A stretch of DNA of 64,000 nt from Massilia polaris (lineage in GTDB: Bacteria > Pseudomonadota > Gammaproteobacteria > Burkholderiales > Burkholderiaceae_D): positions 124,001 through 188,000 of the forward strand of contig NZ_JABBGG010000004.1 in the NCBI RefSeq assembly GCF_012927275.1, read 5' to 3'. Numbering within the stretch: the stretch's first letter is position 1; every line of letters begins with the position of its first letter. Shown piece by piece: positions 1 through 64,000 of this stretch. A program made the translations under genes and the position numbers. Under the pieces are notes generated by a model. It ran no database searches, was not told the DNA's origin, and saw only the letters and a program-made list of their open reading frames with translations.

Positions 1-513
1 GACCTGCTGTTCACCCACCGCGGGCTGTCCGGCCCGGCCATCCTGCAGATTTCCAGCTACTGGCAGCCGGGAACGCCGATCGTCCTCAACCTGCTGCCGG
101 ACATGGATGTGGCCCAGGTGCTGATCGAAGGCAAAGGCACGATCAAGAAGCAGCTCGGCAACGTGCTGTCGCAATGGCTGCCGGTGCGGCTGGCGGAAGG
201 CTTGCTGGTTGCCAACGGCTTCGAACCGGACGCACGCCTGGCCGACATGCCGGACGCGAAACTGCGCAAGCTGGGTGACGCGATCAACCGCTGGGCGATC
301 GTTCCCACCGGTTCGGAAGGCTACCGCAAGGCCGAAGTCACGCTGGGCGGGGTCGACACGCGCGAGCTGTCGCAACAATCGATGATGGCCAACAAGGTGC
401 CCGGCCTGTACTTCATCGGCGAGGCGGTGGATGTCACCGGCTGGCTGGGCGGGTATAATTTCCAATGGGCCTGGGCCTCCGGTGTCGCAGCAGGACAGGC
501 CGTCGGCGAATGA
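1..513 (+). CDS. FAD-dependent oxidoreductase, HI0933/YhiN family (C-terminal part)
   Basis: The reading frame is open from the first base of the window, so the start lies upstream. The visible 170 residues begin DLLFTHRGLSGPAIL, a conserved stretch of the HI0933/YhiN flavoprotein family. They end with a segment (GLYFIGEAVDVTGWLGGYNFQWAWASG) that in this family forms the last part of the FAD-binding Rossmann fold. The N-terminal dinucleotide-binding glycines are outside the window. Members are soluble flavoproteins whose physiological substrate is mostly unknown. The gene runs in the same direction as rpsU and is separated from it by about 110 bases that contain a promoter, so it is probably a separate transcript. 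Confidence 0.85.
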   Translation, partial: DLLFTHRGLSGPAILQISSYWQPGTPIVLNLLPDMDVAQVLIEGKGTIKKQLGNVLSQWLPVRLAEGLLVANGFEPDARLADMPDAKLRKLGDAINRWAIVPTGSEGYRKAEVTLGGVDTRELSQQSMMANKVPGLYFIGEAVDVTGWLGGYNFQWAWASGVAAGQAVGE

Positions 514-554
514 GGTATTTGGTGTGGCGCTTGCGAAACAGGAAAGCGAAAAGC

Positions 555-583
555 TTCCCATCAATGTGAAATGCTGCTAGAAT
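555..583 (+). promoter_or_regulatory. candidate sigma-70 promoter of rpsU
   Basis: A TTCCCA -35-like hexamer (555-560) is followed after 17 bases by TAGAAT (578-583). TG at 575-576 makes it an extended -10. It lies 40 bases upstream of the rpsU start. Assigned by motif only. Confidence 0.5.
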
Positions 584-622
584 CTCGTTCTTCCCTTCTA
601 AATCTAACGGTTTGATTTTTAC

Positions 623-835
623 ATGACCACTATTCGCCTTAAAGAAAACGAGCCGTTCGAAGTAGCCATGCGCCGCTTCAAGCGCACTATCGAAAAAACT
701 GGTCTGCTGACCGAACTGCGTGCACGCGAGTTCTACGAAAAGCCAACGGCTGAGCGCAAGCGCAAGCTGGCAGCTGCCGTAAAGCGCCACTACAAGCGCA
801 TTCGCAGTCAGCAACTGCCAAAGAAGCTGTACTAA
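623..835 (+). CDS. rpsU: 30S ribosomal protein S21
   Basis: Seventy residues, the usual length of S21. The family pattern is clear: an N-terminal beta segment ([20 protein letters not shown]) and a long basic helical C-terminus rich in Lys and Arg ending KKLY. S21 binds the 30S platform near the anti-Shine-Dalgarno region and helps translation initiation. The gene opens the rpsU - yqeY - dnaG - rpoD block, the betaproteobacterial version of the macromolecular-synthesis cluster. A hairpin with a short T-run follows at 907-936, so much rpsU mRNA may end before yqeY. Confidence 0.97.
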
Positions 836-906
836 GATTTCCAATCAAGGCTTATCCGGTGGCTGGCCTCGTGCCGCGCCGGATGAATTGTCTTGATGAG
901 TCGCAG

Positions 907-936
907 ACCCGCTCCGGTTTACCGCAGCGGGTTTTG
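907..936 (+). terminator. hairpin terminator between rpsU and yqeY
   Basis: ACCCGCT (907-913) pairs with AGCGGGT (926-932). The loop can itself fold (CGGT/ACCG), and TTTT follows. It may only partly block transcription into yqeY. Confidence 0.6.
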
Positions 937-994
937 CTATTTATACCTGGCCAACGTGGCCCGGCCGAAACGGCCGATTCGACGCGAGGATGAC

Positions 995-1444
995 ATGAGC
1001 TTAAAAGAACAAATCACCGAAGACATGAAAACGGCAATGCGCGCGAAAGACGCGGGCCGCCTGCAGACCGTTCGCCTCATGATCGCTGAAATCAAGCGCA
1101 AGGAAGTCGACGAGCGCATCGAACTCGACGACGCCCAGACGCTGGCGATCGTCGAAAAGATGATCAAGCAGCGCAAGGACTCGATCAGCCAGTTCGAAGC
1201 GGGCAACCGCCAGGACCTGGCCGACATCGAAAAAGCCGAGCTAGCCATCCTGTCGGCCTACATGCCTGCCGGCCTGTCGGACGAAGAAGTTGCGGCTGAA
1301 GTAGCCGCCGCTGTCACCGCCTCGGGCGCTGCCGGTCCACAAGACATGGGCAAGGTCATGGCGATCGTCAAGCCGAAACTGGCTGGCCGCGCCGACATGA
1401 CGGTGGTATCCGGTCTCGTCAAAAAAGCCCTGAGCGGCGGATAA
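995..1444 (+). CDS. GatB/YqeY domain-containing protein
   Basis: A 149-residue protein starting MSLKEQITEDMKTAMRAKD, the standard opening of the YqeY family. ATG 995 is preceded by GAGGA at 986-990, so the longer open frame from 893 is not used. The family shares the helical tail domain of the GatB subunit of glutamyl-tRNA(Gln) amidotransferase, which contacts tRNA. Free-standing YqeY proteins are thought to act in tRNA metabolism, but their function is not settled. In many betaproteobacteria it sits between rpsU and dnaG, as here. Confidence 0.92.
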   Translation: MSLKEQITEDMKTAMRAKDAGRLQTVRLMIAEIKRKEVDERIELDDAQTLAIVEKMIKQRKDSISQFEAGNRQDLADIEKAELAILSAYMPAGLSDEEVAAEVAAAVTASGAAGPQDMGKVMAIVKPKLAGRADMTVVSGLVKKALSGG

Positions 1445-1500
1445 TTCCCAAAATCGCGGTCAGGCCACCATTGGAGGAGCATTGCTGGCTCCAAAAAAAT

Positions 1501-1554
1501 CGGGGTCTGTCCCCGGGGACAGACCCCGGGGACAGACCCCGGGGACAGACCGGG
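1501..1554. repeat. palindrome and 3x13-bp tandem repeat
   Basis: CGGGGTCTGT is followed by three exact head-to-tail copies of CCCCGGGGACAGA (1511-1523, 1524-1536, 1537-1549) and a partial fourth. The first 29 bases form a near-perfect palindrome. The same 29 bases, with one change, occur at 23362-23390 inside the subtilase gene, so this is a dispersed repeat. It lies between yqeY and the dnaG promoter region. Confidence 0.85.
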
Positions 1555-1628
1555 TCACGTTGACCCTGATTTTGAGATTGGCGCCAAAAAGATCACCCAA
1601 GGAAATCCATGTCGCGTATTGTTTCAGC

Positions 1629-1658
1629 TCAACACTGTTACTTGCGCGCCGGTATAGT
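1629..1658 (+). promoter_or_regulatory. weak candidate promoter of dnaG
   Basis: TCAACA (1629-1634, four of six -35 matches) and TATAGT (1653-1658, five of six -10 matches) are spaced by 18 bases, 30 bases upstream of the GTG start of dnaG. Assigned by motif only. Confidence 0.35.
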
Positions 1659-1688
1659 CTGACCTAAGACAAAGACTGTTCATCAAAC

Positions 1689-3485
1689 GTGATTCCACAA
1701 TCGTTCATTACCGACCTGCTCAACCGTGTCGACATCGTCGACGTCGTCGGCCGCTACGTGCAGCTGAAGAAGGGCGGCGCGAATTACCAGGGCCTGTGCC
1801 CCTTCCATAACGAAAAGTCCCCCAGCTTTACCGTCAGTCCAACCAAGCAGTTCTACCATTGCTTCGGCTGCGGCGCCCATGGCACCTCGATCGGCTTCCT
1901 GATCGAGTACTCGGGAATGGGCTTCGTCGACGCGGTTAAGGACCTGGCCCAGAACGTCGGCATGGTCGTGCCCGATGCGGACGACAAGATCCCACCAGCG
2001 CAGCGCGCCCAGAACCAGGCCCAGGCGCTGGCACTGTCCGACGCGATGACGCGCGCCTGCGATTTTTACCGCGGCCAGCTGCGCACTGCGCCAAACGCCA
2101 TCGAGTACCTGAAAAAACGTGGCCTGACCGGCGAAATCTGCGCCCGTTTCGGCATGGGCTACGCGCCGAGCGGCTGGGACAACCTCCGCTCGGTGTTCCC
2201 TGAATACGATGCGCTGGCGCTGGTCGAATCCGGCCTCGTCATCGACAAGGTCGACGAAGAAGGCAACAAGCATAAGCGGTACGACCGTTTCCGCGAACGC
2301 ATCATGTTCCCGATCCGCAACGTCAAAGGCCAGGTGATCGGCTTCGGCGGCCGCGTCCTCGACTCGGGCGAACCCAAATACCTGAACTCCCCGGAAACAC
2401 CCTTGTTCCAGAAAGGCCTGGAACTGTACGGCCTGTTCGAAGCGCGCCAGGCGATCCGCGACGCCGGTTACGTCCTGGTGACGGAAGGCTACATGGACGT
2501 CGTCGCGCTCGCGCAACTTGGTTTCCCGCAAGCGGTCGCCACCCTGGGCACCGCATGCACCAGTACCCACGTGCAAAAACTGCTGCGCCAGATCGACACG
2601 GTCATCTTCAGTTTCGACGGCGACAAGGCCGGTCGCAAGGCTGCGCGCCGCGCGCTGGAAGCCTGTCTGCCGCAAGTGACCGACGACAAGATCATCAAGT
2701 TCCTGTTCCTGCCGCAAGAGCACGACCCGGACAGCTTCGTGCGCGAGCGCGGCGCTGATGCGTTCGAGCAAGAAATCCATGAAGCCATGCCGTTGTCGCA
2801 ATTCTTGCTGCGCGAAGTGTCGGCCGAACATGACTTGTCGGAACCTGAAGGGCGGGCGCGGGTCCAATTCGATGCCAAGCCTTTGCTGCAGTCGATGGCG
2901 CCGTCGGCACTGCGCCTGCAAATCGTGCGCGGCCTTGCCGGCCTGACGGAATCGACGCCGGCTGAAATCGAAGGCTTGTTCGAGCTGGCCAAGCCGGTCG
3001 CCGTCGCGCGCAAGGCGCCGCCGCGGCATGGAAGGCCGCAACCGGTCGGGCTGGAAGCGCAAATCATTCGCCATCTGGTCGCCCACCCGCCGCTCGCGCT
3101 CGAGCTGGACGAGTCGGCTCTCCAGGCATTCAACCATTTCGGGCCGGAATCCGCCGAGCGCCTGTTGCAACTAGTTGCCGCCGCGCAGGCACTGGGACCG
3201 AACGGCAGCTTCGCTGCATTGTCTCAGCAACTAAAGAACGAAGGCGCGGATTACGACAGCCTGATCGCCGAGATTGCCTCCGAACCCGAGTCCGATTTCG
3301 ATAGCGTTAGATTATGGCTTGCAGGAGCTGTGAGGCAGATCAAGATGGACGCATTAAAACACGAGCTCAATCAATTGTTTTCATCCGGATTGACCTCAGA
3401 TCAGGTGGGAATTCGCTACCGGGAAATCACCGCGATGCAAGACCAACTGTTGCGTGAAACGCAAGCCGAACTGAGCGCGCGCTAG
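1689..3485 (+). CDS. dnaG: DNA primase
   Basis: A 598-residue DnaG with a GTG start reading MIPQSFITDLLNRVDIVDVV, the family's conserved beginning. The N-terminal CHC2 zinc-binding domain carries C37, H40, C58 and C61. The central TOPRIM catalytic core shows the conserved Glu in VTEGYMDVVAL (about residue 267) and the acidic DGD of FSFDGDKAG (about 309). The C-terminal third (about 440-598) corresponds to the helical domain that binds the DnaB helicase. The enzyme makes RNA primers at the replication fork. It lies downstream of yqeY, separated by the 13-bp tandem repeat, and upstream of rpoD. Confidence 0.97.
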   Translation: MIPQSFITDLLNRVDIVDVVGRYVQLKKGGANYQGLCPFHNEKSPSFTVSPTKQFYHCFGCGAHGTSIGFLIEYSGMGFVDAVKDLAQNVGMVVPDADDKIPPAQRAQNQAQALALSDAMTRACDFYRGQLRTAPNAIEYLKKRGLTGEICARFGMGYAPSGWDNLRSVFPEYDALALVESGLVIDKVDEEGNKHKRYDRFRERIMFPIRNVKGQVIGFGGRVLDSGEPKYLNSPETPLFQKGLELYGLFEARQAIRDAGYVLVTEGYMDVVALAQLGFPQAVATLGTACTSTHVQKLLRQIDTVIFSFDGDKAGRKAARRALEACLPQVTDDKIIKFLFLPQEHDPDSFVRERGADAFEQEIHEAMPLSQFLLREVSAEHDLSEPEGRARVQFDAKPLLQSMAPSALRLQIVRGLAGLTESTPAEIEGLFELAKPVAVARKAPPRHGRPQPVGLEAQIIRHLVAHPPLALELDESALQAFNHFGPESAERLLQLVAAAQALGPNGSFAALSQQLKNEGADYDSLIAEIASEPESDFDSVRLWLAGAVRQIKMDALKHELNQLFSSGLTSDQVGIRYREITAMQDQLLRETQAELSAR

Positions 3486-3541
3486 CTGCGTCAACCGGCC
3501 CTGGATGTTGGCCGTTAGGCACTAGAAAAAGCCGGGGTGCG

Positions 3542-3550
3542 TGCTATAAT
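3542..3550 (+). promoter_or_regulatory. extended -10 promoter upstream of rpoD
   Basis: TGCTATAAT is a perfect extended -10 (TG-N-TATAAT) just after dnaG. No good -35 is seen, as is normal for extended -10 promoters. Transcription from here would give rpoD a leader of about 370 bases. Confidence 0.6.
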
Positions 3551-3928
3551 AAAACGCTAAGTGTTGCTTTCTTAGAAATCTTATTTTTTAACAGGAAGTG
3601 AACTTCTTCCTCTAAGTTAGGCTCTTGATCGGCGCGGATGGTGGCGCCGGCGGCCAGGGCCAGCTTTGGTTGAGACAGCGCGATGCGCGTCACGGTAAAA
3701 ATGCCATCAACCACTACGGCCTTGCCCCCGCCCGCCGTTTTGTCGCAGCCGGCTTCTGCCGCCAGGCCGTTGCCGGCTGCGGCATACGGCGTGCGGCGAT
3801 GCGCGGATCTGCCTGCAAGGTGATGTAAAGGTGTAATGAGTGCAGCAATGCCGGACTGGCCCCAAAGGTGGGTCCGGAACGTAGGGCCAGCAACAAATTT
3901 TACTTAAACCATCGTAAAGCTAGTCGTT
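3551..3928 (+). other. long untranslated leader of rpoD
   Basis: No convincing gene is seen in these 378 bases. A short open frame at 3625-3828 has no family resemblance. Close to the rpoD start is a possible stem-loop, CTGGCCC (3856-3862) with GGGCCAG (3884-3890), followed by an A/T-rich run. Whether the leader has a regulatory role is unknown. Confidence 0.5.
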
Positions 3929-6190
<2,262 letters not shown>

Positions 6191-6198
6191 ACCTTGAC

Positions 6199-6239
6199 GG
6201 GGCGAGGCAGAGATTCTATCCTCGCCCCTTCGAATTTTT
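6199..6239 (+). terminator. rho-independent terminator of rpoD
   Basis: GGGGCGAGG (6199-6207) pairs perfectly with CCTCGCCCC (6220-6228) across a 12-base loop and is followed by a T-rich tract ending TTTTT. Confidence 0.9.
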
Positions 6240-6245
6240 AGCCAC

Positions 6246-6320
6246 CGTCGCTCCCGTGAAAACGGGAGCCCATACTGAGCATTAGAAACCCAGTATAGGC
6301 CCTCACAAGTGAGGTAACGG
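6246..6320. repeat. hairpin-rich intergenic repeat
   Basis: CTCCCGT-AAAA-ACGGGAG is followed by CATACTG...CAGTAT and CCTCAC...GTGAGG inverted pairs and ends in TAACGG. The arrangement of nested hairpins starting at CGTCG resembles the core of the small elements at 29234, 39371 and 46675, but the flanking TAATGCCG ends are absent. It is therefore a related or different palindromic repeat family. It lies directly upstream of the tRNA. Confidence 0.45.
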
Positions 6321-6332
6321 AACCCCCTCAAA

Positions 6333-6411
<79 letters not shown>

Positions 6412-6680
6412 ATAAAATCAATGACTTGGCCTTATACTGGCCGGTCATCACGGAAGTCTGAAAAGTGCGTGTAGGGACGGTGTAGGATTTTCCGCTCAGC
6501 ACTTACTGCTAAGTAGGCGCCCAATGCCTCAAGCCCCCAAGCCAGGCGACCAAAACCATTTGGTGTTCTCACACAATGCCCAACGGATCTGTTATCGGTG
6601 GGGAAACTAGCGCAATATTTCATTGTTGGTTTTTTGGTTACAAATTTATCGTTAAAGCTGCGCACAATTTGATTTAGCTC
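6412..6680. other. intergenic stretch after the tRNA, no gene seen
   Basis: About 270 bases of lower GC content between the tRNA 3' end and the promoter of the DUF4258 pair. No reading frame with family resemblance and no integrase remnant is seen. Confidence 0.5.
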
Positions 6681-6718
6681 TTGTGCGACGCGCCAATTGC
6701 ACCTATATTTTGTATAGG
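6681..6718 (+). promoter_or_regulatory. promoter and palindromic operator of the DUF4258/HTH pair
   Basis: TTGTGC (6681-6686), a 17-base spacer and TATATT (6704-6709) form a sigma-70 promoter. Across the -10 lies the inverted repeat CCTATA-TTTTG-TATAGG (6702-6718), a likely binding site for the HTH partner. The placement predicts autorepression and a transcription start near 6716, downstream of the ATG at 6683. Confidence 0.6.
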
Positions 6719-6727
6719 CAGTCTCAA

Positions 6728-7051
6728 GTGACAACTAAACAAGCAAGAAAGCGCACGCAGCTCTCGAAGCAGCAACTTGAGGCATACATACGGGCCGAGT
6801 CGCTCGATTCACAAAACGTTTTTTTCACCAACCACGTCAGGCAGCAGATGCGAAAGCGTCACATCTCCGTTGCTTGCGTGATTTCGACGTTGCGCGAAGG
6901 GAGAATTAAGCGTACGCCCGAGCCCAACACGATGTTGGGTACTTTGGAGTGTCGGATGGAGCATTATTGCACTGGACACAATATCGGCGTCGTAGTTGCC
7001 ATTAGCGATGACGAGCCGGATCTGGTCCTTGTGACGGCAATGTATATTTAG
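6728..7051 (+). CDS. DUF4258 domain protein, toxin-like
   Basis: A 107-residue protein when started at GTG 6728. An ATG at 6683 lies upstream of the predicted transcription start and is unlikely. From about residue 32 it matches the DUF4258 pattern: a histidine in NHVRQQMRKRHIS, a helix, then beta strands ending VVVAISDDEPDLVLVTAMY. DUF4258 proteins are small, usually found with an HTH partner, and are regarded as toxin-like RelE/BrnT-type folds. Toxicity here is inferred. No clear ribosome binding site precedes the GTG. The stop codon overlaps the ribosome binding site of the next gene, 9 bases before its ATG. Confidence 0.7.
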   Translation: MTTKQARKRTQLSKQQLEAYIRAESLDSQNVFFTNHVRQQMRKRHISVACVISTLREGRIKRTPEPNTMLGTLECRMEHYCTGHNIGVVVAISDDEPDLVLVTAMYI

Positions 7052-7060
7052 GAGAAAAGG

Positions 7061-7519
7061 ATGTATCACTATACCGACGGAGGCTTGCGCAATGTATGGC
7101 TCAAGAACGGCTACGTCGAGAAGGACACGCCATATGGGAAGGCAGTCTCCTTTCATGATCTTGATGGCCTAACGAAGGCTATTTGCATGGCGCTATCGAA
7201 CAAGCCGGGCAAGTTAACCGGCGCGGAGTTTCGCTACATCCGCAGTGGACTTCTCCTTTCGCAAAAGTCGCTGGGGAAGTTGCTGGGATGTACCGAGCAG
7301 GCTGTTGCTAAATGGGAGAAAACGGGGAAGGTTCCGAAGACTTCGGATCTCGTCGTACGTATGATCTACAAGCAATCGCACGATGGCAAAGAAGGTGTGG
7401 GTGCGACCGTTGAAATGCTGAACACCATTGATCGAATCAGCCATTCCCGGATTATTATTTCCGAGGCTCACCATAAGTGGACTTCTAAGGTCGAAGACCA
7501 AGAGCCCGCCCTGGCTTAG
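7061..7519 (+). CDS. helix-turn-helix regulator, putative antitoxin partner
   Basis: A 152-residue protein with a strong ribosome binding site (AGGAGA) before ATG 7061. The first 45 residues (MYHYTDGGLRNVWLKNGYV) form a conserved domain of antitoxin-like regulators. Residues about 50-100 form an XRE-type HTH (TGAEFRYIRSGLLLSQKSLGKLLGCTEQAVAKWEKTG). It lies 9 bases after the DUF4258 gene. The combination looks like a toxin-first toxin-antitoxin operon, as in HigBA or MqsRA. The palindrome over the promoter is its probable site. A terminator follows directly. Confidence 0.75.
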   Translation: MYHYTDGGLRNVWLKNGYVEKDTPYGKAVSFHDLDGLTKAICMALSNKPGKLTGAEFRYIRSGLLLSQKSLGKLLGCTEQAVAKWEKTGKVPKTSDLVVRMIYKQSHDGKEGVGATVEMLNTIDRISHSRIIISEAHHKWTSKVEDQEPALA

Positions 7520-7540
7520 CCATTCACGGCTGAACATCGG

Positions 7541-7563
7541 GCCCGCCGAGTGCGGGCTTTTTT
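7541..7563 (+). terminator. rho-independent terminator of the DUF4258/HTH operon
   Basis: GCCCGC (7541-7546) pairs with GCGGGC (7552-7557) around a 5-base loop and is followed by six T. Confidence 0.9.
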
Positions 7564-8235
7564 GTTGCTCTGAATCGTTGGCCGCTCAGTCGCTATGAAG
7601 TAAGCGTCGTATTCCATCAACGGGCCATGGCCGCCGGTTGATGCGGACCGGTCGAAGCGGGCTCTTTTCAAGGGATGCCCAGACCCGCATCGTCTGCGGC
7701 CGACGGCCTAGATGGTAAGCGGCTCATTCCGTATCCACGTGAGTGCGGAGTTCCTGTGCTAGCGGGACGAATTTAGTTGTGCGCGGTATTCGTGGGTCCA
7801 TCAGGACGCCAGTCGCCTCTATTTGCTGATTCATTGCTCACCTTTGGGAAGTAAAAAGTGCGGCAATGGTGCCAAGTTCCAAACACGCTGTCTGGCCGAA
7901 ACGAGCGATTTTCCAATAAATCGTATTTTTTGCGATTTAAGCGCGAAATATTTTGGAGTCGCCGGAATCAGACACGGGCTCCGCGCCTGATCCTGCTTCG
8001 ACTGTGCTTAGGTTAGGCTCGCGACGCGGTGTACGAGGTTGTTGCTCTCAAAACAAGCAAGATGTGTTGTCAGGTGTTCTAAGACTCGTTGCTCGTTTCC
8101 TCAATCTTCCAATCGAACCATATACTCCGTTCAACTTCGATATAATCATTTCGCTAACGCCGTATTTACTGTTCTGCGCTCCGTGTCATGCCTCGCGCTC
8201 GCGGAAAGTCTTGTCGCGTCATGAATGGGAGTCGA
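7564..8235. other. non-coding stretch before the oxidase operon
   Basis: About 670 bases without a convincing gene and with lower GC than the surroundings. A TATAAT at 8141-8146 could be the -10 of the cytochrome operon, but no matching -35 is seen. An open frame at 7953-8333 overlaps the cytochrome start and has no family resemblance. Confidence 0.5.
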
Positions 8236-8961
8236 ATGTCTTCAAATCATGTTTCGCTGTTCAGTTCGATACTGCTTGTGTGCGTTGCGCCCGCAATAGC
8301 CGCAAATCAAAGGTCGCTCGACGCCGTGCCTAAATTCGAGCGACTCGACTCGATTGAGGCGCGCGTTCAAGGCTGTGTTACTTGCCACGGCCAGCAAGGT
8401 CAGGGCACCGCCAACGGCTACTTTCCGCGCATTGCCGGTAAGCCGGCTGGCTACCTGTACAACCAGCTCGCAGCTTTTCGCGATGGTACGCGCAGCTATC
8501 CGCCGATGAATTATCTCGTGGCTTATCTTCCTGATCCCTACCTCAAGGAAATTGCGCAGCACTTCGCAAGCCTGCGCCCGCAATTCCAGCCCCGTGAAAA
8601 ATCGGTGTCCGATCCTGCCGCCAGCCAACGTGGAATGGTCCTGGCAACGGTCGGCGACGCCTCCAAAGGTGTGCCGGCGTGCATCAGTTGCCACGGCAAG
8701 AACCTGACCGGTATGGAGCCCGGGATTCCGGGGTTGGCCGGCTTGCGATCTGCCTATATCGCAGGCCAGCTAACCCGCTGGCGTGTGGGCGAGCGCACCG
8801 CCGCGCACCCGGACTGCATGGAGCGCATCGCCAAGCGGCTTTCAGAACCCGACATCACTGCGGTAGCGGGCTGGCTCGCGCAGCAGGTGCCACCTGCTGA
8901 TGCTTCCCCTGAGCCGTCCAATTTGGTCCGCATGCCATTGGCCTGTGGTAGCCAACGGTGA
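8236..8961 (+). CDS. dihaem cytochrome c, c4-like
   Basis: A 241-residue secreted protein with two CXXCH haem sites (CVTCH and CISCH), each in its own cytochrome c domain, as in cytochrome c4. ATG 8236 is chosen because GGGAG lies just upstream. ATG 8221 would add five residues including an Arg and is also possible. The hydrophobic stretch SLFSSILLVCVAPAIA is a signal peptide ending near AIA-AN. It is the first gene of the oxidase operon and overlaps or abuts the next gene. It most likely delivers electrons in the periplasm to the oxidase. A C-terminal Met/Cys-containing tail (RMPLACGSQR) follows the second domain. Confidence 0.85.
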   Translation: MSSNHVSLFSSILLVCVAPAIAANQRSLDAVPKFERLDSIEARVQGCVTCHGQQGQGTANGYFPRIAGKPAGYLYNQLAAFRDGTRSYPPMNYLVAYLPDPYLKEIAQHFASLRPQFQPREKSVSDPAASQRGMVLATVGDASKGVPACISCHGKNLTGMEPGIPGLAGLRSAYIAGQLTRWRVGERTAAHPDCMERIAKRLSEPDITAVAGWLAQQVPPADASPEPSNLVRMPLACGSQR

Positions 8962-8966
8962 GCAGC

Positions 8967-10253
8967 ATGTCCAGAAAAGTCCGCGTACTACTCATCCTGA
9001 TCGCGCTGGCTCTGGCAGCCGTTGCAACGCTTTATTTCCTACGGCCGGGCTTTTTGCCGAAGAACGGGGCGGCGCACGAAGCTAACGCCTCGACCCAGGT
9101 CATCAACAAGGGCGAGTACCTGGCGCGTGCCGGGGACTGCGTAGCTTGCCATACTGTACCGAACGGCCCGGTCTTCGCTGGCGGCCGCGCCATGGCGACG
9201 CCCTTTGGCAACCTGTATGTGCCGAACATTACCCCTGACGATGACACGGGCATCGGCCTATGGACCGCAGACGAGTTTTACCGAATGATGCACACGGGCG
9301 TTTCCCGCGATGGCAAGCTGTTGTATCCCGCTATGCCGTTCGCCTCGTACACGCAGGTGACACGCGCCGATTCGGATGCCATATACGCCTACCTGATGTC
9401 GGTGACGCCGGTCAGGCAAAAGAACCGCGAACACGCGCTACGCTTCCCCTTCAACAACCGCGAGCTCCTCATCGGTTGGCGCACCCTGTACTTCAAGGAG
9501 GGCGAGTTCGAGCCGGTAGCCGGCAGGAGCGCCGAATGGAACCGTGGCGCCTACTTGGTGCGTGGCTTGGGGCATTGCGCCATGTGTCACACGGCGGTCA
9601 ACGCGTTGGGCGGATCGAGTGAATCGACGGCCTTCGAAGGCGGAATGATCCCGAACCAGAATTGGTATGCGCCGTCGCTGACATCGAACCGCGAAGCTGG
9701 CCTCGGACATTGGAGCATTGAAGAAATTTCGGACTTGCTCCAAGTGGGCGTATCAAAACGCGGTACGGTCTATGGACCTATGGCTGAGGTCGTGTACAAC
9801 AGCCTGCAGTACATGACCGACGAAGACATCAGAGCGATGGCCGTGTACTTGAAGGCATTGCCACAAAAAGACAGTGCGCCGCCACCGACCAGTCAGGCCA
9901 GATTGATAGCGCCCGAGGTCATGGAACTTGGCCGCACTGTCTATACAGCGCAGTGCGCAATGTGCCACGGCGACGCTGGCAAGGGCCAGCCTCCATCCTT
10001 CCCAATATTGGCGGGGAATCAGTCGATCACAATGGACACGCCGGTCAATCCGATCCGCATGGTCCTCAACGGTGGCTATCCGCCAGGCACTCAGAAGAAC
10101 CCACGGCCGCACGGCATGCCACCGTTTTCCCACATTCTTAACGATGACGAAGTGGCCGCCGTCGTCACTTACATTCGGGTCGCGTGGGGGAACAACGGCA
10201 CCCCGGTCACCGCCCCCCAAGTAAGTGATCTGCGAAAACTGTTACCCGAATAG
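8967..10253 (+). CDS. membrane-anchored trihaem cytochrome c
   Basis: A 428-residue protein with an N-terminal membrane anchor (VLLILIALALAAVATLYFL) and three CXXCH motifs (CVACH, CAMCH, CAMCH), each starting a separate cytochrome domain. The organisation matches the cytochrome c subunits of gluconate and alcohol dehydrogenases. No dehydrogenase subunit lies nearby, so here it probably passes electrons to the ba3-like oxidase. ATG 8967 is preferred since GGTGA lies 5 bases upstream. GTG 8958, overlapping the previous stop, is an alternative. The third domain (from about residue 315) resembles the second-site domain of c4-type proteins. Confidence 0.85.
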   Translation: MSRKVRVLLILIALALAAVATLYFLRPGFLPKNGAAHEANASTQVINKGEYLARAGDCVACHTVPNGPVFAGGRAMATPFGNLYVPNITPDDDTGIGLWTADEFYRMMHTGVSRDGKLLYPAMPFASYTQVTRADSDAIYAYLMSVTPVRQKNREHALRFPFNNRELLIGWRTLYFKEGEFEPVAGRSAEWNRGAYLVRGLGHCAMCHTAVNALGGSSESTAFEGGMIPNQNWYAPSLTSNREAGLGHWSIEEISDLLQVGVSKRGTVYGPMAEVVYNSLQYMTDEDIRAMAVYLKALPQKDSAPPPTSQARLIAPEVMELGRTVYTAQCAMCHGDAGKGQPPSFPILAGNQSITMDTPVNPIRMVLNGGYPPGTQKNPRPHGMPPFSHILNDDEVAAVVTYIRVAWGNNGTPVTAPQVSDLRKLLPE

Positions 10254-10261
10254 AGGACATG

Positions 10262-10429
10262 ATGACGCCTACGCCTCAAGACGATGACTTCGACAAGAAG
10301 GTCGACGAGATTGTTAGTCGCGGACCTTCCGGCACTTTTGCTGTGGCCGGTATTGCCACCTTTATTGTGGTCGCGATGTTCTTTCTCTTTTACTGGGTAG
10401 TCTACCTTCCAAGGGGGGCCGTGCAATGA
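10262..10429 (+). CDS. cytochrome c oxidase subunit IIa-like small membrane protein
   Basis: A 55-residue protein, easily missed because of its length: an acidic N-terminus (TPTPQDDDFDKKVDEIV), then one transmembrane helix (FAVAGIATFIVVAMFFLFYW) and a short basic tail. The stop overlaps the ATG of subunit II (ATGA). The position directly before subunit II and the single helix match the subunit IIa of ba3-type oxidases, which supplies the helix that their subunit II lacks. GAGGA four bases upstream favours the second of two adjacent ATGs. Confidence 0.75.
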   Translation: MTPTPQDDDFDKKVDEIVSRGPSGTFAVAGIATFIVVAMFFLFYWVVYLPRGAVQ

Positions 10430-11001
10430 CCGAGCCGGACTCCGACAGCGGGCGCCACGCATCGGAACGGGTGGCCATTGTGGCCGAGCGTCGCTGGGCA
10501 ATCATCGTTCTCACCATCATCGCGGCCTTGCTGGCGATGATGATCTTTACCGGCCTGCATTGGGCGGCCATGCCGCCTTCGCGCGTGGAGACGATCGACA
10601 TTAAGACGCTGCACATCCAGGGCGAATTTGTCGAAAACAACTTGGGCACCTCACTTGAAAAAGATGGACGTGTCATCGTGCGCCTGATCGGTCAGCAATA
10701 CTCATTCGTTCCCCAGTGCATCGTCGTTCCAGCCGGCGTGCCGGTAACATTCCGTGGCACCAGCACCGATGCCATCCATGGCTTTATCGTCGGCCGCACC
10801 AATGCGAACACGATGCTCATCCCCGGCTTCATTTCCACCTTCACCACGACGTTCCCCAAGGTCGGTGAGCAGCTCATGCCATGCCACGAATACTGTGGCA
10901 CCGGCCATGAGGCCATGTGGGCCAAGGTTCAGGTTATTTCGCCGCAAGACTTTTATGTAAAAGCTAAAGCTGGAGAAAGGCTGAGCTGTGTACCGGGCTA
11001 G
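10426..11001 (+). CDS. cytochrome c oxidase subunit II, ba3-like
   Basis: A 191-residue protein with a single N-terminal membrane helix (about 25-45) and a periplasmic cupredoxin domain. The CuA ligands are all present: His in DAIHGF, then Cys, Glu, Cys, His and Met in CHEYCGTGHEAMW. One transmembrane helix, instead of two as in aa3 oxidases, is typical for the ba3 (B-type) class. This subunit receives electrons from cytochrome c. It overlaps subunit I by 14 bases. Confidence 0.92.
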   Translation: MTEPDSDSGRHASERVAIVAERRWAIIVLTIIAALLAMMIFTGLHWAAMPPSRVETIDIKTLHIQGEFVENNLGTSLEKDGRVIVRLIGQQYSFVPQCIVVPAGVPVTFRGTSTDAIHGFIVGRTNANTMLIPGFISTFTTTFPKVGEQLMPCHEYCGTGHEAMWAKVQVISPQDFYVKAKAGERLSCVPG

Positions 11002-12607
11002 AAAATTAGTGTTATGGCATTTCTGGGTTGCGTTTATCGCCTTCTTCGCTGCGATCCTTCTCGGCGAATGGCAGATGTTCGTGCGCAGTCCGCTTTCTCC
11101 CTGGGTGAACAACCCCGAGCACTACTACCGTTCAGTCACGGGCCACGGCACCGTTATGGGCTACGTGATGCCGACATTGGTGGCCATGGGCTTTGGATAT
11201 GCGATCACCGAGCTGGCGCTCAAGCGACCGTTGATTGGCGTGCGCTGGGCATGGGGAGGGTTCTGGCTGGTGATCGCCGGCACCTTGATGGCGGCGCTGA
11301 CAACCGCGGTAGGCAAGTCGTCCGTGCTTTACACCTTCTATCCGCCGATGATTGGCAGCACGTTCTACTATCTTGGCATCGTGCTCGTGGTCGTCGGCTC
11401 ATGGATCTGGGTAGCGCTAATGGCAATCAACTTGCGCGCCTGGACCAAGGCCAATCCTGAAACGACGATTCCCTTGGCCATGTATGGCAACGTCACTGGG
11501 GCATACCTGTGGGCTTGGACGTCGGTCGGTGCAGCATCGGAGATCCTGCTATTGATACTGCCAGCAACTACCGGCTTGACCGATACCATCAACGTCGGTC
11601 TCGCTCGGGTACTGTTTTCCTGGACACTGCACGCTATCGTGTATTTCTGGCTGATGCCTGCATACATTGCGTTTTACACTCTATTCCCACGGGCCATTGG
11701 TGGACGGCTCTACAGCGATACGATGGGTCGGGTCGCATTTGCCTTGTTCCTCGTGTTCTCCATGCCCATTGGCATTCACCACCTGTTTGCGGATCCACAG
11801 GTCGGTGCCGGCTTCAAGTTTGTGCACGCCGCGATGACAGCCATGGTGTCCATTCCGACCCTGCTGACCGTATTTACCATCGTGGCGTCGGCCGAAATCG
11901 TGGCGCGGCTGCGCGGAGGAAAGGGCGCGCTAGGCTGGGTCAAGGCCCTACCGTGGAACAACCCGTGGATGCTGGCGGTCACGCTGGCATTCATCATGCT
12001 CGGGTTTGGCGGTGCCGGGGGCATCATCAACATGAGCTATCAGCTAAACGAATCGATCCACAATACGCAGTGGGTGACCGGGCACTTCCACCTGATTTTT
12101 GGCGGCGCCATTGTCATCATGTATTTCATGATCGCATATGAACTGTGGCCGCAGCTGCTCTCATGCGCGACGCTGTCGCCGCGCCTGATCAAGACACAGT
12201 TATGGACATGGTTTAGCGGCATGATGATCCTTACCATGCCGTGGCACCTGGTTGGATTGCTGGGCGCGCCACGGCGCATGGCCTACTACGACTACACGCA
12301 TCCGCTGCTGGCCCCGCAAGCCATCACGGTGACGATGTCCACCTTCGGCGGGCTAATCCTGGTGATATCGGCCGCAATGTTCATCTATATCTTGACCAGC
12401 GCCCGGCGCCAGTCTGCCCCTGTGCCAGCGTTCACATTTAGCCAGGCAGTGCACCCGAATTCCAAGCCGCCTGCGGTGCTCAATGGTCTGGGCCTGTGGG
12501 TGGCGATGATGATTGCACTCACCCTGGTCAACTACGGTTACCCCATCGTTCAGCTGGCACTGATACCTGAGGCGTCGGTGCCGGTCATACCGATCGGAGC
12601 ACGATAA
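10988..12607 (+). CDS. cytochrome c oxidase subunit I, ba3-like haem-copper oxidase
   Basis: A 539-residue polytopic membrane protein, GTG start with GGAGAAAGG upstream and a 14-base overlap with subunit II. Haem and copper ligands are visible: His in VTGHGTVMGYV (low-spin haem), His in SWTLHAIVYFW and the pair in IGIHHLFADP (CuB), and the two His of VTGHFHLIFGG (high-spin and low-spin haem). The YFW following the first CuB ligand, and the overall short loops, place it in the B-type (ba3) class rather than aa3 or cbb3. It is the catalytic O2-reducing, proton-pumping subunit. B-type enzymes usually have high oxygen affinity. Confidence 0.93.
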   Translation: MYRARKLVLWHFWVAFIAFFAAILLGEWQMFVRSPLSPWVNNPEHYYRSVTGHGTVMGYVMPTLVAMGFGYAITELALKRPLIGVRWAWGGFWLVIAGTLMAALTTAVGKSSVLYTFYPPMIGSTFYYLGIVLVVVGSWIWVALMAINLRAWTKANPETTIPLAMYGNVTGAYLWAWTSVGAASEILLLILPATTGLTDTINVGLARVLFSWTLHAIVYFWLMPAYIAFYTLFPRAIGGRLYSDTMGRVAFALFLVFSMPIGIHHLFADPQVGAGFKFVHAAMTAMVSIPTLLTVFTIVASAEIVARLRGGKGALGWVKALPWNNPWMLAVTLAFIMLGFGGAGGIINMSYQLNESIHNTQWVTGHFHLIFGGAIVIMYFMIAYELWPQLLSCATLSPRLIKTQLWTWFSGMMILTMPWHLVGLLGAPRRMAYYDYTHPLLAPQAITVTMSTFGGLILVISAAMFIYILTSARRQSAPVPAFTFSQAVHPNSKPPAVLNGLGLWVAMMIALTLVNYGYPIVQLALIPEASVPVIPIGAR

Positions 12608-13417
12608 ATGCACACCAAGAAACCATTGTCCGGAGTCCGTGGCATCGCCAGGACTAGCATCATCAGCCTGATCGCGCTGACCATGGGGGCCGCAGCCGTC
12701 GGCTTCCTGTTGCTGCCCACGGCGCAAGCCGATTTCCGTGCCCAAGGAATTTGGGACAGCATTTGCCGCGCAGCCGGACTGCCTAGCAAATGGGGAAACC
12801 CCGCTGCCGAGGACCGCGCCAAGCCGATGGTCTCGACTAACGTGGTTCTGCTGCCGGCCATGAGTAAGCAAGCCAGGCCGGCGTCGATTGGCCGTGGCGC
12901 CACGCTGGCCCTGAACTGTACGATGTGCCATGGCGCGCTTGGCATGAGCCGATCGGATGCGCCTAACTTGGCCGGACAATATCCGGAAGTGGTGATTAAG
13001 CAATTGATGGACTACCAAAGCGGCAAGCGTGAGAATGCGCTGATGGCGGCACTTGCGCGCAATCTGACTGAACAAAACATCGTGGATTTGGCGGCTTACT
13101 ATGCGAGTTTGCCGAAAGCCCGTACAGCGCCGACCAGTTACGACGAAACGCTGCCCGCGCTGGTGCGTGTGGGTGACCCAATGCGTAACATCGCGCCGTG
13201 CATCTCGTGTCACGGTGGTGTCGATCAAAAGCTCGGCGCACCATGGCTGGAAGGCATGCCGAAGCAGTACCTGGTGCAGGAATTAGGAGCTTTCAAGTCC
13301 GGCAAGCGCAGAAACGACGGCCAGCAGCAAATGCGCAATGTGGCCCGTGCGATGACGGTTGAGGAAATTGAGGATGTCTCTAACTTCTACGCACGCAAAG
13401 CGCTGCCTGGTCACTAA
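12608..13417 (+). CDS. dihaem cytochrome c, c4-like
   Basis: A 269-residue protein. ATG follows the subunit I stop with no gap, and GGAG lies 8 bases before. An N-terminal hydrophobic segment (TSIISLIALTMGAAAVGFLLL) ending in AQA is a signal peptide or anchor. Two haem motifs, CTMCH and CISCH, lie in two repeated cytochrome domains (about 95-180 and 185-269). It is the second c4-like protein of this operon and the last gene of it. Likely electron donor to the CuA site. Confidence 0.85.
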   Translation: MHTKKPLSGVRGIARTSIISLIALTMGAAAVGFLLLPTAQADFRAQGIWDSICRAAGLPSKWGNPAAEDRAKPMVSTNVVLLPAMSKQARPASIGRGATLALNCTMCHGALGMSRSDAPNLAGQYPEVVIKQLMDYQSGKRENALMAALARNLTEQNIVDLAAYYASLPKARTAPTSYDETLPALVRVGDPMRNIAPCISCHGGVDQKLGAPWLEGMPKQYLVQELGAFKSGKRRNDGQQQMRNVARAMTVEEIEDVSNFYARKALPGH

Positions 13418-13504
13418 AAGTAGTGCCGGGTTGTTCCATAGTCGAACTTCACGGATGCATGAAGCTACTCGCGTCCCAAGGCAGCGACAAGCGACGGGAG
13501 GAAG

Positions 13505-13518
13505 TTGATACTTGTCAA
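13505..13518 (+). promoter_or_regulatory. FNR/Crp-family-like palindrome
   Basis: TTGATACTTGTCAA is one base away from the FNR consensus TTGAT-N4-ATCAA. It lies 12 bases before a -10-like CATAAT (13525-13530), upstream of the deacetylase gene. If functional it would overlap the promoter and repress. Motif evidence only. Confidence 0.25.
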
Positions 13519-13577
13519 CCCAACCATAATGAGGCTCGCGATAATGACAGGGGACCCTGCGCGCGGAGCATCACCCA

Positions 13578-14378
13578 ATGTCTAAACTGGTTAGCCGGCT
13601 CTACAGCGACTATTTCATGCCTTCGCGCTTGCCGAAGTACGAGCGTTTTATCCGCGCGGCGCACGACATGGGATTTGCCCAAACATCGGTGCGGGAGTTT
13701 TTCGAATCCACGGGCAACGGCAATGCGGTCGATGGACGAAAAGTGGTTGTCCACCGTCATGACATTGATACGGACCTGCGCACGGCGCGGAAACTATTCG
13801 AGCTTGAGCAGAAGTATCATATCAAGTCGAGTTTCTACTTCCGCCTCTCCACGCTCGATTTCGGCCTGATGCGCGAGATTGAGGACTACGGCAGCGAGGC
13901 CAGCTACCACTACGAAGAACTCGCGACATTTGCCAAACAAAACCGGATCAGGAATGCCGCCGCAATTCGCTCAAGGATGTCCGAAATCCGCCAAACCTTC
14001 ATAGCGAATTTCTGCGCCATCGAGCAACGGCTCGACAGGAAGATGACCACCGTCGCCAGCCACGGCGATTTCGCCAACCGCCGGCTCAAGTTGAATAACA
14101 CGGAAGTGCTCAACGACCCGCAGCTGCGGGACAGTTGCGGGATTAAATGCGAGACCTACGACCAGGCGTTTCTTCAGCACTTCGACTTCTACGTCGCAGA
14201 CAAGCCGCATCCCCAGTATTACCACCCCAGCTGCCCATTTGAGGCGCTCGGCAAGTACCAGCGGATTTGCTTCCTGACACACCCCCGCCAATTCGAAACC
14301 AACTGGGTGGAAAACACCAAAGACAATCTGTTCCGCTTTTATGACGGCGCGCGGTGGAAAGCGGTTCGCCATTCTTAA
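13578..14378 (+). CDS. polysaccharide deacetylase-like (NodB homology) protein
   Basis: A 266-residue protein without signal peptide. It shows the metal-site pattern of NodB-type deacetylases in modified form: H59 and the HDID segment (H61-D64), H111 in SYHYEEL, and ASHGD (H162, D164). Such enzymes remove acetyl groups from amino sugars. The absence of an export signal suggests a cytoplasmic nucleotide sugar, lipid-linked or small-molecule substrate. It is followed after 20 bases by the metallo-beta-lactamase/Rieske gene in the same direction, so the two probably work together. The exact substrate cannot be told. Confidence 0.7.
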   Translation: MSKLVSRLYSDYFMPSRLPKYERFIRAAHDMGFAQTSVREFFESTGNGNAVDGRKVVVHRHDIDTDLRTARKLFELEQKYHIKSSFYFRLSTLDFGLMREIEDYGSEASYHYEELATFAKQNRIRNAAAIRSRMSEIRQTFIANFCAIEQRLDRKMTTVASHGDFANRRLKLNNTEVLNDPQLRDSCGIKCETYDQAFLQHFDFYVADKPHPQYYHPSCPFEALGKYQRICFLTHPRQFETNWVENTKDNLFRFYDGARWKAVRHS

Positions 14379-14398
14379 ACTTCCCCTGGTACCCATCG

Positions 14399-15898
14399 AT
14401 GAACGCCGACTTCACGTTTTGGGGGCATAACTGCTTCCTGATCGAGACCGATCACGAGGCTTTGCTGATCGATCCATGGCTTAACGATACCGGCGCGTTC
14501 TTCGGCAGCTGGCACCAGTGGCCGCCCAACGGCCATTTGCGCGACGTCGTCAGGAAGCGCTGCACCGGGAAGAAACTCAGTATTTTCCTGAGTCACGAAC
14601 ACCAGGACCATTTCGATAGCTCGACGCTCGCCACGTTTTCAGGGCATCCGGATTGCACCATCTTCATCCCGGCATACAAAGATAAGTTCTTGCTCGATGC
14701 GCTTCACCGCATGACACTGCACGCTGTTGAATTGGCCGAAGACGAGAAGGCCGGTGAGAATATCCAGTTGCGGATTTTCATCGATGACAGCGGTATCAAT
14801 CACGACGCGGCGATTTTCGTGAACACTCCCGGCTTCACATTCTTTAACCAGAACGACTGTAAGATTTTCGATAGATTACCGGCGTTAAAGAAGGATTTAC
14901 CGCGGGTTGATTATTACTCGGTACAGTTTTCCGGTGCGAACTGGCATCCCGCCTGTTTCCTGCTTCCCGACGAACAGCGCCGCCTGGTGGCGAGGAAAAA
15001 GGTGCTGAGCAAACTTCGCAATGTGCTGAGTGGCGTGAAAATCCTTGAGCCGCGTTTCTTTCTGCCCGCAGCCGGCCCGGCATTTTTCCCCTTCCTCGAT
15101 CCGGCGCTGAATGTCGGCGCCGGCACGATTTTCGTTCACCAGGATGAGCTGGACAAATACCTGGTACAGAATGGCATCCGAAATATCCTTTATGCGCGGC
15201 CCGGCGAGCGGATCAGGGAGGATGCCAGCCGCTTGCCGGTCGCCGGTCCGACCCCTGCGGAGATTGAGCAATATAACGAGTCGCACAAGGATGTATGGGA
15301 GGGCATCGACGATAACTTCTCGCCCGCGTACTTTGCCGAGGTCCTGCAGCGCCGTCTGGCACTGGTTGCCGGCATCGCCTTGCCTCCCGAAACGCCTTCG
15401 ATCGCCTTCCGTTGGGGCGCAGGCGAGTCGGAAACCCTGGTCGTGGACCTTGTCGGCAAATCCCTGCTGTATTCCCGCGAGCCGGAAGCGCCGTGCCTTG
15501 TCCTGACCGCCAGCACCAAGTATTTTTCACTGATGTGCGGAGAGGATCGCTGGCAGGACATCGCCCTGAGCCTTCGCGCAAACATCGAGCGCCTGCCCGA
15601 CGTGTACAACACGATCGTCAACATTTTCCTGTTTGCCGACGAATCGAACCTGGCCGAATCGGTGATCCGCAACCTCAGTCTGTCGAAAGAGCGGATCGTC
15701 ATCGAGCACCAGGGGCAGAAGTACGAGATCAACCGCTATTGCCCGCACCAGGGCGGCGACCTGGCTTACGCGAGCATCGATGACGACCTGCACGTTGTTT
15801 GCCCGCGGCATAGCTGGCGCTTCGACCTGGCATGCGAAGGCATGTGCAAGACATCCGGCATGAGTATTGACGCGGTAAAACTGGCTGCCAGCAAATAA
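14399..15898 (+). CDS. metallo-beta-lactamase fold protein with C-terminal Rieske domain
   Basis: A 499-residue protein. An ATG at 14399 gives a clean start (MNADFTFWGHNCFLIE), and the longer frame overlaps the previous gene. Residues 1-270 form a UlaG-like metallo-hydrolase with the metal motif SHEHQDH (66-71) and a conserved SGANWHPACF stretch. The C-terminus carries a Rieske 2Fe-2S site: CPH (448-450) and CPRH (468-471). Metallo-beta-lactamase plus Rieske is the composition of CMP-N-acetylneuraminate hydroxylase, where the order is reversed. Oxygenation or hydrolysis of a sugar or amine is therefore possible, but the reaction is unknown. It lies in a probable operon with the NodB-like deacetylase. 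Confidence 0.75.
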   Translation: MNADFTFWGHNCFLIETDHEALLIDPWLNDTGAFFGSWHQWPPNGHLRDVVRKRCTGKKLSIFLSHEHQDHFDSSTLATFSGHPDCTIFIPAYKDKFLLDALHRMTLHAVELAEDEKAGENIQLRIFIDDSGINHDAAIFVNTPGFTFFNQNDCKIFDRLPALKKDLPRVDYYSVQFSGANWHPACFLLPDEQRRLVARKKVLSKLRNVLSGVKILEPRFFLPAAGPAFFPFLDPALNVGAGTIFVHQDELDKYLVQNGIRNILYARPGERIREDASRLPVAGPTPAEIEQYNESHKDVWEGIDDNFSPAYFAEVLQRRLALVAGIALPPETPSIAFRWGAGESETLVVDLVGKSLLYSREPEAPCLVLTASTKYFSLMCGEDRWQDIALSLRANIERLPDVYNTIVNIFLFADESNLAESVIRNLSLSKERIVIEHQGQKYEINRYCPHQGGDLAYASIDDDLHVVCPRHSWRFDLACEGMCKTSGMSIDAVKLAASK

Positions 15899-15980
15899 AC
15901 GACACTTTCTTGATCGCCTGCCGGCAGTCATGCAAGAGGCATATAATAAAATTCCTTGCCTGCCTGCAAAATTCATTTCT

Positions 15981-17360
15981 ATGTCCCAAGCCCTTATGGT
16001 TTCTGCCGTCCAGCCGGTTGGGGACGCCATCCAGCTCTCCGAAATCATCGGAGCGATGAGTTACGCGCTTGACATTACCGAGGGGCAGCCGGCGGGACAT
16101 TGCGTGCGATGCTGCTGGATCGGAATGCACATCGGAAAGCAGGCCGGGCTCCCGGAGCAGCAGTTGTGGGAGCTGTATTACACGCTGTTGCTCAAGGATC
16201 TGGGCTGCAGCAGCAATGCGGCGCGCATCTGCGAGTTGTACCTTACTGACGATCTGCAGTTCAAGCGCGACTTCAAGACGGTCGGCGACAGCCTGCCGCA
16301 AGTGCTGGCCTTCGTCTTCAGCCACACCGGATTGAAGGCGGGCCTGGCCGAGCGCTTCCGCAGCGTGCTGGGCATCTTGCGCAATGGCAGCGAGATCGCG
16401 CACGAACTCATCGCCACGCGCTGCCAGCGGGGAGCGGAAATTGCACGCTTGCTGCGTTTCCCCGAGGCGGTTTCGAGCGGCATCTACTCCCTGGATGAAC
16501 ATTACAACGGCAAGGGCAAGCCCGCCGCGCTGGTCGGCGACGAGATTCCGGTCTACGCGCGCATCGCGCTGCTGGCGCAGGTGATCGACGTGTTCCACAC
16601 TGCGGACGGGCGCGACGCCGCGCTGGCCGAGGTGCGTGCGCGCGCCGGCACCTGGTTTGACCCGATGCTGGTCGAATCGTTCGAGGCAGTCGCGCAGGAC
16701 GCGCAGTTCTGGACGACGCTCGCGTCGGCCGAGGTCGACGACGCCGTCGTGGCGCTCGTGCCGGCAGGTCACGAAGTGCCCCTCGACGAAGATTATCTGG
16801 ACGATATCGCCGCCGCCTTCGGCCAGGTGGTCGATTCCAAGAGCCCATACACAAGCGGTCACAGCGCGCGCGTCGCCTTGTACACCGACATGATCGCTGA
16901 AGCGCTCGGCTTGTCCGAGCAACGGCGCCGCTGGCTGCGGCGCGGGGCCTTGCTGCATGATGTCGGCAAGCTGGGCGTCAGCAATAGCGTGCTCGACAAA
17001 GCCGGATCGCTCGACAGGGCGGAGTGGGATGCGGTCAAACTGCACGCCGAATTTTCGGAGCGCATCCTTTCACGGATTAGTGCGTTTTCAGAGCTTGCGC
17101 GCGTGGCTGGCGCGCATCACGAGCGCCTCGACGGTACCGGCTACCCGCGCGGCCTGAAAGCGGACGAGATCAACATCGAAACGCGGATCATCACCACAGC
17201 GGACATCTTCGACGCCATCACCGCCGAGCGTCCCTACCGTGGTGCGATCCCGATTCCGAAAGCGCTCGAGATGATGGCGCAAACCGTCGGCACCGCGCTC
17301 GACCCGGAATGCTTTGACGCGTTAAAGCGCGCCATCGACCGCTTGCCGGTCCCGCTATAA
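15981..17360 (+). CDS. HD-GYP domain protein with a degenerate second HD domain
   Basis: A 459-residue cytoplasmic protein (ATG 15930 would add 17 residues). The C-terminal HD-GYP domain is intact in its main motifs: GHSARV, LLHDVGKLG, AHHERLDGTGYPRGL and a later DIFDAITAERPYR. This predicts cyclic di-GMP phosphodiesterase activity. The N-terminal half repeats the layout with losses: GHCVRCC, LLLKDLGC instead of LLHDIGK, and DEHYNGKGKP instead of HHERLDGTGYP. It is thus a tandem HD-GYP with a probably inactive, perhaps sensory or dimerising, first copy. Confidence 0.82.
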   Translation: MSQALMVSAVQPVGDAIQLSEIIGAMSYALDITEGQPAGHCVRCCWIGMHIGKQAGLPEQQLWELYYTLLLKDLGCSSNAARICELYLTDDLQFKRDFKTVGDSLPQVLAFVFSHTGLKAGLAERFRSVLGILRNGSEIAHELIATRCQRGAEIARLLRFPEAVSSGIYSLDEHYNGKGKPAALVGDEIPVYARIALLAQVIDVFHTADGRDAALAEVRARAGTWFDPMLVESFEAVAQDAQFWTTLASAEVDDAVVALVPAGHEVPLDEDYLDDIAAAFGQVVDSKSPYTSGHSARVALYTDMIAEALGLSEQRRRWLRRGALLHDVGKLGVSNSVLDKAGSLDRAEWDAVKLHAEFSERILSRISAFSELARVAGAHHERLDGTGYPRGLKADEINIETRIITTADIFDAITAERPYRGAIPIPKALEMMAQTVGTALDPECFDALKRAIDRLPVPL

Positions 17361-17398
17361 ATCCCTGAACCAGGCGCAGCGCAGCGCCTGGCGTCGCA

Positions 17399-19204
17399 TC
17401 ACACTCCCGCAGCCGTTCCGCAATCACCGCAGAAACGCATCTGCGCCACCAGCGTCACGCCGCAGCCAGTGCAGAAGCGCGGGCGGGCCGGCGCTTCGGC
17501 GACGGCGACAGGTTCGGTTGCAAGCGCCAAATCGGACGCGGCTACATCCATCGCCAGTGCCGCACCGGACGCGCCCGCAGCGACTGCATGGCCGGTCGCA
17601 CCGACCTGGCGCGCGCGCTCGAGGTCGGCCGCGGAAGTCGGCGCCACCACCATCGAGCGGGTCTCGCCAAATGCTTTCAGGTGGGCCGCCAGTTCGTTGG
17701 CGACGCCCTGCATGCCGCGCATGCGGATCAGCTGGCGTCGGGCGTCCTTGCCGAAAATAACCGTGTCGATTTCGGATACCCACACGCGCATCGTCATCGA
17801 TTCGACGTTGATCACGCTCTTCTGCGTCTGTACTTGTCCGCTCAGCTGGTTGCCGACATTGACGCGCGCCGATTCGTAGCTGCCCGACAGGTCGACCCAC
17901 ATCAGTTCGGAAACGAAATCGAAGCGGCCCCACAGCACGTGCGCCGCGCGGAAGCAGAACGCACCCACTGCCATCTGGAACAGCGCGATCGCTGCAAACG
18001 TGGTGCTCGCTTTCCCCGCCAGCAGGCCCTTGCTGAACAGCAGGGTGGCGACGGCGCCGGCCACCATGCACAGTGCCGCGAAGCCTGTCAGGAGCACCAG
18101 CCAGCGGAATTGCGGTGTAGCCATTGCATGCGCGATGCCTTCGGCAGTGCGGTTCGGCTGCGGGCGCGGCTGGGTTTCCTCGAACAGGTCGGCCGTGAAC
18201 TGGCCTTGCTCGCCGTTGACGGCCGGCGAACGGCGCGTGTAGCGGCGGTTCGGGATCCGGTTGTACCAGCGTTCCATCAGCACGCGGTCGATCTCTTCGA
18301 TGAGCTTGTTCGGGTGGGCATTGATGGTCAGGGTTTCGCTGACCCGCGCCGAGCCGATCGCCTGCGGCGCCGGTTCGAGCTGGTTGTTCAAGGCGATGCC
18401 GAACGCGGCGCAACCGAGCAGGGCGCACAGCAGGCCGAGCGCCAGCGCGCCGTTGATGGAAAAGTCGTGCAGGTTCGGCAGCAGCGATGCACCCAGGCCC
18501 AGCAGGGCAGGTCCCAGCAAGGCGAGGACGATCAGCACAACCAGGCTGCGCAGGCCGATGGCCGTCGATGTGTCCATCGGCCCGGCCGCCGCGCTGTTGT
18601 GGCGGGCAAGCGGCTTGAGCACTTGCGGCGCGGCGAACAGCGCGTAGCCGATGCCGATCCAGCCGCTCGCAGCCCCCTGGCCGAAGAAGAACCAGCACGC
18701 CAGCAGGCTCGCAAGGGTGACGGCCAGCGACAGGAAGCGGTAAAACTGCGCCTGCGCGGTATGCTGAAGCACGATCGGCGCGAAGATCAGGTGAGGCAGC
18801 ATCGAATACAGCAGGCCGTTGAGCGGACCTTTGGGCTCCTCGAAACTCATCGCGTTCTGGCGCAGGAGTTCCTTGAGCTCATCCGCCTTCCTGCTGTTGC
18901 CGTCGCTATCGGGGGCCACCCGCAATGCGAGGTCTTGAGGCCGGTCGCGGCCGAAGAAGAAGCGCAGCTGCGTGAATGCCTGCGCCAGCTGCACAATGCC
19001 GAACACCAGCAAGCCGACGGCGATCGCCGCCACCACCAATTCCTTGCCGCCCAGGCCCTGCGCGAGGCGCGCGCGCACGTCGAGCATGACGATGCAGCTC
19101 GCCAGCACCATCAGCGCGCCGGCGCCAATGCGGAACACGTTCTCAACCTTGTAGGGGTTGGGGAACTCGAAGACGGGATTCTCGGGGTTGAATTCGTAAC
19201 TCAT
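17399..19204 (-). CDS. multi-pass membrane protein with C-terminal zinc ribbon, function unknown
   Basis: A 601-residue protein. At least seven hydrophobic segments are grouped at about 25-85, 130-180, 210-275 and 355-415. A soluble part follows, and the C-terminus ends in a zinc-ribbon pattern CTGCG...CGDCG within the last 25 residues. An Ala/Val-rich linker (about 530-575) joins the ribbon. Residues 300-330 (LIEEIDRVLMERWYNRIPNRRYTR) lie between two membrane blocks. I recognise no characterised family. The neighbours do not suggest a role. The ribbon hints at protein or nucleic acid contact in the cytoplasm. Confidence 0.75.
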   Translation of the reverse strand: MSYEFNPENPVFEFPNPYKVENVFRIGAGALMVLASCIVMLDVRARLAQGLGGKELVVAAIAVGLLVFGIVQLAQAFTQLRFFFGRDRPQDLALRVAPDSDGNSRKADELKELLRQNAMSFEEPKGPLNGLLYSMLPHLIFAPIVLQHTAQAQFYRFLSLAVTLASLLACWFFFGQGAASGWIGIGYALFAAPQVLKPLARHNSAAAGPMDTSTAIGLRSLVVLIVLALLGPALLGLGASLLPNLHDFSINGALALGLLCALLGCAAFGIALNNQLEPAPQAIGSARVSETLTINAHPNKLIEEIDRVLMERWYNRIPNRRYTRRSPAVNGEQGQFTADLFEETQPRPQPNRTAEGIAHAMATPQFRWLVLLTGFAALCMVAGAVATLLFSKGLLAGKASTTFAAIALFQMAVGAFCFRAAHVLWGRFDFVSELMWVDLSGSYESARVNVGNQLSGQVQTQKSVINVESMTMRVWVSEIDTVIFGKDARRQLIRMRGMQGVANELAAHLKAFGETRSMVVAPTSAADLERARQVGATGHAVAAGASGAALAMDVAASDLALATEPVAVAEAPARPRFCTGCGVTLVAQMRFCGDCGTAAGV

Positions 19205-19369
19205 GGTGAGGGAAATTAGTGACTGGTGGAAACAAACGCACTATCGCGGAAGATGTAATGTTTGTCAATGTGGTAAGTATTGAGAAAGGTAGCTTGCGCG
19301 CTTTGCCGGCGCCCGCTATTGACGCACTTTCGCGCCCACACTGGAAAATTGGGGGAAATGAGGGGGACG

Positions 19370-19750
19370 TCAGGCGGTGCGCATCGTTGGCACAAACGCG
19401 CACAGGTAAATCGTGACGCCGACGGCAATGCTGACCAGCAGGGCGATCAGCCCAGTGCTGCCCACGGTGAAGGCGGAATACCCGATCGATGCCCACAGCA
19501 TCGCCAGCGCCGTCACCTTGCCGCGTAGCGGAATGCCGCGGCCCTGTTCATAGTCGCGGATGTATTCGCCGAACATCCTGTTGGTGAGCAGCCAGTGATG
19601 CAGCCTGGTCGATCCGCGCGCGAAGCATGCCGACGCCAGCAAGAGGAACGGCGTGGTCGGCAGCAGCGGAAGAAATACGCCTAGGATGGCGAGCACGACG
19701 GCAATTCCGCCTATCAGGTTCAGCGCTAGTTTCATTATTCTTCGGTTCAA
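19370..19750 (-). CDS. YbaN family (DUF454) inner-membrane protein
   Basis: A 126-residue protein with two to three membrane helices and the DUF454 signature: GVFLPLLPTTPFLLLASACFARGS near the N-terminus followed by HHWLLTNRMFGEYIRDYEQGRGIP. The family includes E. coli YbaN. Its function is unknown. The gene stands alone between the zinc-ribbon protein and the divergent Ala/Lys-rich membrane protein. Confidence 0.85.
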   Translation of the reverse strand: MNRRIMKLALNLIGGIAVVLAILGVFLPLLPTTPFLLLASACFARGSTRLHHWLLTNRMFGEYIRDYEQGRGIPLRGKVTALAMLWASIGYSAFTVGSTGLIALLVSIAVGVTIYLCAFVPTMRTA

Positions 19751-19900
19751 TCGTGCCGGGAAAACCGCCCGGCCGGGCTCAGCGGAATCGTATCACCGAT
19801 CGCCAGCCGCGCGCAGCCAGTCGCGTTCTCGTGTTCTTCCGATTTCCTCTACAATTAAATCGAATATAACAGTAATTAATTGGCAACTGAGGAGGTGACC

Positions 19901-20695
19901 TTGGAGAGCGACCCGAACCGGCTTGAGGCCGAAAACACCGTACGCGAGCTTGCCGACCTCGACGCAAGCCTGGCCCCCGCACCGGAGCTTGCCGGCCTGG
20001 ACGCAGGCCCGGCCGCCGCGCCAGAACCAGATTTCTCCATGTTCGACCCACCCGTCCGGGAATCGCTGTTGCCGCGCCGGCTGTACCTGCCGCTGCTGTG
20101 GGTGTTTGGGCTTGGCGCCATCGCCGCCTTGGCGCTGGCAGGCAGCTTCGTAAGCCAGGAACGCAAGTCCGATAAAACCATGCAACTGCTGGCAGCGAAT
20201 TCGCGCAGTGCCATCGGTGCGCCGGTCGTCCCGGTGGCAGCGCCGCTGCCGGTGAAAAAGCCGACCGACATGGTCTTCCTGAAGGAGGCGTCGCCAACCG
20301 GCCCGGTCCGCACAGACAAGCAGCCGGATACCGCGGTAGAGGGAGTCGCGAAGGCCACGCAACCAGTTGCGGAGAGTCAAAAGGAACCCAAGGCAGATTC
20401 CCAGCCTGCCGTCGCACGCATCGCCAAAGCATCGCCCACCAAGGTAAAGCCTGCGGCCAAAGCTGCGCCCGCCAAAGCGACTCCGGTCGCGAAAAAGAAA
20501 AAGTCCACACCCCCAAAAGCGACTGTGTTCGCGCAGCGTGGCCCGATTCAAAACGGGCCCCGCGTGCGCGAAGAATCGATCACCGAGCGTCTGAACGCCG
20601 CAGTGGCGGCATGCCGCGCCCGACCGCACGCACCGGGCGAATGCAACCTTCGCGCGTGCGACATCCTGGGAAGTTCCGATCCCGCCTGCCGTTAA
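19901..20695 (+). CDS. single-pass membrane protein with Pro/Ala/Lys-rich region, unknown
   Basis: A protein of 264 residues when started at TTG 19901, which has a strong GAGGAGG five bases upstream. GTG 19895 and TTG 19880 are other in-frame starts. It has an acidic N-terminal cytoplasmic part, one transmembrane helix (YLPLLWVFGLGAIAALALAGSFV) near residue 70, a long Pro/Ala/Lys-rich periplasmic stretch, and a conserved-looking Cys-containing end (ACRARPHAPGECNLRACDIL). This topology is like cell-envelope spacer proteins. No known domain is recognised. Confidence 0.65.
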   Translation: MESDPNRLEAENTVRELADLDASLAPAPELAGLDAGPAAAPEPDFSMFDPPVRESLLPRRLYLPLLWVFGLGAIAALALAGSFVSQERKSDKTMQLLAANSRSAIGAPVVPVAAPLPVKKPTDMVFLKEASPTGPVRTDKQPDTAVEGVAKATQPVAESQKEPKADSQPAVARIAKASPTKVKPAAKAAPAKATPVAKKKKSTPPKATVFAQRGPIQNGPRVREESITERLNAAVAACRARPHAPGECNLRACDILGSSDPACR

Positions 20696-20831
20696 TTCCG
20701 CAAGCGAGGCTCCACCGATGAGTGCGTCCGCGCGTCTGTTGCAGATAAACGAATTGTTACGTCGAATTGCTTGTCGGCACTGACGACGCCCTCATACAAT
20801 CGAGCTTTTCCGCATTGCTACAAAGGTCGTC

Positions 20832-21011
20832 ATGAAAAACAGTTCAATTGTAAAAATTGCAGCAGTGCTCCTGCTTCCTGCCGTGCTCGGCGGTTGCGGC
20901 GTGCTGGCAGCGCCGTGCCGCATCGGCTCGGCCGTGATCAAGATGGTGCCGGTCGTCGGCCATGCCGCCGCCTTGCCGACCGATGCCTGCGCCGCGGTCA
21001 TCGATCCTTGA
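20832..21011 (+). CDS. small lipoprotein
   Basis: A 59-residue protein. The N-terminus is a lipoprotein signal: MKNSSIVKIAAVLLLPAVLGGC with lipobox LGGC, so the mature lipoprotein has only about 38 residues. It contains two further Cys and a short hydrophobic IGSAVIKMVPVVGHAAAL segment. Similar tiny lipoproteins with the same layout are common in Burkholderiales (DUF6726-type). No function is known. The gene lies just upstream of the LON-domain gene. Confidence 0.7.
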   Translation: MKNSSIVKIAAVLLLPAVLGGCGVLAAPCRIGSAVIKMVPVVGHAAALPTDACAAVIDP

Positions 21012-21063
21012 CGCGTGAGGGAATCGTGCGCGTCGCTTGCTCACGATTCTGTCATCATTGGAA

Positions 21064-21681
21064 ATGGCTACTCTTTCCATTCCCCTGTTTCCGTTAGGCA
21101 CAGTCCTGTTTCCTGACGGCGTGTTGCCCCTGCAGGTGTTCGAGGTGCGCTACCTGGATATGATGCGCAAGTGCATCGACAGCGGCAGTCCGTTCGGCGT
21201 CGTCCTGCTCACGCAGGGCTCGGAAGTGCGTACGCCTGACGGCGACGAGCAATTCGAACAGTCCGGCACGCTTGCTACAGTGCAGGAAACACTGGAAGCG
21301 TCGCCCGGCTTGCTGAAGGTCCTGTGCCGGGGCGCATCGCGCTTTCACATCGTGTCCAGCGCGCGTCGGCCGAATGGTTTGTGGACGGCCGAAGTCGAGC
21401 TGATCGAGAACGACCATGCGGTCCCCATCCCATCCGAACTGCAGGGCGCGGCCGACGCGCTCGACCGCGTGCTGGAGTCGCTTGGGGATATCCCGGAAGA
21501 ACGCTGGCCGCTGTTGCCGCCATTCCAGCTTGATGATTGCGGATGGGTAGCGAACCGCTGGTGCGATTTGCTGCCCTTGCCGGCGGCGCAAAAACAGATG
21601 CTGCTGACGCTCGACAACCCGCTGATCCGGCTCGAACTGCTGCATGACATGCTCGACGAGCATGGATTGATTACTTCCTGA
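21064..21681 (+). CDS. LON peptidase N-terminal (substrate-binding) domain protein
   Basis: A 205-residue protein consisting only of the LON substrate-binding domain: it opens IPLFPLGTVLFPDGVLPLQVFEVRYLDMM, the typical signature, and contains GVVLLTQGSEV. The ATPase and Ser/Lys protease parts of Lon are absent, as is usual for this stand-alone family (peptidase S16-like). Its role is unknown, and it may bind unfolded proteins. ATG 21064 is preferred to the ATG nine codons upstream because the family motif begins right after it. Confidence 0.88.
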   Translation: MATLSIPLFPLGTVLFPDGVLPLQVFEVRYLDMMRKCIDSGSPFGVVLLTQGSEVRTPDGDEQFEQSGTLATVQETLEASPGLLKVLCRGASRFHIVSSARRPNGLWTAEVELIENDHAVPIPSELQGAADALDRVLESLGDIPEERWPLLPPFQLDDCGWVANRWCDLLPLPAAQKQMLLTLDNPLIRLELLHDMLDEHGLITS

Positions 21682-21741
21682 TTCCTTGCTTGCGCTGGCG
21701 AGGGCCCGGCATCCCGGACCCTCGCCAGCGCAAAACCTTCC

Positions 21742-22467
21742 TCAGTTCGATCCGCTTGCGCCGGCCGAGCCATTGCCGTTAGCCGAGCCGCTCGCGCTGA
21801 CCGATGGCTGCACCTCAACCGATTTCGCCGCATTGACCGCTGCCTGCTTGCTGCCGCGCGCGCTGCTGCGTGCCGTCGCCGCGCTGGCGCTGGCGTAGTC
21901 GCGGGTGTTTTGCGCCTGTTCACGCACGCCCGTGCCGACTGGCTGGGCGACGCCGCGCACGCCTTGCGCGGCATCGCCCACCATGCTGGCGTTCCCGTCG
22001 AGGCCGACCGATGCATTGCCGCTGCCCGAGCCGCTGGCCGAGCCCTGCGCGCCGCGCGCGGTGTCCGCCATCGCCGGCGCCGCCTGGCTTGCGGTGTCCT
22101 TGCCGCCGCGGAACCAGCCGAACAGGCCGCCCGAGCCGCTGCCGCTGGCCTTGCCTTCAGCGGCTGCCTCCTTCGATGCGTTGCCGACGAGGCTGCCCGA
22201 GCCATTGCCGCTTGCCTCGGCGGATTTGCGGACGTCGCTGGCATCGATTGCCTGCGTCGAAGAGCGCGCGCTGCCGATCAGCGAGCCGCTGTTGCCCATC
22301 GAGCCCATGCCGCCCATCTGGCCGCCGATGCTGCCCGCGCCGCCGATCATGCCGCCCACGGAACCGCCGATCGCTCCGCCGCGCCCCAGCAGTTGTGCGT
22401 GCGCCGAAAAAGCCATGCTGATGGACAGGACGAGGACAGCTTGCGTGACGATGGTGACTGGTTTCAT
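21742..22467 (-). CDS. secreted Gly/Ser/Ala-rich low-complexity protein
   Basis: A 241-residue protein with a signal peptide (MKPVTIVTQAVLVLSISMAFSAHA) and a mature part of low complexity: a Gly-rich block (GRGGAIGGSVGGMIGGAGSIGGQMGG) and repeated GSGSG and SASGS motifs. ATG 22467 is supported by AAGGAGAACC upstream. The gene runs in the same direction as the subtilase gene, 102 bases behind it, but has its own ECF-type promoter (22516-22544) of the same type as those of the subtilase and sigma genes. It is therefore probably a member of that stress regulon, perhaps a structural envelope protein or a substrate of the protease. Confidence 0.7.
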   Translation of the reverse strand: MKPVTIVTQAVLVLSISMAFSAHAQLLGRGGAIGGSVGGMIGGAGSIGGQMGGMGSMGNSGSLIGSARSSTQAIDASDVRKSAEASGNGSGSLVGNASKEAAAEGKASGSGSGGLFGWFRGGKDTASQAAPAMADTARGAQGSASGSGSGNASVGLDGNASMVGDAAQGVRGVAQPVGTGVREQAQNTRDYASASAATARSSARGSKQAAVNAAKSVEVQPSVSASGSANGNGSAGASGSN

Positions 22468-22515
22468 GTTGGTTCTCCTTGGAAGTGCCGCAGACAATCT
22501 GCAGCTGTTGAAAGG

Positions 22516-22544
22516 AAAACGTATGAGCTCAGCGGTTTATTCCA
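22516..22544 (-). promoter_or_regulatory. ECF-type promoter of the Gly/Ser-rich protein gene
   Basis: On the minus strand TGGAAT (22544-22539), a spacer of exactly 17 bases and CGTTTT (22521-22516). This matches the two divergent promoters at 23971-24016 in both elements and in spacing. The predicted start is near 22509, 42 bases before the ATG. Confidence 0.6.
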
Positions 22545-22569
22545 TCGATCTGAAATTTTTTTTAGAAAT

Positions 22570-23931
22570 TTATCGGAACGCGGAGGGATCGTTGCGGAAA
22601 GCCATTCCAACCACGCCGTAACCGATCTCGTTGCTCACCGAATTCGGCGCGCCGCCGGCCGCCTGCTTTGCCAGCGCATCGATCGCGGACCTGGCCGCGG
22701 CGGCGGACGGCGCCGGCACCGACGGCGCCAGCATGGCCGCGACAATCGGCGCGGCGAACGAGGTGCCGCGCATCGTGCGATACGGCGGGCGGCCGGTCGA
22801 GGCGCTGACCATCTGGTTGCCGGGCGCCGCAAACATTACCTGCGGCCCGCGCGCCGCTTCCGGCAGGGTGCGTCCGCGCTTGTCGACCCCGGTCACGCCG
22901 ATCACGCCGCGGTAGCTTGCCGGATACAGCGGAGGCGCGGCCGGCCCATCATTGCCCACCGCGGCGACCAGCACATGGCCGCGCCGAACCATCGCCGCCA
23001 CCACCCGCTCCAACAGGATGTTGGGAGGCCCGACGATGCTCATGTTGATCACGCCAACCTGTTCGGCGGCGAGCCACGCGAGCGCGCCGGCGATCTTGTC
23101 GGCCGAGCCGCCGGTGGCGCTGTCGCAATAAATATCGGCGGCATACAGCAGTGCGGACGGCGCCACGCCGCGAAACGGCGCGGCTTCCCCGACCATCAGC
23201 GCGGCGACAGCCGTGCCGTGCGGAGCCGGGCGCGCGGCCCCGTCGCAGCCCCAGCGCCGGATGCCCGCGCCGCGAAACACCGGGTGGCCACCGTCCACGC
23301 CGCTGTCGACCAGGCCGATTTTGACGGCGCTTGCCGGGTTCCCGCCTGGCCTCGCCGCGATCGGGGTCTGTCCCCGGGGACGGACCCCGGTCGCGCCGGC
23401 CGTCGCACCCGCGTCCAGCGGCCGCGCCGAGCTGCCTGTATAGATATGGTTGAAATCGTAGGAGCCTTCCGGATCGAGGGCGCGCAGTTTTTCCAGCTCG
23501 GCCGCGATGTCGGCGCTGTCCGGCACGCGCAGCACCACCACGGCGCCGAGCTCGTCCAGCGCCTGTTCGCGCGCCACCTCCATGCCGGCCTTGCGCGCGG
23601 CGGCCAGTCCCGCAGGGCTCGGCGCCCACGCCAGGATCTCGCGCCGCACGATCGGTTCGCCGCGCGGATCGGCTTCGAGCACATCGCGATGCAGGCGCAG
23701 CAGGCGGCCCACCTGGCCGAGCCGCAGCTCACCCAGGTTGACGAGGTCGGCCGACCCCAGCAGTCGTTCGCCGCGGCTGCGCAGCTGGCCGGTGTCGAGC
23801 GGGCCGAGGCGCTCGGGCAGGGGCAGGTTCAGCGACGGCACGCGCAACTGCGCCTGGGCGCTGGCGCTGCCCAGCGCAAGAGTAAGTGCTAACGCCGCCG
23901 ATGCCGCACGGAAGGGATAATTGAGCTTCAT
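22570..23931 (-). CDS. S8 family serine peptidase (subtilase)
   Basis: A 453-residue secreted protease with a signal peptide (to about ASAQA). The catalytic triad is complete: D209 in GLVDSGVD, H238 in PHGTAVAAL and S391 in GTSFAAP. The oxyanion Asn is in AVGNDGP (N327). Residues 30-165 form an unusual N-terminal region that precedes the catalytic domain and could be a propeptide. Residues 182-191 (GVRPRGQTPI) are encoded by a copy of a palindromic intergenic repeat (23362-23390). The gene is divergent from the ECF sigma operon and shares its palindromic promoter, so it is probably controlled by that sigma factor. Confidence 0.88.
   Translation of the reverse strand: MKLNYPFRAASAALALTLALGSASAQAQLRVPSLNLPLPERLGPLDTGQLRSRGERLLGSADLVNLGELRLGQVGRLLRLHRDVLEADPRGEPIVRREILAWAPSPAGLAAARKAGMEVAREQALDELGAVVVLRVPDSADIAAELEKLRALDPEGSYDFNHIYTGSSARPLDAGATAGATGVRPRGQTPIAARPGGNPASAVKIGLVDSGVDGGHPVFRGAGIRRWGCDGAARPAPHGTAVAALMVGEAAPFRGVAPSALLYAADIYCDSATGGSADKIAGALAWLAAEQVGVINMSIVGPPNILLERVVAAMVRRGHVLVAAVGNDGPAAPPLYPASYRGVIGVTGVDKRGRTLPEAARGPQVMFAAPGNQMVSASTGRPPYRTMRGTSFAAPIVAAMLAPSVPAPSAAAARSAIDALAKQAAGGAPNSVSNEIGYGVVGMAFRNDPSAFR
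23362..23390. repeat. 29-bp palindromic repeat inside the subtilase gene
   Basis: Differs by one base from the palindrome at 1501-1529. Core GGGGTCTGTCCCCGGGGAC. It is read in frame by the subtilase gene as ten extra residues just before the catalytic Asp strand. Confidence 0.85.
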
Positions 23932-23970
23932 GGCCGGATGATAATATAGAGAAATCGGAAATCCTGACGA

Positions 23971-24016
23971 GTAAACGTTCGGGACAGGGAATAAAATCCC
24001 TAGCCGGATCGTTTAC
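23971..24016. promoter_or_regulatory. divergent palindromic ECF promoters (sigma operon and subtilase)
   Basis: Plus strand: GGGAAT (23987-23992), 17 bases, CGTTTAC (24010-24016). Minus strand: GGGATT (24000-23995), 17 bases, CGTTTAC (23977-23971). The two -35 elements overlap in the palindrome GGGAATAAAATCCC, so the whole 46 bases are symmetric. GGAA/CGTT-type elements are typical of ECF sigma factors. Confidence 0.7.
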
Positions 24017-24025
24017 CTGCTATCC

Positions 24026-24532
24026 ATGACTTTTACCGCCACATCGCTTCCTACCCAGATTGCCGCCTTGCTGCCGCGCCTGCGCCGTTTCGCCCGCACC
24101 ATCACGTTCAATCGCGAGGATGCGGACGACCTGGTGCAGATCGCGGTGGAGCGGGCGCTGAACCGAAGTGCGCAGTGGGAAGCGGGCACGCGGCTGGACA
24201 GCTGGATCTTCCGGATCATGAAGAATGCCTGGATTGACGAAGTCCGCTCGCGCATCCGCCGCGACGCCGTGTTCGCGCCGGAGGAAGCGGGCGAGCATGT
24301 CGGCGACGATTACGCGGAAGCCCACCAGCAGCGCATGGCGATCCAGAAAGCCATCAGCCTGCTGTCGGAGGACCACCGGATCGTGATCGGCCTGGTGCTG
24401 GTGGACGGCCTGCCTTACAAGGAGGCGGCGGAAGTGCTGGAAGTACCGATGGGGACCCTGACCAGCCGGCTGGCGCGGGCACGCGAAGCCCTGCAGGGTT
24501 TGTTATCCGATCAAGCGAGGAGCGCATCATGA
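24026..24532 (+). CDS. ECF-family RNA polymerase sigma factor
   Basis: A 168-residue ECF sigma factor with only regions 2 and 4. Region 2 is at about 15-85 (RRFARTITFNREDADDLVQIAVERAL, then LDSWIFRIMKNAWIDEVRSR). Region 4 is at about 105-160 (LSEDHRIVIGLVLVDGLPYKEAAEVLEVPMGTLTSRLARAREAL). ATG 24026 is the only possible start. It lies about 9 bases after the predicted -10, so the mRNA would be nearly leaderless. The stop overlaps the anti-sigma start (ATGA). Autoregulation is predicted from the shared promoter motif. Confidence 0.93.
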   Translation: MTFTATSLPTQIAALLPRLRRFARTITFNREDADDLVQIAVERALNRSAQWEAGTRLDSWIFRIMKNAWIDEVRSRIRRDAVFAPEEAGEHVGDDYAEAHQQRMAIQKAISLLSEDHRIVIGLVLVDGLPYKEAAEVLEVPMGTLTSRLARAREALQGLLSDQARSAS

Positions 24533-25266
24533 AGTTTTCCGACGAAACCCTGATGGCCTATGCCGACGGCGAACTCGACCCTGCGACCCGCACCGCGGTC
24601 GAGCGCGCCATCCGCAGCGACCCGACCCTGGCCGCCAAGGTCAGGCAGCACACGGCGCTGCGCTCGAACGTCTTCGCCGCGTTCGGCCCGATTGCCGACG
24701 AGCCGGTGCCGCCGCGCCTGACCGCCGCCACGCGCTCCGGCAAGGTGATCCAGCTGAACACCGCGCGCGCCGCGCGCGCCGAGGCGCCCCAGGAAAAGCG
24801 CCGCTGGTCGTGGGCGGAGTGGGGCGGTATCGCGGCCGCGCTGATGGTCGGCGTGCTGGCCGGCGGCGCCGGCGTCATCGGCTTGCAGGATCAGCCGCAG
24901 CTTGCCGCCACCCCCGGCGGCACGCTGCTGGCGCAGGGCGGCCTCGCCGTCGCGCTGTCGACCCAGCTCGCCGGCGCTGCCGCGCAGGACGCGCCGGTGA
25001 AAATCGGCGTCAGTTTCGAAGCCAGGGATGGCGGCTACTGCCGTACTTTCATGATGGGCGCCGCGGCCGGGCTGGCCTGCCGTAACGGCGCCGAGTGGAA
25101 AGTGCCGCTCATGGCGCAGGCCGCAAGCGGTGCGGCCGGCGCCTACCGCCAGGCCGGCAGCGAGATGCCGCCAGTCGTGCTGGACGCGATCGATACACGG
25201 ATTTCGGGCCAGACGCTGGATGCGAAGGCGGAAGAGGCGGCGCGCGCGCGCGGCTGGCAGCGCTAG
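24529..25266 (+). CDS. membrane anti-sigma factor
   Basis: A 245-residue protein translationally coupled to the sigma gene (4-base overlap). The N-terminal 60 residues (FSDETLMAYADGELDPATRTAVERAI) form the sigma-binding anti-sigma domain without the HxxxCxxC zinc motif. One transmembrane helix lies at about 98-118 (WGGIAAALMVGVLAGGAGVIGL). A periplasmic domain of about 125 residues contains two Cys (GGYCRTF, GLACRNG) that could form a disulphide sensor. It presumably holds the ECF sigma factor at the membrane until an envelope signal arrives. Confidence 0.88.
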   Translation: MKFSDETLMAYADGELDPATRTAVERAIRSDPTLAAKVRQHTALRSNVFAAFGPIADEPVPPRLTAATRSGKVIQLNTARAARAEAPQEKRRWSWAEWGGIAAALMVGVLAGGAGVIGLQDQPQLAATPGGTLLAQGGLAVALSTQLAGAAAQDAPVKIGVSFEARDGGYCRTFMMGAAAGLACRNGAEWKVPLMAQAASGAAGAYRQAGSEMPPVVLDAIDTRISGQTLDAKAEEAARARGWQR

Positions 25267-25560
25267 GCCAGGCGCAGCGTCAGCCGGGTTGTCACGGAAG
25301 TAAGGAATCTTTCAGAATTCAGGATTCGATATACAGTTGTCAGGAAATAGGGTATCGTTTAGGGCGCTGCAATTGTATCTATGCCCGTGCGCCTATCCAG
25401 CTGGCGCGATAATGGCACTACGCAAGCCGGCCAAAGGCCTGCCTTTAACGGCCGGCCAGGTTCCCGTCCATTCTGGAGTTCCCCAAGTTGGCCTTCATCC
25501 GGGGCGGTGCCCGCCGCGCTGCCGGGCGCAGAGCACATTCATCAATCGCACAAGAGAACT
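25267..25560 (+). other. long leader region of the RhlE-type helicase gene
   Basis: No independent gene is seen. The helicase frame stays open upstream to 25381, but the first 60 codons have no helicase similarity and the family start is at 25561. A TTGTCA (25337-25342) could be a -35, though the matching -10 is poor. A leader of about 190 bases is therefore possible. Confidence 0.4.
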
Positions 25561-27012
25561 ATGTCTGAAACACCGATTACCGTAGAACCCGATAGCGCGC
25601 CGACCGTGCGTTTCGCCGATTTCGGCCTGTCGCCGGAGATCCTGCGCGCACTGTCCGACCAGGGTTATGTCCACCCGACCCCGATCCAGGCGGAAGCGAT
25701 TCCTATCGTGCTGCAAGGCCGCGACGTCATGGGCGCCGCCCAGACCGGCACCGGCAAGACCGCAGGCTTCTCGCTGCCGATCATCCAGCTGCTGCTGGCG
25801 CACGCCAGCCCGAGCATGTCGCCGGCGCGCCACCCGGTGCGCGCGCTGATCCTGACCCCGACCCGCGAACTGGCGGTGCAGGTGGCCGAGAACGTCGCCG
25901 CCTACGCCCGCCACACCCCGCTGCGTTCGACCGTCGTTTTCGGCGGCATGGACATGAAGCCGCAGACCGTCATCCTGCGTAACGGCGTCGAGATCGTCAT
26001 CGCCACGCCGGGCCGCCTGCTGGACCACGTCGAACAGAAGAACGTCAGCCTCGGCCAGGTCCAGATCCTGGTCATGGACGAAGCCGACCGCATGCTCGAC
26101 ATGGGCTTCCTGCCCGACCTGCAGCGCATCATCAACATGCTGCCGAAGCAGCGCCAGAACCTGATGTTCTCGGCCACCTTCTCCACCGAGATCAAGAAGC
26201 TGGCCAACAGCTTCCTGACCAACCCGGTCACGATCGAAGTCGCGCGCAGCAATGCGACCGCCGACAAGGTCACCCAGGTGGTCTACAAGGTCGATGAGGA
26301 CGCCAAGCGCGACGTGATCGAACACCTGATCCGCCAGCGCAACCTGAAGCAGGTCATCGTGTTCTCGAATACCAAGATCGGCGCCTCGCGCCTGGCGCGC
26401 CACCTGGAGCAGGCCGGCATCAACGCCGTCGCCATCCACGGCGACAAGACGCAGCAGGAACGCATGGCCGCACTGGATTCGTTCAAGAAGGGCGAAATCG
26501 AAGTGCTGGTCGCGACCGACGTCGCCGCGCGCGGCCTCGACATCACCGACCTGCCTTGCGTGATCAACTTCGACCTGCCGTACAACGCGGAAGACTATGT
26601 GCACCGGATCGGCCGTACCGGCCGCGCCGGCGCTTCGGGCGACGCGCTGTCGGTGTACTCGGACAAGGACGAGCGCCTGCTGGCCGATATCGAAAAGCTG
26701 ATCAAGCAGACCGTCACGCGCGGCACGCTGGAAGGCTTCGCACCGCGTGCCGCGCGTCCAGCGCGCGACGCCGCGCCGGAACGCCGCGCCCGCCGCGAGC
26801 CGGAAGGCGCAAGCCGTTCGTCCGAGCGTCCAGCCAGCCGTCCGGGCGGCCCGGCGCCACGCCGCGACAGGGTCGATCCGTGGTTCCTGAAGCCATACGA
26901 GCCGGCCGCCGCGCCAGCGCCGGCCACGTCGGCTACGCTGTCGTCGTCGTCGTCGATCAAGCCGGGCAAGCAAAAGCTCGCCGCGCTGCTGGGCGGAATC
27001 CCCAAGGCGTAA
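25561..27012 (+). CDS. rhlE: DEAD-box RNA helicase, RhlE type
   Basis: A 483-residue helicase with the motifs in order: FADFGLSPEILRAL and TPIQ (Q motif), AQTGTGKT (motif I), PTRELA (Ia), TPGR (Ib), DEAD in MDEADRMLDMGF (II), SAT (III), VFSNTK, ATDVAARGLD (V) and HRIGRTGR (VI). A basic Arg/Ala/Pro-rich tail follows (about 395-483), typical of betaproteobacterial RhlE. It unwinds short RNA duplexes in ribosome assembly and RNA decay. ATG 25561 is chosen because the upstream part of the open frame has no similarity. Such genes are often cold-regulated, for which nothing specific is seen here. Confidence 0.9.
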   Translation: MSETPITVEPDSAPTVRFADFGLSPEILRALSDQGYVHPTPIQAEAIPIVLQGRDVMGAAQTGTGKTAGFSLPIIQLLLAHASPSMSPARHPVRALILTPTRELAVQVAENVAAYARHTPLRSTVVFGGMDMKPQTVILRNGVEIVIATPGRLLDHVEQKNVSLGQVQILVMDEADRMLDMGFLPDLQRIINMLPKQRQNLMFSATFSTEIKKLANSFLTNPVTIEVARSNATADKVTQVVYKVDEDAKRDVIEHLIRQRNLKQVIVFSNTKIGASRLARHLEQAGINAVAIHGDKTQQERMAALDSFKKGEIEVLVATDVAARGLDITDLPCVINFDLPYNAEDYVHRIGRTGRAGASGDALSVYSDKDERLLADIEKLIKQTVTRGTLEGFAPRAARPARDAAPERRARREPEGASRSSERPASRPGGPAPRRDRVDPWFLKPYEPAAAPAPATSATLSSSSSIKPGKQKLAALLGGIPKA

Positions 27013-27057
27013 GCCAGGCGCGCCGCGTCGTTCCGCTATCGGAACGACGCCTTTGCT

Positions 27058-29133
27058 TCAGCGAAGCGGCGCGCCAATCTCCACCCGCGAAATTCCCAGT
27101 CCCAGTTCGCGGATATCGCCGGACCATCCCAGTTCTTTCGGCGACACCGGTTGCGGCACGTCGATCGTCACGTCCTTCTGCTTGCCATCGGTCTCGAACT
27201 GCAGGAACACCTCGTGGGGATGCGGGCCCAGTTTCACCCGCGCCTCCGCCGCACCGACCCTCACCACGAAGTCCTTGCCCTCGTTCGGCCCGAACGCCCG
27301 CATGGTCAGGAACAGGTTCACCCGCTTCGGCAGCGTCTCCCTGAAGTGCAGCCGCACCTGCCCGGTATTCGACCAGCGCCCCCAATCCTCCGCGCCCGCC
27401 AGCCCCTCGGCGCCGGCCAGCACACCGTTGTCGAGCGAACCCGAGAACGTGGCCGCGCCAAGCGCCCGGTTGTTCGGGGCGTACAGCGCGTACTGCGTTT
27501 CCCTGAATGACGGCGTCATCGTTGAAGGCATGCGGTAGTCGCCGATGACCAGCAGCCAGTGCTTCAGCGCCGGCATCGCGTAGATTTCGGCGCGGCGTTC
27601 GGCCGGCAGCACCATCGACATGGCGCCTGGCGCATCGACATGGAAGCGCGCGCGCAGCAGTTCGCCATGGTTGTCTCCGACGATGCGCAACTGGTTGCGC
27701 TGCGCCGCGCCGAGGTGGCCGTGGGCGAAGCGCCCGGCGTCGTCGTACACGCTGGCCACCCGCGCCCGCGCCATCTGCGCAGCGATGATGGGTTCACCAT
27801 TGACGAGGTACAGCGGCATGAAGAGCAGCAGGAAGGCGATGCCGCCCAGCGCACTGTTCCATGCCCACAGGGCCAGCACGAGCACTGCGGCGCCGATCAC
27901 CAGTGCGGCCATCGATGCCGGCTGGCCCATTCCAAGCGCGATGATCTCCGGGCTATCGGCCAGCACGAACACGTAGGCCGGCGGCAGCGCGACGCACGCG
28001 TAAGCGATGGCGCACGCCAGCAGCGCCGCGATCGCCCACGGCAGCACGGCGCGTGTCCGTCGCCGCGCACCGCCGGCGTGTGCGGCGGCGATCATCACCG
28101 GAAGGATCAGGGCAAAGGTGTAGTAGCGAACGTGCAGGCGCTTGCCGTCCAGCGGTCCGTAGCCGGCGGTCGACGCCGTGTAGAGCACCGTCAGCGCCAG
28201 TGCGGCGCCCATCATCAGCACCGTATAGGCCATCAGCGCGCTTACCTGCGGTGCGGCGCTCGCGCGCGCCGTCCGGCTCATGCCATGGTGCAGCAGGGCC
28301 GCCAGCGGAACCGCAAACAACAGCGCAAGCATCATCAGGTGTCCCTGGAGGCTGAACCACGCGGCCGGAAGCATCGTCAGCAAGGTCGTGCCGGTGTTCG
28401 CGCCGTTGCTGGCCTGGTTGCCGTAGAAGCTGCCAAGCAGCTGAAGGCCCGCCGCGCCGGCGAACAGATACCCCAGCACGAACTTGACGGCGAATACGGC
28501 AGCGATGTTCAGCAGCGCCGCCGCGACACTCTCAAGCAGTCCGGCCGGATTGGGCCGGCGCGTCCACACGATGTAAGCGATGAACAGCGCCAGCGCGGGA
28601 ATCAGGAACAGGGCGTGCACCTTCACCAGCGTCATCATGCCCAGCACCGCGCCGGTGGCAGCTGCGTACAGCGCCCAGTGCAGGCGGCTGCGCGCGAGAG
28701 CGATCCACGTCAGCACCGCGAATCCAAAGAAGTACATCGACTCCGGCATGAAGTAAGCCGCATAGGTGCCGGTTGGCGCCGCGACGCAGATCAGCGCCGC
28801 CAGCATCGCGACGCGCCTGGCGGCGAATTCGCGCGTGGCCAGGTAGATGAAGGGCGCCGAGCCGACGAAGAACAGCAGGTTGAGATAGCGCGCGCAATCG
28901 AGGAACGCGTCGCCGCACGCATTCGTCAGCCCGAACACCGACAGGTACAGGTACGAGGGAATTGTCACGTCGCGCAGGGGCAGCAGGCGCGCAAAGCGGC
29001 TGTAGATCTGCTCGTCGGCGAACACCGATGGATACGCGCCGATATGGCGCGAGGCGATGTAGGCGAACAGGACGACAAGCGCGAGGATAAACGCCATTTC
29101 TGCGCGGCGGTCGCGCAGGATGAATTTTTTCAT
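27058..29133 (-). CDS. polytopic membrane glycosyltransferase-like protein with C-terminal beta domain
   Basis: A 691-residue protein. About twelve hydrophobic segments are spread over residues 12-480, with the first periplasmic loop containing a conserved acidic motif (VFADEQIYSRFARLLP), as in GT-C enzymes such as GT39 or ArnT types. The last 110 residues (from WSNTGQVRLHF) form a soluble beta-rich domain that is also found at the end of phosphoglycerol-transferase-like membrane enzymes (DUF7024-like). It is a paralogue of the protein at 29392-31473, with which it is divergent. A lipid-linked sugar or phosphoglycerol donor is likely. The substrate is unknown. Confidence 0.7.
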   Translation of the reverse strand: MKKFILRDRRAEMAFILALVVLFAYIASRHIGAYPSVFADEQIYSRFARLLPLRDVTIPSYLYLSVFGLTNACGDAFLDCARYLNLLFFVGSAPFIYLATREFAARRVAMLAALICVAAPTGTYAAYFMPESMYFFGFAVLTWIALARSRLHWALYAAATGAVLGMMTLVKVHALFLIPALALFIAYIVWTRRPNPAGLLESVAAALLNIAAVFAVKFVLGYLFAGAAGLQLLGSFYGNQASNGANTGTTLLTMLPAAWFSLQGHLMMLALLFAVPLAALLHHGMSRTARASAAPQVSALMAYTVLMMGAALALTVLYTASTAGYGPLDGKRLHVRYYTFALILPVMIAAAHAGGARRRTRAVLPWAIAALLACAIAYACVALPPAYVFVLADSPEIIALGMGQPASMAALVIGAAVLVLALWAWNSALGGIAFLLLFMPLYLVNGEPIIAAQMARARVASVYDDAGRFAHGHLGAAQRNQLRIVGDNHGELLRARFHVDAPGAMSMVLPAERRAEIYAMPALKHWLLVIGDYRMPSTMTPSFRETQYALYAPNNRALGAATFSGSLDNGVLAGAEGLAGAEDWGRWSNTGQVRLHFRETLPKRVNLFLTMRAFGPNEGKDFVVRVGAAEARVKLGPHPHEVFLQFETDGKQKDVTIDVPQPVSPKELGWSGDIRELGLGISRVEIGAPLR

Positions 29134-29233
29134 TGAAAAATTGGCAAAATTTCAGACACGCAAGTGTACTGTAATTGCACTGTGACACGACGCCTGAAAG
29201 TTGCTCAATAGTATAAAATCCACGCTCGATTGA

Positions 29234-29370
29234 TGATGCCGCTAAGTTAAGCTTTAGAACGTCGTTCCCGCGCACGCCTCGGCGGCCCCGCGGGAACCCA
29301 TGGTGCCGCCGAGCTGGCCTGCTATGGATTCCCGCCTGCGCGGGAATGACGGGCTTAACTAAGCGGCATT
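29234..29370. mobile_element. non-autonomous small transposable element, copy A
   Basis: Ends TGATGCCGCTAAGTTAAG and CTTAACTAAGCGGCATT are near-perfect inverted repeats, and internal hairpins are built from TTCCCGCG...CGGGAA. The 12 bases before (ACGCTCGATTGA, 29222-29233) recur after it (ACGCTCTATTGA, 29371-29382) with one mismatch, an aged target duplication. No coding capacity. It lies in the intergenic space between the two paralogous glycosyltransferase genes. Confidence 0.8.
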
Positions 29371-29391
29371 ACGCTCTATTGAGGATTCCAA

Positions 29392-31473
29392 ATGACATTA
29401 CGCTGGCCGCAGGCAAGGCTGACCCAACTGGCTGACCGCTATGCGTTCGCTGTGGCGCTTGCCGCCGTCTTCTTCTATTTCATCTGGCGCAATTCGGGCC
29501 TGTATCCGATGGTGTTCGCCGACGAATGGCTCTACAGCAGCTCGGCGCGCCTGCTTCCTTTCGACAAATCGATCCTGCCGTCCTACCTGTTCCTCGGCGT
29601 GTACCGGCTGACCAACTCCTGCGGTCCCGGATTCCTCGACTGCGCGCGCATCCTCAACGCCGCTCTGCTGGTCGGCGCCGCGCCGTTCATCTACCTGATC
29701 GCGCGCCAGGTCTGCAGCCGCGCCAGTGCCGCGGTGCTGGCGCTGGCCGCCATACTCGCGCCGGTCAGTTCGTTTACGGCCTACTTCATGCCCGAGACGA
29801 TGTATTTCTTCGCATTCTTCGTTTTCGCATGGGCCGCCCTCGCGCGCACTTCGGCGCCGCCGCTGGTCTATGGGCTGGCGACCGGTGCGCTGCTCGGGCT
29901 GATGAGCGCGATCAAGGTGCACGCGCTGTTCCTGCTGGCGGCGCACCTGGCGTTCATCCTGTACGTTTGCCTTGCGCAATACCGCAACGACGGATGGTTG
30001 CGCCGCGCGCTGATGATGATGGCAGCGGCGGTGGTGGCGATGGTCATAGTGAGGCTGGGCGTTGGATACGCGGTCGCTGGCCGCGCGGGCCTGAACTTCC
30101 TCGGTAATTTTTATGGCACCCACGCCACCAACACGTCCTCGAGCATCGACGCCTTGGTGCGCCTTCTGCCCGCGGCACTTGCCAGCCTCAAAGGGCACAT
30201 GCTGGCGCTGGCGCTGCTGATGTCGCTGCCGCTGGCGACGCTGCTGCTGCATGCCGTCGATCGCCGCGTGCGCGCGCAGTCAACCCCGCAGCAGCGCGCG
30301 CTGCAAGTGTTTGCGCTGCTGATGCTGGGCGCAGCAGGCGCCATGACGGTGATGTTCACCGCGACTATCGCGTCGGCCGGACCGCTCGAAGGCGTCCGCC
30401 TGCACCAGCGTTACTACGATTTCGCGTTTCCACTGCTGCTGGTGATCGCGGCGGCGCCGCTGGCGCTGCCCGCAGCCCGCCAATCGCTGGCCCTGCGCGC
30501 GCTGGTCGCGCTGCCGCTTGCTGCCGCCGTCCTGTACGCGGCCCGCGTGATCCCGGCCCAGTACTCGATCGGCCTTGTCGACACGCCGGAGCTGTCTGTA
30601 CTGACACAATACCCCTTGGTGCTTGACCTGACCGTTGGTTTGGCGTTGCTGGCGCTGGCCGTATGGACCCTGCAGCGCCGGGCAGGCATCCTGCTGTTCG
30701 TGTTCGCCGTACTCCCCGTTACCGCATACAACACCGACCGCAGCGTGCGCGAGATTCAGGCCCGCTCGCTCGCGCCGAACGACTACGACAATGCGGGCAT
30801 CCTGGCCAGCAAATACCTGGACCGCCAGCAGACCAGCAAGCTGACAGTGGCAGGTGAGGGCGGCGCCGGACTGACGCGCGCGCTGTTCCACATCGATAAT
30901 TCGGAAACATCGACCCACGAACTGCGCCCCGGCGCGCCGTTCGCGCGCGAGGACCTGCCGCCGCGCCAGGATTGGGTGCTGATCGTCGGCGACCATCCGC
31001 TGCCGGAAGATGTCGCGCCAGTAGTGAAGACGGCGCAATTTACGCTTGTGAAGGTTGAGGCCGAACATGCCGCGCTCGCCAGGATTGAATTCACCAAGCC
31101 GCTGGCAGGCGGCGTGCTGACCGCTACTGAAGGACTATCCAACCCCGAAGGCTGGGGTGTGTGGTCGGACGGCACGGTGGTACGGCTGCGCTTCGCCAAA
31201 CCGCTGCCGCGCAAGCTCAATATCCTGCTGAAGGCGAACAGCTTCGCGGCCGCTCCGGACCAGGAGTTCGTGATGGTGGCTGGCAGCGAACGCCGGCCCT
31301 TCCACCTGACCGGCACTGCGCAGGACCGTTTCTTCCAGTTCGAGACCGACGGGACGGAGCAGGAGGTGACGATCGAGATACCCAAGCCTGTTTCCCCGCG
31401 CTCGGTGGGCTACGGCCCCGACGACCGCTTGCTCGGGATCGGATTCACCAGCATCGAGATTGGCACGCGCTGA
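29392..31473 (+). CDS. polytopic membrane glycosyltransferase-like protein with C-terminal beta domain (paralogue)
   Basis: A 693-residue protein with the same layout as the divergent gene at 27058-29133: first loop VFADEWLYSSSARLLPFD, a conserved pattern LTNSCGPGFLDCARILNA, a periplasmic FYGTHATNTSSSID region, about twelve membrane segments, and the C-terminal beta domain from VWSDGTVVRLRF to GIGFTSIEIG. GT-C-type fold and an envelope location are inferred from the topology and the acidic first loop. Its presence beside GtrA, GT2, Wzm and Wzt points to surface glycan or lipid-carrier glycosylation. Confidence 0.7.
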   Translation: MTLRWPQARLTQLADRYAFAVALAAVFFYFIWRNSGLYPMVFADEWLYSSSARLLPFDKSILPSYLFLGVYRLTNSCGPGFLDCARILNAALLVGAAPFIYLIARQVCSRASAAVLALAAILAPVSSFTAYFMPETMYFFAFFVFAWAALARTSAPPLVYGLATGALLGLMSAIKVHALFLLAAHLAFILYVCLAQYRNDGWLRRALMMMAAAVVAMVIVRLGVGYAVAGRAGLNFLGNFYGTHATNTSSSIDALVRLLPAALASLKGHMLALALLMSLPLATLLLHAVDRRVRAQSTPQQRALQVFALLMLGAAGAMTVMFTATIASAGPLEGVRLHQRYYDFAFPLLLVIAAAPLALPAARQSLALRALVALPLAAAVLYAARVIPAQYSIGLVDTPELSVLTQYPLVLDLTVGLALLALAVWTLQRRAGILLFVFAVLPVTAYNTDRSVREIQARSLAPNDYDNAGILASKYLDRQQTSKLTVAGEGGAGLTRALFHIDNSETSTHELRPGAPFAREDLPPRQDWVLIVGDHPLPEDVAPVVKTAQFTLVKVEAEHAALARIEFTKPLAGGVLTATEGLSNPEGWGVWSDGTVVRLRFAKPLPRKLNILLKANSFAAAPDQEFVMVAGSERRPFHLTGTAQDRFFQFETDGTEQEVTIEIPKPVSPRSVGYGPDDRLLGIGFTSIEIGTR

Positions 31474-31498
31474 TCGTTAGCGCAGCGGCGACGCTGCG

Positions 31499-31876
31499 CT
31501 ACTTGAAGATCCAGTGCTTGCCGAGGATGAAGCCGTTCACCGCCACCAGCGGCAGCGACAGCAGCTTGCCGACCACCGCGAGGCCGATCAGGTGCACCGA
31601 CAGCGCCACGCAGGCCAGCGTGAACAGGTAGTTCATCGCGACCACGGCAAGGTAGCGGCCCATGCTGCGGCCCGACGGCGGCGCGGTGAAGGTGACGGTG
31701 GCGTGATAGGCGTAATTGAATACCAGGCCGGCGAGGAATCCGGCCGAGGTAGCGGTGACGTAGTCGATGCCGCTGTAGATCAGGAACTGCATCAGGCCGA
31801 CGTCGATCAGCGCACTCGCCACGCCGCCTGCGAGATACAGCAGGAACTGGCGCTGGCGCGACAACAGTTCAAGCAT
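31499..31876 (-). CDS. GtrA family membrane protein
   Basis: A 125-residue protein with four membrane helices. It shows the GtrA pattern: FLLYLAGGVASALIDVGLMQFLIY, GFLAGLVFNYAYHATVTF and the C-terminal GFILGKHWIFK. GtrA-like proteins are thought to flip or hold lipid-linked sugars. ATG 31876 overlaps the end of the GT2 gene by 8 bases, which supports it over the longer frame from 31942. With the GT2 partner it resembles the GtrA-GtrB pairs that glucosylate O-antigen. Confidence 0.88.
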   Translation of the reverse strand: MLELLSRQRQFLLYLAGGVASALIDVGLMQFLIYSGIDYVTATSAGFLAGLVFNYAYHATVTFTAPPSGRSMGRYLAVVAMNYLFTLACVALSVHLIGLAVVGKLLSLPLVAVNGFILGKHWIFK

Positions 31877-32849
31877 GCTTGGTGCGCGACCAGATGGTCT
31901 TGTGGATCGGGCGGCGCGGTACCGAGGCGATGTCGTAGGCAAGGAAGGCGAGGATCAGCTGCACGCCCATCAGCACCGGCAGCGCGGCGGCCATGACGGT
32001 GCCTGCCGGCGTGGTCGTGCCCATGCTCGCCGAATGCAGCCAGGCGTTGAGGCCATATACGGTGCCGAAGGTCAGCATCGCGCCGCCCAGCGGCAGCTCG
32101 ATTGAAGCCAGCGACATGTTGCGCAGGTAGTAGTTGTAGAACACCCGCTTGAAGAAATTGCGGAAGTGCTTGGCCACGAATTCGGTAACGATGCGCGAGA
32201 TCTTCAGGTTGCTGACCTCGTCGCCATACAACGCGTCCATCGGCACATCGACCACCACCGCGTGCAGCGTATTCAGGCGGAACAGCATGTCCGTCTCGAA
32301 GAAGTAGCGGCGGCTGATCTTCTCGAACGGCAGGTGGCGCGCGGCGTCCGCGTGGATCGCCGTGAAGCCGTTGGTCGGGTCGAAGATGTCCCAGTAGCCC
32401 GACGACACCTTGCTCATCAAGGACAGCACCGCGTTGCCGAACAGGCGCAGCGGCGGCATGGCGCGCAGCTGTTCTAGGTCGTAGAAGCGGTTGCCCTTGG
32501 AGTAGTCGGCCTCGCCGGCGAGGATCGGCACGATGAAGTTCGGGATCAGTCGCGGATCCATCTGCCCATCGCCGTCGACCTTGACGATCACGGCAGCGCC
32601 GGCCGTGATGGCGGCCTGGTAGCCGGTCATCACCGCGCCGCCGACACCCAGGTTCTTTTCATGTTCCAGCACCACCACGCGCGGGTCGGTGCAGTGCTCG
32701 CGAACAAAAGCGCCCGACTTGTCGGGGCAGCAGTCATCGACCACATAAATGTGCGTGACCTCCGGCCCGATGGCGCCGATCACGCCCAGTACGTGGCGTG
32801 TGACGCGATAGGACGGAATGACGACAGCGATGGAATCGTTCGGGTACAT
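31869..32849 (-). CDS. glycosyltransferase family 2, polyprenyl-phosphate sugar transferase type
   Basis: A 326-residue enzyme. The GT-A domain at residues 1-225 has VVIPSY, the nucleotide-binding VVDDCCPD and the DGDGQMDP motif (the DXD-like metal site). Two C-terminal membrane helices lie at about 250-310. The architecture matches GtrB and dolichol-phosphate mannosyl/glucosyl synthases, which load a sugar on undecaprenyl phosphate in the cytoplasm. It is in an operon with, and overlaps, the GtrA gene. Confidence 0.9.
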   Translation of the reverse strand: MYPNDSIAVVIPSYRVTRHVLGVIGAIGPEVTHIYVVDDCCPDKSGAFVREHCTDPRVVVLEHEKNLGVGGAVMTGYQAAITAGAAVIVKVDGDGQMDPRLIPNFIVPILAGEADYSKGNRFYDLEQLRAMPPLRLFGNAVLSLMSKVSSGYWDIFDPTNGFTAIHADAARHLPFEKISRRYFFETDMLFRLNTLHAVVVDVPMDALYGDEVSNLKISRIVTEFVAKHFRNFFKRVFYNYYLRNMSLASIELPLGGAMLTFGTVYGLNAWLHSASMGTTTPAGTVMAAALPVLMGVQLILAFLAYDIASVPRRPIHKTIWSRTKHA

Positions 32850-32943
32850 GAAAATGCAATCAGCTTAAAAGATTGACAAGCAGCATGGTAGCGTAGTGCG
32901 GGGCAACGGTCACGTTTTTCACGCAAATATCCCCGCCAGTCGT

Positions 32944-33013
32944 TAATGCCGTTAAGTTAAGCCAATAAATCGTCGTTCCCACTGGGCCGCCGAGGCTTGC
33001 GCGGGAACGACGA
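32944..33013. mobile_element. small transposable element, truncated copy B
   Basis: Has the perfect left end TAATGCCGTTAAGTTAAG and the adjoining hairpin start, but an internal deletion and no right end. The sequence is lost next to the stop codon of the glycosyltransferase gene at 33017. No target duplication can be found. Confidence 0.7.
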
Positions 33014-33016
33014 CGG

Positions 33017-35878
33017 CTACGCGCCCGGCACCACCTTGTACCACTGCTGCTTTTCGACCGCATTCAGCACCTGGCGCGCGCTGTCGTTCCAGGTCAGCCA
33101 CGGCATGCCGGTCGATTGCGGCGCCTTGCCTTCCGCGTTAAGCACCAGCCATTTGGCGATGATATCGGACAGGTCGTGCGGCGCCAGCCCGTCGAAGTAG
33201 TAGGCATGTTCGCCGGCCACCTCGCGGAACACGGGCAGGTTGCGCGCGATGATAGGGATGTCGTGCTGCGCCGCCTCGATCAGCGGCAGCCCGAAGCCTT
33301 CGCCTTCGGACGGCGCCAGCAGCGCGGCCGAACTGGCGTACAGCTTGAGCAGCATCTCGTCGGACGCGCCCTGGAGCCAGAACAGGCGGCGGTCCTTCTC
33401 GGGGCTTTTCGCCATCCGCTCGACCAGCTTTTCGACCATCCAGCCCTGCTTGCCGACGATGACGAGGTTGATCTGCGATCCCTGTCTCCACAGCAGCTCG
33501 AATGCCGCCAGCGCCTGCGCGTGTCCCTTGCGCGGCTCCACGGTGCCGACCATGATGAAGCTTGGCCGTTCGCGCACCGCTTCGAGCACCTGTTCGGCGT
33601 CGTCCGGCAGGCCGAAGCTCGGGGCGCTGGCGTCGATGTCCGCGCCAAGGTGGAAGTAGCCGATATTGAGCGGGCCAGGACGTTTGGCGGGCTGGCGTTC
33701 GATCCATTCGATCAGTTCATCGGCGACCGCGCGCGAAATGCACAGCAGGCCGTCGGCCACCCTGGTCACGGTGCGCAGGAACTCGCCGAAGTACTGCTCG
33801 GTCCCGTACGGGAACACATCCGGGCGCAGCACCGGCAGCAGGTCGTACACGACGAAGTAGACCTGCACGCCGTGGTCGCGCATCGACTGCAGCAGCGGCG
33901 CGTTTTGCGAGGTGCCGGTGGTGAACAGGTCTAGCCCAAGGAAGACGTCGCCCGGACGCACTTCGACCGGGGAATCTTCCAGCGTCAGCGCACCTTCACC
34001 GGTCTCGCCGACCATGTTCAGCGTGAACTGGCGCGCGTACTGGTAGCTGCGGTTGCCGCCGCTCGAATACACAGGCTCGATGCGGTAACCGGGCGGCGGG
34101 TCGGCGATCAGCGACAGGAGCACGCTGCGCACGACGCGCTGGATGCCGGTCTTGATGTCGGTCTGGACCACCGCCGACACGTCCACCATCAGCTGGCGCG
34201 GCGCGGTGGGCGGCTGGTTGAACGCGATCGCCCTGGCCATCTGGGTCAGGCCGGCCTCGGTCGGCTCATGACCTTTCATATTGGCCAGCGCATCCACCAG
34301 TTTGCGGTAGTGGCTGTGGCGGCTGTGCGCGGCGAAGTGTTCGATGGCGTCGGCAAACTGCGCACCGACCTTCGCCGGCGCGTGCTGCTCGCGCATGTGC
34401 GCCAGCGCGCGGGTCGAATAGGTCTTGCGCAGGGTCGGGTCCTTATGCAGTAGCGCCAGCGCGCCGGCCAGTTCCTCGCGGGTGAATTCGTCGGGGATCT
34501 TGAGCAGCAGCGCATCGCTGATCGACGCGGTCGAGCCGTGTGCGTTGACGATGGTCGGCGCGCCATACAGCAGGCAGTCCAGCACCGCGGCCGAGGTTTC
34601 GCCACGGCTCGCGCCGCGCAGCTGCACGGCGATATCGGAGGCGGCCAGGTAGTCGGCATATTCGGTCGCGCCGACAAAGCCGGTGATGCGAAGGCGGTCC
34701 GACACGATACTCTCGCCCATCTTCTTGAGCAGGGCTTCGCCATACGGGCCGGCGTCGTTCTCGCCGACGAACAGCAGGCGGCAGCGCGGGTCCGTCACCA
34801 GCGGGGAACTGAGGAAAGCGTCCAGCAGTTCTTCATTCAGCTTGGTGCGGCCCAGCATGCCGAAGGTGCTGACGATGAAGTCGTCGACGCCGATGCCAAG
34901 GCGCGCACGCGCAGCGGAGCGGGCATCGTCGGCGTGGACGCCTTCCGGCTTCCCGCGCAGCAGGGGGATGGTGCGCCAGCCGTCGGCCGCGCCCTGGCCG
35001 TACCACTGGACCGCGAGCTGGCGCGAGAAGTCCGAGTGGACGATCACGCCCGCCGCGTTATCGAGCACGCCTTTGTTGAGCGGATGCTTCCAGATCGACG
35101 GATGGCGCCCGATCGTGCGGTGTTCCAGCAGGCCGGTGTAACCGTGCGACTCGTACAGCCCCTTGGTGTAAGCCTGCGGCAGGTAGCCTTCGCGGTCCAG
35201 GTTGTCGAGGATCCCGGAGAAGAAGAAGTCATGCAGCACCACGATGCCCGGGTGGCGCCGGATCAGCTCGAACATGTGCTGGTGCGCGTGCGAGTTACCG
35301 AAGTGGTAGAGCACGCGCTCGAAGCCGTCCGCGTTCTGCTCGAACCATGCGACGTCGCGCACCGGGAACTTGCCGTTCAGGCGGGCGTCGTCGACCACCG
35401 GCTGGTCGGCCACGAGCGTGATGTCGTAGAAGCGGGCCAGCTCCACAATCAGTTCGGCGCTGTAATCGGCGATGCCGGATTTGGCAGGCGGCAGCGGCGA
35501 GATGTACGCCAGTTTCTGGCCTTTTGGCGTCACCTTCGGCTGGCTGGCGGCGGCATCGATCAGGCGCTGCAGTTCGTTGGCCTGGTCTTCATCGCGCGGC
35601 GTGTACACCACGTCGGCGCCAAGCGCTGCGAAGAAGTTCTCGCGAATCAGTTCGGCGCCGCCGGTTTGCGCAGGCGGCAGTTCGTACACGCGGATGCGCT
35701 CCGGTGGCAGCAGGCCCGCGAAGGCGAGGCGCAGCGATTCGATGGTGGTCGGGTGGAGGCTGGAAAGCGCGATCCACGCGTCGTGCGGCGCGCAGTGGCG
35801 CACCAGGTCCTGGACGCGCGCGAGGGAGCCCGGCGCGATGCCGGCCTGGCAGCATTGGAGGTCGAAAACAATACGCAT
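33017..35878 (-). CDS. large protein with two GT4-type glycosyltransferase modules
   Basis: A 953-residue protein. Residues about 120-525 hold one GT-B glycosyltransferase (start YISPLPPAKSGIADYSAEL, C-terminal nucleotide-sugar part around FGMLGRTKLNEELL and LRGASRGETSAAVLDCLLYG). Residues about 560-940 hold a second (VDVSAVVQTDIKTGIQRVVR, MVGTVEPRKGHAQAL, SEGEGFGLPLIEAAQ with the EX7E-type pattern). No signal or membrane segment is seen, so it is cytoplasmic. The two modules may add successive sugars of a polysaccharide chain. It is in one operon with FkbM, Wzt and Wzm (gap of 3 bases to the FkbM gene). Confidence 0.88.
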   Translation of the reverse strand: MRIVFDLQCCQAGIAPGSLARVQDLVRHCAPHDAWIALSSLHPTTIESLRLAFAGLLPPERIRVYELPPAQTGGAELIRENFFAALGADVVYTPRDEDQANELQRLIDAAASQPKVTPKGQKLAYISPLPPAKSGIADYSAELIVELARFYDITLVADQPVVDDARLNGKFPVRDVAWFEQNADGFERVLYHFGNSHAHQHMFELIRRHPGIVVLHDFFFSGILDNLDREGYLPQAYTKGLYESHGYTGLLEHRTIGRHPSIWKHPLNKGVLDNAAGVIVHSDFSRQLAVQWYGQGAADGWRTIPLLRGKPEGVHADDARSAARARLGIGVDDFIVSTFGMLGRTKLNEELLDAFLSSPLVTDPRCRLLFVGENDAGPYGEALLKKMGESIVSDRLRITGFVGATEYADYLAASDIAVQLRGASRGETSAAVLDCLLYGAPTIVNAHGSTASISDALLLKIPDEFTREELAGALALLHKDPTLRKTYSTRALAHMREQHAPAKVGAQFADAIEHFAAHSRHSHYRKLVDALANMKGHEPTEAGLTQMARAIAFNQPPTAPRQLMVDVSAVVQTDIKTGIQRVVRSVLLSLIADPPPGYRIEPVYSSGGNRSYQYARQFTLNMVGETGEGALTLEDSPVEVRPGDVFLGLDLFTTGTSQNAPLLQSMRDHGVQVYFVVYDLLPVLRPDVFPYGTEQYFGEFLRTVTRVADGLLCISRAVADELIEWIERQPAKRPGPLNIGYFHLGADIDASAPSFGLPDDAEQVLEAVRERPSFIMVGTVEPRKGHAQALAAFELLWRQGSQINLVIVGKQGWMVEKLVERMAKSPEKDRRLFWLQGASDEMLLKLYASSAALLAPSEGEGFGLPLIEAAQHDIPIIARNLPVFREVAGEHAYYFDGLAPHDLSDIIAKWLVLNAEGKAPQSTGMPWLTWNDSARQVLNAVEKQQWYKVVPGA

Positions 35879-35881
35879 GTG

Positions 35882-37123
35882 TTAGTTCACTTCTGGATTG
35901 CGGCGGGCACGCTGCAGGTCGGCCAACACCTTCTGGGCCGATACCGGCAAGGCCGGCGCATGTGCCTGGCCCTGTTTGATGGCGTTCAGCGTGCGCGATA
36001 CCTTGGTGGCCTGGGCCGGGAAACGCAGCAGCAGCGGGATGAACAGGCGGCGCAAGCGCTCGTTGCGCGTCAGGCGGGTGATGATGCGGCGCGCGAGGTT
36101 CACCGCGCGTTCGCGCAGCGGCACGGCGCGTACGCGCTTCACCAGCGTGCCGAGCATGCGCAGCGGTCGCGTGACTTTCCACGAGGTGCTGTCGAGCGTG
36201 GCGAGCAGGCGTTGTTCGAGATCGCGTCCCCAGGCCTCGGCGCGCGCGTGTTCTGCGGCGATGTGTTCGACGTGCTGCTGCAGCGCCGCGCTGTGGACGA
36301 GCGCATCCTGCGCCCGCTGGAATTCGCGGTCGCCGCGCTTTTCGGCTTCCCAGCGGTTGGCGTCGGCGCGCGCAACCCGGTCTTCGGCCAGCACGATGGC
36401 CGCCTCGGCGCGCTCGGTGGCGCGCCATGCCTTGTCCAGGTGATGGGTGATGAATTCGTCAAACACGTTCGGCTGGATCGACAGCACGTCAAGCAGTTCG
36501 GCGTGTTCTTCGGCCACGTAGTAGCGGTTCAGGCCATCGAAGTGCGCATACCGGTAGCGCCGGTTGGTCACCAGCGCTTCCCACGTCTCATGGTTGGTGG
36601 TACGGCTGTTCGGCATCGTCGCCTCGATCACCAGCACCCATGGGCGCCAGCGCTCGAAGTCCATGCCGCGCAATACTTCGCCTTCGAAGCCTTCGACATC
36701 GACCTTCAGGAAATGGATGTCGCCTTTGACGTAGTTGGCGCAGATCCCGGCCAGCGTACGCACCGGCACGGTCAGCTCGGCCACGTCGAAGCCGTCGGCG
36801 CGGTGCGCGTCGGCTACCGCGCGGTCGGGCGAAGCCCAGCCGTTCACGGAAGGTACGTCGAACAGGGTCAGGCTGCCGTCGCTGGCGCCGGCGGCCACCG
36901 CCAGGTTGGTGTCGCGCGGGCGCTGTCTGGTGAACTCCAGGTGGAACGCCGGCAGCGGTTCGATGTTGATGCCGTTCCAGCCGGCGTCGTAGAACGCCTT
37001 GGTGACCGAGTGGTCGACCGGGTCGTTGGCGCCCACGTCGATGTAGAAGCCGTTCTTGATGTGCCCTAGCGCGCGCCACAGCAGCACGTCTTCGAAGTTC
37101 TGGGCGTAGGAGATAAATGTCAT
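35882..37123 (-). CDS. FkbM-family methyltransferase with helical C-terminal extension
   Basis: A 413-residue protein. Residues 1-220 are an FkbM-type SAM methyltransferase: FISYAQNFEDVLLWRAL, the SAM-binding FYIDVGANDPVDHSV and HFLKVDVEGFEGEVLRG. Residues about 245-310 are a charged, coiled-coil-like helix, and a short motif (LDSTSWKVTRPLR) typical of glycan gene clusters follows. It overlaps the Wzt gene by 4 bases. It probably methylates a sugar of the exported glycan, perhaps as chain terminator. Confidence 0.87.
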   Translation of the reverse strand: MTFISYAQNFEDVLLWRALGHIKNGFYIDVGANDPVDHSVTKAFYDAGWNGINIEPLPAFHLEFTRQRPRDTNLAVAAGASDGSLTLFDVPSVNGWASPDRAVADAHRADGFDVAELTVPVRTLAGICANYVKGDIHFLKVDVEGFEGEVLRGMDFERWRPWVLVIEATMPNSRTTNHETWEALVTNRRYRYAHFDGLNRYYVAEEHAELLDVLSIQPNVFDEFITHHLDKAWRATERAEAAIVLAEDRVARADANRWEAEKRGDREFQRAQDALVHSAALQQHVEHIAAEHARAEAWGRDLEQRLLATLDSTSWKVTRPLRMLGTLVKRVRAVPLRERAVNLARRIITRLTRNERLRRLFIPLLLRFPAQATKVSRTLNAIKQGQAHAPALPVSAQKVLADLQRARRNPEVN

Positions 37124-38343
37124 TTGCGTTGGATCTCAATCGATGGGTCGAGCCAGGCGGAGCCCTCGAAGTGCGCGCGCCGCATGTTCATCACGGTGAA
37201 CACCAGCGCCAGGTCGCGCCACTCGTAATTGTTGACGAGGTGTGTTTCGGTGCTGACGATGGCGGTCGCCACCGAGTAGGTGCCGGGGCCGAGGTTCATC
37301 TCGAAGTTGAAGCGGTAGACCACCTTGTCGCCGGCCGCGACGTCGTCCAGCGGCAGCTCTTTCAGGTGGGTGTTGGTGCCGTACATCGGCTGGCCAAGGC
37401 GATCCTTGATCATATAGCCCAGCACCATGCGCGGGATGGCGGCGTTCGCCTTCACCGTCACCTGCAGGGTCACGGGCGCGCCGACATCGACCACCTCGAC
37501 CCGTTCGCCGTCCTGGCCGATCAGCGCGATATCGGTGACGGTGGCCTCGCCGGTGCCTGAAATGGTCTGCAGCTTGCCATTTTCAAGTTCGGCCTGGCGG
37601 ACGGTGTCGTTCTCGCGCTCGGCGATCATGGCGTTGTAGTAGTCCATGATTTCTTCCGGATTTCCCTCGCGCGCCAGGCGGCCGCCATCGAGCAGGATGG
37701 CGCGGTCGCACACCGACTGGATGGCCTGCTTGTCGTGCGAGACCAGCAGCAGCGTGGTGCCCTGCTTGCGGAACTGGCGAATGCGGTCGAAGCTCTTGTG
37801 CTGGAAGTAGGCGTCGCCGACCGACAGCGCCTCGTCGACGATCAGGATATCCGGACGGCGCGCCGTGGCGACGCTGAACGCGACGCGCATCTGCATGCCG
37901 CTCGAATACACGCGCACCGGCTGGTCCATGTAGTCGCCAATGTCGGCGAATTCTTCGATCTGCGGCATCAGGCCGGTGATTTCCTCGACGGTCATGCCAA
38001 GCAGCTGGCCTGCCATGTAGGCATTCTGGCGGCCTGTGAAATCGGGATGGAAGCCCATGCCCAGTTCGAGCAGGGCCGCCACTCGGCCGGTCATGTGGAC
38101 CGAACCGGTGGTTGGCTGGCTGGTGCCGGTAATCAGCTTGAGCAGCGTGCTTTTACCCGCGCCGTTAATGCCGATCAGGCCGACCGCTTCTCCCGGCATC
38201 ACCTTGAAGTTAACGTCCTGGAGCACCCATTTCAGCTTGTGGCGCACGCCCTTGAACGGCAGCATCCACTCGCTCAGGCGCGACCAGCGCGTCGGATATT
38301 GTTTGTAGGCCTTGCCGAGATTGACAACAAAAATCGCGCCCAT
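37120..38343 (-). CDS. wzt: O-antigen/polysaccharide ABC exporter ATPase with Wzt C-terminal domain
   Basis: A 407-residue protein. The ABC ATPase shows Walker A GINGAGKST (58-66), signature YSSGMQMRVAFS and Walker B ILIVDEALSVGD. The last 150 residues (about 255-400) correspond to the Wzt carbohydrate-binding domain, which recognises the modified non-reducing end of the glycan before export. Its presence predicts that the chain carries a terminal modification, consistent with the adjacent FkbM methyltransferase. The start codon overlaps the Wzm stop. Confidence 0.92.
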   Translation of the reverse strand: MGAIFVVNLGKAYKQYPTRWSRLSEWMLPFKGVRHKLKWVLQDVNFKVMPGEAVGLIGINGAGKSTLLKLITGTSQPTTGSVHMTGRVAALLELGMGFHPDFTGRQNAYMAGQLLGMTVEEITGLMPQIEEFADIGDYMDQPVRVYSSGMQMRVAFSVATARRPDILIVDEALSVGDAYFQHKSFDRIRQFRKQGTTLLLVSHDKQAIQSVCDRAILLDGGRLAREGNPEEIMDYYNAMIAERENDTVRQAELENGKLQTISGTGEATVTDIALIGQDGERVEVVDVGAPVTLQVTVKANAAIPRMVLGYMIKDRLGQPMYGTNTHLKELPLDDVAAGDKVVYRFNFEMNLGPGTYSVATAIVSTETHLVNNYEWRDLALVFTVMNMRRAHFEGSAWLDPSIEIQRK

Positions 38344-39170
38344 CAGAGTTCATCCACCATTTCGCCGGAGCGCTTGCGGAACAGGCGCATCGCAAACACG
38401 CACATCAGCACGGCCAGCACCAGCGCGGGAACCAGGCTGCCCCAGTCGGGCATCAGGCCCTTGACGAGGATGGTCTGGTAGGCGCCGATGATCTGGGCCA
38501 TCGGATTCCACGCCAGCATGCCGCGCACGGTGTCAGGCAGGATTGAGGCCGGATAGACGATCGGCGTGAACCAGAACCAGAACTGGATGAAGATCGTGAA
38601 GAACTGGCCGACGTCGCGGAAGAATACATTGAGTACGCCGATGATCATGCCCAGCCCGATGGCGAACATCACCTGCAGCGCCAGTACCGGGAGGATGGCG
38701 AAGTAGGCAATGCCGGGGAAATTACCGGTAACGACCAGGAAGATCGTAAACAGCCCGAAGATGATGCCGAAGTTGAGCAGGGCGTTGAGCACGACGATCA
38801 GCGGCAGGCTAATGCGCGGAAAGCTGATTTTCTTGATCAGGTTGGCCTGGTCGATGAACATGCCCTGGGCGCGCGCGACGATCTCGGCGAACAGGCCCCA
38901 GGTCAGGATGCCGGCGCACAGGTAGATGCTGTAGGCGAAGGTATTGTCGCTGCCGGGCAGCTTGTTGCGCATGACTTCGGCGAAGATGACCGTGTAGACC
39001 AGGATCATCGCCAGCGGGCTCAGTAGCGACCAGGCTGCGCCGAGGATCGCGTTGCTGTATTTCGACTGGAATTCCCGCTTCACGCTGCCGAGCACGAAGC
39101 CGCGATAGGCCCACAGGCCGCGGAAGGTATGGCTGGAAATCATGGGCGGGCCCGCAGCGGCAACCTGCAT
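38343..39170 (-). CDS. wzm: polysaccharide ABC exporter permease
   Basis: A 275-residue ABC-2 type permease with six membrane segments. The N-terminus (VLGSVKREFQSKYSNAILGAAWSLLSPLAMILVYTVIF) is the standard Wzm/TagG beginning. Loop and end features GNFPGIAYFAILPVLALQVMFAIGLGMIIGVLNVFFRD are also typical. ATG 39143 is an alternative start. It is the first gene of the exporter/glycosyltransferase operon. A good -10 lies 51 bases upstream. Confidence 0.92.
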   Translation of the reverse strand: MQVAAAGPPMISSHTFRGLWAYRGFVLGSVKREFQSKYSNAILGAAWSLLSPLAMILVYTVIFAEVMRNKLPGSDNTFAYSIYLCAGILTWGLFAEIVARAQGMFIDQANLIKKISFPRISLPLIVVLNALLNFGIIFGLFTIFLVVTGNFPGIAYFAILPVLALQVMFAIGLGMIIGVLNVFFRDVGQFFTIFIQFWFWFTPIVYPASILPDTVRGMLAWNPMAQIIGAYQTILVKGLMPDWGSLVPALVLAVLMCVFAMRLFRKRSGEMVDEL

Positions 39171-39220
39171 GCAAGAGGGGAGATTGTCGTCATAGCGGTC
39201 GGATGGTCTGTGAGCGCAAA

Positions 39221-39247
39221 ATTATACTCTACAGATTAGCTCGACAA
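39221..39247 (-). promoter_or_regulatory. candidate promoter of the wzm operon
   Basis: On the minus strand a perfect TATAAT (39226-39221) is preceded by TTGTCG (39247-39242) with a rather short 15-base spacer. It lies about 50 bases before the wzm start. Confidence 0.5.
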
Positions 39248-39370
39248 TTGTTACAGTTGTAAGTCCGGTCGGTTCCGGTGCCGTCACAGATGCTTCAATT
39301 GGTAACTTAATGGCACCATGTAGAAAATGAAGCTCAGGATCGAGGATACTGAAAAAAAGTGTCAGAAGAC

Positions 39371-39509
39371 TAATGCCGTTAAGTTAAGCTAATAAATCGT
39401 CGTTCCCGCGAAGGCGGGAACCCATAGCGTCTACGAACTGACGTGCTATGGATTCCTGCGGGGCCGCCGAGGCCTTCGCGGGAATGACGGCCTTAACTGA
39501 ACGGCATTA
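39371..39509. mobile_element. small transposable element, copy C, with 12-bp target duplication
   Basis: Left end TAATGCCGTTAAGTTAAG (39371-39388), right end CTTAACTGAACGGCATTA (39492-39509). Flanked on both sides by exactly GTGTCAGAAGAC (39359-39370 and 39510-39521). Internally two hairpins of TTCCCGCG/CGCGGGAA type. No coding capacity. Confidence 0.9.
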
Positions 39510-39556
39510 GTGTCAGAAGACAAGTTTCTGCAGGTGTTTCACATGGTGCATTGATC

Positions 39557-39594
39557 TATAATTATGGTTGTAAAAGGTTGTAAAAAGTTTACAA
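39557..39594 (+). promoter_or_regulatory. promoter and operator of the ParD-like/RelE operon
   Basis: Perfect -10 TATAAT (39557-39562). Just downstream are a direct repeat GGTTGTAAAA (39567-39576, 39577-39586) and the palindrome TTGTAAA-AAG-TTTACAA (39578-39594), likely where the antitoxin or toxin-antitoxin complex binds to repress. Confidence 0.55.
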
Positions 39595-39632
39595 ATAGTG
39601 GCGCACTAAACCCACTTTGAAGAGGTGACGAA

Positions 39633-39854
39633 ATGTCGACTGCGTTGAAATTATCTGATGATCTGGTTGAAATGGCAAAGACCCATGCTGCCGCTGAGCA
39701 TCGGTCGGTTCCAAAGCAAATTGAGTACTGGGCTCGTCTTGGGAAGGCGGTCGATGACAACCCTGGCCTGCCGCTTCAATTCATTAAAGACACACTGTTG
39801 GCGGTACAGGAAGCAAAAGCCGGACAGTTGACTACCTATACGTTTGGTGTGTGA
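39633..39854 (+). CDS. ParD-like antitoxin
   Basis: A 73-residue protein, MSTALKLSDDLVEMAKTHAAAEHRSVPKQIEYWARLG, the pattern of ParD-like ribbon-helix-helix proteins (PF11903 type), with an N-terminal beta strand followed by two helices for DNA binding. The C-terminal tail would bind the toxin. AGAGG lies before the ATG. It overlaps the toxin gene by 4 bases. It is the first gene of a toxin-antitoxin operon with a palindromic operator upstream. Confidence 0.8.
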   Translation: MSTALKLSDDLVEMAKTHAAAEHRSVPKQIEYWARLGKAVDDNPGLPLQFIKDTLLAVQEAKAGQLTTYTFGV

Positions 39855-40147
39855 CGGTGCTGGAAATTCTCGTTACCCCGACGTTTATGAAGACCGCAAA
39901 AAAGCTGCACGCCAAGGATAAGGACGTAGTGGATAGGGCGGTGAAAGACATCGCGGCTAACCCAGCAATTGGTGAAGAGAAGAAGGGCGATTTGGTTGGC
40001 GTGTTTGTTCATAGATTCAAGTTGAATAAGCAAGAGGTGCTGCTGGCTTATCGCTTGCAATCTGACAAATTCGCACCTGGCGCGATAGTGTTGCTGAGCC
40101 TCGGATCGCACGAAAACTTTTATGCGGACCTGAAGCGGCTAAGGTAG
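39851..40147 (+). CDS. RelE/ParE-family toxin
   Basis: A 98-residue protein with a GTG start overlapping the antitoxin stop. It has the RelE/ParE fold pattern: VTPTFMKTAKKLHAKDKDVVDRAVKDIAANPAIGEEKKGDL, then strands with FKLNKQEVLLAYRLQ and VLLSLGSHENFYADLKR at the end. Whether it cleaves mRNA (RelE) or poisons gyrase (ParE) cannot be told from sequence. Confidence 0.8.
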   Translation: MTVLEILVTPTFMKTAKKLHAKDKDVVDRAVKDIAANPAIGEEKKGDLVGVFVHRFKLNKQEVLLAYRLQSDKFAPGAIVLLSLGSHENFYADLKRLR

Positions 40148-40180
40148 GGAAAATACAACGCCCTACAGGAGGTAACCAAG

Positions 40181-40504
40181 ATGGGACTAACACGCAATTT
40201 CAAGCAGACCGTTGTTGAACGAGTCAAGCGCGACCCGCCCTTTGCAAAGGCGCTGCTGGATGAGGCAGCTAGCCTGTTTCTGAATGGTGAACCGGAAACG
40301 GCGCGCTTGATCCTGCGCGACCTTGTTAATGCAACCGTGGGTTTCGAGGCACTGGCACGGCAGACGACCAAACCCAGTAAAAGCCTGCACAGGATGTTGT
40401 CGGAGCAGGGCAACCCGAGCATGGATAATCTCGCCGCCATTTTCTCAGCGATCAGGAAAGAGCTCAATGTAGGAATCCAGGTTCAAACGGTCGAACTTAC
40501 CTGA
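40181..40504 (+). CDS. HTH regulator of the putative addiction-module antidote type
   Basis: A 107-residue protein with a strong ribosome binding site (AGGAGGT). The layout LLDEAASLFLNGEPETARLILRDLVNATVGFEALARQTTKPSKSLHRMLSEQGNPSMDNLAAIFSAI is a helix-turn-helix of the HigA-like addiction-module antidote family. It follows the RelE-like toxin by 33 bases in the same direction and is probably the third gene of the same operon. No separate toxin is seen for it. Confidence 0.75.
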   Translation: MGLTRNFKQTVVERVKRDPPFAKALLDEAASLFLNGEPETARLILRDLVNATVGFEALARQTTKPSKSLHRMLSEQGNPSMDNLAAIFSAIRKELNVGIQVQTVELT

Positions 40505-40530
40505 CGCGCCAAACACCTCCCCATTGATAG

Positions 40531-41307
40531 CTACGACCCCTGCACCAGCTTCTGCAGCGCTTCCGGCTTGATGATGATCAGGCGGTGCGAGTCCTTCTGC
40601 ACGATCCCTTGCTGCACCAGCGTCAGCAGTGCGCGCGTGACGGTTTCGCGGCTGGTGTTGATCATGTTGGCGATATCCTGGTGGGTCGGCAGGTTTTCGA
40701 CCACCGGCGGCGCGCCCGGCTGGTCGCTCGGCTTGCGCTGCATGAGCACAAGATAGGTGTAGATCCGCTTGGCGGTGTTATTAATCGACAGCAGCGCGCG
40801 GAACTCCGAATCGCGCTGGATTTTCTGCGCCAGATACTTGAGCATCTGGCTGGCCACGGAGGGCGAGTGCGCAAACAGATGCATCGCGGTCGGGGCCGGC
40901 AGGAAGGCGACTAGCACTTCCGTCATCGCTACCACTGACGCCGAACGGGTCGAGTTGTTAATCAGCGCGATCTCGCCGAAGAAGTCACCCGGCGCCAGCA
41001 TGCGCAGCCCGATCGCGCGCCCGTCTTCCGTGATGTCAACCACCTGGAGCTGGCCGGACAGCAGGAACAGCAGGCCGTCGCCGCTGCCGCCTTTTTGCAG
41101 CACCACTTCACGCTTGGCGTGCTGGCGAATCCGCAGCTCCGCCTTGACCCGGATGATTTCTTCGTCGTTCAACTCCGCCAGCAACGGTATCTTGCGCAGG
41201 TGGATCTGGATCTGGCGCTGCTCATCGGGAGCAGGCGCGGCTGCGGCTGACGGTGCCGCCGCGGCCGATTCATCTTCACGGATATTTGCTTCCTTATTGG
41301 ACGCCAT
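40531..41307 (-). CDS. Crp/Fnr-family transcription regulator, CRP-like recognition helix
   Basis: A 258-residue protein (ATG 41307 with GGAAAG upstream). An Ala-rich N-terminal extension of about 40 residues is followed by a cyclic-nucleotide-binding domain with GDFFGEIALINNSTRSASVVA, in which the Glu, Arg and Ser that hold cAMP in E. coli CRP are all present. A long dimer helix follows. The winged HTH contains THQDIANMINTSRETVTRAL. The recognition helix RETVTR keeps the Arg, Glu and Arg that read TGTGA in CRP. No FNR-type Cys cluster is seen. It is a likely cAMP-dependent activator of the three TGTGA-N6-TCACA-type sites in this window. Confidence 0.87.
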   Translation of the reverse strand: MASNKEANIREDESAAAAPSAAAAPAPDEQRQIQIHLRKIPLLAELNDEEIIRVKAELRIRQHAKREVVLQKGGSGDGLLFLLSGQLQVVDITEDGRAIGLRMLAPGDFFGEIALINNSTRSASVVAMTEVLVAFLPAPTAMHLFAHSPSVASQMLKYLAQKIQRDSEFRALLSINNTAKRIYTYLVLMQRKPSDQPGAPPVVENLPTHQDIANMINTSRETVTRALLTLVQQGIVQKDSHRLIIIKPEALQKLVQGS

Positions 41308-41341
41308 ACTTATCTTTCCGGGTGGTTCAGGTGCCGCATGT

Positions 41342-41689
41342 TCAGGCAAACATCGGGGCTATTTGGGCACAGCCGGCGGCAAATGCAATACCCGCCGCAT
41401 TAGCGCCAATGTCGCGCCAGCAAAATGCGCGGTCAGGCACCAGCGACTGCAGGCATTCAATTACCCAGCCGCCGACCAACATACCCAGCAGCCAGGCCGC
41501 GCTTTCCAGCGCACCCTCGGCAATCCGCAACGCCAGCGCGCTAAGTGCGGCAAATGCCGCGAAATGCAGGAGTTTGTCGTTTGGCAACTTGGGCAGCCAG
41601 CGGTTGGGAACCAGGCAGCCGGCGGACAGGGTCGCTGCAGCACCCACGAACAATATTATTTCCCCGCCCATGCCCATCCTTACCAACAA
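41342..41689 (-). CDS. VanZ-like membrane protein
   Basis: A 115-residue protein with four hydrophobic segments and the VanZ-like signature PNDKLLHFAAFAALSALAL, followed by GGWVIECLQSLVPDRAFCWRDIGANAAGIAFA. Function unknown. VanZ-like proteins are small inner-membrane proteins often near envelope genes. The gene lies between the Crp-like gene (34 bases) and the outer-membrane barrel gene. Confidence 0.8.
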   Translation of the reverse strand: MLVRMGMGGEIILFVGAAATLSAGCLVPNRWLPKLPNDKLLHFAAFAALSALALRIAEGALESAAWLLGMLVGGWVIECLQSLVPDRAFCWRDIGANAAGIAFAAGCAQIAPMFA

Positions 41690-41716
41690 AATTCCGTGAA
41701 GCCAGATTGTATACGT

Positions 41717-42949
41717 TCAAGGGCCCTGTACATGCCAGCTGAGCTGAAGAAGCCGGTTATTGTACTTAAACAGGGAAATATCTTCATTGTTGTATACCGC
41801 CCGCGCCTCAAGCTGCAGCGATTGGTTTTTTTTGATCGGGTAGACGAGGGTTCCGCGCACAACGTGGGTTGCCTGCTTGCGCACCTGATCGATCAGGCCT
41901 GGCGCATACGGAAGTTCGCTGCGCCAGCCTTGGCGCGTGTAGCCCATTTCGCCGGTCAGTTCGCCCAGCAGCTTGCGTCGCGCCAGCAGGTTGAGAGCGA
42001 CGCCGTCGCGGCTGCCGCCCGGGCGTGCGGCGCTGGCGCGGTCGTCCAGGAAGCCGATGCTGGCGCTGGCGTACAGGCCGTCCTGGCGGTACGATAATTG
42101 CCCGCGCAATTCGAAGGTATTCGAATCGAAGTTGGTCAGGTTCAGGTATTCGGTGCGCGTGATCCCGCCCATCAGGTTGAACTGCAGGCTGTTCGGCAAG
42201 GGCAGCGGTGGACCAATGCGCGCCTGCAGCTGCAGCTGGCGCTGATAGAAATGGCCGCCAAGGCCGGTCAACCCCAGCATAGCCGTGGTGCGCAGCGTCC
42301 ATTTGCCAAAGCGGTACGGACTTTCTACGCCCATGTAGAGCGAGGCGCTGTCGTACTGGCGAAGCGTGTCGTTGCGCCGACCCTGGTACTGGACGAAGCC
42401 GATGGTGCCATTCGGCGTCACTTCGCGCATGTACTCGGCGGCCAGCATGGTGTACTGGTCGTGCCTGGGCAGGAAGTCGGGCAGCAGGGGCAGTTCGATC
42501 TGGCCGCCGTCGCGGTCGATGATGTAGCTCGGCTTGCTGGCGCCCTGGTTCACGTTCTGGTCGACGCCGCGGCCGAGCACGAACGACGAAGCGCTGATCG
42601 CATGCCAGCGCTCGCAGCCGGTCTCGCGCGCGTCGGCGATCAGGTCCAGGATGCCCTGGGGCGGGTCGAAACGCGTCTCGATGATGGCGAACAGGCGCGC
42701 GGCCTCGTCGGCGTGCCCCAGGCTGCACTGGATCAGGGCCACTTCGAGGTAGGCCCCCGCGTGCAGCGGTTCGTTTTCGATCACCCGCATCAGGGCGGCC
42801 GAGGCGTCGTTCTTGCGGCCTTCGGCGAGCGACTGCAGGGCGTCCGCGTACAAGTCGGGCTGCGCTGCTTCAGGTTCGTGCGGCTGCTGAGCGTGGACCG
42901 CCACGCTCAGCGCCAGCATAGCCGCGCCGACCAACTGTTTCATCGTCAT
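41717..42949 (-). CDS. TPR-containing outer-membrane beta-barrel protein, SLAM-like
   Basis: A 410-residue protein with a signal peptide (MTMKQLVGAAMLALSVAVHA), a short TPR-like helical part at about 30-100 (YADALQSLAEGRKNDASAALMRVIENEPLHAGAYLEVALIQCSLG), then alternating beta strands to the end, typical of a 14-strand barrel (DUF560/SLAM-like). SLAM proteins move lipoproteins or other proteins to the cell surface. Here the role is inferred only from the architecture. It overlaps the CHASE2 cyclase gene by 4 bases, so the two are cotranscribed. Confidence 0.65.
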   Translation of the reverse strand: MTMKQLVGAAMLALSVAVHAQQPHEPEAAQPDLYADALQSLAEGRKNDASAALMRVIENEPLHAGAYLEVALIQCSLGHADEAARLFAIIETRFDPPQGILDLIADARETGCERWHAISASSFVLGRGVDQNVNQGASKPSYIIDRDGGQIELPLLPDFLPRHDQYTMLAAEYMREVTPNGTIGFVQYQGRRNDTLRQYDSASLYMGVESPYRFGKWTLRTTAMLGLTGLGGHFYQRQLQLQARIGPPLPLPNSLQFNLMGGITRTEYLNLTNFDSNTFELRGQLSYRQDGLYASASIGFLDDRASAARPGGSRDGVALNLLARRKLLGELTGEMGYTRQGWRSELPYAPGLIDQVRKQATHVVRGTLVYPIKKNQSLQLEARAVYNNEDISLFKYNNRLLQLSWHVQGP

Positions 42950-44883
42950 GCGGCCATTCCTTGCGTTTCGGGCTGTTGCGCCGTCGGGACGTCGCTTGCC
43001 CCTTCCGTACCAGGGTCGAAGGTATACAGGGTGGTCGGCTTTTCCTTGCCGCGCAGTAGGCGGTCGCCCAGCAGGATGAAGCGGTGGCGGGTCGAACGCT
43101 TCACGGTGCCGGCGCCGACGATCACGTTGTGAACGAAATCGCGCGCAGCCTGTTCGAGGCGTGATGCGGTGTTCACGCTGTCGCCGACGGCAGTATAAAT
43201 GCTGCGGAACGAGGTGCCGAAGTCGCCCGCCATGGCCGGCCCGCTTTCGATGCCGATACGTACGCGCAGCGGCGGGAAGCCAGCCTTCATCCGTTGCTGG
43301 CTCATTCGCTCGACCCGCAGCGTGATCGCGCGCGCTGCATCCAGCGCCAGATCGGCATGCTGCTCGATCGGCAGCGGGGCTCCCCAGAAGGCCACCAGGC
43401 CGTCGCCAGTGTATTTGTCGAGGGTGCCTTGGTGCGCGATGACCGGTTCGGTCAGGCAGTCGAGGAAGTCGCGCGTCAAGCTGGCCGCGTCCTCCACCGG
43501 CAGCGATTCGACCTGGCTGGTATAGCCTTCCATGTCGGCGACGAGGGTCGTCACGTCGAGCTGGCGCGGGCGCAGCGGGTCTTCAACGTCGCTGCGAAGC
43601 AGCTGTTCGACCACTTCAGGCGCAACGTACTGGCGCAGGGTGTCAAGCAGGTGGCGCGAGCGGCGCTGCGACTGCTGCCACTGGTAGGGTACGGCAAAGG
43701 CGAGCAGGAAAAGGTTGGTCGCCAGCGGCGCCGTGGTGGAAAAGTGCGGGTCGTGACGGCTGGCGAAGTACGCCAGTACCAGCCACGCGGCGGACATGGC
43801 GCCCAGCATGCCGACGCTGGCCACGGCCGACAGGCGCGGGAAAGCGAAGGTGGCGAGCAGGGCGGCGCCGACGGCAAAGAGGCAGGCCAGCAGTGCGCCC
43901 GGCCACGGAGCGGGCGCCGAACCTTCCTGCATGTCGAGCAGGGTGGATAGCATGGTGGCCTGCACCCCGAGGCCGGGACGGTTGGCGGCTAGCGGCGTCG
44001 ACACCCGGTCGCCCTGTCCCATCGAGGACGAACCGATGATCACCAGCCGCCCGCTGACGCTGGACGGGTCGATCGTCTCCTGCAGGATTTCGGCGGCGGT
44101 CACCACCGTGTAGGCACGCCAGTCGCGCTTGTAGTTAACCCGCATTAAACCGGTGTCGGGCAGCGCGAGCGGCGGCTTGCCGGTGCAGCAGTTGACCAGG
44201 GCCAGTGCCAGTGCCGGATACTGCTGCTTATTATATGTAGTCACCATCGGTACGCGGCGCAGGGTGCCGTCGGCGTCGGGAATGAAGCCGATGTTGCCGA
44301 CCCGGGGCGCCTGCGCCAGCCCGGCGTGGTTCGCGATATAGCCGGTCGCCTCGACACCGCTGCCGGCGTAGCCGCGCACGGCGCCCGCCAGCACGCCTTC
44401 GCGCAGCAGTTGCGGGCGCTTGGGCTGGTAGTCGAAGGCCTGGGCCATTACCACCGGGCCATGTTCGGCCAGCGCAGCCAGCCTGGCGTCGCCGGCACGG
44501 TCGGAATGTTCGGAAAAGACGATGTCGAGTGCAACGCCGCGCGCACCGTAGGTACCGATAAGGGTTTCAACCAGGCCGGCGATGCGCTCGCGCGGCCACG
44601 GCCACGGACCCAGCTCGCTGGTGCTGCTTTCGTCGATGTCCACCACCAGGATACGTGCTTCGGGCGCATCGCTCACTTGCAGCTTGATAAATACGTCGCG
44701 CAGCCATTCGTTGCCGAAATACGACACATCGCGCGGTGCGCCCCATTGCGCCCAGACCGTCAGCAGGATGGCGGCGGCGGCGATCAGCGCGCGCACAAGC
44801 CCGGCGGGCAGGCGCAACGGCCAACGCGGCACAGAATGGGAAGGGGAAGTTTCAAGCACGCCGGCTGGAAAGTGCATCAACAC
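42946..44883 (-). CDS. CHASE2-domain adenylate cyclase
   Basis: A 645-residue membrane enzyme: an N-terminal helix (LVRALIAAAAILLTVWA), a periplasmic CHASE2 sensor at about 50-310 (VFIKLQVSDAPEARILVVDIDESSTSELGPWPWPRERIA), three helices at about 320-390, and a class III nucleotide cyclase domain at about 430-600. The metal-binding Asp residues are in VADMEGY and TGDGLVAFWG, and the catalytic TAVGDSVNTASRLEQ is present, as is DKYTGDG with the Lys expected for ATP. It should make cAMP in response to a periplasmic signal. It is divergent from the FecR-domain gene and shares its Crp-type site region. Confidence 0.87.
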   Translation of the reverse strand: MLMHFPAGVLETSPSHSVPRWPLRLPAGLVRALIAAAAILLTVWAQWGAPRDVSYFGNEWLRDVFIKLQVSDAPEARILVVDIDESSTSELGPWPWPRERIAGLVETLIGTYGARGVALDIVFSEHSDRAGDARLAALAEHGPVVMAQAFDYQPKRPQLLREGVLAGAVRGYAGSGVEATGYIANHAGLAQAPRVGNIGFIPDADGTLRRVPMVTTYNKQQYPALALALVNCCTGKPPLALPDTGLMRVNYKRDWRAYTVVTAAEILQETIDPSSVSGRLVIIGSSSMGQGDRVSTPLAANRPGLGVQATMLSTLLDMQEGSAPAPWPGALLACLFAVGAALLATFAFPRLSAVASVGMLGAMSAAWLVLAYFASRHDPHFSTTAPLATNLFLLAFAVPYQWQQSQRRSRHLLDTLRQYVAPEVVEQLLRSDVEDPLRPRQLDVTTLVADMEGYTSQVESLPVEDAASLTRDFLDCLTEPVIAHQGTLDKYTGDGLVAFWGAPLPIEQHADLALDAARAITLRVERMSQQRMKAGFPPLRVRIGIESGPAMAGDFGTSFRSIYTAVGDSVNTASRLEQAARDFVHNVIVGAGTVKRSTRHRFILLGDRLLRGKEKPTTLYTFDPGTEGASDVPTAQQPETQGMAA

Positions 44884-44983
44884 TTGTTCTGAATAAACAT
44901 CCAGTATATCGCGTTAGGGAAGGCTGAAACACAGTTGCTACAAAATGTAAGCAACTGATTGCCATAGGGAACTTGATCTAGAA

Positions 44984-45025
44984 TGTGATCGTCATCACGG
45001 AAAACGTCGTTCCACGTCGGATAAT
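44984..45025 (+). promoter_or_regulatory. Crp-type site and -10 element of the FecR-domain gene
   Basis: TGTGA (44984-44988), N6, TCACG (44995-44999): one mismatch to the CRP consensus. GATAAT (45020-45025) follows. The site centre lies about 28 bases before the -10, near -41 of the predicted start, the class II activator position. The site also lies 108 bases upstream of the divergent cyclase gene. Confidence 0.65.
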
Positions 45026-45044
45026 GGTGGAAAAGGGGAAAACT

Positions 45045-46418
45045 ATGCTGCGTCAACTACTCGTAACCGCCAGCTTCGCACTTGCTGCGCAGGCTGCACA
45101 TGCTGCCGAAGCGGGCAAGATCATCTTCGCGGCAGGCAGTGCCCAGGTGGTGGACCGCCCGGCTGCCGAAGGCGCGCGCGTGCAGGAAGGCGAGCTGCTA
45201 AGTACCGGCCCAGACGGTTTCATTTACGTCAAGACGATCGACAACGGCCTGTTCATCCTGCGCCCTAACACCAGGGCGCGTATCGCAACCTACCACGTCG
45301 ACGCGAAAAATCCGGCCAACACCCGCATCAAGCTCGAACTGCTGAGCGGGGTGGCGCGCAGCCGTTCCGGCGAGGCCGTCAAGCTGGCGCGCCAGAATTT
45401 CCGTTTCAATACCCCTGTCGCCGCCATCGGCGTACGCGGCACCGACTTTACCGTTTTCACCGACAACAATACCTCGCGCGTGGCCGTGATCTCCGGCGGC
45501 ATCGTGGTCAGCGGCTTCATGGGCGCCTGCCGTCCGGAGGGCGCGGGCCCTTGCGAGGGCACTGCCAGCCGCGAGCTGTCGGCTTCCCAGCGCGGCCAGT
45601 TGCTGCAGGTGCAGCGCGGCCAGGCAGCGCCGCAGTTGCTGCAGGGCGGCGCCTTGGGACCGGACGACGTCGCGCCGCCGCGCGGTGATGAGCCGATCGG
45701 CAAGAATTCGGGCGTCAACAGCTCGTCGGCTATCGTATCGGCCGAACCGAACCTGGATGCCAAGAAAAGCCAGAGCTTGAGTGCGGCCGTGGGCCAGCCT
45801 CCAGTGGTTGCACCGCCGCAGCCGGTCGCGCCGGCGCCGCCTCCGGTTGAAACCACGCCACCGCCGGTAACGCCGCCCGTAGTGCAGCCGCCGGAACTGC
45901 TGCCCCGCACCGTCGTGTGGGGCCGCTGGCAGCCGGTGATCGGGCGCCCGGCACAAATTAACTTTGAGGCCGAAAAGAGCAAGTCTGACTTAGTCGCTGT
46001 TAATGGCAACTTCGTGTTGTTCCAGACCCGCGGCAAGGACTACGCGGCGCCGGTCAACGGCAGCATCGGTTTCCAGTTGGCCGAAAGCGAAGCCTATATA
46101 TATAGCACCGATGGAGCAGGGGGGGGCGTGGTCACGCCGTCGAAGCTGACCAACGGCTCGCTGAACGTCGATTTCGGGACCCGCCTGTTCACTACGGCAA
46201 TGGACCTGCAGGATGGCGCCAGCGTGGTCAGGCTGCAAGCAGGCGGCGCGGTCAGCGCCACTGGCGGTCTTTTCGGCGACAGTTCGTACTCGCGCCCTGG
46301 CTACATGAACGTCACGGGCCAGTTGAGCAGCGAAAACGGCGGCGAGGCGGCGTATGTCTTCGATAGCCGCCTTGACACCACACGCACCGTGAACGGTGTC
46401 ACCTACTGGCAAAAATAG
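45045..46418 (+). CDS. FecR-domain secreted protein
   Basis: A 457-residue protein (ATG 45045 with AAGGGGA upstream) with a signal peptide ending AAHA-AEA. A FecR domain at about 25-170 (GKIIFAAGSAQVVDRPAAEGARVQEGELLSTGPDGF and FNTPVAAIGVRGTDFTVF) is followed by a Pro-rich linker (about 265-305) and a C-terminal beta-rich region of unknown family. It has no membrane helix, so unlike classical FecR it is probably periplasmic or outer-membrane attached. Divergent from the cyclase/barrel operon, it is probably part of the same signalling system. Confidence 0.8.
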   Translation: MLRQLLVTASFALAAQAAHAAEAGKIIFAAGSAQVVDRPAAEGARVQEGELLSTGPDGFIYVKTIDNGLFILRPNTRARIATYHVDAKNPANTRIKLELLSGVARSRSGEAVKLARQNFRFNTPVAAIGVRGTDFTVFTDNNTSRVAVISGGIVVSGFMGACRPEGAGPCEGTASRELSASQRGQLLQVQRGQAAPQLLQGGALGPDDVAPPRGDEPIGKNSGVNSSSAIVSAEPNLDAKKSQSLSAAVGQPPVVAPPQPVAPAPPPVETTPPPVTPPVVQPPELLPRTVVWGRWQPVIGRPAQINFEAEKSKSDLVAVNGNFVLFQTRGKDYAAPVNGSIGFQLAESEAYIYSTDGAGGGVVTPSKLTNGSLNVDFGTRLFTTAMDLQDGASVVRLQAGGAVSATGGLFGDSSYSRPGYMNVTGQLSSENGGEAAYVFDSRLDTTRTVNGVTYWQK

Positions 46419-47125
46419 CAGGCCCCCGCGCTTCAACCGCCCACGGCAACGAAGCGTTCTATTATGTGTGCCTGGCAGGGCGCACCTGTTGGTGAAAGGC
46501 CGGTCGCGAGATCCGGGCTTCACCACCTCTGGCGAACGCCATGCCATCCCCTTCCACTTCCAGCGACCACAGCCGGGCTTCCGACCAGGAAGCCGTGCGC
46601 AAGATGCGGTATTAGTCCGATCAGGCGACTGCCCCGGACGCTTTCTCGGACGTGCGCAACGCCGGCCTGCCGGCTAATGCCGTTAAGTTAAGCTAATAAA
46701 TCGTCGTTCCCGCGAAGGCGGGAACCCACAGCGTCTACGAACTGACGTGCTATGGATTCCCGCCTTCGCGGGAATGACGGCCTTAACAGAACGGAATTAC
46801 GGCCTGCCGGCAAGTTTTTTTTGGCCGGGTCAACCTTACGCTGTCGCAAAACCGATACGCAGCAGTTAATACGTTCAACATTTATTGTTTCAATTTGTAA
46901 GTGTCACTTTGTCGCTTATTTGAAAAAACATGAATGGCGTGCGATCGACAGGAGCGCCAGGGGACCCAGTAAAAGAGCGAAATCCCACCTTCCGCCCGGG
47001 GCGTGCAGGGAAATCGGGATTGTCTTAGGGCAAGGTATTGCTTTCGCGGTAATATTCTCTGATAATGATCCGCCATATTTTTATGGGAAAAAATCCAAGT
47101 AATGTTTGAAGGAATTGTTCATTTT
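46419..47125. other. intergenic stretch holding a small transposable element
   Basis: About 700 bases without a convincing gene. Open frames at 46396, 46464 and 46752 lack family resemblance and ribosome binding sites. The element copy D occupies 46675-46799. The rest has no recognisable signal until the Crp-type site at 47126. Confidence 0.5.
46675..46799. mobile_element. small transposable element, copy D, with 12-bp target duplication
   Basis: Left end TAATGCCGTTAAGTTAAG (46675-46692), right end CTTAACAGAACGGAATTA (46782-46799, two changes). Flanked on both sides by exactly CGGCCTGCCGGC (46663-46674 and 46800-46811). It is 14 bases shorter than copy C because of a deletion in the right half. 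Confidence 0.9.
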
Positions 47126-47169
47126 TGTGATGATCGTCACACAAGGTGGGCAAGGCCTTCTGCCATTAT
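47126..47169 (+). promoter_or_regulatory. perfect Crp-type site and -10 of the S-layer gene
   Basis: TGTGA (47126-47130), N6, TCACA (47137-47141) is a perfect CRP consensus. CATTAT (47164-47169) is the likely -10, with the site centred about 30 bases before it (near -41 of the start). The leader is about 78 bases and carries a clear AGGAG before the ATG. Confidence 0.7.
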
Positions 47170-47252
47170 TCGGTACGTTGGATTGCAGCCCACACATGTG
47201 TCACTGCAAATTGAATTTACTCATGATCGAAAGATCGACATAGGAGCATTAA

Positions 47253-50200
47253 ATGGCATCGACTTATCACACCCAGATTCAGAAGCTGTACGTTGCTTAC
47301 TTCAACCGTCCAGCAGACTTTCTGGGCCTCGACTACTGGGAAGGCGTAGTTGAGCGCGCCGCCGCCGCTGCCGGCACCGACCCAGTTAAAGTTACTGCTG
47401 CAGTTAACGCAACCCTCGCAGCGATCTCCGGCGGTTTCGCCGCGAGCGCTGAATACAAAGCCGAATACGCTGGCCTGGACACCGAACACGTCGTTGGTAA
47501 GATTTACCAGAACTTGTTCGGCCACGCCCCTGACCTGCCAGGCCTGATCTACTGGTCGAACGGCATCCGCGCCGGTAACTTCACCATCGCTACCGCAGTT
47601 ACCGTGATCGCCGGTGGCGCACAAGGTTCCGACCTGGTCGCATTCAACAACAAGGTGACCGCGGCTACCGCCTTCACCAACGCACTCGACACCGGCGCAG
47701 AAGTCCTGGCTTACAGCGGCGAAGCCGCCCTGGCAGCTGGTAACCTGTTTATCGCTGGCGTAACCAATGACGCATCCCTGGCAGCAGCTATCGCTCCTGC
47801 TGCCCTGAACGCAACCATCGCGTCGATCGTTGAATTGGCTAACCCGGGCACCACGTTCAACCTGACTACTGGTCTGGATACCGTTCTGGGCACTTCGGGC
47901 AACGACACCATCAACGGTGGCACCCTGAACACCTTAAGCGCATTCGATAACATCGACGGCGGTGCTGGTAACGACACCCTGACGATTCTGACCGACGCTG
48001 CTACCCTGCCAGGCGGCGCGACCATCAAGAACGTCGAGAACATCAATGTGAACGCCTCCGTTGCAGGTAATTTCACTGCAAATGCCTCGGCCTACACCGG
48101 CGTTAAGTCCTTCTCCGTGGTTTCCTCGGCACAAGCCGCTGGCACCCTGACCGTTGACTCCGCTTCTGGCGTTACCGTCAACTCCGCAGCAGCAACCACC
48201 GGCATCATCAACGTTGGTCAATCTGTTGCAGCTACCGGCGCTGTGGACGTTTCCAAAGTCATCACCGCCGCAGGCAACAACATTGGTGGTGCAATCAACA
48301 TTAAGGGTGGTACCACCGTTAATGTTTCCACTTCCGCTACCAACTCCGGCGCTGCCGGTACTGTAGTTTCCCAAGGCGACGTAACCGTTACCGGTACTGC
48401 TGACACTACCTCCGTCACCGTTAAGCAATCCGCAACCGTTGCTGCTGTTGCAGCTGCTGCAGAGACTGCTGTTGTTGACTTCGGCGGCGTGGCAGCTCAG
48501 AACGCCACGATCGTGGTTGGCGGCCTGACCCTGACGGTTACCGACGTTGGCGGTATGACTGGTGCTGAGATCGCTGCAGCTTTTGCGAGCCTGGCCAACG
48601 GCGCAACCGGTCCTAACCCTGCCAAAGGTACCTTCACCGGTACTCTGACTGGCTGGAGCACTGGTGTAGTTGGCGCTGTTGATCAGATTACCTTCACCAG
48701 CACCACCAACGCCAACGTAACCAACCTGGCGGTTACCGGTACTGCAACGATCACTGGTGTGACCACGACCAACGGTACCGCTGGTAACAACGGTATCACT
48801 GCTGGTGCTATTGCCATCACCGACGTGAACGCAGCCTCGGCTTCCGCTGCTGGCAAGATCACCACCGTCAGCCTGGAAAACTTCGGTGCAACCACCATCA
48901 ACTCGGGTGCCCTGGCTACCCTGACCCTGGCTGGTAAGGGCACCACCGTGACCGAAACCGCTGGTGCACTGACCACCGCGACTGCTACGACCCTGGCTCT
49001 GAACCTGAATGGCGTGACCACTTCCGGCGCAGTGACCCTGGACGCAGACCACACCACGCTGAACATCGCTTCCAGCACCGCTACGAACACGCTGGCAAAC
49101 CTGGCTGCTTCCGGCGCCAAGGCTGTCAACATCAGCGGCGACAAGGCTCTGGTGGTATCCGCTCACACTCTGGATGCAGCTGCTGTTATCACCAGCACCA
49201 ACTCCACTGGCGTGACCATCACCGCAGAACTGGGCACTGGTGTGACCTTCGTTGGCGGTGCAGGCGACGACGAAATCGGCCTGGGCGCTTCGACCAAGGC
49301 ATCCACCCTGGGCGCTGGCGACGACGTTGTGACCCTGAGCGGTGCCGCTCTGGGCGTTGACGGTTCTGTGGCTGGTGGCGATGGCCGCGACACCCTGGTG
49401 CTGACCGCTGCGAACGCGATCACCGCTACCGCAGGCACCGCTGTTGCAAACTTCTCCGGCAAGGTAACCGGTTTCGAAGTCCTGGCAGTTGGCGCTGTCG
49501 GCGTCGCTGGTGAAATCAAAGTGGCTAGCCTGGACAACTCGTCCTGGAACGCCATTGACACCGTGCTGTTCACCGGTGCTGTTGGTGCAGCAGTGACTGT
49601 TTCCGGCCTGGTAAGCGGCGACACCATCGCCTTTGAAGCAACCAACGGTGCAGCAACCACCGCCGCTGTAACCGGTGCGACCGCTGCTACTGCTGACGTG
49701 CTGAACGTAAGCATCTCCGGCACTGCTGGTATCAACGTCAACACCGTTATCGCTGCTGACATCGAAACCATCAACTTCAAGACCGACGACGCGGCTACCA
49801 CCGCTTCGGGCATCCAGCACACCGCTGCGCTGACCGCCGGTTCCGTGAAGACCATCACTGTTGCAGGTGATGCAGGCCTGGCGCTGACCAACACCGACAC
49901 CACCGTCACCTCCTTCGACGCTACCGGCGTTACCAAGGGTGCTGTGAACTGGACCACCGGTGCACTGGCTGCTGCTGCCACCATCAAAGGTGGCGCTGGT
50001 ATTAACACCATCGATGCTAGCCTGGCTACCAAGGCTGTGACCTACACCGGCGGTGCAGGCGTTGATAACATCACCATCAGCAACGCTAATGCTAACGTGA
50101 TTGATGCCGGTGCTGGTAACGACGTTATCACCGTAGGTAACGGCGCGAACACCATCACCGCAGGTGCTGGCAACGACACCATCAACCTGGGTAGCGGCGC

Positions 50201-50660
50201 TAACACCGTGGATACCGGTGCAGGCACTAACAGCGTGAACTTCGATGTTGCAATCGCTGGCCTGAACAAGATCACCCTGGGTTCCGGTGTTGATACCCTG
50301 GACTTCGACGTTGTCTCGACGGCTGCTGGTTACTACCCATCGGTTACCGGCATCGCTGCTGGCGACAAGATTGACTTCGTATCTGCCTTCGCCGTTGCTG
50401 ACGAAGCAACCCTGGGCGCGAAGATCACCCTGGGTGGTAACGCATCGTTTGCTAACTACCTGGACGCTGCTACTGCAACCGGTGGTGCAACTGCAGGTCA
50501 GGAAGTGAACTGGTTCCAGTTCAACGGTAACACCTACGTCACCCTGGACAATAGCGCTGAAGCAACCTTCAAGGATGGTTCTGACCTGGTGATCGAACTG
50601 GTTGGTCTGGTTGACCTGAGCACCTCGACCCTGGTAGCCGAAGTCATCACCATCGTTTAA
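47253..50660 (+). CDS. large DUF4214 protein with RTX-like repeats, S-layer type
   Basis: A 1135-residue, Cys-free, acidic, Ala/Thr/Gly-rich protein. Residues 1-150 form a DUF4214 domain (IQKLYVAYFNRPADFLGLDYW ... [18 protein letters not shown]). Residues about 195-1000 are Ala/Thr/Val-rich beta repeats, beginning with LGTSGNDTINGG. Residues about 930-1010 carry hemolysin-type Ca-binding nonapeptide-like repeats (GGAGVDNITIS, GAGNDVITVG, GAGNDTINLG). There is no N-terminal signal peptide. The C-terminus is hydrophobic (LVAEVITIV), as expected for type I secretion. Codons ending GGT, GCT and ACC are abundant, pointing to high expression. It is the likely major surface layer protein, exported by the system at 54771-59331. 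Confidence 0.82.
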   Translation: MASTYHTQIQKLYVAYFNRPADFLGLDYWEGVVERAAAAAGTDPVKVTAAVNATLAAISGGFAASAEYKAEYAGLDTEHVVGKIYQNLFGHAPDLPGLIYWSNGIRAGNFTIATAVTVIAGGAQGSDLVAFNNKVTAATAFTNALDTGAEVLAYSGEAALAAGNLFIAGVTNDASLAAAIAPAALNATIASIVELANPGTTFNLTTGLDTVLGTSGNDTINGGTLNTLSAFDNIDGGAGNDTLTILTDAATLPGGATIKNVENINVNASVAGNFTANASAYTGVKSFSVVSSAQAAGTLTVDSASGVTVNSAAATTGIINVGQSVAATGAVDVSKVITAAGNNIGGAINIKGGTTVNVSTSATNSGAAGTVVSQGDVTVTGTADTTSVTVKQSATVAAVAAAAETAVVDFGGVAAQNATIVVGGLTLTVTDVGGMTGAEIAAAFASLANGATGPNPAKGTFTGTLTGWSTGVVGAVDQITFTSTTNANVTNLAVTGTATITGVTTTNGTAGNNGITAGAIAITDVNAASASAAGKITTVSLENFGATTINSGALATLTLAGKGTTVTETAGALTTATATTLALNLNGVTTSGAVTLDADHTTLNIASSTATNTLANLAASGAKAVNISGDKALVVSAHTLDAAAVITSTNSTGVTITAELGTGVTFVGGAGDDEIGLGASTKASTLGAGDDVVTLSGAALGVDGSVAGGDGRDTLVLTAANAITATAGTAVANFSGKVTGFEVLAVGAVGVAGEIKVASLDNSSWNAIDTVLFTGAVGAAVTVSGLVSGDTIAFEATNGAATTAAVTGATAATADVLNVSISGTAGINVNTVIAADIETINFKTDDAATTASGIQHTAALTAGSVKTITVAGDAGLALTNTDTTVTSFDATGVTKGAVNWTTGALAAAATIKGGAGINTIDASLATKAVTYTGGAGVDNITISNANANVIDAGAGNDVITVGNGANTITAGAGNDTINLGSGANTVDTGAGTNSVNFDVAIAGLNKITLGSGVDTLDFDVVSTAAGYYPSVTGIAAGDKIDFVSAFAVADEATLGAKITLGGNASFANYLDAATATGGATAGQEVNWFQFNGNTYVTLDNSAEATFKDGSDLVIELVGLVDLSTSTLVAEVITIV

Positions 50661-50716
50661 TTCCCTTAAACGACAAGCATCCGCCCCCGGGTAGGTGCTT
50701 TAGGTGAGAGCCTCTC

Positions 50717-50750
50717 AACCCCATCCCTCACAAAAGGGGTGGGGTTTTTT
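50717..50750 (+). terminator. strong terminator of the S-layer gene
   Basis: ACCCCATCCCT (50718-50728) pairs over 11 positions (one T-G) with AGGGGTGGGGT (50735-50745), followed by six T. Confidence 0.92.
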
Positions 50751-50807
50751 CTTAGTGCATCGCAAAATGGTGTGCTCAGAAAAGACCCCAAATAACAAGG
50801 AAAAGCA

Positions 50808-52343
50808 ATGAGTGACTGGACTGCCGGCTATGTGGCCGATATTGGCTATACCTATGGCTATTACACCGAATTGAATCCACAGCGTGTCAAGCTCGCATTT
50901 CTGAACCAGGGCTTGGTTTTCCCAGAGGTCGGTACTGCGTGCGAGCTAGGTTTTGGCCAAGGATTGAGTGCCAACGTCCACGCCGCCGCCTCGGTCACCC
51001 AGTGGCACGGCACTGACTTCAATCCCAGTCAGGCGGGCTTCGCCCAGGAATTGGCCGCCGCTTCCGGTACTGGCGCCAAGCTCTACGACGAAGCCTTCGC
51101 CGACTTCGCCAACCGGGCCGATCTTCCGGACTTCGACTACATCGGCCTGCACGGAATATGGAGCTGGATTTCCGACGAGAATCGCCAAGTCATCGTCGAC
51201 TTCATCCGCAAGAAGCTCAAAGTCGGCGGTGTGCTCTACATCAGCTACAACACCTTGCCGGGCTGGGCTGCCTTTGCCCCCATGCGCCACCTCATGACCG
51301 AGCATGCCGAGGTACTCGGCTCGGAAGGCCGTGGCATCGTCAGCCGCATCGACGGTGCCCTCGACTTCGCCGAGAAGCTGCTGGCGACCAATCCCCTCTT
51401 CAGCCGTGCCAACCCGCTGGTCGGGGATCGCCTGAAGAAGATGAAGGAACACAACCGCCATTACCTCGCCCACGAATACTTCAACCGCGACTGGCACCCG
51501 ATGCACTTTGCCACCATGGCCGAATGGCTAGACGGCGCCAAGGTGCAGTTCGCCTGCTCCGCCCACTACCTCGACCACATCGAGGCGGTCAATCTAACCG
51601 CAGAACAGCAGGCCTTCCTGAAGGAAGTCCCTGATCCGATGTTCCGCGAGACCACTCGCGACTTCATGGTCAACCAGCAGTTCCGGCGCGACTACTGGGT
51701 CAAGGGCGCGCGCAAGCTGAATGCGCTGGAGCAGGCGGAAGCGCTGCGTGCGCAGAAGGTCATCCTCACCACCCACCGCGCTGCCGTGTCGCTAAAGGTC
51801 ACCGGCGCCCTTGGCGAGGCCGACATGAGCGAGGCCGTCTACGCCCCCATCCTCGACCTGCTGGCCGACCACAAGGCCAAGACGCTGGGTCAGATCGAGC
51901 AGTCACTGAAGGACAAAGGCATTGCCGTCGCCCAAATCATCCAGGCCGCCATGGTGCTCACCAGTGCCGGCCACCTGGCGTTGGTGCAGGACGATCAGGT
52001 GATCAATAAGGCCAAGACGCAGACCGACAAGCTCAACGCCCACCTCTGCCAGAAGGCGCGCGGCAGCAACGATATCGGTTACCTGGCTAGCCCAGTAACT
52101 GGAGGTGGTTTTGCCGTCAACCGCTTCCAACAACTCTTCCTCATCAGCATCGGCCAAGGCAAAGAACAGCCCGCCGAATGGGCGCAATCCGTGTGGCAGA
52201 TTCTTGCCGCCCAAGGCCAGAAACTGGTCAAGGAAGGCAAGACGCTGGAGACTTCTGAGGAGAATCAGACCGAACTCACGGCCCAAGCCCAGACCTTCGC
52301 TGAGAGACAGTTGCCCATTCTCAAGGCGTTGCAGATCGTTTGA
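50808..52343 (+). CDS. SAM-dependent methyltransferase with regulatory domain
   Basis: A 511-residue soluble protein, start MSDWTAGYVADIGYTYGYY. The Rossmann SAM-binding core is at about 40-215: ACELGFGQGLSAN (motif I), WHGTDFNPSQAGFA, YIGLHGIWSWISDENRQVIVDF and GGVLYISYNTLPGWAAF. Residues about 215-330 match a methyltransferase regulatory domain. The C-terminal 180 residues are helical. Its position between the S-layer gene and the secretion operon suggests modification of the S-layer protein or its glycan, by inference only. A 13-codon relic of a relative lies at 54335. Confidence 0.85.
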   Translation: MSDWTAGYVADIGYTYGYYTELNPQRVKLAFLNQGLVFPEVGTACELGFGQGLSANVHAAASVTQWHGTDFNPSQAGFAQELAAASGTGAKLYDEAFADFANRADLPDFDYIGLHGIWSWISDENRQVIVDFIRKKLKVGGVLYISYNTLPGWAAFAPMRHLMTEHAEVLGSEGRGIVSRIDGALDFAEKLLATNPLFSRANPLVGDRLKKMKEHNRHYLAHEYFNRDWHPMHFATMAEWLDGAKVQFACSAHYLDHIEAVNLTAEQQAFLKEVPDPMFRETTRDFMVNQQFRRDYWVKGARKLNALEQAEALRAQKVILTTHRAAVSLKVTGALGEADMSEAVYAPILDLLADHKAKTLGQIEQSLKDKGIAVAQIIQAAMVLTSAGHLALVQDDQVINKAKTQTDKLNAHLCQKARGSNDIGYLASPVTGGGFAVNRFQQLFLISIGQGKEQPAEWAQSVWQILAAQGQKLVKEGKTLETSEENQTELTAQAQTFAERQLPILKALQIV

Positions 52344-52437
52344 GTTGAAAGCCATTGAAACCCCTGTAACTTCGGTTGACTGCCGCGACATCATCCGCAA
52401 ACTCGCGCATATATCATTCTGACGGTAGCAACCAACA

Positions 52438-52472
52438 GAAGCCCAAGGCCCTCATACGGTCTTGGGCTTTTA
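52438..52472 (+). terminator. terminator of the methyltransferase gene
   Basis: AGCCCAAG (52440-52447) pairs with CTTGGGCT (52461-52468) and is followed by TTT. Confidence 0.75.
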
Positions 52473-52931
52473 CCATTTCTGGACCGTCAAGAAGGAATCC
52501 CATCATGAAGAAGGCTATACGCCCTCCCGCGCTCGGCTGGATAACGCCCGATAAGGACAGCACCCGCCCATCCCAAGGCCGACCGAGAGGCACCCGTGTT
52601 CGGCCCTACGACCCTCAGGAAGGCGGTCTTGCCGCGCAGCCTGGACCTGATGCTCTCGCTGAGGTAGCGCCGCTAGACAAGCCGTCACGGCAGGAGGCTA
52701 CGCGCTTGGCCTCCATAGATCCGCAATCGCCCACTCCCACAGTCCCCCGTCGGCCTCGTCAGCCACGGTTGATTTTCTTTGGTCATCGGACACACGATGC
52801 GCACCGATGCCGACCAAAAAGCCGCACGCAGCGCCAAGCGGACGCCACCGGCCAGGGCAGGACCGAAGCCTCGAAGGCGGCCCGTCAGGGAGAGCAAAAC
52901 ATCAGCGACAACAACCATTCAGGAGAACGAG
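52473..52931 (+). other. start of decayed segment, no reliable gene
   Basis: An ATG at 52505 with AAGGA before it opens a basic, Pro/Arg-rich frame (MKKAIRPPALGWITPDKDSTRPSQ) that runs on as a shadow of the following broken gene. A short original gene may have been here, but no family is recognisable. It marks the beginning of the foreign-looking segment that ends near 54376. Confidence 0.35.
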
Positions 52932-53438
52932 ATGAGCACCGACAATCCGAACTAGACCATCATTCTCAACTGGCGCACCAAAGGATTCGGTTGCGTCAAG
53001 AATTGTCAATATTACAATTGGCGCGACTCGCCGCTCCTGCCCCACGGAGGGCAGAGCGCCGAGGCAGTATCGAGCTTCATCACGCAATGCCGAAAGACGT
53101 TCGTCACCATCAGCGGCGGGGCCGATCCGCTCTATCGCTACGAGGAATACGGCGACCAATTACTAGAGATGATCGCCGTCATCAAGGCCCACGGTTTCCG
53201 GGTGCGCCTGATCACGCGGGAAGTGCAGCACATCGCCAAGCTGCGCGGCGTGGTCGATCACTTCTCGATCTCGCTGGATGCGGATGTCCTGGACGAGATA
53301 GACCAGCATCGAGCGGACTGGGCGGGACTCGATATCGATTACTCCCTGGTGCTTCCGGCGATCCCGAGCGCCGACCTCGTGCGCATCAAGCCGCAGTACG
53401 CTGCCCTGCGCGGTAAATCGGCGGGCGATTGGTGTTGA
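52932..53438 (+). pseudogene. broken radical-SAM-like iron-sulphur protein gene
   Basis: ATG 52932 with AGGAGAACGAG upstream opens MSTDNPN and then meets an amber TAG (52953-52955). The frame continues with clear similarity: TIILNWRTKGFGCVKNCQYYNWRDSPLLPHGG, later FVTISGGADPLYRYEEYG and DHFSISLDADVLDEI. The cysteine motif that should read CxxxCxxC is C-V-K-N-C-Q-Y-Y, so the third iron ligand is replaced by Tyr (TGC to TAC or similar). Both changes argue that the gene is inactive. The end overlaps the next frame. Confidence 0.7.
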
Positions 53439-53908
53439 GGGAGAACCTGAACAGCATCTTCTCCGTGGACAGGAAGTCGCTGTCTTTCGGCCACAACGGC
53501 ATCGTGTTTGTGCCGAAGGCGCTGTGCCTGAGCGGGAGCTACCTGTCCACCATCGACTGCGCCGGGTACGAGATCATGCAGGACAACGAGGCGCTGGCCG
53601 CCTACCTGATGGGCGACCCGCGCATCCACCTGTTCGGAGGCATGGTGCGTCACCTAGTCAGTCCGACGCTGCACACGGACTACGGCGATATCGACGTAAT
53701 CGCCACCGATCCCGCCGTCATCGAGGAACTGACGGGCCGCTTCGGCTACGCGTTCCGGGAAAGCTCCACCAGCGAAAATTATCCGCGCTACTTCCTGGGC
53801 AAATCCAGCAGGGCAGGGAAGACGATCCAGCTGATCCTGATGCGGTCAGGCGCGGATGCCATGAGGTTCATCCATAACGCCCAGTACGACCTGGACCGGA
53901 TCGGGTAA
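53429..53908 (+). CDS. nucleotidyltransferase-fold protein, possibly truncated at its 3' end
   Basis: A 159-residue frame with TTG start overlapping the previous stop. The segment FGGMVRHLVSPTLHTDYGDIDVIATD fits the nucleotidyltransferase-fold pattern (GG, then the D-x-D metal pair), as in CCA-adding and related enzymes. Other parts resemble no known domain. The frame ends DRIG-stop exactly where group II intron sequence begins, so the original C-terminus has probably been lost. It belongs to the decayed segment with the radical-SAM relic. Confidence 0.5.
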   Translation: MVLRENLNSIFSVDRKSLSFGHNGIVFVPKALCLSGSYLSTIDCAGYEIMQDNEALAAYLMGDPRIHLFGGMVRHLVSPTLHTDYGDIDVIATDPAVIEELTGRFGYAFRESSTSENYPRYFLGKSSRAGKTIQLILMRSGADAMRFIHNAQYDLDRIG

Positions 53909-54250
53909 AGGTGTGTTGCAGGATTTGGACGGGTGGATTCGACGCAAGCTGCGCTGCCTGCTATGGCGGCAATGGAAGCGTCCTGCTACCCGGAGGAAGA
54001 GGCTACAAGCAAGAGGCCTCGACGATCAACGCGCGTGGAAGTCGGCAGTCAATGGGCGAGGACCTTGGTGGAACGCCGGGGCGAGTCACATGAACGCCGC
54101 CTATCCAACGAGCTTCTTCGACGTATTAGGGTTGGTCTCGCTGCTGGAAACCCGGCAGCGCTTCCAGATTGTTCAATGAACCGCCGTATCCGGAACCGCA
54201 AGTACGGTGGTGTGAGAGGGCGACGGGGGTAACCCCGTCCCCTACTCGAT
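53909..54250 (+). mobile_element. 3' fragment of a group II intron
   Basis: Holds the end of the maturase frame followed by intron RNA domains. Domain V-like hairpin: ACCGCCGTA (54180-54188) pairs with TACGGTGGT around 54205-54213. Domain VI-like hairpin: GACGGGG ... CCCCGTCCCCTACTCGAT, with the branch-point A region, ending at about 54250. The 5' two thirds of the intron are missing. Confidence 0.75.
53913..54179 (+). pseudogene. group II intron maturase/reverse transcriptase, C-terminal remnant
   Basis: An 88-residue frame LDGWIRRKLRCLLWRQWKRP ... NGRGPWWNAGASHMNAAY ... FFDVLGLVSLL, which is the X/maturase end of LtrA-type proteins. The reverse transcriptase domain is absent. Truncated at the 5' side next to the nucleotidyltransferase frame. 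Confidence 0.85.
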
Positions 54251-54334
54251 GTCCAGCTTGGGCGCGTCTAAAAAACGCTACAATGAAAGAATGATTGTTT
54301 AGCAATTCTATTTTGAGCGGACGAAGGAGACCTA

Positions 54335-54376
54335 ATGGACTGGACGGCTGGCTATGCATCGGATGTGGCCGCATGA
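54335..54376 (+). pseudogene. 13-codon relic of a second methyltransferase gene
   Basis: After a good ribosome binding site (AAGGAGACC) the frame reads MDWTAGYASDVAA-stop. The first ten residues mirror the beginning of the methyltransferase at 50808 (SDWTAGYVADI). The rest of the gene is gone. It lies 84 bases after the end of the group II intron fragment. Confidence 0.6.
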
Positions 54377-54621
54377 CACCGGCCCGCCAGGCTGAGTGGC
54401 TCACCAGGACGGGCCTGCAGCTGCTGGTCCCGCGCGACACGGCGACGCTGGCGGGATTATCTAAGCCGGGCCGGTTTTTTGAATGCCGCAGACCGCTAAC
54501 CCTGGCGGTCCTGCGGCAATCCGCTTTCATGGCGGATGCTGCCGTCCGTCGTTTCTATGCCACGCCCGCCTTCGCAAACTTCTGCAAAAAACCACGTCGC
54601 GACGCTGGCACGCAACAAATT
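54377..54621. other. non-coding stretch before the secretion operon
   Basis: No gene is seen. A strong hairpin GCCGCAGACCGC (54485-54496) with GCGGTCCTGCGGC (54505-54517, one bulge) and a T-run at 54475-54480 look like remnants of a terminator region of the lost methyltransferase gene. Confidence 0.45.
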
Positions 54622-54662
54622 TGTGATGTGCATCACATTTCCACCAGCTTTTCCGCGATAAT
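54622..54662 (+). promoter_or_regulatory. perfect Crp-type site and -10 of the type I secretion operon
   Basis: TGTGA (54622-54626), N6, TCACA (54633-54637) with A/T-rich flanks is a perfect CRP consensus. GATAAT (54657-54662) follows with the site centred about 27 bases before it (near -40 of the start). The leader is about 100 bases. Confidence 0.7.
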
Positions 54663-54770
54663 GTCTTCTGAATCAATTTTTCTGTGGCAACGGTAACCTG
54701 GACTCCTGAAAGCCCGGCGCTCGCCGCGCTGGCATGCTTTCACCCTGAACCTTTAGCGGTAACCTCATAA

Positions 54771-56612
54771 ATGATAAATAAATTTCTTAAGCCTAAGAAC
54801 GAGATCGAGCAGGTGCTGGCGACTTTCAAGGGCACCTTCATCACCATCGGCGTGTTCAGTGCGATCACTAACCTGCTGATGCTGGTGCCTTCGCTGTACA
54901 TGCTGCAGGTTTATGACCGCGTGCTGGCAAGCCGCAATGAGGTCACGCTGCTGATGCTGACGGTGCTGATGCTGGGCGCCTTCATGCTGATGGGCGCGCT
55001 TGAGCTGATCCGTTCATTCGTCCTGATCCGCGTCGGCGCCAAGTTCGACATGCAGCTGAACAAGCGCGTGTACACCGCCGCCTTCGAGCAAAACCTCAAG
55101 AAGGCGGGCGGCAACGCCGGCCAGGCCTTGCAAGACCTCACCAACCTGCGCCAATTCCTGACCGGAAATGCGCTGTTCGCGTTCTTCGACGCGCCGTGGT
55201 TCCCGATCTACCTGATCGTGATCTTTTTCTTCGAGCCGTCGCTTGGCTTCTTCGCACTGGGCGGTACAGTCATCCTGGTTGCGCTGGCCTATATCAACGA
55301 GCGGGTCTCGCGCAAGCCACTGGCTGAAGCAAATACCATGGCCATCACGGCAACCAATCTGGCCACCAATAATTTGCGCAATGCGGAAGTCATCGAGTCG
55401 ATGGGCATGCTGCCGAACCTGCTCGGCCGCTGGTTCAAAGCGCACGGCCGCTTCCTGCATCTGCAGGCCGAAGCGAGCGAAAAAGCCGGCATTGTCGGCG
55501 CCCTGACCAAGTTCGTCCAGGTATCCTTGCAGTCGCTGGTGCTCGGTTATGGTGCGCTCCTGGCAATCGAAGGAAAAATCTCACCCGGCATGATGATTGC
55601 CGCATCCATCCTGGTCGGCCGCGCGCTTGCGCCAGTGCAGCTGGTGATCGGTGTCTGGAAGAGTTTCAGTACGACGCGAAGCGCCTATGAGCGCCTGAGC
55701 ACCTTGTTGGAAGCTAATCCGGCGCGCGAGGCAGGCATGCCACTGCCGAAGCCGATGGGTGCGTTGAGCGTCGAAGGAGTCACGGCCGCGCCGCCTGGGT
55801 CGAAAGTTCCGGTTGTAAAAAATCTTACTTTCGCGATTGCGCCAGGCGACGTCCTGGGTGTCATCGGCCCAAGTGGTTCTGGCAAGTCGACCCTGGCGCG
55901 CCTGCTGGTCGGTGTCTGGCCTGCCTTCATGGGTAAGGTCCGCCTCGACGGCGCCGACATCTATCACTGGAATAAAGGCGAGCTGGGACCAAACATTGGT
56001 TACCTGCCGCAGGACATCGAACTGTTTGGCGGGACGATTAGTGAAAATATCGCCCGCTTCGGCGAAATTGATCCGGAAAAGGTCGTCCTGGCTGCAAAGC
56101 GCGCCGGGGTTCATGAGCTGATTTTGCAGTTCCCGGAAGGGTATGACACCATCCTCGGGGACAGCGGCGCCGGTCTTTCCGGCGGCCAGAAGCAGCGCCT
56201 TGGCCTCGCCCGCGCAATGTATGGTGATCCGTCGGTGATCGTTCTGGATGAACCAAATTCAAACCTGGATGATGTTGGCGAGAACGCACTGGTACAGGCG
56301 GTAGGCGATCTGAAGAGCCGTGGCAAGACCATTGTGCTGATCACGCATCGCACCAGCATTATCGGTGTCACCAACAAGCTTCTCTTGCTGCGCGACGGTA
56401 ACGCCCAAGCCTTTGGCCCGACCCAACAGGTGCTGGCGGCCCTGCAGGAAGCCAACCAGAAACAGATCCAGGCCAACCAGCAGGCCGCCCAGGCACAAGC
56501 TCAAGCCCAGGAACAAGCACAAGCCCAGTTGAGCGCGCAGCAGCTGGCGCAGCAAAACTCGCCTGCCGAGCCGGGCCATGGCGCGGCAGCGACGACGGAA
56601 CAGGAAAAATGA
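54771..56612 (+). CDS. type I secretion ABC transporter (permease/ATPase)
   Basis: A 613-residue half transporter of the PrtD/RsaD type. A six-helix membrane domain at about 20-310 ([30 protein letters not shown]) is followed by the ATPase: Walker [10 protein letters not shown] (about 367-375), signature [15 protein letters not shown] (about 467), Walker [13 protein letters not shown] and the His switch ITHRTS. There is no C39 peptidase domain. The last 45 residues are a Gln/Ala-rich tail. It powers export of unfolded proteins with C-terminal signals. The following HlyD gene starts within its end. Confidence 0.93.
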
Positions 56613-57970
56613 TGAAAGCACTTCACGACAAGAACCAGATAACGGAAGTCATTACCCATGACGTGACCCCGTTGACGGTGAAAACCGACGCAGGCGCGTA
56701 CAGCAAGCTGGGCTGGATTGTCAGCCTGGTGGGCATGGGCGGCTTCCTGCTGTGGGCACTGCTGGCGCCGCTGGACAAGGGTGTGCCGCTGTCGGGGACG
56801 GTGACCGCCGAAGGCAACCGCAAGACCGTTCAGCACCTGACCGGCGGCACCATCCAGGAAATCCTGGTCAAGGACGGCGACGTGGTCAAGGCCGGGCAGA
56901 CCCTGGTGCGCATGAATCCGGTCGTCGCCAAGTCGGCTGCCGACATTACCAGCGGCCAGTACCTGACCGCGCGCGCCACCGAAGCGCGACTGCTGGCGGA
57001 ACGCGACGGCGCCAGGAAGGTCACCTTCCCGGCCGACCTGCAGAATGACGCGGCGGATCCGCGCATCTCTGAACTGAAGAGCCTGCAGAACCAGCTGTTC
57101 ATGTCCCGCCAGTCCTCGCTGCAAAGCGAGCTGGGCGCGCTGGACGAGAACATCGCCGGCCTCAAGCTGCAGATGCGCGGCATGCAGGAATCACGCGACA
57201 GCAAGAAGGTCCAGCTGTCGCTACTGAAGGAACAGCTTGACGGCATGCGCGACCTGGCCAAGGAAGGCTATGTAGCGCGCAATCGCCTGCTGGACCTGGA
57301 ACGTACCTATGCCCAGATTGGCGGCTCGATTTCTGAAGACATCGGCAATATCGGGCGTGCCCAGCGCCAGGTCATCGAACTGACCCTGCGCCGCTCACAG
57401 CGCATGCAGGATTACCAGAAGGAAGTGCGCACCCAGCTGGCCGAAGTGCAGAAGGAAGCCGAAGCCCTTGGCAGCCGTAAAACGGCGCAGGACTTTGAAC
57501 TGGCCAATGTCGATGTCAAGGCGCCGGTGGACGGCGTGGTGGTAGGCCTGGCCGTGTTCACCCAGGGCGGCGTGGTCTCGCCTGGCTTCCGCATGATGGA
57601 CATTGTGCCGAGCGGCAACTCGCTGGTGGCCGAAGGCCGCCTGGCTGTCAACCTGGTCGACAAAGTACACACCGGCCTGCCGGTCGAGCTGATGTTCTCG
57701 GCATTCAACACCAACACCACGCCGCATATCCCCGGCGAAGTGACCCAGGTGTCGGCCGACCGTTCGGTTGACGATCGCACCGGCGAGCCTTACTACATGG
57801 TCCGCGTCAAGGTAACCGATGCCGGCGCCAAGCTGATCGCCAAAAACAAGCTCGATATCCAGCCAGGCATGCCGGTGGACCTGTTCGTGAAGACCGGTGA
57901 ACGCACGATGATGAACTACTTGATCAAGCCGATTATCGACCGTGCAAAGACTTCGATGAGCGAGGATTGA
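56609..57970 (+). CDS. HlyD-family type I secretion adaptor
   Basis: A 453-residue periplasmic adaptor: an N-terminal membrane helix ([24 protein letters not shown]), a lipoyl-like half motif ([38 protein letters not shown]), a long coiled-coil hairpin at about 125-290 and a beta-barrel part ([23 protein letters not shown]). It joins the ABC transporter to TolC. It overlaps the transporter gene by 4 bases, and its end overlaps or touches the tolC-like start. Confidence 0.93.
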
Positions 57971-57972
57971 TC

Positions 57973-59331
57973 GTGGCCCAGGTAAAATCAAATGGAAGCA
58001 CCGGCCGGCTTGGCCGGACCGCATGGGCACTGGCCGTGTTGCTGGCGATGTCTGCCGGCAGCGCCAGTGCGATCAGCCTGCAACAGGCTTACCAGGCGGC
58101 GCTGGCGAATGACCCTTCCTACCGCATGAACTTTTTCGAGAATGAGTCAGGCAAGGAAAATCGCATCATCGGCCGTGCCGCCCTGCTGCCAAATATTTCA
58201 GGCAGCTATAGCGCAAACCGGGTCCGCGCCGACGTGACGCAGGAAACCTTGGGCAAGGAAAATGTTACCCATCCACGCTACACCAGCCGTAGTGCGGTGG
58301 CGCAGCTGCGCCAGCCACTGATTAATTTCGAGGCATACGCGCGCTACCGCCAGGGCATCGCCCAGGCAGGCGAGAGCGCGGAACGCTTTGAAACCAACAA
58401 GGACGCGGTGGCGGTACGAGTTGTCAGTGCTTATGTCGACGCCTTGTATGCGCGTGACCAGCTGAAGCTGGTGAAAGCAGAGCGCGATGCGTTCAGCGAG
58501 CAAATGAAAGTCAACAACCGCCTGTTCGACAAGGGCGAGGGTACCCGGACCGATATGCTGGAGACCCAGGCCCGGCTCGACTTGGCCGAAGCCCAGGTGC
58601 TCGAAGCCGAGGATGCATTGACGGCAGCCCGCACCACGCTCGAGGGCGTGATCGGCATGCCTGCGGGTGAGCTGGACAGCTTGTCGGCGTCGTTCAAGAT
58701 CGACCCGCTGAGTCCCGCATCGTTCGACGAATGGCGCGCGACTTCGCTCGCCAACAATCCCGACCTGAAAGCCGCGCGCCTCGCGGTAGAAGTGGCGCAC
58801 CAGGAAGTGAACAAGTCACGCGCAGGCCATGCGCCGCGGCTCGACCTGGTCGCCAGCTACAGCAAGAATGACTCCGAGACACTGACGCAGCTGAACCAGG
58901 AAACGGTCAACCGCACTGTGGGTATCCAGCTCAACGTGCCGATTTATTCCGGCGGCCAGATCAGCGCCGTGTCGCGCCAGGCAGTTGCCACGCGCGAACG
59001 CGCCAAGGCAGACCTCGATCGCCGCACCAGCCTCGTGCTGGTAGAACTGCGCAAGGCGCATAGCGTCGTGCTCAGCAGCGTGGCGCGCGTCGATGCTTTA
59101 GTGAAGGCGGTCGGCTCGGGCAAGCTGCTGGTAACTGCGACGGAGCAAAGTATCAAGGGCGGCGTACGCATCAACCTGGACATGCTCAACGCCCAACAGC
59201 AGTTGGTGGCAAGTGAACGCGACCTCGCGCAAGCGCGCTATGGCTACCTGCTCGGCTTACTGCGTCTAAAGGCGGCCTCGGGTACGCTAACAGATGGTGA
59301 CGTATATCAGGTGGCCAAATACTTCGAATAG
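57973..59331 (+). CDS. TolC-family outer-membrane secretion channel
   Basis: A 452-residue protein with a signal peptide (LAVLLAMSAGSASA) and the repeated TolC pattern: ISLQQAYQAALANDPSYRMNFFENESGKEN, ALLPNISGSYS, helical repeats with VRVVSAYVDALYARDQLKLVKAERDAFSEQM, and NVPIYSGGQISAVSRQA. GTG 57973 is chosen because GAGGA (57962-57966) lies 6 bases upstream. TTG 57967 is an alternative. It completes an ABC-HlyD-TolC operon. Confidence 0.92.
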   Translation: MAQVKSNGSTGRLGRTAWALAVLLAMSAGSASAISLQQAYQAALANDPSYRMNFFENESGKENRIIGRAALLPNISGSYSANRVRADVTQETLGKENVTHPRYTSRSAVAQLRQPLINFEAYARYRQGIAQAGESAERFETNKDAVAVRVVSAYVDALYARDQLKLVKAERDAFSEQMKVNNRLFDKGEGTRTDMLETQARLDLAEAQVLEAEDALTAARTTLEGVIGMPAGELDSLSASFKIDPLSPASFDEWRATSLANNPDLKAARLAVEVAHQEVNKSRAGHAPRLDLVASYSKNDSETLTQLNQETVNRTVGIQLNVPIYSGGQISAVSRQAVATRERAKADLDRRTSLVLVELRKAHSVVLSSVARVDALVKAVGSGKLLVTATEQSIKGGVRINLDMLNAQQQLVASERDLAQARYGYLLGLLRLKAASGTLTDGDVYQVAKYFE

Positions 59332-59345
59332 TGTGCGCTTATATT

Positions 59346-59377
59346 CCAGTTAAAGTTAGCGTTAAATTATTAACTGG
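59346..59377. repeat. inverted repeat before the DUF4214 gene
   Basis: CCAGTTAA (59346-59353) and TTAACTGG (59370-59377) are separated by 16 A/T-rich bases, just before the ribosome binding site of the next gene. Could be an operator or an RNA hairpin. The lack of a T-run argues against a terminator. Confidence 0.5.
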
Positions 59378-59385
59378 GGAATGAC

Positions 59386-60570
59386 ATGGCCACCAACATC
59401 GAGCAGATTCAACAACTTTACATCGCCTTTTATGGCCATCCGGCAGATGCCGGTGGCCAGTCTTACTGGGGCAATATTCTTGCCACCGATCCCAACGCCA
59501 TCCCGACAATTGCCGCCACGTTCGCGCAACGCGCGGAGTATTCTGCGACCTTTGGCGGCAAGACCAATCCGCAAATCGTAACCATCCTGTACCAGAACCT
59601 GTTCGGCCATGCGCCGGACAGCGCCCAGCTTGCGGAGTGGTCGGGCAGGCTGGATTATGGAACTAATCTCGGCTCCGTCATGACCGGCATTATCGGCAGC
59701 GCCGCCGCGGCAGATGCCTCGGTGCTGGACATGAAAGTCCGCGCCGCGACCGCATTCACCGCATCGCTCGACACCACGGCCGAAACCCTTGGGTTCGGGA
59801 CCAACGCCGGTCACGCCACCGCCAAAGAGTACCTCGCGTATGTGCACGACGCGCTGTCGCTGAACGCGACCACCACCCCATTCGCACTGAATCTCGTCAC
59901 CTCCGACATCGTCGCGCAGACGGCCTGGTCGATGCCGGCCCGCGTCGACCAGCAAGTGCAGGAACTCTACGTCGCCTACTTCTCACGCGCGGCCGATGCG
60001 GGCGGGCACGACTACTGGACTGCGCGGCTCGACGGCAATCCTGCCAATCCAAGCCTGTCGGCGATGGGAGGTGCTTTTGCCATGTCCCAGGAATATCGTG
60101 ACGAATACGCGCAGGCGACCAACGAACTGAAGGTCGCCAATGCGTACGAGAACCTGTTCGGACGGGCAGCGGAGCCTGCTGGAGTGGCGTATTGGGCGCA
60201 GCTGATGAACGCGGGCACCCTTACCATTGACGCCGCGGTCACTGCGATCGCCGACGGCGCGCAGGGAAGCGACAAGTACGCCTACGGCGCCAAAGTCGAC
60301 GTGGCGCAGGCCATTACGGCAGCCATCGATACGCCGCAGGAAGCGCAGGCTTATACGACTGCCAGCGCGAATGCCACGGTAGCGGCCTATATCGCGCAGG
60401 TCAAAGATGTCGCCAGCTTCAATGCCGCGATCGCCCCTGCCGCAATCGATGCGCTGATTGCGTCCCTGGACGGTACGTCTGGCACCGTTCCGCCACCGCC
60501 GCCACCTGTGTACGGTGACCTTCAGCTAATCGGCATCGGCACGCAGGAAGGGTTGCCGGGAATCTTCTAA
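59386..60570 (+). CDS. protein with two DUF4214 domains
   Basis: A 394-residue, Cys-free protein without signal peptide. DUF4214 copy 1 is at about 5-125 ([21 protein letters not shown] ... [18 protein letters not shown]). Copy 2 is at about 187-310 ([22 protein letters not shown] ... [17 protein letters not shown]). A Pro run (PPPPPP) precedes a short C-terminal segment ending PGIF. Copy 1 resembles the N-terminal domain of the S-layer protein at 47253. Lying directly after the tolC-like gene, it is probably another substrate or an anchoring partner. It overlaps the convergent trhO gene by 4 bases. Confidence 0.8.
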
Positions 60571-61448
60571 ACAGCGTGCGGCTGGGCTTGCGGTGCATCT
60601 TCCTGCTTCGTCCCGTAGCAGTGCGGGCACGACACCTCGTACACATATTCAGGCGCCAGTTGCTGGCGCGGCGTAACGATCGCACGGCAAGCAAAACATT
60701 GAACCGTCGTCGACGGTTCCAGTTGCGGATTCAGCGCGGTGCGGTAATCGAACACGAAGCAGTCGCCCGTGTAGTGGTCGCCGCCAACGTCCTCGAAATA
60801 CTTCAGGATGCCGCCTTCCAACTGGTACACGTTCTCGTAACCGATGTCCTGCATATGGATGGCCGCCTTCTCGCAGCGGATTCCGCCGGTGCAGAAGGTG
60901 ACGACGGTCTTGTCGTTCAGCTCATCCTTGGCGGCAGCGATCACCGCCGGAAATTCGGTGAACTTGTCGATACGGTAGTCGATCGTGTTGGTAAACGTCC
61001 CGACATCCACTTCAAACGCATTGCGCGTATCGACCATCACGACTGGCCGGCCCGTGTCATCGTGGCCCTGGTCGAGCCAGCGCTTGAGCGTCGCCGCGTC
61101 CACGGCCGGCGCGCGGCCGAGTTCCGGCTTGATCAGCGGCATGCGCATCGTGATGATCTCGCTCTTGATCTTCACCAGCATGCGCTTGTGGGACTGTTCT
61201 TCCGACAGGCTTTCCTTTACTTCGATATCGGCGAAGCGCGGGTCGCTGCGCAACCAGGCGAGGTAGGTGTCGATGTTGGCGCGGGTACCGGAAAGGAACA
61301 TGTTGATGCCTTCCGGCGTCAGCAGGATCGTGCCTTTCAGGCTTAGCTCGGCGCAGATGGCCTGGTACTGCGGGCGCATCTCTTCAGTGTTGTCAAAGGT
61401 GACAAATTTGTACGCGGCGATGTTAACGTAAGGGGTAGCGGCTTGCAT
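60567..61448 (-). CDS. trhO: tRNA uridine hydroxylase, rhodanese-related
   Basis: A 293-residue protein of the YceA/TrhO family: an N-terminal acylphosphatase-like part ([14 protein letters not shown] ... [16 protein letters not shown]), a rhodanese domain with the active loop [10 protein letters not shown], and a C-terminal part with Cys pairs (CFACRAIV ... CPHCYG). The family makes 5-hydroxyuridine at position 34 of tRNAs using prephenate-independent, O2-dependent chemistry. The start gives a good family N-terminus. Transcribed toward the DUF4214 gene. Confidence 0.92.
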
Positions 61449-61561
61449 ATCGGTTCAGTGCATAGAGACGAGGCCACATTATAAAGCAATGGCCTTATCC
61501 ACAGTGTGGCCTTACAATACCAGCCCAAGTTATCCAACCGGCAATTTAGGCGCCGTTATCG

Positions 61562-62674
61562 ATGAAATCGCTGAACATCCCCTACAATCCGCGCATTGAC
61601 CAGCTCAGGTGGCTGGCCGCCACGATGGTGTTCCTGTTTCATTTCTATCTCGAATGGCGCGGCCTCGGCGGTCCCGGAGTCACCTCTCCCTGGTTCGGAT
61701 TGATCACCGAGGGCCACACCGGGGTGGGGCTGTTCTTTACCTTGTCCGGCTTCCTGTTCATGCAGATCGCACTGCATCAGACCGTCATCAACTATGGTGA
61801 CTTCATGCGCAACCGCTTCCTGCGCATCTTTCCCCTGTTCCTGACCGTGTTCCTGGTGGCGACCTCGATAGGGCGCGACAAGTTCCAGCCGCAGGATATT
61901 TTCTACGTCCTGACCACCAACCTCGGCCTGGCGCCGACGTCGCTCAGCGTGATTACCGGCGCGGCCTGGACGATTTCGCTTGAGTTCCTGTTTTACGCGA
62001 TTTTCCCGTTCCTCGCCCGGTTCGCGATGGAGCGCGGCGTGCGCTATTTGTTGAGCCTGATCCTGCTCCTGTTCTTCTTCAAGGTAGCGGCGTTCACCGT
62101 CAACGAGAACAGTACCCACATGTACTTCAGCACCTTCGTCGGGCGGTTCGACCAGTTCCTGATCGGCATGATCGGCGCGATGCTCTACCAGCAGAAGAAA
62201 GCGGCATTGCACCGCGCGGCTCCCTGGCTTGTCCCGGTGGCTTTATTGCTGGCCCTCGCCAACAGCGCGCTCCAGGCGAAGACGGCGAGTTTCGGCCAGC
62301 ATCCGCATTCCGCGTTCTGGATCATCTGGTCGACGCTCGAAAGCACCGCTTGGGTGGCCGTGATCCTCGCATGGGTATCGTTCGACAAGGCGCTGCCGGC
62401 CTGGCTCGAGCGCGTGATGAATCACGGCGGCAAGATCAGCTTCTCGTTCTACCTTTTGCACATGGCTGTACTGCATGTGTTCGCGGTTGGGGCGCGCATG
62501 GCCGGATACGCGGGAAAAGTCACATGGCACGACTTGTTGTACATGCTGCCGATCGCGTATGGCGCAACCTGGGCGCTGTCTGCGTTGACCTACATCGTGA
62601 TCGAAGAGCCGTTCCTGCGCATGCGGCGGGGATATGGTAAGGCGAAAACGGTGCCGCTGGCATCAGCGGCCTGA
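61562..62674 (+). CDS. OafA/YrhL-type membrane acyltransferase
   Basis: A 370-residue protein with about ten membrane segments. The acyltransferase-3 signature is present: RIDQLRWLAATMVFLFHFYLE, in which His is the presumed catalytic residue, and a conserved RNRFLRIFPLFL. Such enzymes transfer acetyl or other acyl groups to surface sugars. The ATG directly follows a short promoter region. Single gene, substrate unknown. Confidence 0.87.
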   Translation: MKSLNIPYNPRIDQLRWLAATMVFLFHFYLEWRGLGGPGVTSPWFGLITEGHTGVGLFFTLSGFLFMQIALHQTVINYGDFMRNRFLRIFPLFLTVFLVATSIGRDKFQPQDIFYVLTTNLGLAPTSLSVITGAAWTISLEFLFYAIFPFLARFAMERGVRYLLSLILLLFFFKVAAFTVNENSTHMYFSTFVGRFDQFLIGMIGAMLYQQKKAALHRAAPWLVPVALLLALANSALQAKTASFGQHPHSAFWIIWSTLESTAWVAVILAWVSFDKALPAWLERVMNHGGKISFSFYLLHMAVLHVFAVGARMAGYAGKVTWHDLLYMLPIAYGATWALSALTYIVIEEPFLRMRRGYGKAKTVPLASAA

Positions 62675-62700
62675 CGGGGTCCAACGCGAAAACACGGAGT

Positions 62701-62735
62701 AGGGCGGAAGAGCCCGGAGGGCGTCATCCGCCGTT
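62701..62735. repeat. REP-like palindrome
   Basis: GGCGGA (62703-62708) and TCCGCC (62727-62732) enclose GCCC-GGAG-GGGC-like inner pairing. Palindromes of this GGCGGA/TCCGCC type are widespread between proteobacterial genes. Confidence 0.6.
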
Positions 62736-62765
62736 TGGGCGTTGCGGTGACGAATTCGCCGAATC

Positions 62766-62843
62766 ATGGATCCCGCCTGCGCGCACTGCTGTCCGGAATA
62801 AGCTTGTTGACTTCAAAACCGTCGCCCTCGCGAAAGCGGGGGC
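62766..62843. repeat. degenerate fragments of the small-element hairpins
   Basis: ATGGATCCCGCCTGCGCG (62766-62783) resembles the right-hand hairpin of copies A and C, and CGTCGCCCTCGCGAAAGCG (from 62820) resembles the left-hand one. The ends and any duplication are missing. The rest of the intergenic stretch is without recognisable features. Confidence 0.4.
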
Positions 62844-62891
62844 CTAATTTGCCGCAAATTTTTGCTGGCACGCGCGGATGCTGTGATTATA

Positions 62892-62925
62892 TTTACCCGA
62901 GAATCGCCCACGCTATAATTTAGCG
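62892..62925 (+). promoter_or_regulatory. promoter and operator of the Phd-like gene
   Basis: TTTACC (62892-62897), 16 bases, TATAAT (62914-62919). The -10 lies in the palindrome CGCTA-TAATT-TAGCG (62911-62925), a likely autoregulatory site. Confidence 0.5.
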
Positions 62926-62946
62926 AGGCAGGTCGGGGGAGATGTC

Positions 62947-63174
62947 ATGAAGCGCTGGCGAATACAGGACGCAAAAGCAAGATTTCCTGAGCTTATCCAT
63001 GCAGCCGCAGTTGACGGCCCCCAGGACATTACTCATCACGGCAAATCGGTTGCTGTCGTCCTCTCGCGCGACGCCTTCGATTGTTTGTCCCAAAACAGCG
63101 AGACGCTCGTTGCCTTTATGCAGCGTTCTCCGCTATACGACCTTGATGAGCTGGAGCTGGACCGCGCCTTGTAG
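62947..63174 (+). CDS. Phd/YefM-family antitoxin, no toxin partner
   Basis: A 75-residue protein of the Phd/YefM type: WRIQDAKARFPELIHAAAVDGPQDITHHGKSVAVVLSRDAF, the classical N-terminal DNA-binding fold, followed by a short helical C-terminus (LYDLDELELDRAL). The usual PIN or RelE toxin gene should follow, but only 127 non-coding bases lie before dnaE. It is therefore an orphan or the remainder of a module. Confidence 0.85.
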   Translation: MKRWRIQDAKARFPELIHAAAVDGPQDITHHGKSVAVVLSRDAFDCLSQNSETLVAFMQRSPLYDLDELELDRAL

Positions 63175-63301
63175 CTCAAAATGTCAAGGATTTCGTCTCC
63201 TTGCCTGTTGCAACAATTGATCCCTGGTCGGACCCTTGAATCAGCTGCCAGTGTTCGCGGCACTGTAAAATACCGTCCTTTGCACAGCAGGAAACCGGAT
63301 C

Positions 63302-64000
63302 ATGAGCATGGATGTCCTCGAAGTCGGAAATGAAGCGCCCCTGGCGCCCGCCAAGCCAGTCGCCCCGGCGTTCGTCCACCTGCGCGTGCACTCGGAATAC
63401 TCGATCGTCGACGGCCTGGTGCGCATCGACGACGTCGTCGCCTCGGCCGCCAAGGACAAGCAGCCCGCGCTGGCGATCACCGACCTGTCCAACCTGTTCG
63501 GCATGGTCAAGTTCTACAAGGCCGCGCGCGGCAAGGGCATCAAGCCGCTGATCGGCGTGGACGCCTGGATCTCGAACGACGACAACCGCGACAAACCGAG
63601 CCGCCTGCTGCTGCTGGCGAAGAACCGCATGGGCTACCTGCAGCTGTGCGACCTGCTGTCGCGCGCCTGGCTCACCAACCAGCACAAGGGCCGCGCCGAA
63701 ATCCGTCCCGAGTGGCTTGAAGCGCTGGCCACCAGCGAATCGACCCTGACGCCGGGCGAAGACCAGAGCAATGGCCTGATCGTGCTGTCCGGCGCCCACT
63801 TCGGCGACGTCGGCACCGCGATCGAAAACGGCAACCTCGCGCTGGCCGAACGCTGCGCCCAGCGCTGGACTTCGGTATTCCCGGGCCACTTCTACATCGA
63901 AGTACAGCGCGCCGGCCAGGCCAACCAGGAAGCCCAGGTCCGCCAGGCCGTCGCGCTCGCGGCCAAGCTTGGCCTGCCAGTGGTTGCCACGCACCCGATC
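63302..64000 (+). CDS. dnaE: DNA polymerase III alpha subunit (N-terminal part)
   Basis: The first 233 residues of DnaE. The N-terminal PHP domain starts FVHLRVHSEYSIVDGLVRIDD, continues with ALAITDLSNLFGMVKFYKAARGKGIKPLIGVDAWI and ends in VVATHPI at the window edge. The polymerase and tau-binding parts lie outside. ATG 63302 gives MSMDVLEVGNE. ATG 63308 is an alternative. It is the replicative polymerase catalytic subunit. Confidence 0.95.
   Translation, partial: MSMDVLEVGNEAPLAPAKPVAPAFVHLRVHSEYSIVDGLVRIDDVVASAAKDKQPALAITDLSNLFGMVKFYKAARGKGIKPLIGVDAWISNDDNRDKPSRLLLLAKNRMGYLQLCDLLSRAWLTNQHKGRAEIRPEWLEALATSESTLTPGEDQSNGLIVLSGAHFGDVGTAIENGNLALAERCAQRWTSVFPGHFYIEVQRAGQANQEAQVRQAVALAAKLGLPVVATHPI

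Follow-up and report, generated by a model that had tools for sequence, protein, structure and literature searches.

The window analysed here is a stretch of 64,000 nucleotides from Massilia polaris and contains a four-gene locus centred on an ECF sigma factor. The sigma factor (168 residues; positions 24026–24532, + strand) has the Pfam domains Sigma70_r2 at residues 13–76 and Sigma70_r4_2 at residues 103–156. Only regions 2 and 4 are present, with nothing between them, as in ECF (group IV) sigma factors, and its nearest sequences of solved structure are SigH and other ECF sigma factors. The next gene, which overlaps that of the sigma factor (24529–25266, + strand), encodes a membrane protein of 245 residues that matches the NCBIfam antisigma model and, weakly and below the cut-off, zf-HC2. 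The protein is composed of an N-terminal helical domain, a single hydrophobic helix at approximately residues 101–119, and a C-terminal domain, in which C171, C184, and the neighbouring residues are invariant. A fold search with this protein gave no match with E < 0.001 and returned only weak matches to ChrR and MucA. Its position and transmembrane helix are those of the putative cognate anti-sigma factor of an ECF (group IV) system. The opposite strand encodes a secreted S8 subtilase of 453 residues (22570–23931, - strand; Pfam Peptidase_S8, 3.7e-29), the Asp/His/Ser triad of which, D209, H238, and S391, is conserved at 97–100%. The fourth gene (21742–22467, - strand) encodes a secreted, cysteine-free protein of 241 residues rich in glycine, alanine, and serine, which has no match in Pfam or NCBIfam. 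A comparable protein is encoded at this place in 67 loci, and all 67 that were examined have a signal peptide, a mature part free of cysteine, and a glycine content of about 20%.

Between the genes of the sigma factor and the subtilase lies a 46-bp element (23971–24016, assigned to neither strand) of the form GTAAACG-N9-GGGAATAAAATCCC-N9-CGTTTAC. Its central segment GGGAATAAAATCCC (23987–24000) is common to two opposed ECF-type promoters, one directed rightward into the sigma/anti-sigma operon and the other leftward into the subtilase gene. The rightward promoter has the -35 element GGAATAAA (23988–23995, + strand) and the -10 element CGTTTAC (24010–24016, + strand). The -35 element of the leftward promoter, GGATTTT (23993–23999, - strand), overlaps that of the sigma promoter, and its -10 element is again CGTTTAC (23971–23977, - strand). 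The two -10 elements are 40 bp apart end to end, and the part held in common is the -35. Written with 17-bp spacers, the two promoters are GGGAAT-N17-CGTTTAC (23987–24016, + strand) and GGGATT-N17-CGTTTAC (23971–24000, - strand), and a third, in front of the fourth gene, is TGGAAT-N17-CGTTTTC (22515–22544, - strand); all three motifs of the original prediction are present and its 17-bp spacings are exact. The near-palindrome of 46 bp that it reported is also there, with 34 of the 46 positions self-complementary, but the symmetry is unexceptional within the window, where a few other 46-mers score 34–40. Since these equal or exceed the element, symmetry by itself was dropped as a measure of significance, and it is conservation that appears to lift the divergent element beyond chance.

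Conservation was assessed in 80 Burkholderiales loci with sigma factor homologues that are 61–98% identical; the loci have common ancestry, and the counts are not independent. Only the core served as the anchor of the alignment, and therefore the counts of AACG and CGTT are not built into it. The pattern AACG-N10-GGAAKAAAATCC-N10-CGTT is almost invariant and its spacing is fixed, and most spacer positions carry little information. The -35 of the sigma promoter is conserved as GGAWKAAA, and CGTT of its -10 is kept in 79–80 of the 80 loci. The linkage of the genes is tight: the anti-sigma gene follows the sigma gene in all 80 loci, and the divergent subtilase is present in 78. One of the two loci without it is cut by the end of a contig (L084), and the other, L046 from Duganella sp. 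CF517, has different genes there: those of the subtilase and the Gly-rich protein are replaced by genes for a regulator of the LacI type and a polysaccharide deacetylase-like protein (1500–4000). Despite the loss of the subtilase, L046 retains an intact bidirectional element, which counts against a bidirectional promoter; the loss may be recent. An element almost invariant in 80 relatives, together with a third site that recurs at the same place in most of them, is beyond chance, and conservation strengthens the observation further than the original prediction could. Sequence and conservation together thus delineate three putative promoters of one type, two of which overlap on the same -35, at tightly linked genes.

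The third promoter (22515–22544, - strand; TGGAATAAA-N14-CGTTTTC) has the same -35 motif as the sigma promoter and precedes the gene of the Gly/Ala/Ser-rich protein. In most loci it immediately precedes the next gene after that of the subtilase, and its position and spacing are conserved. When both strands of every locus were scanned strictly, the site was found in 53 relatives and the window, with a single forward match off position. A looser search, which required GGA and CGTT and left the remaining letters free, found it in 68 loci including the window; the offset between the boxes is the same in all 68, although three offsets were allowed. The third site provides an internal control for the divergent one. 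It keeps GGAAKAAA-N14-CGTT, yet AACG and ATCC each occur at none of the 68 third sites, whereas AACG is found in 65 and ATCC in 64 of 67 divergent sites. Recognition of the rightward type therefore needs neither, and AACG and ATCC of the divergent site most likely serve a promoter on the protease side, a leftward promoter being the simplest reason for their retention. The -35 variants (GGAAT, GGAAG, and GGATT) and the base after CGTT covary between the sigma and third promoters more than in shuffles; ancestry in common contributes to these parallel changes, which are therefore taken as supporting evidence only. Just upstream of the third -35 is an A/T-rich stretch (22545–22570, - strand), AAAAATTTTT-like across loci, which is possibly an UP element.

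Because the conserved dyad has its centre between divergent genes, the element could instead be an operator at which a dimeric transcription factor governs both of them, with the resemblance to ECF promoters being secondary. However, the third site has the same -35, -10, and spacing and yet no dyad, the dyad symmetry in the spacers outside the -10 elements and core shows no excess over shuffles in the 80 loci, and no DNA-binding regulator besides the sigma factor was recognised among the neighbouring genes examined. We regard an operator as highly improbable, and the reading of the 46-bp element as a genuine bidirectional promoter, used by the sigma factor encoded next to it, is the one developed below.

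In 59 of 80 loci, 12–19 bp separate the rightward CGTT from the start codon of the sigma gene (24016–24026 in the window). In 12 distant loci (L078, L080, L082, L083, L088, L091, L095, L097, L099, L102, L104, and L105), the leftward CGTT and the subtilase start are 12–15 bp apart. Since transcription from ECF promoters is expected to begin at about this distance from CGTT, leaderless mRNAs are likely on the sigma side and, in the distant relatives, also on the subtilase side. In the Massilia of the window, the subtilase start is 46 bp from the leftward CGTT. A sigma-70-like scan identified TATATTATC (23940–23948, - strand) as a possible housekeeping -10 for the subtilase of Oxalobacteraceae, in which the longer gap separating the ECF promoter from the subtilase start codon holds a conserved TATATTATC, TATACTATC, or TATATGATC. 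TATAYTATC or TATATGATC occurs in 36 of 81 loci, nearly all from Oxalobacteraceae, 26–31 bp past the leftward CGTT, and the element possibly supplies basal protease. This conservation would also fit an arrangement in which only the rightward promoter depends on the sigma factor, the subtilase is driven by the housekeeping element, and the leftward half is retained for some other reason. Nevertheless, the leftward AACG and ATCC are still conserved in those species, and the distant loci lack TATATTATC and have subtilase starts close to CGTT. A purely housekeeping subtilase promoter is therefore judged very unlikely, and dependence of both directions on the sigma factor is preferred.

The transcript of the third gene is predicted to have a different 5' end. 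A hairpin, GCTGCAGA-TTG-TCTGCGGC (22487–22505, - strand), is present at this place in 68 loci, in which it takes 59 distinct sequences and usually begins 15–16 bp after CGTT. Folded singly for each sequence, the hairpins are more stable (-13.0 kcal/mol) than segments drawn at random from those loci (-9.4 kcal/mol), and their loop length varies between loci. The variable stem at a fixed position is as expected for a structure kept through compensating changes, and the hairpin may stabilise the mRNA. Downstream of it lies a strong Shine-Dalgarno-like sequence, AAGGAGAA (22473–22480, - strand).

The reach of the sigma factor was estimated from genome scans. The binding consensus offered originally, slightly widened to GGRAWT-N16..18-CGTTT, had 13 matches in the 4.5-Mb Massilia-type genome to which the window belongs (its closest relatives with names are Massilia agrisoli and M. 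soli, with sigma factors 97–98% identical) against 7 in the reversed control, and it missed the third site. It is thus too loose, and unconvincing as the definition of a genome-wide regulon. The sigma and third promoters are described by GGAWKAAA-N14-CGTT, and the -35 on the protease side, GGATTTT, is consistently different; its departure from the rightward -35 at the A-tract positions counts against the bidirectional reading. The stricter pattern GGAWKAAA-N14-CGTTYWC matches this genome only twice, at the sigma promoter and at the third site, and has no match in the control. The sigma factor is present in 13 of 148 relatives. Nine of these 13 contain an exact match to the 40-bp bidirectional pattern, which is found in no genome without the sigma factor; variants such as AAAGTCC or ATATTCC explain at least some of the remainder. 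Across the order, three of 399 genomes match the pattern. Strict one-way matches in genomes with the sigma factor are the sites of the locus plus one extra in a single genome (G007), and genomes without it have scattered single matches, as chance predicts. A relaxed motif was also scanned in five genomes; the recurring extra matches that were examined sit within open reading frames, including a dnaA-like one, and were therefore rejected as regulon members. With nearly no sites elsewhere genome-wide, the regulon appears to be confined to the sigma locus. Phylogenetic footprinting, the parallel -35 and -10 changes, and the near-absence of other sites all support a small autoregulated regulon, as had been proposed, consisting of three promoters and four genes. 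That the sigma factor transcribes its own operon is predicted from an operon motif that is conserved and common to the third promoter, and the dependence of the regulon on it is likewise predicted from sequence.

The locus resembles autoregulated ECF sigma/anti-sigma operons (group IV, sigma-70 family) in its two-domain sigma factor, adjacent membrane anti-sigma factor, and an own promoter bearing the target motif with a CGT-type -10. It differs from them in that the autoregulatory and target-gene promoters have a -35 in common and the regulon is apparently one locus. EcfG (ECF15), the general stress sigma factor of Alphaproteobacteria, reads GGAAC-N16-CGTT (PMC3892343), which is alike in its CGTT -10 and GGAA-type -35, and the PhyR sigma-like Pfam domain matches the sigma factor described here. 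In contrast to EcfG, the -35 is GGAAKAAA, the neighbours are a membrane anti-sigma factor, the subtilase, and the Gly-rich protein instead of a NepR/PhyR pair, and one locus takes the place of a large regulon. Subtilase genes also lie near the sigma genes of ECF54, which has been treated together with ECFs that lack an anti-sigma factor (PMC8999054), whereas here the anti-sigma gene is invariably present and the subtilase is secreted. Bidirectional promoters of Escherichia coli described by Warman, Grainger and colleagues share the -10, and their directions compete only if one of them is strong (PMC12825309). As in that study, pseudo-symmetric DNA is expected to bind RNA polymerase in either orientation, with possible competition; however, those are E. 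coli promoters generally, with divergent starts from a shared -10, whereas the present ones are back to back on a common -35 and are assigned to an ECF sigma factor. A search of the openly accessible literature found no description of the four-gene unit or of an ECF group with this gene context, and the novelty of an autoregulated ECF promoter made bidirectional through a shared -35 is provisional.

Based on these features, a mechanism can be proposed, and we are quite confident of its basis, a bidirectional ECF promoter and a one-way copy read by the adjacently encoded sigma factor. RNA polymerase carrying the sigma factor would read GGAAKAAA-N14-CGTT rightward to produce the sigma factor and its membrane anti-sigma factor, the overlapping GGATTTT-N15-CGTT leftward to produce the secreted subtilase, and the separate copy to produce the Gly/Ala/Ser-rich protein. 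Presumably, the circuit responds to an envelope signal through the extracytoplasmic domain of the anti-sigma factor; the subtilase may be one of its outputs, or it may act back on the anti-sigma factor. The consistent -35 difference between the two sides suggests unequal promoter strengths. The sigma mRNA, predicted to be leaderless, would yield little of the regulator, and the third mRNA, with its 5' hairpin and strong Shine-Dalgarno sequence, would yield large amounts of secreted product. Because both -35 elements are placed, overlapping, on one 12-bp segment, a bound holoenzyme should exclude a second one. Competition between the directions would follow from the overlapping footprints, and each initiation would serve either the protease or the feedback loop of sigma and anti-sigma factors, so that the sigma factor probably has to split one landing site between its own production and that of the protease.

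We speculate, with rather less than even confidence, that the shared -35 has been selected as an either/or switch in a one-locus circuit conserved across Burkholderiales, a switch that splits initiations between sigma/anti-sigma feedback and protease, limits self-amplification, and fixes the ratio of the products. It is about equally plausible that both directions depend on the sigma factor and do not interfere in practice, the overlap providing compactness and not regulation, as the E. coli bidirectional promoters without competition at basal activity would suggest (PMC12825309). On the other hand, an induced autoregulated sigma factor could attain high occupancy, and the shared 12 bp are retained while the lengths of the flanking leaders vary. 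The locus offers a natural case, retained through deep divergence, in which a sigma factor's own promoter and the promoter of a target gene have overlapping -35 DNA, and it makes the competition of opposed promoters testable as an evolved regulatory device and not a by-product of symmetry. It also provides a recognition consensus and a self-contained unit of sigma factor, anti-sigma factor, secreted protease, and secreted Gly-rich protein, which occurs in many Massilia, Duganella, Roseateles, and relatives. Farther along the window, two divergent genes encode membrane proteins of 691 residues (27058–29133, - strand) and 693 residues (29392–31473, + strand), which share motifs such as YPxVFADE and look like paralogues of each other.
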